The notes beneath the pieces are model-generated. The model saw nothing but the letters and a program-made list of their open reading frames with translations, was not told the DNA's origin and did no database searches. A DNA stretch of 35,002 bases from Marinifilum sp. (GTDB taxonomy: Bacteria > UBA9089 > CG2-30-40-21), in contig DYDG01000016.1 of NCBI GenBank assembly GCA_020717845.1, forward strand, positions 1 through 35,002. Direction: 5' to 3'. The position numbers and the translations under genes are program-made. Below are positions 1-35,002 of the stretch, piece after piece (the stretch's first letter is position 1; each line of letters begins with the position of its first letter).

Positions 1-1
1 T

Positions 2-47
2 GGCTCAATTTATCTGAGCATACCCGGCTCAATTTAAGTGAGCGGTA
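2..47. repeat. Imperfect tandem repeat, two units of about 22 bp
   Basis: Two copies of a unit beginning GGCTCAATTTA and ending in TGAGC or GTGAGC lie at 2-22 and 26-47. Closely spaced repeated units like this occur at the ends of some insertion sequences, where they bind transposase (inference). No transposase is visible here; one may lie left of the window. Confidence 0.5.
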
Positions 48-232
48 TAGCTATAGCACTATGCAAACGTTTTGTATTGTAATGTAATACAAATCCTACC
101 ACTATCCGTCATCAGACTGTTACGGAATACAAAATCAGCGACAACGGCATACTATATACGGTGGACAATAGTAAGTTTGACCCAACATATCGTGTGCCTC
201 TTGTGGCCAATTCTTATTCCGTAACAGCCTGT

Positions 233-280
233 CGACAGTGCTCAATGACCACATTTCGACAGTGCTCAATGACCACAACT
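233..280. repeat. Tandem repeat, two 24-bp units
   Basis: CGACAGTGCTCAATGACCAC is repeated at 233 and 257 with a 24-bp period; the first 21 bases of each unit are identical. An open frame crosses it (161-442), but it shows no family signature and has the repeat in its middle, so I do not call it a gene. It may be a remnant of an insertion-sequence end. The rest of 48-410 holds nothing I recognise. Confidence 0.6.
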
Positions 281-379
281 GAACGGACAAATCGCTGTCT
301 GGAACGCTGGCATGTTCACACCCGCAAGGACAGCTTGATTTGGTTTGTCTATAATAGCAACAAAACATCTCGATTGTTA

Positions 380-439
380 TATCGAATATTCAGAGCCTTA
401 AAAAAAATACTTGACAGAAGTGAAATAGTATGGTATTCT
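380..439 (+). promoter_or_regulatory. Sigma70-type promoter with a 16-bp upstream element
   Basis: TTGACA (411-416), a 17-bp spacer and TATTCT (434-439) form a near-consensus promoter. The word TATCGAATATTCAGAG at 380-395 recurs exactly at 34796-34811, and in both places it ends 15 nt before the -35 box. Its core GAATATTC is a perfect palindrome, so it may bind an activator or mark a shared element boundary (inference). Transcription would begin around 446 and head into the hairpin at 447-473. Confidence 0.7.
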
Positions 440-446
440 TAATATT

Positions 447-481
447 AACTTCTTTTCTTGTCGAAGAGAAGTTATTTTTTT
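447..481 (+). terminator. Terminator-like hairpin just after the promoter
   Basis: AACTTCT (447-453) pairs with AGAAGTT (467-473), followed by A and seven T (475-481). It lies immediately downstream of the predicted start site, so it could be an attenuator for the UPF0280 gene at 509, or it could end transcription from the left. The 7-bp stem is modest. Confidence 0.55.
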
Positions 482-508
482 CGTCAATTTTGCCTCTGGT
501 GAATTTGA

Positions 509-1234
509 GTGTATGAAGAGAGAAAGTATCGGCAGGATTTCTTAAAGAGTGACTCATCATTGATTGGTTTCAGGGTGTTTTACTTTGAGAGTGACCTTTT
601 TATTCTGGCTGAAACCATGCTTGAGAAACAGGCATATGATTCTCTTGTAAGACATTATTTAACCATTAAAAAATATATTCAATCTGACTCTGAGTTTGGT
701 CGCACCTTTGCTCCATATCTGGTTTCAGAATCAGCACCTGAGATTATTCGTCAGATGAGTGATGCCTCAAGCTTAGCTGGGGTTGGCCCAATGGCTGCTG
801 TGGCCGGAGCTGTGGCTGAGGCTGTGGGGATGGAATTGTTGGCATATTCTCAAGATGTTATTGTTGAGAATGGCGGGGATATTTTCTTGAATATAACTAT
901 GCCGAAAAAGATTGGGATATTGGCTGGCTCATCTGTGCTTTCTGAAAAAATAGCTCTTTTGATTGAGCCTGGCAGATGGGGGGTTTGCACATCATCTGGG
1001 ACAATGGGTCATTCTATTAGTTTTGGAAAGGCTGATGCCTGTGTGGTTGTATCTGAATCTGCACCCTTATCTGATGCTGTGGCAACAGGGATAGGTAATA
1101 TCATCCAGACATATAAGGATATCCCTGAAGGATTAAGATGTGTCCAGGGAATTGATGGTGTTCTGGGTGCAGTGATCATTAAGGATGATAAGATTGGTGT
1201 GTGGGGAAGGATTGAATTGATAGAGTGTTCGTAA
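509..1234 (+). CDS. UPF0280 family protein (ApbE-like superfamily)
   Basis: The 241-residue protein has the UPF0280/COG2122 look: an N-terminal YEERKYRQ segment, then RVFYFESDLFI, a central Gly/Ala-rich PMAAVAGAVAEAVG and NGGDIFLNI, and later CTSSGTMGHSISFGKADACVVV. These match the ApbE-type fold, whose better-known members transfer FMN to proteins; UPF0280 members themselves have no settled function. The start is GTG at 509, with GGTGA at 498-502 six bases upstream. An ATG at 513 is out of frame. It stands alone between the promoter/terminator at 411-481 and an inverted repeat at 1241, and is not clearly tied to the ribosomal operon that follows. Family assignment is fairly sure; the role is unknown. 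Confidence 0.8.
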   Translation: MYEERKYRQDFLKSDSSLIGFRVFYFESDLFILAETMLEKQAYDSLVRHYLTIKKYIQSDSEFGRTFAPYLVSESAPEIIRQMSDASSLAGVGPMAAVAGAVAEAVGMELLAYSQDVIVENGGDIFLNITMPKKIGILAGSSVLSEKIALLIEPGRWGVCTSSGTMGHSISFGKADACVVVSESAPLSDAVATGIGNIIQTYKDIPEGLRCVQGIDGVLGAVIIKDDKIGVWGRIELIECS

Positions 1235-1240
1235 TGATTT

Positions 1241-1370
1241 ACCGCAGAGACGCAGAGACGCTGAGAAATTAACAAAAATTAGAATCCAGAACACAGAAAG
1301 GCAAAAAGAAAGAATCTGTAGTTTCTCATCTGTGCTCTGTTCTCTGATTTTTTCTCTGCGTCTCTGCGGT
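1241..1370. repeat. Inverted-repeat element, CCGCAGAGACGCAGAGA family
   Basis: An 18-bp perfect inverted repeat, ACCGCAGAGACGCAGAGA (1241-1258), pairs with 1353-1370. Weaker complementarity inside (ACACAGAAAGGCA against TCTGTGCTCTGTTC) would extend the fold. It begins 6 nt after the UPF0280 stop codon and may serve as its transcript end. Degenerate relatives appear at about 22455-22475 (CCACAGAAAACACAGAAAG) and at 34541 (ACCGCAGAGG). Such phrases are known as dispersed repeats in other genomes. A small stem (1384-1392 with 1417-1425) follows. Confidence 0.8.
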
Positions 1371-1447
1371 TAGCTGAACTGTTACTTTTAGATATCCTGT
1401 TTATTCTGTAATTTTGTCTAAAAGTTAAAATGGTTGAAAAAAATATC

Positions 1448-1476
1448 TTGACATAGTGCAGAGTTTGTGGTATACT
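1448..1476 (+). promoter_or_regulatory. Sigma70-type promoter for the rpmG-secE-nusG-rpl operon
   Basis: TTGACA (1448-1453), exactly 17 bp, then TATACT (1471-1476). It ends 27 bp before the rpmG start and is the only strong promoter seen between UPF0280 and rpoC, so it probably serves rpmG, tRNA-Trp and the genes beyond. Confidence 0.85.
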
Positions 1477-1503
1477 ATATTTTCTTAATAAAAAGAGTGA
1501 GGG

Positions 1504-1662
1504 ATGAAATTGGCAAGGGATATAATTATTCTTGCATGTGCAGATTGCAAGAGACGGAATTACAACACAACAAAGAATAAAAAGAAGCATCCTGCAAAGA
1601 TGGAGTTGAAAAAATATTGCCCTTTTTGCCGGACACATGTTCTCCATAAAGAGACAAAGTAA
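1504..1662 (+). CDS. rpmG: 50S ribosomal protein L33
   Basis: A 52-residue L33: [20 protein letters not shown], then a TTKNKKKHP segment, then [19 protein letters not shown]. Two CxxC pairs (CADC and CPFC) form the zinc-binding form of L33. Length and the LHKETK ending are typical of the family. The start is ATG 1504; the purine-rich AAAAAGAG just upstream serves as a weak ribosome site, since GTGAGGG abuts the start too closely. It lies first behind the promoter at 1448-1476 and just before tRNA-Trp and secE, the usual rpmG-trnW-secE-nusG order of many bacteria. L33 sits near the E site of the large subunit. Confidence 0.93.
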
Positions 1663-1708
1663 GGCTTCTTTTGTAGATAATGCTGAAAATGAATTATTAG
1701 GAAAAAAT

Positions 1709-1784
1709 AGGCCTGTGGCTCAATTGGTAGAGCATCGGTCTCCAAAACCGAGGGTTGCAGGTTCGAGTCCTGTCGGGCCTGCCA
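1709..1784 (+). tRNA. tRNA-Trp (CCA anticodon)
   Basis: A 76-nt cloverleaf. Acceptor arm AGGCCTG pairs with CGGGCCT, followed by discriminator G and an encoded CCA (1782-1784). The anticodon stem TCGGT/ACCGA encloses the loop CTCCAAA, giving anticodon CCA. The T arm contains GGTTCGAGTCC. It lies between rpmG and secE in the same orientation and is probably cut out of the operon transcript. Confidence 0.97.
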
Positions 1785-1893
1785 GTATTGTTTTAGATAA
1801 ATGGGCTGAAGATTGTTAGGAAGGGAATTTGGGTAGAGAGACTGTAGGAAAAGAAGGAAGGAATTCTAATAGCCTTCAGTCTGAACAACCTGA

Positions 1894-2124
1894 GTGAAAA
1901 AGATGAAAAAGCGAATAATAGAAATTATTGATAAATCTAAGAAATTCTTGAGAGAAGTCTGGGTTGAAGTTTCTCCTAAAAATGGTAAGGTGTCATGGCC
2001 TACAAGAAAGGTTGTTATGGGAGCAACTGGAGTAGTAATTGTTTGTGTGCTAATAATTGCTACCTATATCTGGATTGTAGATACTATTTCTATTACTTTA
2101 TTAAACTTTGTGATTGGAAGATAA
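1894..2124 (+). CDS. secE: Protein translocase subunit SecE
   Basis: A 76-residue single-span SecE: a basic amphipathic N-terminus (FLREVWVEVSPKNGKVSWPT), the conserved SWPTRKVV turn, then one membrane helix from about residue 44 to 66 ending near the C-terminus. SecE clamps SecY in the protein-export channel of the inner membrane. The GTG at 1894 follows an in-frame TGA at 1891; the ATG at 1903 is an equally possible start, and neither has a strong ribosome site. nusG begins 3 nt downstream. About 110 nt between the tRNA and secE hold no further gene. Confidence 0.93.
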   Translation: MKKMKKRIIEIIDKSKKFLREVWVEVSPKNGKVSWPTRKVVMGATGVVIVCVLIIATYIWIVDTISITLLNFVIGR

Positions 2125-2127
2125 AAT

Positions 2128-2652
2128 ATGGCATGGTATGTGATTCATACGTATTCAGGATATGAAAATAAGGTGAAACTTAATCTGGAAAGCAGGCTTG
2201 AAGCCATGAATTTGTCGGACAGGGTTTCTCAAATAGTTATTCCTACTGTAGAGGTTACAGAGGTAAAGGGTGGGAAAAAGATACCTGTTGCTAAGAAATT
2301 TTTCCCTGGCTATATCTTGATAGAGATGGAGATGTCAGACGATACATGGTATGTGGTCAAGCATACGCCCGGAATTTTTGGATTTGTTGGTGATAAGAAC
2401 AAGCCAATAGCCTTGAGTCAGATAGAGGTTGATGCTATCCTCAAACAGATTTCCGCTGGTGCTCCAAGATTCAAGCCTCGTGTACAATATCAGAAAGATG
2501 AGGCAGTCAGGGTGATTGAAGGACCATTTAAGGACTTTATTGGGACTGTAGGCGAAATGGATGCTAAACATGGAAAATTACGGGTAATGATGAATATCCT
2601 TGGCAGAATTACACCTGTTGAGGTTGAATACTGTCAGGTAGAAAAGATGTAA
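2128..2652 (+). CDS. nusG: Transcription termination/antitermination protein NusG
   Basis: A 174-residue NusG of normal length. The NGN domain starts WYVIHTYSGYENKVK and includes KKFFPGYILIEMEM and VKHTPGIFGFVG (residues about 2-105). A C-terminal KOW domain follows, with VRVIEGPFKDFIGTVGEMD (about 128-146). NusG binds the RNA polymerase clamp, aids elongation and links polymerase to Rho or to the ribosome. It starts 3 nt after secE, so the pair is co-transcribed and probably coupled in translation. Its polymerase partners rpoB and rpoC lie a few kilobases downstream in the same direction. Confidence 0.97.
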   Translation: MAWYVIHTYSGYENKVKLNLESRLEAMNLSDRVSQIVIPTVEVTEVKGGKKIPVAKKFFPGYILIEMEMSDDTWYVVKHTPGIFGFVGDKNKPIALSQIEVDAILKQISAGAPRFKPRVQYQKDEAVRVIEGPFKDFIGTVGEMDAKHGKLRVMMNILGRITPVEVEYCQVEKM

Positions 2653-2699
2653 ATGTCGAATTGCAAATGGAGCAAAGCGACAAGTAAGGATGGTATGAT

Positions 2700-3134
2700 A
2701 TGGCAGCAAAGAAGAAGAATATTAAGAAGATAATAAAGTTGCAGATTCCTGGAGCCAGGGCAAATCCTGCTCCACCTGTTGGTCCTGCTCTGGGACAGGC
2801 AGGGGTCAATATTATGGAGTTTTGCAAGGCTTTTAATGCTAAGACAGCAAGCCAGGAGGGGTTGATCCTTCCAGTAGTAATTACGGTCTATGATGATCGG
2901 TCATATACCTTTATTCTTAAGACCCCGCCTGCTGCGGTTCTGCTGGTTAAGGCAACTGGTGCAGCAAAAGGGTCTGCAGTGCCAAACAAACAGAAAGTGG
3001 CTAAGATATCTATTGAAAAGGTTCGGGAGATAGCAAAGACAAAGATGCCGGATTTGAATGCAAATGATATTGAGGCAGCTACAAAACAGATTGTTGGGAC
3101 TGCCAGAAGCATGGGAATTGATGTGGTATATTGA
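2700..3134 (+). CDS. rplK: 50S ribosomal protein L11
   Basis: A 144-residue L11 with the family landmarks [20 protein letters not shown] near the N-terminus, [27 protein letters not shown], and a C-terminal RNA-binding domain ending [12 protein letters not shown]11 binds the GTPase-associated centre of 23S rRNA. The start ATG 2700 has AAGGA about 10 nt upstream. The N-terminus carries an extra lysine-rich stretch ([10 protein letters not shown]). It follows nusG by 47 nt; an inverted-repeat element begins right after its stop codon. Confidence 0.97.
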
Positions 3135-3226
3135 AGTGCGGAAGTATGAATGCGGAGGTAATAAATGGTGGCAGCAGGATGAATCTTGCAATTCCGTATT
3201 CTCTGTTTCGCATTCTGCATTTCACT
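3135..3226. repeat. Inverted-repeat element, TGCGGAA family (copy 1)
   Basis: GTGCGGAAGTATGAATGCGGA on the left (3137-3157) faces TTCCGTATTC and CGCATTCTGCATTTCAC on the right (about 3191-3224). The left arm shares GGAAGTATGAATGCGGA with the copy at 23524-23593, and a third relative lies at 14033-14120. It fills almost the whole rplK-rplA gap. Confidence 0.75.
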
Positions 3227-3250
3227 GATAGATAAGAGAGGTTGAAGATA

Positions 3251-3958
3251 ATGTCTAAGATAAGTAAGAATTTAGGTCAGGCAAAGGGTATGGTTGATAA
3301 GGCTAAACTGTATGAGGTTAATGAAGCCCTTGAATTGGCAAAAAAAGCGTCGTTTGTAAAGTTTGATGAAAGTATGGATGTCTCCATAAAGCTTGGAGTG
3401 AATCCAAAGCATGCAGACCAACAAGTGCGAAGCACGGTTGTGCTTCCTCATGGTACCGGGAAAAAGGTAAGAATCGCTGTCTTTGCTAAGGGTGAAAAGG
3501 CTATGGAAGCAGAAAAAGCAGGGGCCGATATTGTTGGCGATAAAGACTTGCTTGATAAGATAAAGGCAGGATTTCTGGATTTTGATGTTTCCATTGCTAC
3601 CCCTGATATGATGAAGGATGTTGGGCAATTGGGAAAGATCCTTGGACCTCGTGGATTGATGCCTAATCCTAAATCAGGTACTGTAACCATGGATATAGAA
3701 CGGGCTATTAATGAGGTTCGGTGCGGTAAAATAGAGTTTAGGTGTGACAGCTTTGGAATAGTTCATTCATCTATTGGAAAGGTTTCCTTTGCTATAGATA
3801 AGTTGCATGATAATTTCAAGGCATTCTTTCTGGCTGTCCTTAAGGCAAAACCACAGGCAGTTAAGGGACAGTATGTCCGTGGCGTAGATGTCTCAACTAC
3901 TATGGGTCCAGGGATAAAGATTGATTCAAAGATAGCCAAGAAGATAGGAGAGGAATAG
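3251..3958 (+). CDS. rplA: 50S ribosomal protein L1
   Basis: A 235-residue L1 with the expected blocks VKFDESMDVSIKLGVNPKHA, GTGKKVRIAVFA, the LGPRGLMPNPKSGTVT signature, and a C-terminal SVDVSTTMGPG-like end (GVDVSTTMGPGIKID). L1 binds the mobile L1 stalk of 23S rRNA and in many bacteria also represses its own mRNA. I choose ATG 3251 rather than the in-frame TTG 3242, because GAGAGG at 3236-3241 is then at a normal 9-nt spacing. Gaps before and after carry repeat hairpins rather than an obvious L1-binding leader. Confidence 0.96.
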   Translation: MSKISKNLGQAKGMVDKAKLYEVNEALELAKKASFVKFDESMDVSIKLGVNPKHADQQVRSTVVLPHGTGKKVRIAVFAKGEKAMEAEKAGADIVGDKDLLDKIKAGFLDFDVSIATPDMMKDVGQLGKILGPRGLMPNPKSGTVTMDIERAINEVRCGKIEFRCDSFGIVHSSIGKVSFAIDKLHDNFKAFFLAVLKAKPQAVKGQYVRGVDVSTTMGPGIKIDSKIAKKIGEE

Positions 3959-3988
3959 TAACTTAAGAGTCCAGCTTGAGTATATACA

Positions 3989-4011
3989 ATCACAAGCAGG
4001 ATGCTTGTGAT
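3989..4011. repeat. Short perfect hairpin between rplA and rplJ
   Basis: ATCACAAGC (3989-3997) and GCTTGTGAT (4003-4011) form a 9-bp perfect stem around AGGAT. There is no T tract. It looks like a small dispersed palindrome and ends 8 nt before the rplJ ribosome site. The gap is only 73 nt and I see no classical L10 leader fold. Confidence 0.6.
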
Positions 4012-4031
4012 ACATTGCAGGAGTAAATAGA

Positions 4032-4556
4032 ATGCGGTTAGCACACCAACAAAAGGCAGAAAAGGTTGAATTGTTACGTAGAAAAATACAGGAAAGCAAG
4101 GGTATTATTCTCACTGATTATCGAGGAATAACGGTTTTTGAGATCACTGAGCTGCGGAAAAAGTTAAGAGAGTGTGGGGCAGAGTATCGGATTTTTAAGA
4201 ATAATCAGATATTAAGGGCTACAGAAGTAGATGGTGTTTCTCCTCTTAAGAATTTTCTGACAGGAACGACAGCTGTAATTATTGGTCATAAGGATATTGT
4301 AGCTCCTATTAATATCTTGTTAGCCTTTATGAAAGAGGCGAAAAAACTTGAGATCAATGCAGGGATGCTTGGAGACGGCAAGGCATTGACAGGCAATGAT
4401 ATAAAAGAGATTGCCAAGCTGCCAGGCAAAGAGGTTCTTCTTGCTCAGATGATTGGTGCAATCCAGTCTCCGCTCACTGGATTGGTAAGGGTGCTTTCTG
4501 CACCAATGAGAGATTTGGCTTGTGTGTTGAAGGCTATTGGTGAGAAGAAAGGGTAG
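4032..4556 (+). CDS. rplJ: 50S ribosomal protein L10
   Basis: A 174-residue L10. It has KGIILTDYRGITVFEITELR and LRECGAEYRIFKNNQILRA (the usual KNTL-type segment), followed by LTGTTAVIIGHKDIVAP, then a C-terminal helix (residues about 130-174) that carries the L7/L12 dimers. ATG 4032 has AGGAG (4019-4023) at 8-nt spacing. L10 anchors the ribosomal stalk, and rplL, its partner, follows. The gap to rplL is unusually long (260 nt) and is occupied by an inverted-repeat element. Confidence 0.96.
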   Translation: MRLAHQQKAEKVELLRRKIQESKGIILTDYRGITVFEITELRKKLRECGAEYRIFKNNQILRATEVDGVSPLKNFLTGTTAVIIGHKDIVAPINILLAFMKEAKKLEINAGMLGDGKALTGNDIKEIAKLPGKEVLLAQMIGAIQSPLTGLVRVLSAPMRDLACVLKAIGEKKG

Positions 4557-4581
4557 TTTTAATCTGTGTAATCAAGATTTA

Positions 4582-4764
4582 ATCCGCAGATTTCGCAGAT
4601 TACGCAGATTATTAGAAAAAGATGAAAATGGCAAATATGGAAGGCAGGAGGATTGTGCACCATGCTATTTGTTTATAGAGACGCAAATTTTACGTCTCTG
4701 GAGCAGAACGTCTGAAATATAATTGTTTTGTCTTTAATCTGTGAAATCTGCGTAATCTGCGGAT
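4582..4764. repeat. Inverted-repeat element in the rplJ-rplL gap, CGCAGATTACGCAGATT family
   Basis: The left arm (4582-4610: ATCCGCAGATTTCGCAGATT plus ACGCAGATT) and right arm (4736-4764) match at 26 of 29 positions as an inverted repeat. Between them lies a second stem, AGAGACG (4677-4683) with CGTCTCT (4693-4699). Phrases like these are known as dispersed repeats in unrelated genomes. The element separates two genes whose products are needed at a fixed ratio, so its fold could affect rplL expression (inference). Confidence 0.8.
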
Positions 4765-4816
4765 ATTTCGATACAAAGAGCCAATAAAATAGTAAGCGAA
4801 TGGAGGTGTAAAAAAG

Positions 4817-5209
4817 ATGGCTATCGCAACAAAGGAAGAGATAATAGAAGCTATCTCTGGTTTGAATGTCTTGGAATTGTCTGAACTGGTAAAATCCTTA
4901 GAGGAAAAGTTTGGTGTTTCAGCTGCTATGTCTATGGGCATGGGTATGATGCCAATGATGGGTGCTGCAGCAGCTCCTGCTCAGGAAGAAGAAGAGAAGA
5001 CAGAATTTGATGTTATTCTTGCATCAATTGGTTCAAATAAGATCCAGGTAATCAAAGAGGTTCGTGTTATTACCAGTCTTGGCTTGAAAGAGGCTAAGGA
5101 TCTGGTGGATGGTGCTCCCTCAGAGATTAAGAAGGGGATAACAAAGGAAGAGGCTGGAGAGATTAAGAAAAAGCTGGAAGAGGTTGGAGCTACTGTAGAG
5201 ATTAAGTAA
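4817..5209 (+). CDS. rplL: 50S ribosomal protein L7/L12
   Basis: A 130-residue L7/L12. The N-terminal dimer domain includes [19 protein letters not shown] (about 15-33). The flexible hinge follows, then the C-terminal factor-binding domain from EKTEFDVIL through IKVIKEVR-like [21 protein letters not shown] and the ending [10 protein letters not shown]. The hinge is odd: instead of mostly Ala/Pro/Val it reads [12 protein letters not shown] before [18 protein letters not shown] upstream gives a strong ribosome site, as expected for a protein made in four or more copies per ribosome. Confidence 0.97.
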
Positions 5210-5459
5210 CTCATACCCCAGGCAGTTATGACTTGTGAATCTTGCAACTGTTCAGACTATTCTTGATGAAATCAAGGATATCAAGTTGTCCAAACAGAGT
5301 AGACCACATGTTTGTTGTGTAAGCAAAGAACGGTTGTAACCGTTTCTTGCATGAAAAGCAGATTTTGTATCCACTGCTTACAATAAAATAAGAGCTTGAG
5401 AAAAAGATTTTAGGGCATAAGGTTTCTTATGCCCTAAAACTGTCAAGAGGGATTGATTT
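5210..5459. other. Intergenic region after rplL with two hairpins
   Basis: This 250-nt gap holds AACGGTT/AACCGTT (5329-5344) and a 14-bp perfect stem TTTTAGGGCATAAG/CTTATGCCCTAAAA (5408-5439) with a GTTT loop. The second ends 20 nt before the antitoxin start. It has no T run after it, so it may be a weak or two-way terminator, or the boundary of the inserted toxin-antitoxin unit. No clear promoter was found. Confidence 0.55.
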
Positions 5460-5750
5460 ATGACCATGAAGCAGCTGTTACACGAAAAGCGAATGGATAT
5501 TCAGGAAATTGCAGCAAAACATGGTGCTTTCAACTTACGGGTTTTTGGCTCTGTTGTTCGAGGAGAGGAAACTGAAGACAGCGATATTGATTTTTTGGTT
5601 AGTACTGGACAAAAAATCAGCCCATGGTTTCCTGGTGGGCTGATACTGGAACTCGAGAAGATGTTAGGACGGCCAATTGAGATTGTAACAGAGAAGGGAT
5701 TGAATTCTCTTATTCGAAGCCAGGTTATAATGGAGGCCGTTTCGTTATGA
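5460..5750 (+). CDS. MntA-type minimal nucleotidyltransferase antitoxin
   Basis: A 96-residue minimal nucleotidyltransferase. It has the pol-beta signature G30-S31 ... D42-x-D44 (FGSVVRGEETEDSDIDFLV), which binds ATP and two metals, and a C-terminal RPIEIVTEKGLN strand. In MntA/HepT pairs the nucleotidyltransferase neutralises the HEPN toxin, in studied cases by adding AMP to it. The stop codon overlaps the start of the next gene in ATGA (5747-5750), the usual arrangement. AGAGGG lies about 9 nt before ATG 5460. The pair sits between rplL and rpoB, which normally adjoin, so it is most likely an insertion. Confidence 0.9.
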   Translation: MTMKQLLHEKRMDIQEIAAKHGAFNLRVFGSVVRGEETEDSDIDFLVSTGQKISPWFPGGLILELEKMLGRPIEIVTEKGLNSLIRSQVIMEAVSL

Positions 5751-6082
5751 AAGATGACGCCGTTTATCTTCAATACATTCTGGAGTGCATTAGACGTATT
5801 GAGGAAGATGTTGCTTGTGAATACGATAGATTTATGGAGTCACATACTTGTCAGGATGCAGTGTTGAGGAACTTACAGACAATAGCTGAATCAACACAAC
5901 GGTTGTCAGAAGATATTAAAGCAGTATATCCTGAAGTAGAATGGCGAAGCATTGCAGCTTTCCGAAATGTCCTTGTTCATGACTATCTTGGTATTGACAT
6001 TGAAAGAATATGGGGAATTGTTCAAGAAGATGTGCCAGGATTAAAGAAAACAATACAGAATATGTTTGATGATATGAGCTAA
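5747..6082 (+). CDS. HepT-like HEPN ribonuclease toxin (DUF86)
   Basis: A 111-residue all-helical HEPN/DUF86 protein. The RNase motif R-x4-H-x-Y is intact as R73, H78, Y80 (FRNVLVHDYLGID). Upstream, QTIAESTQRLSEDIK and VEWRSIAAFRN match the family. HepT proteins cut RNA and stop growth when free of their nucleotidyltransferase partner. It overlaps that partner by 4 nt and has GGAGG ahead of its start. Only 22 nt separate its stop from the rpoB start, so rpoB is probably transcribed through it. Intact motifs suggest an active pair. Confidence 0.9.
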   Translation: MKDDAVYLQYILECIRRIEEDVACEYDRFMESHTCQDAVLRNLQTIAESTQRLSEDIKAVYPEVEWRSIAAFRNVLVHDYLGIDIERIWGIVQEDVPGLKKTIQNMFDDMS

Positions 6083-6104
6083 TAATTAATGGAGGCTAAT
6101 GTTT

Positions 6105-9100
6105 ATGGAGGAATTGTTTAAGATACCTCGTCTATCTTTTGCTAAATGTAAAGAGGTGGTTGATATCCCCCCGCTTATTGCTATTCAAGAGGATTCGTAT
6201 GGGTGGTTTTTGCAGAAAGATGTTGAGCCTGATCAACGCAGGATGCAGGGACTGCAGCAGGTGTTTTTAGAAACATTTCCTATTGCTGATTTTAATAACA
6301 GAGTCGTATTAGAGTTTTTGGGGTATACACTTGGAGAGATAAAACACACGGAGGAAGAGTGCCGAGATAGGGATGTGACCTATGGTATCCCATTAAAGGT
6401 GAAATTGCGTCTGAGAAATTGTCAGACTGGTGTGATGACTGATCAGGATGTTTTTATGCGGGATATGCCTTTGATGACAAAAAGGGGTACCTTTGTTATC
6501 AATGGGGCAGAAAGGGTTATTGTTAGTCAGCTGCATAGATCGCCTGGCATACTGTTTTCCTATGACTCTCAGGAAAAGATATATTCATGTCGGCTTATCC
6601 CTTATCGTGGGGCATGGGTAGAGTTTGAGCTTGATATAAATAATGTTATTAATGTCAGATTGGGTCGTAAAAGGAAAATGTCGGCTACTATTCTGTTAAG
6701 AGCCATGGGATATTCGTCAACAGATGAAATCATTAAACTATTCCATCCTGATATGAAAGCCTTGCCTGTAGATGAAAAATTACTTGAGATGCGCCTGGCA
6801 GAGTCTGTGAAATTTGGATCAATGGTTATCCCTATTGGAACAAGGATAACCAGAGCCCTTATAGAACAATTCCAGGAGGCAGGAATGCTTGAGATAAAGG
6901 CTCTGTCAGCGGATGCAGCCATTATCTTGAATACACTGGAAAAGGATATCAGTGTCTCCACAGATGATGCCTTGCTCAAGTTGTATGCAGTATTGAGACC
7001 AGGTGAGCCGCCAACCCATGAGAATGCCAGACAGGCTTTTGAAAGACTGCTGTTTGATCCAGAACGATATGACCTATCTGAGGTAGGAAGATATAAAATA
7101 AATCAAAAGTTAAACCTGAATACTCCCTTAAGTCAATGGATATTGACCCATGAAGATATTCTCGAATCCCTTAAATATCTTATAAAGATTGTGATGAAAG
7201 AGGGAGAGATTGATGATATTGATCATCTGGGGAACAGACGTGTTCGTCCTGTAGGCGAATTGTTGCAGGACCAGATTCGTATTGGTTTTGCCAGGCTTGA
7301 GAAAAGTATTAAGGAAAGAATGACCATCCAGGATGTTGCTGGCATGACCCCTCAATCAGTGGTAAACATTAAGCCAGTAACTGCATCCATAAACGAGTTT
7401 TTTGGCTCAAATCAGCTTTCACAATTCATGGACCAAACCAATCCATTGGCTGAATTAACCCATAAACGCAGGCTTTCTGCACTTGGTCAGGGCGGTTTAT
7501 CCAAAGAACGGGCCGGGTTTGAGGTGCGTGATGTGCATTATTCTCACTTTGGAAGGATATGCCCGATTGAAACACCAGAAGGTCCAAACATTGGACTGAT
7601 TGTGTCCATGTCGGTTTATGGCAAGATAAATAAGTATGGATTTATTGAAACCCCTTATCGTAAGGTGGTTGATTCCGTAGTAACTAATGAGATGGAATAT
7701 ATTTCAGCAGACAAAGAAACAAAATGTATCATTGTTCAGGCAGATATTCCTGTGGATGAGAATGGAAAGCTACTGGGTGAGGTAGTCCCATCTCGATGCA
7801 AGGATGATTTTCCGTTGGTTCTGCCCAGTCAGGTTAATTATGCAGGCACATCATTAAAACAAATCATCAGTGTTTCAACTTCCATGATCCCATTTCTTGA
7901 GCATGACGATGCCAATAGGGCACTAATGGGCTCAAACATGCAGCGGCAGGCTGTTCCGCTTCTTTATCCCCAGTCACCCCTGGTAGGAACAGGAATGGAG
8001 CATTATGTGGCCAGGGATTCAGGGATAGTTGCCTTTGCTGATGTTAGTGGAATAATCAGACGGGCAACAGCTGATTTAATTATCCTTGCTGGTGATGATG
8101 GTCAGGAGTATACATATAAGCTGATAAAGTTCAAACGGTCCAATCAGGCTACATGTCTTCATCAAAGAGCCATTGTCAAGAAGGGTGATAGGGTTAAAAA
8201 AAGTCAGCCGCTTAGCGAGGGAACAGGCATACAAGGTGGAGAGCTTGCCCTGGGCAAGGATGTTCTTGTAGCATTTATGCCGTGGAATGGCTATAACTTT
8301 GAGGATGCGGTCATTATCTCTGAAAGGCTTGTCCGTGATGATGTCTTTACCTCTATCCATATTGAAAAGTTTGAGATTGAGGCAAGGGATACCCAGCTTG
8401 GGGCTGAGGTGATTACCCGTGATATTCCTAACCTTGGGGATGAAGCGATGCGAGACCTGGATAAGAATGGCATCATCAGGATTGGTGCCTTTGTTAAATC
8501 AGGTGATATTCTGGTAGGAAAGATTACCCCAAAGGGAGAAACAGAACTTACACCTGAGTATAAATTGCTTCATTCTATCTTTGGTGAAAAGATAAGAGAG
8601 GTTCGCGATACATCGCTTCGTATGCCTTATGGAAATGAAGGGATTGTAATTGATGTTAAATATTTCTCGTCAAAGGCTGGTGATGATTTGCCGGCTGGTG
8701 TAGAGGAATTGGTAAAGGTGTATGTGGCAAATAAACGAAAGATTACTGTGGGTGATAAGATAGCTGGAAGACATGGAAATAAAGGTGTAATAGCAAGGAT
8801 TGTTCCAGAGGCAGATTTGCCGTATATGGAAGATGGAACACCAGTGGATATGATCTTGAATTCCCTTTCTGTGCCGTCTCGAATGAATATTGGACAGGTA
8901 CTGGAAACACACCTTGGCTGGGCAGCCAAACATCTGGGGGTAAAATATGCCTGTCCTGTTTTTGATGGAGCGACTGAAGCAGAGATTGAACAGAAATTAC
9001 TTGAGGCTGGACTCCCTGCAGATGGAAAGATGACCCTTTATGATGGAAAAACAGGCGAAAAGTTTGAACAAAAGGTAACGGTCGGATATATCTACATCCT

Positions 9101-9536
9101 TAAATTAGCCCACTTGGTAGAGGATAAAATCCATGCTCGTTCTATTGGTCCATATTCATTGGTTACCCAGCAACCACTTGGTGGAAAGGCTCAGTTCGGC
9201 GGACAGCGGCTTGGTGAGATGGAGGTATGGGCACTTGAGGCTTATGGTGCCTCCCATATCCTGCAAGAGTTCCTGACGATTAAATCAGACGATATTATCG
9301 GTCGGGCAAAGGTCTATGAGGCAATTGTCAAGGGTGAAAATGCGGCTAACCCCGGGGTTCCTGAATCATTCAATGTGCTCGTTCATGAGCTGCAGGGGTT
9401 GGGTCTGGATATAAAGATATTGGATGATAATAATAGAGAGATAGAAATAACCAGCATGATAGAGGAAAGACGGTCGCAGAATACAAGTAAGATGCCGTGG
9501 GAGAGGGAGATGCGTGATACGGTGGAGATGCGGTAA
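6105..9536 (+). CDS. rpoB: DNA-directed RNA polymerase subunit beta
   Basis: A 1143-residue beta subunit, without the large inserted domains of enterobacterial RpoB. The rifampicin region reads [14 protein letters not shown] then [14 protein letters not shown]; the residues matching E. coli D516, H526 and S531 are all wild type, so sensitivity is expected. Further landmarks are [17 protein letters not shown], the [20 protein letters not shown] active-site block, [18 protein letters not shown], and the C-terminal [21 protein letters not shown] prefer ATG 6105 over ATG 6099: GGAGG (6091-6095) is 9 nt from the former and only 3 from the latter. Confidence 0.97.
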
Positions 9537-9577
9537 GTTGAGCAGGAGATGGTGATGCAGGATGTGTGTGCCATTAC

Positions 9578-9661
9578 ATGAGTGAAATAGCGATTGGAAC
9601 ACTAATCGGCATTCTGAAACAAGATAGGGTTACACCTGATGAGTTTATAGAGAAATGCTGA
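9578..9661 (+). CDS. Possible 27-residue ORF between rpoB and rpoC
   Basis: ATG 9578 to TGA 9661 encodes MSEIAIGTLIGILKQDRVTP then DEFIEKC. It is protein-like in composition and fills the rpoB-rpoC gap, which in most bacteria is under 100 nt and empty. There is no good ribosome site. It could be a real small gene, the remnant of a longer one, or chance. I do not recognise a family. Confidence 0.25.
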   Translation: MSEIAIGTLIGILKQDRVTPDEFIEKC

Positions 9662-9683
9662 TAGCTTATGCAGATAGGAGGAA

Positions 9684-12600
9684 ATGAGATTGGAACCAGT
9701 TGATTTGTTTAACATGCCAGATCAAAAACAAAAAATTGCTTTTGATTCTTTGTTTGAACCAAAAACCGAAGGATTGATGAATTTTTCTTCTTTATCTATT
9801 GGGATAGCCTCCCCAGAGAAGATTAGGTCATGGTCATTTGGCAAGGTGAAAAAGCCTGAAACCATTAATTACAGAACCTTCAGACCAGAAAGGGATGGGC
9901 TTTTTTGTGAAAAGATATTTGGTCCGACCAAGGATTGGGAATGTTTTTGCGGAAAATATAAAAGTATTCGCTACAAAGGTGTCCTTTGCGATCGATGCGG
10001 GGTAGAGGTTACCCGCTCTGAGGTAAGACGGCATCGGATGGGACATATTGAGCTGGTCTGTCCTGTTTCTCATATCTGGTATTTTAAGAGGGTTCCGTCT
10101 CAAATGGCGCTGCTGTTGGATATTACAGTAAAGAATTTAGAGCTGGTTCTTTATTTTGAGGGTTATATTGTTATGTCTCCTGGTGATACACCACTGGCAG
10201 AGAGGGATGTGCTTACTGAGGATGAATATCGTGGGTATCGAGAGAAATATGGGGATAAGTTTAAGGTAGGCATGGGTGCTGAGGCTGTCAAGGAAATACT
10301 AAAGGGGATTAATACCGAGGAATTAGCTAAAGAATTACGCAAGGGTATGAAGGATGAAACCTCTACCCAGAAACGCAAACGAATTATTAAACGATTAGAA
10401 CTGATAGAATCGTTCTGTCATTCAGATAATAAGCCAGAGTATATGATTATGGATGTTATCCCGGTTATCCCGCCAGAACTGCGGCCAATGGTTCAATTGG
10501 ATGGGGGGCGTTTTGCTACCTCAGATCTGAATGACCTTTATCGCCGTGTGATCAATAGAAATAATAGGTTGGAGCGGTTGATGGAATTAAGGGCTCCAGA
10601 TATCATTATTCGTAATGAAAAAAGGATGCTTCAAGAGGCAGTGGATGCCCTGCTTGATAATGGTCGTCGTGGAAGGCCGGTAAGAGGGTCAGGAAATAGA
10701 CCCCTGAAGTCTTTGTCTGATATTCTTAAGGGTAAACAGGGCAGGTTTAGACAGAACCTTCTTGGTAAACGTGTAGATTATTCAGGACGTTCTGTAATTG
10801 TGGTTGATCCTACCCTGAAGCTTCATCAGTGCGGCTTGCCGAAAAAAATGGCATTAGAGTTGTTTAAGCCGTTTATTATGAGGCAATTAGTAGTAAATGG
10901 CCTTGCTCATAATATCAAGAATGCTAAAAGAATGGTTGAAAAGGAAAGGCCTGAGGTATGGGATGTTTTAGAAAAGGTTATTATTGGTCATCCAGTAATG
11001 CTAAATCGTGCCCCTACGCTTCATCGGGCAGGTATTCAATCGTTTGAACCCATTCTGGTTGAAGGTGATGCCTTAAAAATACATCCATTGGTCTGTACTG
11101 CCTTTAATGCTGACTTTGATGGTGACCAGATGGCTGTCCATGTGCCGCTTTCTATAGAGTCACAGGTTGAATGCAGGCTTTTGATGTTGGCTGCATACAA
11201 TTTGCTTTCTCCTGCTAATGGCAAGCCTATTGTGTCACCAACACAGGATATTGTTCTTGGTATCTATTGCCTGACAAAAGCCGGGGCAAAGGATGAGACT
11301 AAGTTTTTTGCATCCCCTGATGAGGCTCTTATGGCCTATGACCATGGATATATCAAGCTAAATACACTGGTTATTATCAGGATCAATGGACAAAAATTAG
11401 AAACTACAGTTGGAAGAACCATCTTTAACGAGATTCTGCCTGAGGGTATGGAATTCGTGAATGAAAAGATAGATAAAAAGCTGTTGAGCAAGATAATAGC
11501 TGATGTCTATCGAAAAGATGGTATCATTGGGACAGGTACTGTCCTGGATGCAATTAAAAATCTTGGTTTTAAGTATGCAACCAAGTATGGGGTGTCTATC
11601 GGCATGAAGGATATTATTGTGCCTGATGAAAAAGAAGTGATTGTTTCAAAGAATAGAGAATTTGTGAAAGAAATCATTGGTCAGCACCAGATGGGTGTGA
11701 TCACAGAAGAAGAAAGGTATAATAAAACAATTGACCTCTGGACAACCGCTGGTGAAGAGATTTCCAATATCATGTTTGAGAAGTTGAGTCGGGATGCAAA
11801 TGGGTTTAATCCCATCTATCTGATGATTGATTCCGGTGCTCGTGGAAGTAAACAGCAGGTGAGACAGCTGGCTGGGATGAGAGGGTTGATGGCAAAGCCT
11901 TCAGGAGAGATCATCGAGCTTCCCATTACCTCTAATTTCAGGGAAGGGCTGACCATATTGGAGTACTTTATCTCAACCCATGGGGCAAGAAAAGGGTTGG
12001 CTGATACTGCCTTAAAAACAGCTGATGCTGGTTATCTTACCAGACGATTGGTTGATGTGTCTCAGGATGTGATTGTTACCCAAATAGATTGTCATACATT
12101 GAATGGGGTGATCATTGAGGCATTAATGGAAGGTGATGATGTGATTGAAACCCTGGGTGAACGAGTCCTGGGACGAGTAACGCTGGAGGATGTAATTAAT
12201 CCTATGACCGGAGAGGTTCTGGTTAAGGCAAATAGTGAAATAGATGAGGCTGCAGTTATAGCCATAGAGGATGCAGATGTCGAAAAGATAAGGATAAGAA
12301 CGGTTCTTACCTGTGAGGCAAGAAAGGGCGTGTGTGCTATGTGTTATGGCCGAAACCTTGCTTCTGGTAAATTGGTTGATCTTGGAGAGGCAGTAGGGAT
12401 TATTGCTGCCCAGAGTATTGGAGAGCCTGGGACACAGCTTACGATGAGAACGTTCCATATCGGTGGTACTGCTTATCGTCAGGTTGAGGAAAGGGAGATT
12501 AACCTTCCCTATGCAGTAGAGATAGTTGATTTGCCAAAACGGCTGATTCAGCTTGATGATGGTTCTTCAATTGCTCACAGGCAGGGAGGATTAACCATAA

Positions 12601-14024
12601 GAAAGATAATTGCCGAATATAGCCCTGAGCCGGGTTTTGTTCCGGTTGTATTTGATGGATTATGGGTAAATGCTGGAGACAGACTGGCTACTGTATCAGG
12701 TGAAGATGGTGAGATAACGCCTGTCCTCTCGTCAACATCAGGGATTGTCAGGGTAACAGATGATGGAAAGATTTGCATCGTTGCACGTGAAAGGGTGATT
12801 CCAGTAAAAACAGGAACACATATATTCCATGCAAGGGGTGCTGTTGTTCCTAAAAATACAATGATTGCTGAGTTTGACCCCTATAATGAGTTGATCCTGT
12901 CTGATACAGCAGGGATCATACGGTATAAGGATATTGTCCAGGACAGAACACTCTGCGAAGAGTTTGATTCTAATACAGGTCTCTATCGAAAGGTAATCGT
13001 TGAGGACCGTGAGGCACAACTTCAGCCTACACTGACTATATTGGTTGATGGGGTAACGGTTGCCACCTATATTATCCCTACTGGGGCACGATTGGTGGTA
13101 AATGATGGAGCTGCTATCTCAGCTGGTGATGTTCTGGCTAAGTTCCCTCAAGAGTTGATAAAAACAAAGGATATTACCGGGGGTCTTCCAAGGGTGGCAG
13201 AACTCTTTGAGGCAAGAAGGCCAAAGAATTCAGCTATTGTGGCAGAGATTGACGGGGTAGTCAGATTTAAGGAGATAGGGGAAGGAAAGAGAACCATTAG
13301 TGTTGTTAATGACAGCACAGGTGATGTGAGAGATTATGATATCTCCTTAGGTAAACACATGAAGGTGCATGATGGTGATATTATCAGGGCTGGCGATCAA
13401 TTAACAGATGGTGATATAGAGCCGCATGATATCTTGCGAATTAAGGGGGACAGAAGCCTTCAGGAGTATCTGGTGAATGAGATCCAGGAGGTATACAGGC
13501 TCCAGGGTGTGGATATAAATGATAAGCACATTGAGGTTATCATTAGACAGATGCTGCGTAAGGTAGAGGTGATTGAACATGGTGATACAACCCTGCTTGT
13601 TGGTGAACATATAGATAAATTTGTTTTTGCAGATGAGAATGAGAAGACAATAGCTGCTGGCGGAAAGCCTGCTAAGTCAAGACCAATATTCCTTGGTGTA
13701 ACCAAGGCCTCTCTTGGGACAGACAGCTTTATCTCTGCTGCATCATTCCAGGAAACAACAAGGATACTGACTGAGGCAGCTATTTGTGGCAAGTCTGATG
13801 ACTTGAGCGGACTCAAGGAAAATGTGGTTATTGGACGGCTTGTTCCTGCTGGCACAGGATTGAAAGTCCATCAAAATGTGAAGTTTGAATGCAAACGAGA
13901 TGAGGTTGCTAATGCGATAGAGCCTATTCAGCCTCCTCAGCCAGAAGACGAGGAGATCATTGATGATATCGATGATGAGGATGAGATGATAGTCCCTCTG
14001 GCAGTTGATAACGATAAAGAATGA
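9684..14024 (+). CDS. rpoC: DNA-directed RNA polymerase subunit beta'
   Basis: A 1446-residue beta' subunit. The first zinc site has C87, C89, C102, C105 ([10 protein letters not shown], then CDRCGVEV). The catalytic [12 protein letters not shown] spans 475-486 with Asp 477, 479 and 481 holding magnesium. The bridge-helix/trigger-loop region follows, then the second zinc cluster [11 protein letters not shown] and [19 protein letters not shown]. The tail is acidic ([15 protein letters not shown]). The AGGAGG at 9676-9681 is only 2 nt from ATG 9684; a TTG at 9690 has 8-nt spacing and ATG 9714 is also in frame, so the exact start is uncertain. Residue numbers here count from 9684. Confidence 0.97.
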
Positions 14025-14032
14025 AATTCTGA

Positions 14033-14120
14033 AGAAAATGCGGACATAAGAATGCGGAATGCGGAAGTAGGAGAGTGTAGAAAAAAATAAAGCTCTTGAA
14101 TTTCGAATTCCGCATTTTCT
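14033..14120. repeat. Inverted-repeat element after rpoC, TGCGGAA family (copy 2)
   Basis: AGAAAATGCGGA (14033-14044) pairs perfectly with TCCGCATTTTCT (14109-14120). Inside is AATGCGGAATGCGGAAGTAG, the same word seen in the copies at 3135 and 23524. It begins 9 nt after the rpoC stop and could fold at the transcript end. Confidence 0.75.
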
Positions 14121-14170
14121 TTTATGTTGTGTTATGCGTCAGTCGTTTGTAGGAAGATGTGTAGGAAGAA

Positions 14171-14298
14171 GGAGAAAGGGAGAAAAAGCTTTTTTAAGGT
14201 ATTGTAATAACAGATAGTTCCACATTTCTCTCTTTTTCTCCTTTTCCCCTTTTGGACACCTCTGTATTTTTACTTACCGTTCACTGACTTATTACGCT
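14171..14298. repeat. Purine/pyrimidine inverted repeat plus a word shared with 27918
   Basis: GGAGAAAGGGAGAAAAAG (14171-14188) is complementary to CTTTTTCTCCTTTTCCCC (14232-14249) at 15 of 18 positions. It is followed at 14275-14298 by a 24-bp word (TTACCGTTCACTGACTTATT plus ACGC) that matches 27918-27941 at 21 of 24 positions. The two sites look like copies of one element end. Confidence 0.6.
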
Positions 14299-14305
14299 TG
14301 TAATC

Positions 14306-14333
14306 GTAGGGAACGGTTGCGACCGTTCCCTAC
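14306..14333. repeat. Perfect 12-bp-stem palindrome upstream of the lipoprotein gene
   Basis: GTAGGGAACGGT (14306-14317) and ACCGTTCCCTAC (14322-14333) flank TGCG. A weaker relative (AACGGTTGTAACCGTT) lies at 5329-5344. It has no T tract and looks like a REP-type hairpin. A TTG inside it could open the next reading frame, but that is not a plausible start. Confidence 0.75.
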
Positions 14334-14388
14334 AGCCACGGATACGAATATGATGTGCAGAGAGAAAGCACTTGTATCGGAGGTAATA

Positions 14389-17300
14389 ATGATACAAAAA
14401 AAATGGTGGCTGGTATTATTGTTCTGTCTTGCAGGCTGTATCCCTGGTGAGTTTATTATCACTGATGAGGCAGAAGATGTCTCTACTGATGCCCCGCAGC
14501 TAACAATAACAGCCTCACCTGACCCTGCCCCTGCATTAGAGATGATTATTGTAACCATTACCTCAGATAAACTTCTGGTGAATCCTCCTACAGTAATTAT
14601 TGCCCAGCATTATGAGAGAAAGGGGACAGATATTACCCCGAGCATGGAAACTGAAGATCAACTTACCTGGCAGGGCACATATACGGTTAAATCTGGATAT
14701 GAAGGCAATGCCTTGATTGAGGTTTTTAATGCCGTTGATGAAGATGGGAATAAGGGCTATGGAACCGCAAGTTTTGAGGTAATAATGTCAGAGGAAGAAA
14801 TGGTGGAAGAAGAGGAAGAAGCTGAATATGAAGAGGTTATGTGGCATGATATTCGGGGAGAATATGGGGAGACTGGCGGGGCACAAGCACCTATGTTGAC
14901 CACTCAAAAAGGAGAGAAAAAGGTAAGTAATAATATCAACTGTATTGCTGGAGATGATGAAAATGTTTGGTTTGGGACAAATGATGGAATTGGACAATAT
15001 AATAGACTAACTCAAAGCTGGAAAGGTTTTTTTAACAAAAAAGGCGGCATAAGTAATTCCATCTCTTGTCTGGCAATAGATGATGATATTGTCTGGTTTG
15101 GCAGTCATGGGAATGGTTTGTTCAGGTATCAGAACTCTGCGGGGAAATGGCTTGCCTCACCTACAGCTGATGATTTGCTTGACCCAAATATTAATGACCT
15201 CTTGATTGTTAATGACATTGTCTGGATAGCCACGGATCGCGGTCTGGCTAAGTATGATACATTGTCAAAAGAATGGATTTTTTATACACTTCAAACAACC
15301 TATAATCAACTGATTAGTGAAAAGATTACAAAGCTGGCCTGGCTCTACCCACATCTCTGGGTAGGGACGGATAAGGGTTTGATGAGCTATGACCCCTTGT
15401 CTGATGTCTGGCAAAATCAAACAGCAATATGCAGCAGAAATATTGCCTGCCTTTTTATGAACCAAAATGACCTCTGGATTGGAACACCAGATAGTGGTAT
15501 TATTCAGTATGATACCATTAATAATGGCACCAGAATCTATACCATATCTAATGGTCTTTATAATAATTCCGTCCTGAGTCTGAAAGCAGATACAGGTCAT
15601 GTCCTTGTAGGGCATTCAGGCGGAATGTCTGAGCTTGATAAGTCAACCGATATCTGGATGTCATTTACCCATACGAAGATTGGAGATATTATCCGCTCGC
15701 TTGATGATGTGCAGGCTATATACCTTGAGGCTGATGGTAATCCATGGATAGGGATGAATACAGGTCTGATTGATATTTCTCAATCAGAACTCATGGAGGT
15801 TGTTGATCCGACAATTACTGAGCTGAATCCGGTTATGGACGCAGTTTTTTCGACAACATATCTTGAAGTTACAGCTAAATATGAGGATAATATCGGTGGC
15901 AGCGGGATTGATCCATTTGCTGTTTTGCTCTGGGTGGATGGTGTGCAGGTTTTTGGAACAGCCACATCACAGGATATCTATTATAAGGCAACATCTACGC
16001 TCACAGAGGGTGATCATAATGTAGAGATTCAGGTGACCGATAATTGCGGAAATATTACTGCCCAAAAGAATACATTCAGCATTGCCCTGCCTGAATTTTC
16101 CTATAAGCTGCTTGTCCAACAGGCTTATGTTAAACCAGGTGGGGAGCTGTCTGTGACTATCGATGCCAGCGGAGAACTAAAGGGGACACCTACGGTATCT
16201 TTGTCTTGTGCCGAAAATTTACGCTTTACTGATGTCACTGGAGATAAAGTATCCTTACCAGCTCTTAATGTTATGAAAAACGGAACAGAGGCAGGGACAT
16301 ATACTGCCTTTGGGTCATGGACAACAACGGATCGAAAGAAATGGAGAGGGACAGTCATAGTGCCAATTAATGCTATGGGTATAGGTACTATTACGGTTGG
16401 AAGTTTCGAGGATGTTCATGGCCGAAAGTCTGATGAGAAGGCAAATTGTGTTAAGGTTGTCAGAAGGGATGATTTAGGAGTAATCGTTCCCATTGCCCCT
16501 CAAATAACAGGAATAGCAACATCTACCAGTGGCTCTGTTACCACGATTACAGGAACAGCTACCCCTCAGACATTTGTAAATCTTATGGTTGATGGGAAGA
16601 TATTTCGGACGGTCAGGGCAGATGATTTCGGCAATTTTACATTCAAAAATGTCCCGATTACAGCGACGATAACAACAGCAGCTATTGTAGCTATTGATAA
16701 AGCCAGGATTGCAAGCGGGGTCTCAGAGATTAATGTCACACCTGCCCTGTTGGTTGATTTTCCAAGATTAGTAAGTACTACGATAAAGGTTCGCGGGATA
16801 ACAAACCAGACGATTGGCACAGTTTCAGGCAATCTATTGTCCGACCATATCTCTGTGCTATTGAACATGGCTATTGGCGAAAACAATCTGGGCTGGATAG
16901 GAACGGCAAGTATCCCGACTGGTATTGAGGGTATGGGCACATTGACCATTTTTGGCACAGATTCTTCTAACCAGAAGACGTTGTTTATCGGCAGGCTGAT
17001 GATTGATACCATCTCGCCAGGGACACCAACCATTACTGTTGCCAGAACATCAGCGGGTGATTGGAGTATCTATGGCACTTCAACAGGGGCTGATGTGGTT
17101 GAGTTACGGGGTGAGCAGTTGGGTGAACAAAGGCTGTATGGCACAACAACCCCTCAAAATTCAAGATATGCTTTTAAGGCAATACCAGTAGGTACAACTA
17201 CTCTTCGTGTAGTAAGTGTGGACAAGGCTGGTAATCGAATGTCATCCGAGCCTATCAATATTTATCCATCCTTAAAGCTCTTTGCCAAACTGCCGCCATT

Positions 17301-18585
17301 GACAGCAGCCATGTTTGAGATTCACGGCGTGGCAAATCAGGCAATTGGCACAATCTCGGGCAATCTGGTGTATGCTACTGGCAGTGTGCCACTAAGCATG
17401 GCCGTAGGCACCAACGGCATGGGCTGGGTTGGGACGGCAAGCATTCGATCTGGTGTTGAGGACGTGGGCACGGTAAGCATTTTTGCCACAGACATCTATA
17501 GCCAGCAGGCAGCATTTGTTGGCACGCTGACGATTGACACCGCACCGCCAGCTGCACCAACTATTGTAGCTATATACACAGCCAGAGATGGCTGGTGGGT
17601 GGTGTATGGCACGGCAACAGAGGCAGTAATGGTCGAGTTGTGGGATAATAAGAGGCTGGTTGGCACAGCCACACCATCCAGTAAATACGGCACATTTACC
17701 ATAAAAGCACGCCAGCAATTAATAGGCACAACCACTGTCTGGGCAGTGGGCATGGATAAGGCAGGCAATCGAGCATTATCTGAAACTATTTCTTTGGAAC
17801 CTCATGGGCGGCTTGCAGCACCTGCATATCCTGCCTCAATAACCACCACGGCCAATATTCTATCAAATGATGGCGGAACCATCACCATCTCTGGCAAACA
17901 AGGACTGATCACACTCAAGATACCGCCTGATGTCCTGGATAGAGACAGTCAGATAACGATTACAGAGATTGCCAAAACCGCAGGAAAATTATCCATAGCC
18001 AACTTCAATGTAAAGCGTGAGAAAAATATGACACCACTTCAGGATAGTTGTATAAACATTGCCTGCACTCATCAGGCAGACGGCAAGCCTGTCTCTTCTA
18101 CCAAGCAAGCCATGAAACTCTGTATCCCGTATGAGGATGATAATCATGATGGAATTGTGGATGAAACAGCTATTCGTGTTGAAACCTTAAGGATATTCAA
18201 GCTGAATGAGGCAGTAAATCGCTGGAATATGCTTGCAGACTCCTATCCTGTGGCAGTAAAAGGTGAGGTTTGGGCAAATATCTATGAGTTTGGGATCTAT
18301 GCGATTATTCCGTATGAACAGGCAAACAGCCTTGCAGATGTAAAGGCTTCACCCAACCCATTCTATCCTAACATGGAACAGGTATGCATATTCTCTCCAG
18401 AGCCATCTGGCCATTATACTATTTCCATCTACAACTCTGCTGGTGAACAGGTTAGAATGTTGCGGAAAGAAAATACATGGGATGGGAATAATGATAAAGG
18501 TAACCCTGTTGCCAGCGGCATATATTTTTACCTTATCAAGAATGCCAGTGGGAAACAAACCGGCAAGATTGGGCTTATTAGATGA
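14389..18585 (+). CDS. Large lipoprotein: seven-blade propeller, Ig-like repeats and FlgD-like C-terminus
   Basis: The 1398-residue protein begins MIQKKWWLVLLFCLAGC, a lipoprotein signal with the modified Cys at 17. ATG 14389 has GGAGG at 5-nt spacing, so I reject the upstream TTG at 14317. An Ig-like domain and an acidic EEEEMVEEEEEAEYEE-like stretch come first. Then seven blades follow, each with a W-[FVI]-G/A-T type core (VWFGTNDG, VWFGSHGN, VWIATDRG, LWVGTDKG, LWIGTPDS, VLVGHSGG, PWIGMNTG), as in two-component-regulator propellers. Several Ig/invasin-like modules follow, two of them clear repeats. The end (ASPNPFYPN ... NTWDGNNDKGNPVASGIYFY) is a FlgD-Ig-like domain common on exported proteins. 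The function is unknown; a cell-surface sensor or adhesin is likely. Confidence 0.8.
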   Translation: MIQKKWWLVLLFCLAGCIPGEFIITDEAEDVSTDAPQLTITASPDPAPALEMIIVTITSDKLLVNPPTVIIAQHYERKGTDITPSMETEDQLTWQGTYTVKSGYEGNALIEVFNAVDEDGNKGYGTASFEVIMSEEEMVEEEEEAEYEEVMWHDIRGEYGETGGAQAPMLTTQKGEKKVSNNINCIAGDDENVWFGTNDGIGQYNRLTQSWKGFFNKKGGISNSISCLAIDDDIVWFGSHGNGLFRYQNSAGKWLASPTADDLLDPNINDLLIVNDIVWIATDRGLAKYDTLSKEWIFYTLQTTYNQLISEKITKLAWLYPHLWVGTDKGLMSYDPLSDVWQNQTAICSRNIACLFMNQNDLWIGTPDSGIIQYDTINNGTRIYTISNGLYNNSVLSLKADTGHVLVGHSGGMSELDKSTDIWMSFTHTKIGDIIRSLDDVQAIYLEADGNPWIGMNTGLIDISQSELMEVVDPTITELNPVMDAVFSTTYLEVTAKYEDNIGGSGIDPFAVLLWVDGVQVFGTATSQDIYYKATSTLTEGDHNVEIQVTDNCGNITAQKNTFSIALPEFSYKLLVQQAYVKPGGELSVTIDASGELKGTPTVSLSCAENLRFTDVTGDKVSLPALNVMKNGTEAGTYTAFGSWTTTDRKKWRGTVIVPINAMGIGTITVGSFEDVHGRKSDEKANCVKVVRRDDLGVIVPIAPQITGIATSTSGSVTTITGTATPQTFVNLMVDGKIFRTVRADDFGNFTFKNVPITATITTAAIVAIDKARIASGVSEINVTPALLVDFPRLVSTTIKVRGITNQTIGTVSGNLLSDHISVLLNMAIGENNLGWIGTASIPTGIEGMGTLTIFGTDSSNQKTLFIGRLMIDTISPGTPTITVARTSAGDWSIYGTSTGADVVELRGEQLGEQRLYGTTTPQNSRYAFKAIPVGTTTLRVVSVDKAGNRMSSEPINIYPSLKLFAKLPPLTAAMFEIHGVANQAIGTISGNLVYATGSVPLSMAVGTNGMGWVGTASIRSGVEDVGTVSIFATDIYSQQAAFVGTLTIDTAPPAAPTIVAIYTARDGWWVVYGTATEAVMVELWDNKRLVGTATPSSKYGTFTIKARQQLIGTTTVWAVGMDKAGNRALSETISLEPHGRLAAPAYPASITTTANILSNDGGTITISGKQGLITLKIPPDVLDRDSQITITEIAKTAGKLSIANFNVKREKNMTPLQDSCINIACTHQADGKPVSSTKQAMKLCIPYEDDNHDGIVDETAIRVETLRIFKLNEAVNRWNMLADSYPVAVKGEVWANIYEFGIYAIIPYEQANSLADVKASPNPFYPNMEQVCIFSPEPSGHYTISIYNSAGEQVRMLRKENTWDGNNDKGNPVASGIYFYLIKNASGKQTGKIGLIR

Positions 18586-18587
18586 TT

Positions 18588-19733
18588 TCAGGCAGAAAAA
18601 AAGCTTTTCAAGACATCATTCGAAACTGGCGGGCATCCTGGAATATAGGCAAAACCCTTTTCCTTTGCCAGTTCTTTTGTGCATGTCCCAAAACATACAT
18701 TCCATCCAGGGAGTGGTGGAAGGCTGGCATTTTTGCCCTGGAGGATATTTATCCGGCCAAATAGTGCATACCATGCAAATTTCGATACAAATGGCAGCCA
18801 CCATTTAGGATCAAGAACAGCCTCTTTTATTGCCTTATGAAATGAATCCATGCACATAGAGCAGGCAGCAGGGTTACGCCAGGCATAAACATTTAATTTT
18901 CTGCCATATTCAAGGTTTGCAGGCAAGAATTGTCTCATCAGCGATTGGATACTGTCACCTGTTATCACTGGCTCTGCCTCACCCAATCCCTCATTTATCC
19001 CATAGGCAAGATGATCTACCTTACAAGGGTCTATCCCCATCAGCCTGCTGGCAGTAATATCACACTCAAGCTGATTTGTGCCAACAACTATGGTATTGAG
19101 TCTTCTGCTTTTCCCCTGGGTTGGTCCTTCCCCTTCCATAGCATAAATACCGTCCATAATAATCAAGTGCGGACTAATCACCTTTGCCAGCTCTATCAAG
19201 GGAACATGCAATCCAATGGTATGGATATATTTCTTTATCTGACTGGACACCAGCCCCTTTTGATTTTTGATAGAAAGTGTGACTGTTGTATAGCCATGTG
19301 TCTTTATCTTGGGTAGGTTAATATACAGGTCAGTATCCAGAAATATTTTGGGTATCTTTAATTTTCCATATTTCCATTGTATTTCTGCTTTTTCTATGTC
19401 ATCAAATCCATAGAGGTTAACACCCATTCGATTAGCAAGCTCTGTATACCCTGAAACACGAAAACTTTCCTGAACATCAAGCCCAATTGCCGGCTCTTCG
19501 ACAATAGAGATATCTTCAATCCCAGCATTCCTTAACAGGTTAATCGTGGCTTCAACCACGGCTGGGTGTGTAACTACTGATGTCTTTGGTTTGGCTGGCA
19601 TAACGATATTTGGTTTAAGGACAGCTGTTTTCCTGTGGCTTAGCTTGAAATTGATTAATTCTAACGATTGAGAAAGGCTATCTTGAATTTTGGAGATATT
19701 GTATTCGCATACTTTTTTAATACAAACAGTCAT
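18588..19733 (-). CDS. DUF362 domain-containing protein
   Basis: A 381-residue DUF362 (PF04015) protein. Landmarks are VLKPNIVMPAKPKTSVVTHP, then INLPKIKTHGYTTVTLSIKN and KGLVSSQIKK near the middle, DGIYAMEGEGPTQGKSR, and GTNQLECDITASRLMGIDP. The C-terminal part has Cys pairs (AACSMCM; CFGTCTKELA; IPGCPP) that could bind a metal or iron-sulfur cluster (inference). Reactions are not established for the family. The gene converges with the large lipoprotein, leaving 2 nt between the stop codons and no terminator. It is the last gene of the leftward cluster, 127 nt after the lipoprotein gene at 19861. Confidence 0.85.
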   Translation of the reverse strand: MTVCIKKVCEYNISKIQDSLSQSLELINFKLSHRKTAVLKPNIVMPAKPKTSVVTHPAVVEATINLLRNAGIEDISIVEEPAIGLDVQESFRVSGYTELANRMGVNLYGFDDIEKAEIQWKYGKLKIPKIFLDTDLYINLPKIKTHGYTTVTLSIKNQKGLVSSQIKKYIHTIGLHVPLIELAKVISPHLIIMDGIYAMEGEGPTQGKSRRLNTIVVGTNQLECDITASRLMGIDPCKVDHLAYGINEGLGEAEPVITGDSIQSLMRQFLPANLEYGRKLNVYAWRNPAACSMCMDSFHKAIKEAVLDPKWWLPFVSKFAWYALFGRINILQGKNASLPPLPGWNVCFGTCTKELAKEKGFAYIPGCPPVSNDVLKSFFSA

Positions 19734-19791
19734 ATACTATGCAACCCCTTTTATTAGTGCTTTGTCAAGGCTAATTTGACGGATAATTAGT

Positions 19792-19831
19792 CTACAGGGA
19801 CAGAGATTTTTACCTGTCTCTGTCCCTGTAG
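19792..19831. repeat. 15-bp-stem hairpin between the two leftward genes
   Basis: CTACAGGGACAGAGA (19792-19806) and TCTCTGTCCCTGTAG (19817-19831) form a perfect 15-bp stem with a 10-nt loop. It follows the leftward lipoprotein gene by 29 nt and precedes the DUF362 start. There is no T tract on the minus strand, so it is more like a REP element than a terminator, though it may protect the upstream mRNA. Confidence 0.75.
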
Positions 19832-19860
19832 CTGTCAGTTTAAGGTTGAGCTGACACTAC

Positions 19861-20592
19861 TTATTTTACCTCTGGAAATTTACTAAAGACAGAATTTAAT
19901 AGATTTTTGATTCCTGCTTCATTCTTAGGATTAATTTCCTGAAATCCTTTATTATACCAGAGGATATCGCCTGTATCACCGTCAACAACAGCTATTTGAA
20001 GATCTTGTGCACAATAAGCATAGTTACCGCTTGGCTGAACAGCACCAGCAGTAGCTACAGTAATAGCAATCGCCTTAAAAATATCTTTTGTTACCTGACC
20101 TGCTGATTTTTTAAACCCTGTTCCTCGAATAAATATCAATACATCTGCATCAGCTCTATCTGCAAATTGATTTATATCTGAACCAATGGAGTAATTAATT
20201 TCTTTCTTTCTGGCTTTGTTAAGAATTTCCTGATTTATCTGAGTAAATTTCTCCTGTACCTTTGTCAGCTCAAATTTCAAATCAGGTTCTTTTTCTAAGT
20301 CTTCTTTAGTTAATCTCACATTTTGATAAACAACCTTTTTTACTTTTACAAGGTTTTCTATCTCTGAAAGTAAAGCTTCCTCTACTTTCAGACTTACATC
20401 GTGCAGCACCTTATTCCCTTCAGTCGCAGTAATCAGATACACTGTAGCTTCTGGCGGCATAATAGCAATCTTCTTAATTGTTTCTTTTTTTTCCAAATAT
20501 GCAGGATGATATTTAATCGTTGTCGCACAACCCACACAAAATAACAAACCTATCAGCCCCATTGATGCTAATACTTTTTTATTTAACCTCAT
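19861..20592 (-). CDS. Putative outer-membrane lipoprotein, unknown family
   Basis: A 243-residue protein starting MRLNKKVLASMGLIGLLFCVGC, with the lipobox FCVGC and the lipid-bearing Cys at 22. The body has KKIAIMPPEATVYL, a long charged helical stretch (about 65-130), an ADADVLIFIRG strand, a small-residue hydrophobic segment IAITVATAGAV, and AVVDGDTGDILWYNKGF. The last resembles sequences in envelope lipoproteins that assemble with secretion or polysaccharide machinery, but I cannot name the family. Its start overlaps the end of the M48 protease gene by 14 nt, so the two are translationally coupled and probably act together in the envelope. Confidence 0.75.
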   Translation of the reverse strand: MRLNKKVLASMGLIGLLFCVGCATTIKYHPAYLEKKETIKKIAIMPPEATVYLITATEGNKVLHDVSLKVEEALLSEIENLVKVKKVVYQNVRLTKEDLEKEPDLKFELTKVQEKFTQINQEILNKARKKEINYSIGSDINQFADRADADVLIFIRGTGFKKSAGQVTKDIFKAIAITVATAGAVQPSGNYAYCAQDLQIAVVDGDTGDILWYNKGFQEINPKNEAGIKNLLNSVFSKFPEVK

Positions 20593-21925
20593 TTTTGTTT
20601 TCCTCCTTTTTATTCTTCAATTCTTCCAGATATTTAGTTACCTGTCTTCTGTCCTTTGCCATAGGACAAAGTGTTAAATATTTTTCAAATTCATCTATAG
20701 ACTGCTCCTCCTTTCCCTGCTCCCAATAAACAAGTCCTAATCCTCGATGAGGGTCAGGATACTGAGGATTATAGGCTAACGCTAAATCATATTCCTTTAG
20801 AGCGACAGATAGTTTTTCTTCTTTCTCTTCAGGAGTCATCTCTTTCTTTTCTTTCTTTTTCTGTTTTTGAGACGTTCTTTTTTCCTCTTCCTCTTGTTTT
20901 GTTTTTTCGGGATATTTAACGATTAAGCGATATGATTCTCCCAGATAATAATGAGCGATTTGGTCTTTGGGATCAGATTTAATTACTTTTTCCAACCCAG
21001 ATATGGCATGGTGATACCGATCTGCTCTAATATTTAAAATAGCATTTTCTTTGATTAAATTTTTTGTTTGCTGCTGAAATTCTTCTATATTTGTAATCAA
21101 GGCAGTCTGCTTGGTTTTATCTGCATATTTAGTTTTAAGGAGTTCGGTAGTTCTTTGGATTCGTTCTTTATTTGCAGGATGACTACCCATAAAAAATACC
21201 TCTAAGTTTGTGGCATCACCATATTCTTTAAGTAGCAATTCATATACTTTGGGCACTTCTTGAAGCTGATAACCTGCATTTATCATTAATTCCATGCCAG
21301 TATCATCAGCCTCTTTTTCATTTTCTCTGCCATAACCATTTATTGCTGCGGACATAGTTAGTCCCAATCCCAGACTAAAAAAACTTAAGTATTCAATACT
21401 TGCCCCTGCTATGGCAGTACTTCCTAAAACATCTACAACATTAGCCAGCATAAGTTTATTCTTAAAATCTTTATAAGCATTTACTGCATGTTGTTTAATG
21501 ACATGTGTTATTTCATGGCCTAAAATATGGGCTAATTGAGCTTCATTTTCCAGTTGGGATAATAGCCCGCTATGGATATAAATACTACCATTAGGCAGAG
21601 CAAAGGCATTCAAGGCAGGGTCTTTAATTATCTGAAAACGAAATTTAATCGTTGAGGTATTTACATTAGAGATTAATTTCTTACCAATTTCATTCACATA
21701 CTTTTCAAGTATCGGGTCATGATATATTAAACCCTTTCTGTTTATTTCTTCCTCAAATATGGCAGTTTCTTCCAAAAGTTTTTTCTCTTCCTTGGTTAAT
21801 TTATTAACCCCTCCAGAAGACAAAACCTCAGTTTTAGCCCATGAGGTTGATAATGATAATACAAAAAGTAATATTAAGGTTATTAATTGATAATTTGTTT
21901 TTTGAATATTTTGGATGTTATTCAT
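20579..21925 (-). CDS. M48 family metalloprotease with TPR repeats (BepA-like)
   Basis: A 448-residue protein with a signal peptide (cleavage probably after STSWA, residue 30). The M48 domain has the zinc motif H137-E-I-T-H141, the third ligand probably E205 in ENEKEADD, and the substrate-strand NAFALPNGSIYIHSG. After GSHPANKERI come TPR-like helices (about 290-430), interrupted by a very charged insert rich in Lys/Glu. This layout matches BepA/YfgC-type periplasmic proteases, which check outer-membrane protein assembly. It follows ispF by 27 nt with a weak ribosome site, and overlaps the lipoprotein gene downstream by 14 nt. Confidence 0.92.
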   Translation of the reverse strand: MNNIQNIQKTNYQLITLILLFVLSLSTSWAKTEVLSSGGVNKLTKEEKKLLEETAIFEEEINRKGLIYHDPILEKYVNEIGKKLISNVNTSTIKFRFQIIKDPALNAFALPNGSIYIHSGLLSQLENEAQLAHILGHEITHVIKQHAVNAYKDFKNKLMLANVVDVLGSTAIAGASIEYLSFFSLGLGLTMSAAINGYGRENEKEADDTGMELMINAGYQLQEVPKVYELLLKEYGDATNLEVFFMGSHPANKERIQRTTELLKTKYADKTKQTALITNIEEFQQQTKNLIKENAILNIRADRYHHAISGLEKVIKSDPKDQIAHYYLGESYRLIVKYPEKTKQEEEEKRTSQKQKKKEKKEMTPEEKEEKLSVALKEYDLALAYNPQYPDPHRGLGLVYWEQGKEEQSIDEFEKYLTLCPMAKDRRQVTKYLEELKNKKEENKNEVK

Positions 21926-21952
21926 TATTTACACCAGTTATTTTTACAGCAG

Positions 21953-22426
21953 CTACAATGCCTTCACGCTAACCACTGCATAAGCTGCCATGGCCTGATT
22001 GGTGCCAATAGTTCCCAGCCCTTTGGCTGTAGTTGCCTTGATGCCGACCATCTCTGTTTCCACCATCAGGGCATCAGCAATATTTTGTCTCATCTGCTGG
22101 ATATGTTTGCTCAATTTTGGTGATTCTGCTACAACAGTAACATCTGCATTATTAACGACAAACCCTTTGGAATGCAAAAATTCTACGGTTCTGTTCAATA
22201 AAATTATGCTGGAGATATTCATCAATTCTGGTTCACCAACCCCAAATTGAGCACCAATATCCCCGGCAGCGATTGCACCAAGCAAGGCATCGATTAAGGC
22301 ATGGACAATAATATCTGCATCAGAATCTCCGAGAAGTCCAAGATGATGTGGTATCTTTACCCCACCCAGAATAAGGTCACGATTTCCAACCAATTCATGA
22401 ATATCGTATCCAATCCCTACACGCAT
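21953..22426 (-). CDS. ispF: 2-C-methyl-D-erythritol 2,4-cyclodiphosphate synthase
   Basis: A 157-residue IspF, the MEP-pathway enzyme that cyclises CDP-ME 2-phosphate and releases CMP. Zinc ligands D8, H10 (GYDIHEL) and H42 are all present, as are DADIIVHALIDALLGA, GDIGAQF and the C-terminal KATTAKGLGTIG. One oddity: the usual G-H-S-D-A-D loop reads G33-D34-S-D-A-D, with Asp where E. coli has His34 near the substrate phosphates. GAGGTG lies a few bases before the ATG. It is read leftward with ispD, from which one small unknown gene separates it. Confidence 0.95.
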   Translation of the reverse strand: MRVGIGYDIHELVGNRDLILGGVKIPHHLGLLGDSDADIIVHALIDALLGAIAAGDIGAQFGVGEPELMNISSIILLNRTVEFLHSKGFVVNNADVTVVAESPKLSKHIQQMRQNIADALMVETEMVGIKATTAKGLGTIGTNQAMAAYAVVSVKAL

Positions 22427-22504
22427 GGTTCACCTCACGAATCATTCATTCAGACAACCACAGAAAACACAGAAAGATATTTTGCCACTTATGTAGTTAA
22501 CCCT

Positions 22505-22777
22505 CTATGCAGCAACTAAATTTTCTTGAACACTTATTTTTATATGATAACCCAATCGATTTAGAAATTTTTCACAGTCATACAAGGTGATTCCAAATGC
22601 TTTCACATCAGCTAATCCTATATAACTGATAATATCCCGAATGATATCAAAATTCTTTTCATCAAATTCAGCCTCCATCATCATCAATTCTGCCCAATCT
22701 ACTAATTCTTCCAGTGTAATTCGATGATAAAGATAGTCTGTTAATTTTTGAGCTACATTTTTACTTGTAACCTTCAA
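22505..22777 (-). CDS. Small hypothetical protein between ispD and ispF
   Basis: A 90-residue, mostly helical protein: an N-terminal VAQKLTDYLYHRITLEELVD, then WAELMMMEAEFDEKN, an IIRDIISYIGLADVKAFGI segment, and a closing LGYHIKISVQE strand. It has no signal peptide or membrane span and I cannot assign a named family. The pattern of a short helical protein with a WAE motif recurs in small accessory genes, so an antitoxin-like or regulatory role is possible but unsupported. Its ATG overlaps the ispD stop by 4 nt (22774-22777), so it is translated with ispD. A 78-nt gap with a degraded CCACAGAAAACACAGAAAG repeat follows before ispF. Confidence 0.75.
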   Translation of the reverse strand: MKVTSKNVAQKLTDYLYHRITLEELVDWAELMMMEAEFDEKNFDIIRDIISYIGLADVKAFGITLYDCEKFLNRLGYHIKISVQENLVAA

Positions 22778-23493
22778 TTGTAGTTAGCTCCTTTTAGTTT
22801 TTCATGCCCTTTATCCATCATTGCCTCAGCCATCACCATATCAAACGGCGTAGTAATCTTTATATTCTCATATTCACCTTCGACAATCCTGACCTCGAAT
22901 CCTCCTGCCCATTCTACAATTGAGGCATCATCTGTGCCATAGAAACCTTTGTTCATGGCTTTGTCGTAACAATCTCGCAATAGTTTAGCTTTAAACACCT
23001 GAGGGGTTTGAACTGCCCACAGTCCATTACGGTTTACGGTTTGCATGACTCTATGTGAGTCATCGACCATCTTTATGGTATCCTTTACCCTGACCCCGGT
23101 AATTGCTGCCCCGTATTCAACAGCAGCAGCGATTGTTTCTTCGATTACATTAGGGGAGACAAATGGCCTTACCCCATCATGAATCACGACCATCTCCGCA
23201 TCAATGGGCAATGCCTTTAAGCCATGATAAACCGAATCCTGACGCTGTGCACCACCCTCAACCACAGATAGGACACGATCAAATCCATAGGCTTCAACCA
23301 CTTCATGCTGGCAATAATCAACCAGTCCATTTCCTGCAACTAAGATTGTTCCTGTAACCAGAGGAGAGCCTGTAATATTCTTTAAGGCATAAAAAAGTAA
23401 GGGACGACCTGCCAACTCAAGATACGGCTTCTTTACCTTGCTGCCCATCCTTTTACCATCACCAGCAGCGACAATAATAGCATAAACCCTCAT
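22774..23493 (-). CDS. ispD: 2-C-methyl-D-erythritol 4-phosphate cytidylyltransferase
   Basis: A 239-residue IspD, which makes CDP-ME from MEP and CTP. The CTP loop is AAGDGKRMGSKVKKPYLELA (residues 9-28), with the invariant Arg15 and Lys22; the usual KQY is KPY. Later landmarks are EGGAQRQDSV, VIHDGVRPFV, VRVKDTIK and VQTPQVFKA. I start it at ATG 23493, which has AAGGAGC upstream. The frame stays open to 23592, but those 33 codons run through an inverted-repeat element and have no cytidylyltransferase similarity. It is part of the leftward carD-ispF cluster. Confidence 0.95.
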   Translation of the reverse strand: MRVYAIIVAAGDGKRMGSKVKKPYLELAGRPLLFYALKNITGSPLVTGTILVAGNGLVDYCQHEVVEAYGFDRVLSVVEGGAQRQDSVYHGLKALPIDAEMVVIHDGVRPFVSPNVIEETIAAAVEYGAAITGVRVKDTIKMVDDSHRVMQTVNRNGLWAVQTPQVFKAKLLRDCYDKAMNKGFYGTDDASIVEWAGGFEVRIVEGEYENIKITTPFDMVMAEAMMDKGHEKLKGANYN

Positions 23494-23523
23494 GTTTTTT
23501 ATCTGCTCCTTGGTAGAAGAAAT

Positions 23524-23593
23524 GTGGAAGTATGAATGCGGAATACGGAAAAGTAGATGGAAACCTTTAATTCCTACTTCCGCATTCCGCATT
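23524..23593. repeat. Inverted-repeat element upstream of ispD, TGCGGAA family (copy 3)
   Basis: AATGCGGAATACGGAA at 23535 onward pairs with CTACTTCCGCATTCCGCATT (23574-23593). The flank GGAAGTATGAATGCGGA also occurs in copy 1 at 3140. It fills the gap between the PIN-TRAM gene and ispD and explains the false N-terminal extension of the ispD frame. Confidence 0.8.
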
Positions 23594-23600
23594 ATCTTTT

Positions 23601-24608
23601 TCAGCTCACAGCCCCTTCCAATCTGGTAAATATCATTCGGCCTGCTGTGGTTTGAAGCACCGAGGTAACAATGGTTTTAACCCTGCGGCCGATATAATCA
23701 TACCCATTATCGACAACTACCATTGTTCCATCATCCAGATAGCCCACACCTTGGCTATATTCCTTTCCTTCCTTAATAATGTGCACCTGCATTTCTTCCC
23801 CTGGAAGAACCACAGGCTTTAATGCCTCAGCCAATTCATTTATATTCAAGATACCCACATCTTCCAGCTGGGCTAACTTATTCAGATTAAAATCATTGGT
23901 CATGATCTTTGCCTTTAATTCTTTTGCCAGGCAGAGGAGCTTGCTATCAACCTCTTTTACATCAGGATAATCTATCTCTGAGATCAAAACATTGATATTA
24001 GGTCTCTTTTGTATCTTGTGCAAAATATCCATCCCGCGTCTGCCACGAGTCCTTTTCAAGGAATCTGAAGAGTCTGCAATTCGCTGCAATTCCAGCAAGA
24101 CAAATCTGGGAGCAATCAATGTTCCTGAAAGAAATCCTGTTTCACATATATCCTCTATTCGTCCATCAATAATTACACTGGTATCAAGTATCTTTTTATC
24201 GTCATTATTTACAGCAGATACATTTCCATGGGTTGTGGGCGAATGTGCAAGGATATCAAGCATCTCATGCTTTTTGATAATACCCATCATTAAACCTATA
24301 TATCCAAGTCCTAAATTCAAACTCAACTGCCAGCCGCTTATCCCTTTTAGTTGAGGAATACCCAATAAGCATAGGCTCAACAGATTAGCCAGAGCAAGTC
24401 CAATAATGAGACCAATTACGCCGGATATAATACCCTTGATTGAGAGCTTTTGGATAAAGATCTCTGCCAATATAAACATACTGATTAATACCGTGGTAAT
24501 AATCATTGCAGGAATCAATACCCCATGAGAAGACCCTACAAGGCATCCAATAATTAAAGAAATAATTACAAAAAGTATTCTGATAATCAAAGAAATCATT
24601 TCTTTCAC
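23601..24608 (-). CDS. PIN-TRAM domain membrane protein (YacL-like)
   Basis: A 335-residue protein. Four N-terminal membrane helices (about 5-110) are followed by a cytosolic PIN nuclease domain (about 135-255; LDTSVIIDGRIEDI with its Asp pair, then DSKLLCLAKELKAKIMTND). A TRAM RNA-binding domain ends it (about 265-335; PGEEMQVHIIKEGKEYSQGV). YacL-type proteins are often next to ispD/ispF and carD-like genes in other bacteria, as here, but their substrate is unsettled. I pick GTG 24608: AGGAGG (24622-24617) sits 8 nt from it, while the upstream GTG 24617 overlaps the ribosome site. ATG 24599 is a less likely choice. Confidence 0.9.
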   Translation of the reverse strand: MKEMISLIIRILFVIISLIIGCLVGSSHGVLIPAMIITTVLISMFILAEIFIQKLSIKGIISGVIGLIIGLALANLLSLCLLGIPQLKGISGWQLSLNLGLGYIGLMMGIIKKHEMLDILAHSPTTHGNVSAVNNDDKKILDTSVIIDGRIEDICETGFLSGTLIAPRFVLLELQRIADSSDSLKRTRGRRGMDILHKIQKRPNINVLISEIDYPDVKEVDSKLLCLAKELKAKIMTNDFNLNKLAQLEDVGILNINELAEALKPVVLPGEEMQVHIIKEGKEYSQGVGYLDDGTMVVVDNGYDYIGRRVKTIVTSVLQTTAGRMIFTRLEGAVS

Positions 24609-24654
24609 CTTTTTCACCTCCTTTTTTGTGTAAGATATGTGATATAGAAATGGT

Positions 24655-25140
24655 CTAATTTTGTGTTAATGCAGCCTTAATCATTGTTGTTGCCTCATCC
24701 AGCCCAATATCCTGAGAGAAAGCGATTTCACTGGTAATTGCCGTATAAGCGGTTTCAAACATGCGTTTTTCAGCGGAAGAAAGCCCTTTTTCTTTATTTC
24801 GGCAGGAAAGACTCTTTGCAACCTCAGCCATCTTATAAATACATCCGGTCTTCATTTTTTCTAAATTAGTCTGATACCTGATCTTCCAATTCTGAATGTT
24901 ATTAATTGCTGAATTTTCCAACACATCCATTACCTTATCTATTTCATTCTTTTCTATTACGTTACGGAGACTTATCTGCTCTTTCATGGGAATAATAGGC
25001 ACCATTACCTTCATGCCGCCTACCAGCAATCGGACGATATAATACTCTTGTATTGCTCCAAGGACTTCGTGCTCTTCAATAGAATCTATTGTCCCTGCTC
25101 CATGAAGGGGATAAACTACTTTATCATTAATATTAAACAT
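24655..25140 (-). CDS. carD: CarD family transcriptional regulator
   Basis: A 161-residue CarD/CdnL protein. The N-terminal polymerase-interaction domain reads FNINDKVVYPLHGAGTIDSI and continues with a YYIVRLLVGGMKVMVPI strand pair (to about 50). The rest is the helical DNA-binding part (KRMFETAYTAITSEIAF). CarD proteins bind the RNA polymerase beta subunit and stabilise open complexes, often at rRNA and ribosomal promoters. AAAGGAA precedes its ATG. It heads the leftward cluster and follows a near-perfect promoter by about 90 nt. Confidence 0.93.
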   Translation of the reverse strand: MFNINDKVVYPLHGAGTIDSIEEHEVLGAIQEYYIVRLLVGGMKVMVPIIPMKEQISLRNVIEKNEIDKVMDVLENSAINNIQNWKIRYQTNLEKMKTGCIYKMAEVAKSLSCRNKEKGLSSAEKRMFETAYTAITSEIAFSQDIGLDEATTMIKAALTQN

Positions 25141-25228
25141 CAGATTCCTTTTCCTTTTTTAGGTTATTCAGGTTGAAGGCTGTTAGATTTTTCTATCTAA
25201 TAATCTTCAGCATATTTATGCTAAAATA

Positions 25229-25257
25229 ATTATAGCATGAAAATCAAAATAAGTCAA
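25229..25257 (-). promoter_or_regulatory. Leftward sigma70-type promoter for carD and the ispD-ispF cluster
   Basis: Reading the minus strand: TTGACT (25257-25252), a 17-bp spacer ending in TGC, and a perfect TATAAT (25234-25229). The leader carries a short palindrome (AGCATATTTATGCT, 25209-25222). This promoter shares TTGACTTA and CATGCTATAATT with the VapBC promoter at 25992. Confidence 0.88.
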
Positions 25258-25991
25258 AGGAAAAACAAGTAATAGACATTATTTTATTTTAAGCTGCTAA
25301 TTGAGGCGTAAATAGCAACAAATTGAGAGCGTTGCAAGCAGTTTCCAGATTTGACATGGGTTTTGGGAATTTCAGCAAGACAAAACTTGCCAAACTTGCC
25401 AAATAGTTCAAAAAGGCATGATTTGTCAACTTGACAATATTGGTTCTATAATGTTTTGAATGGGTAGATGTGCTACAGTCAAATCATTATGTTCAATTAT
25501 TTCTAAAAGTCTATGCAATTACAAAATACCACTCGTTGGACAGAGGAGAGACGCAAAGGGTGTAAATTCATTAATGCAACCTGCCTCAGAGTGTGTAAAA
25601 GTTGTCGATTTTAAAAAATTTGCAATCACCCTAATGTCGTGTCAAGTCTCAAGTGTCGAATGGTTTATTAATGTAGCTGCAGGGCTTGTCCCTGCCTTTT
25701 CTCATGTATGAGTGCAAAGAGAGAACTCATCTGCTTTCTGGTGATGTATTTATTTGTTCGACAGCCAAGTACGAGGAAAGCTCCTCTTGAAATAATTATG
25801 CCTCAGGTGCATAATATGCCATTCTACCAACTGGTAAATGACCCGTTTGGATGCCTTCTGGAGCTCCAAAATGTCAAGCAATATCAACACATGGCAGGAA
25901 ATGGGGTTAAACAGTGCTTAAGAGTGTAGATATAGCGGGAGAGGCTATGCAACGCTCACACTGACCGAGAGCCTTTCTTCAACTTTTTAAC
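25258..25991. other. Gene-poor 0.73-kb intergenic region
   Basis: I find no protein I can support. It holds a tandem CTTGCCAAA pair (about 25386-25402), a promoter-like TTGTCA-18-TATAAT (25423-25452), and a hairpin GCAGGG/CCCTGC (25679-25695) followed by CTTTTCTC. A longer stem, AGGCT/AGCCT, near 25943-25975 precedes a T-rich stretch. Two open frames (25460-25711 and 25708-25929) have no family look. The promoter-like site could feed a small RNA, but that is untested. Confidence 0.5.
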
Positions 25992-26020
25992 TTGACTTAA
26001 TTATCTTTACATGCTATAAT
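25992..26020 (+). promoter_or_regulatory. Sigma70-type promoter for the VapBC-like pair
   Basis: TTGACT (25992-25997), 17 bp, TATAAT (26015-26020), with an extended TGC before the -10. It ends 135 nt before the antitoxin start, giving a long leader that ends in nine G residues (26139-26147). Confidence 0.85.
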
Positions 26021-26155
26021 TCAAAATCAGCAGGGGGATATCGAGAATATATACAACAGTCCCAAATAGTCTTAACAGGCTCGAAAAGAAAATTCTTATC
26101 ACTTTCTCACGATCACTCACTTTAGACTTAGAAATAAAGGGGGGGGGAACAGTAC

Positions 26156-26437
26156 ATGACAGAAACCGCTTATCATTTAATAGCAGACAATCCTGCATTA
26201 ACTTTTGATAAACAAGGGGATTTGGTTATTCCTGCCAATTTAATAACACAAGTACGGGTAGGCGAAGTGTATAGTTGGCTGTTTGATAATGTCCAGCTTA
26301 TACTAATCCCCCAAATATCAGATGCTACTTTATCATTAAGTAATATCATGACTCAATTAGGCGGCCCTCGCAAACCTGATGCCAGGTGGAATAGCCTTAA
26401 GGAGTTACGTAAATGCCGAGAACGGAATACACATTAG
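26156..26437 (+). CDS. Putative VapB-like antitoxin
   Basis: A 93-residue protein. FDKQGDLVIPANLITQVRVG resembles an AbrB/MazE-type swapped-hairpin segment; the C-terminal part (GGPRKPDARWNSLKELRKCR) is basic and probably wraps the toxin. Antitoxins of PIN-toxin pairs commonly look like this, but I assign it mainly from context: it overlaps the PIN toxin gene by 25 nt, upstream and in the same direction. Its ribosome site is unusual. The only purine-rich tract is a run of nine G at 26139-26147, 8 nt before the ATG, so replication slippage there could change expression. Confidence 0.65.
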   Translation: MTETAYHLIADNPALTFDKQGDLVIPANLITQVRVGEVYSWLFDNVQLILIPQISDATLSLSNIMTQLGGPRKPDARWNSLKELRKCRERNTH

Positions 26438-26853
26438 ACACCTCAGTAGCTGTAAAGTGGTCTTTGGAAGAAGAAGATTCTGATAAAGCAAAAGATCTTC
26501 TTAATCGACATGAAGCGAAAGAGATAAAATTGTTTGCTCCAGATTTATTGCTTGTAGAGTTAGCAAATGTGTTGCACTACAGTAGATGCTATGAGCCAGA
26601 TGAGATTGCTAAGATAGTAATTGGTGTTCGACAAAATCTCTCTGTCATTTTACTCAACGATCAAATAATCCACAAGGCATTGCAATTTTCTGCTAAATTT
26701 GAAGTGCCAGTATATGATATGGTGTTTTTAGCAATAGCAGTTCAATCAGATAGAGCTCTAATAACAGCTGATGAAAGAATGCACAGAAAACTGGATGATG
26801 AAACAGCAGTTAATGTAATTTTGTTAAGTAGATGGGGACACCGCTTAACTTAA
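26413..26853 (+). CDS. VapC-like PIN domain toxin
   Basis: A 146-residue PIN protein with the acidic pocket D9 (LDTSVAVKW), E49 (LLVELANVL), D102 (VPVYDMVFLAIA) and D120 (ITADERM), the four residues that hold the metal in VapC RNases. Length and order match VapC. It overlaps the antitoxin gene by 25 nt. The pattern is complete, so the toxin is probably functional unless the antitoxin reading is wrong. Just after its stop lies a truncated transposase on the other strand, so the pair sits in a mobile neighbourhood. Confidence 0.9.
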   Translation: MPRTEYTLDTSVAVKWSLEEEDSDKAKDLLNRHEAKEIKLFAPDLLLVELANVLHYSRCYEPDEIAKIVIGVRQNLSVILLNDQIIHKALQFSAKFEVPVYDMVFLAIAVQSDRALITADERMHRKLDDETAVNVILLSRWGHRLT

Positions 26854-26884
26854 TGCTACATTCAAGGTTTGACCCCATTCACCT

Positions 26885-27385
26885 TCACTGATCTGGAATA
26901 GTTCCTTCCATATCATCAAGTAATATCACAGAACCTGATTTGTAGTCATAACAGAATTGAATCTTACAATTTGCATCTGAAGCACTACCTCCAGCTCCAG
27001 GAAATATATTTTTTAGTTGTGGTGAAATATCCCAACTTGAACTATCAAAAATTAAAATACGATTGAACGGCTTTATCAGCTCAATCGAAATTAGTTCAGA
27101 TTCCAACATCCGTTTCAACAAAATCATTTGCAAACAACGCCTAAAAAACACAGTAGCTTTCTCTGTGAATTTTTGATGAACGCCTGAATGACTAACATAA
27201 GTATTCAGGAATGAAGTTATTAACTCCAGAGCCGGTGGGTTTGACGTGGCTAAACGAAAGACTAATGTCATAAGAAAATCAAATGCATTAATTTTACCAC
27301 CAGCTCTTTGCACGAATTTTGTTTCCCTGGCAACTTTATACACTTCATTAGGCGTAATAATTTTAGAAAAATCAAGTTTTTCCAT
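26885..27385 (-). pseudogene. Truncated IS4-type transposase (N-terminal part)
   Basis: The 166-residue frame contains the IS4-group N-terminus and first catalytic region: ILIFDSSSWDISPQLK carrying the first Asp, then FPGAGGSASDANCKIQFCYD and SGSVILLDDMEGTIPDQ. It then stops at TGA, so the second Asp, the Glu and about 250 expected residues are missing. GGGAGGGG is well placed before the ATG. After the stop, the DNA goes straight into the tail of the VapC gene with no similarity, so an end has been deleted. A neighbouring direct repeat (27518 and 27545) may be an element end. Confidence 0.8.
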
Positions 27386-27616
27386 CGTCCCCTCCCAAAA
27401 GTTTAGAGTTTCTATACTCTATATATCGAACTTTTAGGAGAATTACTGTAGGATATTCGTCCTAACTATTGTAATTGTTACAAGATTATTTTGTCAAAAA
27501 TTACTTGAAACCCTCTGTAACACATGGGGTTTTATGTCTTAGCTTAACACATATGGGGTTTCCCCGCCCTGATTGGTCGAACCGTAGAAACAGATTTTTC
27601 CCCCTATAGCGAATTG
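27386..27616. repeat. Flank of the truncated transposase with a direct repeat
   Basis: AAAAGTT (27407-27413) and AACTTTT (about 27429-27435) form a loose inverted repeat in the transposase leader. TAACACATGGGGTTTTA (27518-27534) and TAACACATATGGGGTTT (27545-27561) are near-copies 27 bp apart. These may be remains of an IS end; I see no gene here. Confidence 0.5.
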
Positions 27617-27941
27617 GGCACGGAGAGCAGTGTGAGAATAGGGGAACGGAGCAAGGACAGGAGAGCGGTGTGCGAATTTGAGGGTAGGATTGGAATTGGG
27701 AAAGTGGTGCGAGGACAGAAGAGTGATACGAAAATGGGAGAACTGTGCGAGTATAGGAGAGCGGTGCGAGGTGCGGAGACATCACCTCTGTCAAAGATGC
27801 TGACTCCGCACCCTACACCCCATACCACTCTTCAATTTGCACACCACTCTTCTGTCCTTGCTCCATTCTCCAGTTTCGCACACCACTCCTCTATCTTCGT
27901 ACTGTTTCCCCGTTTCCCTACCGTTCACTGACCCATTACGC
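27617..27941. repeat. Composite inverted repeat of about 325 bp made of iterated short units
   Basis: The left half repeats variants of GGAGAGCGGTGTGCGA (also GAGAACTGTGCGAGTATAGG). The right half carries the complement: GGAGCAAGGACAGGAGAGCG on the left faces CTCTTCTGTCCTTGCTCC on the right, and further units follow. The end (27918-27941) is the 24-bp word also found at 14275-14298. The predicted transcript would fold into a long hairpin. Apparent open frames inside are by-products of the repeat. Confidence 0.75.
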
Positions 27942-27958
27942 TGTCTCGCAAATTTTAG

Positions 27959-27987
27959 TTGATTTTTCGCAGAAAATGTGGTATATA
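27959..27987 (+). promoter_or_regulatory. Promoter for the giant membrane protein gene
   Basis: TTGATT (27959-27964), 17 bp, TATATA (27982-27987), with TGTGG just before the -10. It starts 17 bp past the end of the composite repeat and lies 31 bp upstream of the start codon at 28019. Confidence 0.7.
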
Positions 27988-28018
27988 TAAGAATAGTAAG
28001 AATATAAGGAGTATTAAT

Positions 28019-31000
28019 ATGCAGTTATTTAGCAATATCTGCAAATGGGCAACAATTATAGGTGCCGGATTAGGTTTTCTACATTCTATGGGTCTGGATG
28101 CGCCTGATATGGCAGTCGGAATTCTATGCGGTGGAATTGTAGGGCTACTGATAGGACTGGGTATTGGAATTATAGTTATAATAATTAAGCCCTTATCATC
28201 ATTTTTCTTACCTTCGGAATTGGCACAAAAAACATCTCCGGACAAACCGCCTGAATCCATGCGATGTCCACAATGCAATGGCTATAGCCGGAATGCAACT
28301 ATATGTAAAAAATGTCAGGCTAAATCGATATCTCTACAATCAGCACAGGTAGAAATAGGCCATATCGAATATTTGTTAAATGAGCTTAAAACCTGGTATA
28401 ATCAGGGATTAATTGATAACCAATTATATGCGGATCTTTCAGAGAGTTACTTAACGATAGAAGATAAACTTATACAGCAATCACAGTCAGTACAAGTTAT
28501 GGAAGAAAAAAACAGGATTGAAGAACCTGTGCCGACTGTTGTTGAGGAAAAGGAATCTGCCAAACATCTTGAGATGCCTGATGCAGAAAAAGTGCAAGTT
28601 AAGATACCACCTGCTCCTGAACTGCCACCCCCTGTAAAAATTCCACCAATGCCAAAGCCTGCGTCTATAGCGGCATCAGTAACCTCACCATCCAGCCATG
28701 AAAAGATATCGATTCCTATTCCGAAAAAGGTTGAGGTACCAACTCCTGTTCTGCCTAAAATACCCATCTCTGCTCGCGCCGCAAATATATTCGCCGCATT
28801 GACAAGTGAACAAAACATCAAAAGAGTGCTCTACATAGGCGTATTCCTTCTGGTAAGTTCAATAGTGGTTTTCTTAAATACAAGATGGGAGGTTATGCCG
28901 AATATCCTTAAACTTACTGTGGTCATCTTCCTTACCTTTGGGTGTTATCTTTCAGGGTATCTTATCTTTACCAGGCTGAATATTATTCGTACAGGGATAA
29001 GCCTTATTGTCCTTGCATCTCTTTTAATCCCCTTAGATTTTCATGCTGCCTTTAAATTTGGTATGCTTCCAATAAAGGATATATTTATGGCCAACATAAA
29101 TGCCCTGATTACCTGCCTTATCCTTTATACTATAACCGCTATCTTACTTAACTCACGGATATTTATATACCTTTCAGGTTTATGCGGGGCAGTTATTTTA
29201 GGGCTTAGTCTTTATAAGTTTAATATCCCCTATCACAGCTATGGTCTATCCTTTGCGATTTTAGGATTCGTATACCTTGGGATACATCAAATTGCCAGGC
29301 AATTAAAGGCAGATTTGTTTGATTACCCATTTTATATTAGTTCTATGATACTAATGGGGCTGGTTCAATTAAGCTCTTTTTACTTTTTAGACAGATATTT
29401 CGGAGTTTATGTAAATATTGGTATGGCTATTACTACCGCAGGGGTCATCTTTTTCTTACTCTCAACTTTTGTGTATAATGAAAGGCGGTTTATATACCCA
29501 GCAATGATTCTCTTAACCATGCTCACTGCATTTGTGCTCAGATATTACATGATTCCTATTCGGGAATGGTCATTATTTATAATGATACTGGGTTCACTGA
29601 TGGTGCTTGCCGGTTTCGTAGTCAAGGATGAAGAGATTAGTATGCCCCTTTATCGGGTTGGGGCATGTGTGAGTCTTCTTGCCTTTATAGGTGTAGTCTG
29701 GCTAATCCTAACAACAGGGAATATCTTGTGGCATGATATCATTGCCATCTTGATTGGTGCACTTCTCACAGGAATCAGTGGGTATTTTACCAGAAACAAA
29801 TACCTTATCTATAGCTCGCTCATACTATTCTCCATGCTCACTGCATTTGTGCTCAGGTATTACATGATTCCTATTCGGGAATGGTCATTATTTATAATGA
29901 TACTGGGTTCACTGATGGTGCTTGCCGGTTTCGTAGTCAAGGATGAAGAGATTAGTATGCCCCTTTATCGGGTTGGGGCATGTGTGAGTCTTCTTGCCTT
30001 TATAGGTGTAGTCTGGCTAATCCTAACAACAGGGAATATCTTGTGGCAGGATATCATTGCCATCTTAATTGGTGCACTTCTCACAGGAATCAGCGGGTAT
30101 TTCATCAGAAACAAATACCTTATCTATAGCTCGCTCATACTATGCTCTATTGCTTATTTACTAACTTTGCTTATATTGAATATCCCACTTTATCTCTTAG
30201 GGATATGGACCATAGGCTTTTCCATACTAATGCTTATATTGGGCTATCTCCTAAAAAAAACCCTCTTTGCTGTTCCCCTTAAAGTGATAAGTCAGATTGG
30301 ATGCACCTTATCTTTTCTTTGCATAGGCTGCCGGTTATTTTTCTGGTTTCCGGAAGAGAGATTGCAGATTGCTCTCAGCATACTTCTGGCAACCATTTAT
30401 TATTGTTTATCAGCAGTATTCTATCGAAAGAAGATATTTGTCTATCTTTTCGGTGGTTTGTCCCTTATCTCTGTCACCTGCTTCCTATATAATCCTGATG
30501 CTGGGTGGGATTATTATTCTTCAATGATGCTTCCTGTTATAATTTCTTTGATGGGAATCGGATTTATCTCCGATAAATTGGGTTCCAAACTATTCCCTAC
30601 ACCTTTATATGAGGTAGGAATCTGCGGCAGTTTGATTATCTTTTTAACCACTTTAATAGGCTGTCTCTTAACAAAATCTTTGGATACAACTATCCTGGTT
30701 TTCGGCATACTCACATTAATTTATTCTATTTTCGCCTTAAATGACCTTAAAGAGACCATATTTAAGGGGGTATTCTTTGTCTGGTTAGCCGGTATATCCA
30801 CGGCTATCACCTATTTTGTTATTCTGCTGAAGTTAAATATAGACATTAATCACCTCGGGCTTTATTACCTTTGTTTATCTCCACTTATGATAGGATTTTC
30901 TTCTTGGCTAAAGAAAACTGAAAAGAGTCGATATGCAAATCCACTCTTAATCACAGGAACCATTGTAACCTTTGTTTCTTTATGCACATCAATATGGGAT

Positions 31001-33379
31001 ATCAATATCTTTCTCTGTGTTCTTTTCATAGCCTCTTTCATCTATGGTATCATGGCATATTATCTTGAACATGATGATGAGATAAGTCCATTATATTGGA
31101 TAAGCCATATACTGATGGGAATTGTGATGTTCACATTTTTCTTGCGATTGTCCATTTATTTCGGAGAGGAGCTTACAGTCGGGATTCTTATTATGCTGAC
31201 TTCTATTTTTTATTATTCTTGTGCAACCTATTTTTTCAAGAAAAGGATGTATATATATCCTGCCCTGGTTCTTTCAGTTATCCTTACTGCTCTTATTCTC
31301 AGATATTACATGTTCCCTATCCGGGAATGGTCACCATTTATGATGATATTGGGGACACTGATGTGTCTTGTCGGTTCTGTAGTTAAGGATGAGGGGGATG
31401 CTGCACCTCTTTACAGGATTGGAGCATCTGTCAATCTTCTTGCTCTTATAGGTGTAGCCTCTCTGATCTTGATAACAGGAACTATTATATGGCATGATAT
31501 TATTGCTATTCTGATTGTTTCCATCCTCTTGGGAATCAGTGGGTATTTTACCAGTAGCAAGTATTGTATCTATGTCTCGATTATATTATGTTCACTTGCT
31601 TATCTCCTAACTTTGCTTATCTTGAATGTCTCCTCTCATCTCTTAGGGATATGGACCATTAGCTTTTTCATGCTACTGCTTATTATTGGGTATCTCCTGA
31701 AAAAGAGCATTTTTGCCAATCCCCTGAATGTAGTGAGTCAGCTTGGATGTTCTTTCTCTCTGTTGTATTTATTTTACCAGCTATTCTTGCGATTTACGCA
31801 AGAGATATGGACTGCTGCCGTTATCACGCTTATGGCTACTATTTATTATTGTCTCTCAACAGCATTTCATCGAAAAATGATATTTGTTTATCTTGCAGGG
31901 TGTCTATCCCTTCTCTGTACCTTTTTCTTCTTATATCTCTTTGATATTGGGTGGGATAAAGCCATGCCATTAGTAATATTAGGTGTGGTTTTTCTCATGG
32001 CAATAGCCTATTTTGCCGAAAGGATTAAATCAGAACTCTTATCCAAACCACTTTATGAGATTAGCCTTGTAGGATGTTCACTTATCTTGCTATTTACTTT
32101 ATGGTTCGGTTTTATGAACGGACTTTATCAGCCCATTCATCAGGAGTGGATACTCTTATCGGTTTGTGCCATTTCGATATTTATCTATTCATTCCTTGCC
32201 TGGTCAAACCGGGAGATATTTGGATTAAGCAGGGTTGATTATACATGCCTGGCCGGAGTGAGTATGATGTTTACTTATGCCATGTTTCTATTCTTCAAGG
32301 TAGAACCTACCCTGCTCGGGATTTATTTTATCTACCTTGCCCCAATTATGATAGGTCTTGGATACCTGCTTAAGAGATTGGGAGGAGAGGTAACGCCACT
32401 TCTTATAATCGGTTTGATTATCCCCATTGCTTCTCTAATTATTTCGGTATCAACCCGAGTAGAACTACCTATTTTACCATTGGTTGTGTCAACAATCATC
32501 TATACATGGGCATGTTATCTTTTTGAAAAAGAATATTTTGCCTATATTTCATATAGCAGTATTTTGTTAGCTTACTTTTTTATATTAAATAGATTAAATG
32601 CCGCCTTTTTAAACTATGGACTCTGGATATTGACCCTTATTCCGATACTGGCTATATCTAAAGACAAACAATTTTCGAAAAAATCAAAGCTTTTTGATAT
32701 AGGAATGACCGTATCCGTAGTTGGAACATTAGCATTTGTTTTTGCCTATATAAAGAATTTAATCCCTTTCCCGATGCTTATGATAATTATTATTACTCTT
32801 GCCAGCACTATCTATCTTCTTGTCGGATATGTAGTAAGAATGTCCCGTCTTTTTTACTTAGGATTATTGATGTTTATTGGCAGTTATTATATTTTATTAC
32901 TGCATCTTGAACTCCGTGATTTTGACCTGAATGTAATCCCGGTGTCCTTATTATTGATTTATCTGGGATTCAAGGATAATTTTTTGAAGGACAAATTCCT
33001 GATAGCAACTAACCATTTTTATCTGGCAGGTCTTATTTTGCTTTTTGTGCCTCAACTTAGCAGGTCTTTTGAAACAGGTGGACTCTATCATGCTCTGATT
33101 CTCTTTATTTTCAGTCTGGCATCCATCTTTTTTGGGATGGTGCGTAAGATTAAAGCATTCTTCTTTATGGGGATAGTAGCTTTTGTGGTGAATGTACTGG
33201 TTCAGGTATTCATCTATTTACATCTGGGGTCACTACCCAAGTCAATCTGGGGTGCATTGGTGGGATTACTTTTGATAGGAATAGGATTTTTTGCTGAAAA
33301 GAGGCTCAATAATATTCTGATAGAACGTATCGCTGAAACAAAAAAGGTAGTTACAGAAAAATTTTCAGATTGGAAATAG
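28019..33379 (+). CDS. Giant polytopic membrane protein (SCO7613/DUF2157-like)
   Basis: A 1786-residue protein. ATG 28019 has AAGGAG 7 nt upstream, so I reject the TTG at 27959. Two membrane helices (about 10-57) come first. A zinc-ribbon-like C83-x2-C86-x9-C96-x2-C99 follows, then a helical stretch (IGHIEYLLNELKTWYNQGLI) and a Pro-rich linker. A long run of dozens of hydrophobic helices starts at VLYIGVFLLVSSIVVFLNTR, typical of proteins annotated as SCO7613 C-terminal or DUF2157 membrane proteins. No function is established. Helix blocks recur: a block at DNA 29836-30540 is repeated at about 31282-31985 (offset 1446 bp), and a 315-bp unit is tandemly repeated almost exactly within the first. 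Confidence 0.85.
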   Translation: MQLFSNICKWATIIGAGLGFLHSMGLDAPDMAVGILCGGIVGLLIGLGIGIIVIIIKPLSSFFLPSELAQKTSPDKPPESMRCPQCNGYSRNATICKKCQAKSISLQSAQVEIGHIEYLLNELKTWYNQGLIDNQLYADLSESYLTIEDKLIQQSQSVQVMEEKNRIEEPVPTVVEEKESAKHLEMPDAEKVQVKIPPAPELPPPVKIPPMPKPASIAASVTSPSSHEKISIPIPKKVEVPTPVLPKIPISARAANIFAALTSEQNIKRVLYIGVFLLVSSIVVFLNTRWEVMPNILKLTVVIFLTFGCYLSGYLIFTRLNIIRTGISLIVLASLLIPLDFHAAFKFGMLPIKDIFMANINALITCLILYTITAILLNSRIFIYLSGLCGAVILGLSLYKFNIPYHSYGLSFAILGFVYLGIHQIARQLKADLFDYPFYISSMILMGLVQLSSFYFLDRYFGVYVNIGMAITTAGVIFFLLSTFVYNERRFIYPAMILLTMLTAFVLRYYMIPIREWSLFIMILGSLMVLAGFVVKDEEISMPLYRVGACVSLLAFIGVVWLILTTGNILWHDIIAILIGALLTGISGYFTRNKYLIYSSLILFSMLTAFVLRYYMIPIREWSLFIMILGSLMVLAGFVVKDEEISMPLYRVGACVSLLAFIGVVWLILTTGNILWQDIIAILIGALLTGISGYFIRNKYLIYSSLILCSIAYLLTLLILNIPLYLLGIWTIGFSILMLILGYLLKKTLFAVPLKVISQIGCTLSFLCIGCRLFFWFPEERLQIALSILLATIYYCLSAVFYRKKIFVYLFGGLSLISVTCFLYNPDAGWDYYSSMMLPVIISLMGIGFISDKLGSKLFPTPLYEVGICGSLIIFLTTLIGCLLTKSLDTTILVFGILTLIYSIFALNDLKETIFKGVFFVWLAGISTAITYFVILLKLNIDINHLGLYYLCLSPLMIGFSSWLKKTEKSRYANPLLITGTIVTFVSLCTSIWDINIFLCVLFIASFIYGIMAYYLEHDDEISPLYWISHILMGIVMFTFFLRLSIYFGEELTVGILIMLTSIFYYSCATYFFKKRMYIYPALVLSVILTALILRYYMFPIREWSPFMMILGTLMCLVGSVVKDEGDAAPLYRIGASVNLLALIGVASLILITGTIIWHDIIAILIVSILLGISGYFTSSKYCIYVSIILCSLAYLLTLLILNVSSHLLGIWTISFFMLLLIIGYLLKKSIFANPLNVVSQLGCSFSLLYLFYQLFLRFTQEIWTAAVITLMATIYYCLSTAFHRKMIFVYLAGCLSLLCTFFFLYLFDIGWDKAMPLVILGVVFLMAIAYFAERIKSELLSKPLYEISLVGCSLILLFTLWFGFMNGLYQPIHQEWILLSVCAISIFIYSFLAWSNREIFGLSRVDYTCLAGVSMMFTYAMFLFFKVEPTLLGIYFIYLAPIMIGLGYLLKRLGGEVTPLLIIGLIIPIASLIISVSTRVELPILPLVVSTIIYTWACYLFEKEYFAYISYSSILLAYFFILNRLNAAFLNYGLWILTLIPILAISKDKQFSKKSKLFDIGMTVSVVGTLAFVFAYIKNLIPFPMLMIIIITLASTIYLLVGYVVRMSRLFYLGLLMFIGSYYILLLHLELRDFDLNVIPVSLLLIYLGFKDNFLKDKFLIATNHFYLAGLILLFVPQLSRSFETGGLYHALILFIFSLASIFFGMVRKIKAFFFMGIVAFVVNVLVQVFIYLHLGSLPKSIWGALVGLLLIGIGFFAEKRLNNILIERIAETKKVVTEKFSDWK
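29521..30148 (+). repeat. Near-identical 315-bp tandem duplication inside the giant membrane protein
   Basis: Positions 29521-29835 repeat at 29836-30148 with only a handful of base differences (for example agatattac/aggtattac, gcatgat/gcaggat). Each unit is 105 codons, so the frame is kept. It encodes FVLRYYMIPIREWSLFIMIL twice. The high identity implies a recent event or ongoing gene conversion. Confidence 0.93.
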
Positions 33380-33400
33380 GAATAGCAGAGTGGTGGCATT

Positions 33401-33427
33401 ATTATTGGAGACGGCGTCCCTAATAAT
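33401..33427. repeat. Hairpin between the giant gene and the flagellin-IN gene
   Basis: ATTATTGGAGAC (33401-33412) pairs with GTCCCTAATAAT (33416-33427), with one mismatch and a wobble pair. There is no T tract; it lies 22 nt after the stop at 33379. It may be a mild terminator or another dispersed hairpin. Confidence 0.5.
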
Positions 33428-33472
33428 ACGATTCAATTCACTCAGCAGTAATTATACAAGGAGGTGCCAAAA

Positions 33473-34444
33473 ATGAGTCTTTTAAGGGATATTTTCGGCA
33501 TATTACAAAAAGAGGGTTTTGTATCCAGGATTAAAGAGAACAGAGGTTTAATGACTTCGTTTATTGTTGGGGTAATAGCAATGTTGCTTTTCAGTTCCAT
33601 GTATGGTTTTGCTATGGGAATTAGTGTAAGTGGGAATGTAGCCATAAAAAACACCTTTAAGCTTCCGGCTATATTTCTTTTGACATATTTAATTGGCATT
33701 GCCCCTTTTATTGTAAGTTTTCGTTTTGTAGGGGGGAGAGACTCTCACTTAAAACTGTGTATTATGATTCTCTCAGGGTTTATAACAAGTTCAATCATCC
33801 TGGCAGCTACTTCTCCTATAGTATTTCTATATACCTTACTTAAATATGTTGGTGGAGGGCTGGCTCATATAATAATTATTGATATAGCCATATTACTTGG
33901 CGTCTATATCATGTCTGCCTGCTTTTACCATTCTCTGGAGATGGATAGGACAAAAATGATTTTGCCGATTTTTGTGGGGACATTGTTAACTATTCTTGCC
34001 CTTTATCTTCTATCCCAGTTCTTTGCACCCTTTATGCAAGAAACTACTAAAGAGATTGTAAGCCAAGGTGTTGTGAGTGTGAATGGAAAAGGATTGGATA
34101 TTGATGCATCCTGGACAGAGGCTGGATTTAACAAGTCTCCGAAAGGGAAAATCATTATCAATGGAGCAGAATTTATCATAGAGAAATACCCAAATATGTC
34201 GGCTTTAATGGATGCGATAAACAAAAGCCATATAGCCGAGATAAGCATATATTATTCCGATGATAGATTCAGGTTAAAAACAGACAAAGTGGGTTCCACA
34301 ATAAGTATTGCCGAACTATCTGTGCCCCCTGACGCAGGTTTCTTTACCCTGATTAAGATAAAGCCAGGTAACCCGAATGCCCCAGCTACTTATCGAACAA
34401 CTTATTTTTGTGATGGATTTGAAATGCTTAAGAAGTTGTTTTAA
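33473..34444 (+). CDS. Membrane protein with a C-terminal flagellar hook IN-like motif
   Basis: A 323-residue protein. About five membrane helices occupy residues 27-186 (for example LMTSFIVGVIAMLLFSSMYG). After a short linker, residues 209-282 look like the IN motif of FliD/FlgK (Flagellin_IN): DIDASWTEAGFNKSP, KGKIIINGAEFIIEKYPNMS, ALMDAINKS, then DDRFRLKTDKVGSTISI. In flagellar caps this motif sits in exported filament proteins, not in membrane proteins, so the combination is unusual. ATG 33473 has AAGGAGG at 8-nt spacing; the frame's GTG 33464 overlaps it. It lies 93 nt after the giant gene in the same direction. Confidence 0.7.
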   Translation: MSLLRDIFGILQKEGFVSRIKENRGLMTSFIVGVIAMLLFSSMYGFAMGISVSGNVAIKNTFKLPAIFLLTYLIGIAPFIVSFRFVGGRDSHLKLCIMILSGFITSSIILAATSPIVFLYTLLKYVGGGLAHIIIIDIAILLGVYIMSACFYHSLEMDRTKMILPIFVGTLLTILALYLLSQFFAPFMQETTKEIVSQGVVSVNGKGLDIDASWTEAGFNKSPKGKIIINGAEFIIEKYPNMSALMDAINKSHIAEISIYYSDDRFRLKTDKVGSTISIAELSVPPDAGFFTLIKIKPGNPNAPATYRTTYFCDGFEMLKKLF

Positions 34445-34557
34445 TGCCAAAAGGTATAAATGTTAAGAATATTGTAACCGTTTAGGGTAAGCGTTCAGGT
34501 AGTGTCTAAAAAAGGGGTTGTGTCCCAGAATAACTGAATTTACCGCAGAGGGGAAAC

Positions 34558-34619
34558 TGGGAAAACTGGGGACATCGCCTATTTTTCGTTCAAAAATGGT
34601 CGCTGTCCCCAATTTCCCA
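34558..34619. repeat. REP-like inverted repeat upstream of the transposase remnant
   Basis: TGGGAAAACTGGGGACATCG (34558 onward) pairs with GGTCGCTGTCCCCAATTTCC and CA (to 34619) around a loop CGTTC; the inner stem is ATTTTT/AAAAAT. Such hairpins with GGGGACA arms are the kind of element that REP-associated transposases (RAYTs) act on. A partial ACCGCAGAGG word precedes it. The other 330 nt of the 34445-34864 gap hold no gene I can support. Confidence 0.75.
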
Positions 34620-34795
34620 TGTTCTTAAAACTTCCATCGTTGCAAACCTCTTTTATCTTTTTCTAAAAAAGCTCTCTTTTATTACCATCAAAATGGGGTG
34701 TCCCTACCTACATAAAATAAAAATACATGCTCTCTTGCCCCTTTTACGCCTTCTTTGGGCAATTCTATGAGGATTGTGTACTTTGAATTTTGCTT

Positions 34796-34855
34796 TATCG
34801 AATATTCAGAGATCTCACCTTTTCTGTTGACAAAGAAAGAATTATATGATAGAAT
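34796..34855 (+). promoter_or_regulatory. Promoter of the transposase remnant with the shared 16-bp upstream element
   Basis: TTGACA (34827-34832), a 17-bp spacer and TAGAAT (34850-34855). The word TATCGAATATTCAGAG (34796-34811) ends exactly 15 nt before the -35, as it does at 380-395 before the promoter at 411. The transposase start codon follows 10 nt after the -10. Confidence 0.7.
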
Positions 34856-34864
34856 TTAATTATT

Positions 34865-35002
34865 ATGGCAAGAATTATAATTCCAGATATTCCATATCAT
34901 CTTACTCAAAGAGGTAATTATCGACAAACAGTTTTTAGAAGTGAAGATGATATGTAGAAAGAAATCCTGTGTGGACAGGATTAGTGGAAAGAGCAGAGGA
35001 TT
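34865..35002 (+). pseudogene. REP-associated tyrosine (Y1) transposase with internal deletion
   Basis: ATG 34865 opens the typical RAYT N-terminus, MARIIIPDIPYHLTQRGNYR then QTVFRSEDDM, which stops at TAG 34955. In another frame (+2) directly after it, from 34954, the DNA encodes VERNPVWTGLVERAED, which matches the C-terminal ERNPVRAGLVERAEDY block of the family. About 100 codons, including the HUH metal-binding histidines and probably the catalytic Tyr, are missing between them, and the frame is shifted. It is therefore a decayed or internally deleted copy; the gene continues past the window edge. A REP-like hairpin and a promoter lie just upstream. Confidence 0.85.

Follow-up and report, generated by a model that had tools for sequence, protein, structure and literature searches.

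Near the end of the window (the whole stretch of 35,002 nucleotides that we analyzed, from a single metagenome-assembled genome) lies a gene whose product joins five predicted membrane helices to a module resembling the IN motif of flagellar proteins, preceded on the same strand by a gene for a very large polytopic protein (Table 1). The contig appears to be a genuine part of the source genome, judging by its rpoB, which is 93, 90 and 85% identical to those of three genomes of the same genus. The initial annotation had reported no flagellar genes nearby, which is correct within the window, none being found elsewhere on the contig, but which does not extend to the downstream side, where the contig ends 558 bases past the stop codon. 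At this end (about 34865-35002), the start of a transposase-like frame (MARIIIPDIPYHLTQRGNYRQ...), which from its appearance we take to be of the IS200/REP type, is broken by an early stop. Elsewhere on the contig, a HepT-like ribonuclease gene (5747-6082) sits between rplL and rpoB in the ribosomal protein/RNA polymerase cluster. An intergenic hairpin at ~33399-33429 was discarded, as it was not clearly better than shuffled sequences (z -1.1).

Table 1 Features of the fusion gene and its surroundings, with two further proteins of the same genome that carry an IN-like module
Feature	Position	Strand	Basis or remark
Upstream gene, 1806-aa polytopic protein	27959..33379	+	Same strand; 93 bases before the fusion gene
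Shine-Dalgarno-like GGAGGT, 5' of the fusion-gene ATG	33460..33465	+	Sequence
Whole fusion gene, 323 aa: five-helix membrane protein with C-terminal IN-like module	33473..34444	+	ORF (ATG at 33473, stop ending at 34444), ribosome-binding site
Five transmembrane helices (predicted), residues about 26-188	33548..34036	+	Hydropathy, charge, AlphaFold2, jack-knife profile
IN-like module with flanking linker and tail, residues 190-311	34040..34405	+	Homologous to FlgE residues 208-335
IN core as named in the initial annotation, residues 209-282	34097-34318	+	
C-terminal tail without match (FCDGFEMLKKLF)	34406..34441	+	Low model confidence
Giant surface protein, 2305 aa, IN-like module	G000:C9:9777-16691 (L083)		
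Giant surface protein, 1593 aa, IN-like module	G000:C155:1949-6727 (L084)		

The C-terminal half of the fusion protein is tied to the flagellar hook by direct sequence comparison. With the FlgE of its own genome it aligns at 39% identity over 129 columns (BLASTP, E 1e-18), an alignment that spans the module plus the preceding linker and the following tail, and in which the stretch AGFNK(S/T)P.G.I.INGAEF, the INKS region, GFFT and the flanking linkers are shared. When this part was searched against the whole genome, it matched one other place, a 1525-codon frame (G000:C97, E 1.2e-14) that holds the gene for this FlgE, a 1516-aa protein encoded directly behind a FlgD-like gene and containing Flg_bb_rod, LlgE_F_G_D1, FlgE_D2 and Flg_bbr_C domains together with several IN modules. 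A jack-knife profile made from the modules of 24 relatives, with the fusion protein left out, recovered residues 195-303 at 109 bits (E 1.4e-32), compared with 5.8 bits for the best of 2000 composition-preserving shuffles, and matched no other ORF of the window. The same module occurs in FlgE, flagellin-like and FliD-like proteins of related genomes, and the fusion protein's copy is 39-43% identical to flagellar copies. Searching contigs with the module alignment returned four loci, FlgE-type and apparently in sister genomes already seen; the module profile gave weak, implausible matches only among PDB sequences, and PHROGs held no match for the fusion protein's copy. Taken with the single ORF, these results bear out the earlier description of a hook IN-like module fused to a membrane protein, and we regard both the homology of the module and the reality of the fusion as close to certain.

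The check proposed in the initial annotation, a direct match to the Flagellin_IN model (PF07196), failed: neither the fusion protein nor the whole of its own genome produced one, even at E 10. The model does match 7 of 25 aligned homologous modules (best E 7.3e-8), and because these homologues link the module to PF07196, its identity as IN-type by homology, beyond the range of the Pfam model, is well supported at the level of sequence. Profile searches found no Flg_bb_rod, Flg_bbr_C, FliD or flagellin domain in the fusion protein. In a tree of the modules, FlgE module 1 groups with flagellins, FliD and the fusion-protein module, and FlgE module 3 groups with secreted giant proteins; the fusion-protein module itself forms a long unresolved branch of 1.14 changes per column. 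As a separate observation, flagellin-like genes (640-820 aa, holding up to several IN modules apiece) are numerous in two related genomes, G008 and G013, each of which has 28-29 module copies (loci L058, L059, L011, L012, L021, L022, L025 and L029).

Structure prediction gave a confident AlphaFold2 model of the module (34040-34441; pLDDT 88, pTM 0.81), whose best Foldseek matches were to contractile phage sheath (E217, 8env and 8fvg; probability 0.95-0.97, TM 0.43-0.50) at an E of only 0.02 and 13% identity, followed by a weaker match to H. pylori flagellin (E 0.6-0.7); neither the module nor the membrane half found anything at E<=0.001. Several tail proteins were among the module's best matches in a viral structure library, and four homologous modules touch DUF3383 (best E 4e-4). 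A deep kinship between the insert domains of hook and phage sheath is possible on the basis of these models, and we offer it as a lead.

The membrane half agrees with the "about five" helices of the initial annotation, as both hydropathy (segments at about 25-50, 61-86, 92-122, 126-153 and 160-186) and AlphaFold2 (long helices at 26-50, 54-85, 92-122, 128-155 and 159-183; pLDDT 83, pTM 0.77) place five segments, with short helices in residues 1-25 ahead of the membrane domain that are probably cytoplasmic; behind the membrane domain come the soluble module of 120 residues and the short tail. Lysine and arginine counts of alternate loops are 5, 3 and 2 on the presumed inner side vs. 1, 1 and 1 on the other, a charge distribution that favors an N-in, C-out topology and thus places the module on the outer face. 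An inward N-terminus and an extracytoplasmic module are therefore predicted with high confidence, in line with the location first proposed for the module.

By sequence, this half can be assigned to a family of stand-alone five-helix proteins of about 250-300 aa from other phyla. A jack-knife profile of 13 homologues, again leaving out the fusion protein, matched residues 12-168 at 62.6 bits (E 5.5e-18), compared with 6.5 bits for the best shuffle, and the fusion protein keeps the family positions YG..MG, K.P and FVG. The polytopic 1806-aa neighbor did not match this profile, and thus serves as a useful control against generic hydrophobicity. Family members (G021, G047, G166, G212, G308, G314 and others) were found in 9 of 386 sampled genomes, the source genome included, with an early profile, and in 5 of 47 genomes of one phylum and 20 of 133 of another; the membrane half was not found in the 18 other genomes of the source phylum. 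It matched no NCBIfam family, no Pfam family above cut-off and no relative in the PDB, and these searches brought up no relative that had been studied by experiment. We rejected DUF7807 (PF25093), which matched one partial stretch at 20.3 bits (E 4.7e-4; curated cut-off 27 bits) and none of the other family members, as well as Yip1 (PF04893), considered for its five-helix layout only and matched by 0 of 14 family members. In two unrelated genomes (loci L035 and L039), a signal peptidase I-like gene adjoins the stand-alone five-helix gene.

The two halves meet where the family would normally end. Typical members close with Q.AW.LRPF.G and a short tail; the fusion protein lacks this ending and instead continues from FVGT into a longer helix, APF and the IN linker, so that the module starts a few residues past the last helix, at the point where the family tail (RPFLG...) would come. 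None of the stand-alone five-helix relatives seen carries an IN module, and about 500 sampled genomes (386 + 133, a few counted twice) yielded no second fusion of five helices and IN. When the whole protein was searched against the 133 genomes, every match was confined to the membrane half and came from frames of 261-293 aa, apart from one of 456; a contig search with the whole fusion protein had no matches. The architecture has thus been seen once.

The upstream gene encodes a protein with a zinc-ribbon-like motif at its N-terminus and a weak match to DUF2157. It has no counterpart in the 18 other genomes of the phylum, and none was detected in ten genomes with the stand-alone five-helix family, in a search run without a positive control. 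The 1806-aa protein is a candidate partner of the fusion protein, a partnership we suggest tentatively because of the missing counterparts in these ten genomes. Within this gene we also observed a near-perfect tandem duplication (29517-30147, 2 x 315 bases, 97% match) that repeats a block of helices and looks recent.

Beyond flagellar proteins, the module profile found further copies in the source genome, within two giant proteins on contigs C9 (E 1.2e-9; hhalign 96.9%, E 1.5e-10) and C155 (E 1.9e-9). Both contain FG-GAP, LVIVD, DUF11 or Ig-like domains and end in C-terminal tails that are type IX-like at a weak to moderate level, and both are adjoined by outer-membrane protein genes that we take to be PorV-like; the two giants are probably secreted. 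Frames of 2240-2486 aa with a module copy occur in five additional genomes of the phylum (G003, G004, G006, G007 and G017). A 25,495-aa frame in G011 was set aside as an artefact of N runs. The presence of the module superfamily in secreted, non-flagellar giants establishes its reuse outside flagella in this lineage.

Two homologies and a continuous reading frame are what we observe at this locus, and the reading we judge the best is that of an inner-membrane anchor that displays an outward-facing IN module as a binding domain, a function for which the balance of the evidence is moderately favorable. The five-helix domain, elsewhere a stand-alone protein, would have had its short C-terminal tail swapped for an IN-like module; the product would sit in the cytoplasmic membrane with its N-terminus in and its C-terminus out, exposing the module on the outer side, where, as part of the envelope, it would most likely bind proteins or polymers, possibly in concert with the 1806-aa neighbor. 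The fusion protein would then not be a structural subunit of the flagellum. It plausibly works outside motility, and a non-flagellar binding role seems somewhat likelier than its absence.

We considered whether the gene might be a recent, non-selected accident, in which recombination linked a membrane gene gained by lateral transfer to a fragment of a hook module and no settled function followed. The fusion is known from one genome only, neither it nor the upstream gene has a counterpart in any of 18 further genomes of the phylum, and an apparent transposase remnant lies at the contig end, all of which fit such an origin. However, the module sits on a long branch (1.14) and has diverged to 39-43% identity while its core positions and the frame remain intact, a combination that argues for age and constraint, and the ribosome-binding site is good. 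An accident is thus improbable, though far from negligible.

A role with the flagellum, in which the module would pair with the IN modules of FlgE or the filament, with, for example, a docking or checkpoint function on the envelope side, is likewise unlikely. The genome does encode a flagellum (FlgE, FlhA), and the module groups with flagellar m1-type modules rather than with those of secreted proteins. The contig, however, bears no other flagellar genes, and the fusion gene is missing in sister genomes of the genus, two of which have a module-bearing FlgE; the gene is therefore not needed for their hooks, which makes a flagellar role less likely. Hook subunits travel through an export channel, and contact between their outer domains and the inner membrane would not be expected. 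Export of the fusion protein itself through the flagellar type III apparatus appears unlikely because of its five membrane helices.

An assembly chimera or sequencing error that joined two genes is very improbable: although the fusion comes from a single metagenome-assembled genome, near a contig end and with no second copy, its junction, located between the last helix and the linker of the module, keeps the reading frame of a single ORF, the GC content of this ORF is normal, and the contig bears the rpoB/rpoC of the genus. Convergence of a generic beta-alpha-beta domain on an IN-like appearance, which the missing direct PF07196 match might suggest, is effectively refuted by the FlgE alignment and the profile score given above.

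Read as an outward-facing membrane anchor, the fusion protein represents a part of the flagellar apparatus reused at the cell envelope of one uncultured bacterium. That the IN module occurs both in secreted giants and on a polytopic membrane protein suggests an extracellular unit that is self-sufficient and transferable from one machine to another. With the fusion protein, the function of IN can be tested apart from the flagellum, so that effects are not hidden by a loss of motility. More speculatively, and with a low probability in our estimate, IN modules might serve in this phylum as general domains for adhesion or self-association outside the cell, present in hook, filament and giants, with the fusion protein as an inner-membrane receptor or anchor that recognizes IN-bearing envelope subunits.

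In curated descriptions, the IN motif belongs to hook, cap and filament proteins of flagella; to our knowledge it has no agreed function, and our search of the literature on its biology found nothing useful. Measured against known systems, the parts of the fusion protein are known and their architecture, a singleton combination of five helices and an IN module, is new. The insert of the genome's own FlgE is like the fusion module over its full length, linker and tail included, but FlgE has rod-type terminal domains and several modules, whereas the fusion protein has five membrane helices and one module. Flagellin_IN covers some of the homologous modules, yet not this copy. The stand-alone five-helix family resembles the fusion protein over the helices but ends in its RPF.G tail, with no IN domain. 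To the contractile phage tail sheath (E217), the likeness of the module model is one of fold, with homology not implied. Finally, the two secreted giants carry the same module superfamily outside flagella but are not polytopic, and their modules group with FlgE module 3, while that of the fusion protein is of the FlgE module 1 type.
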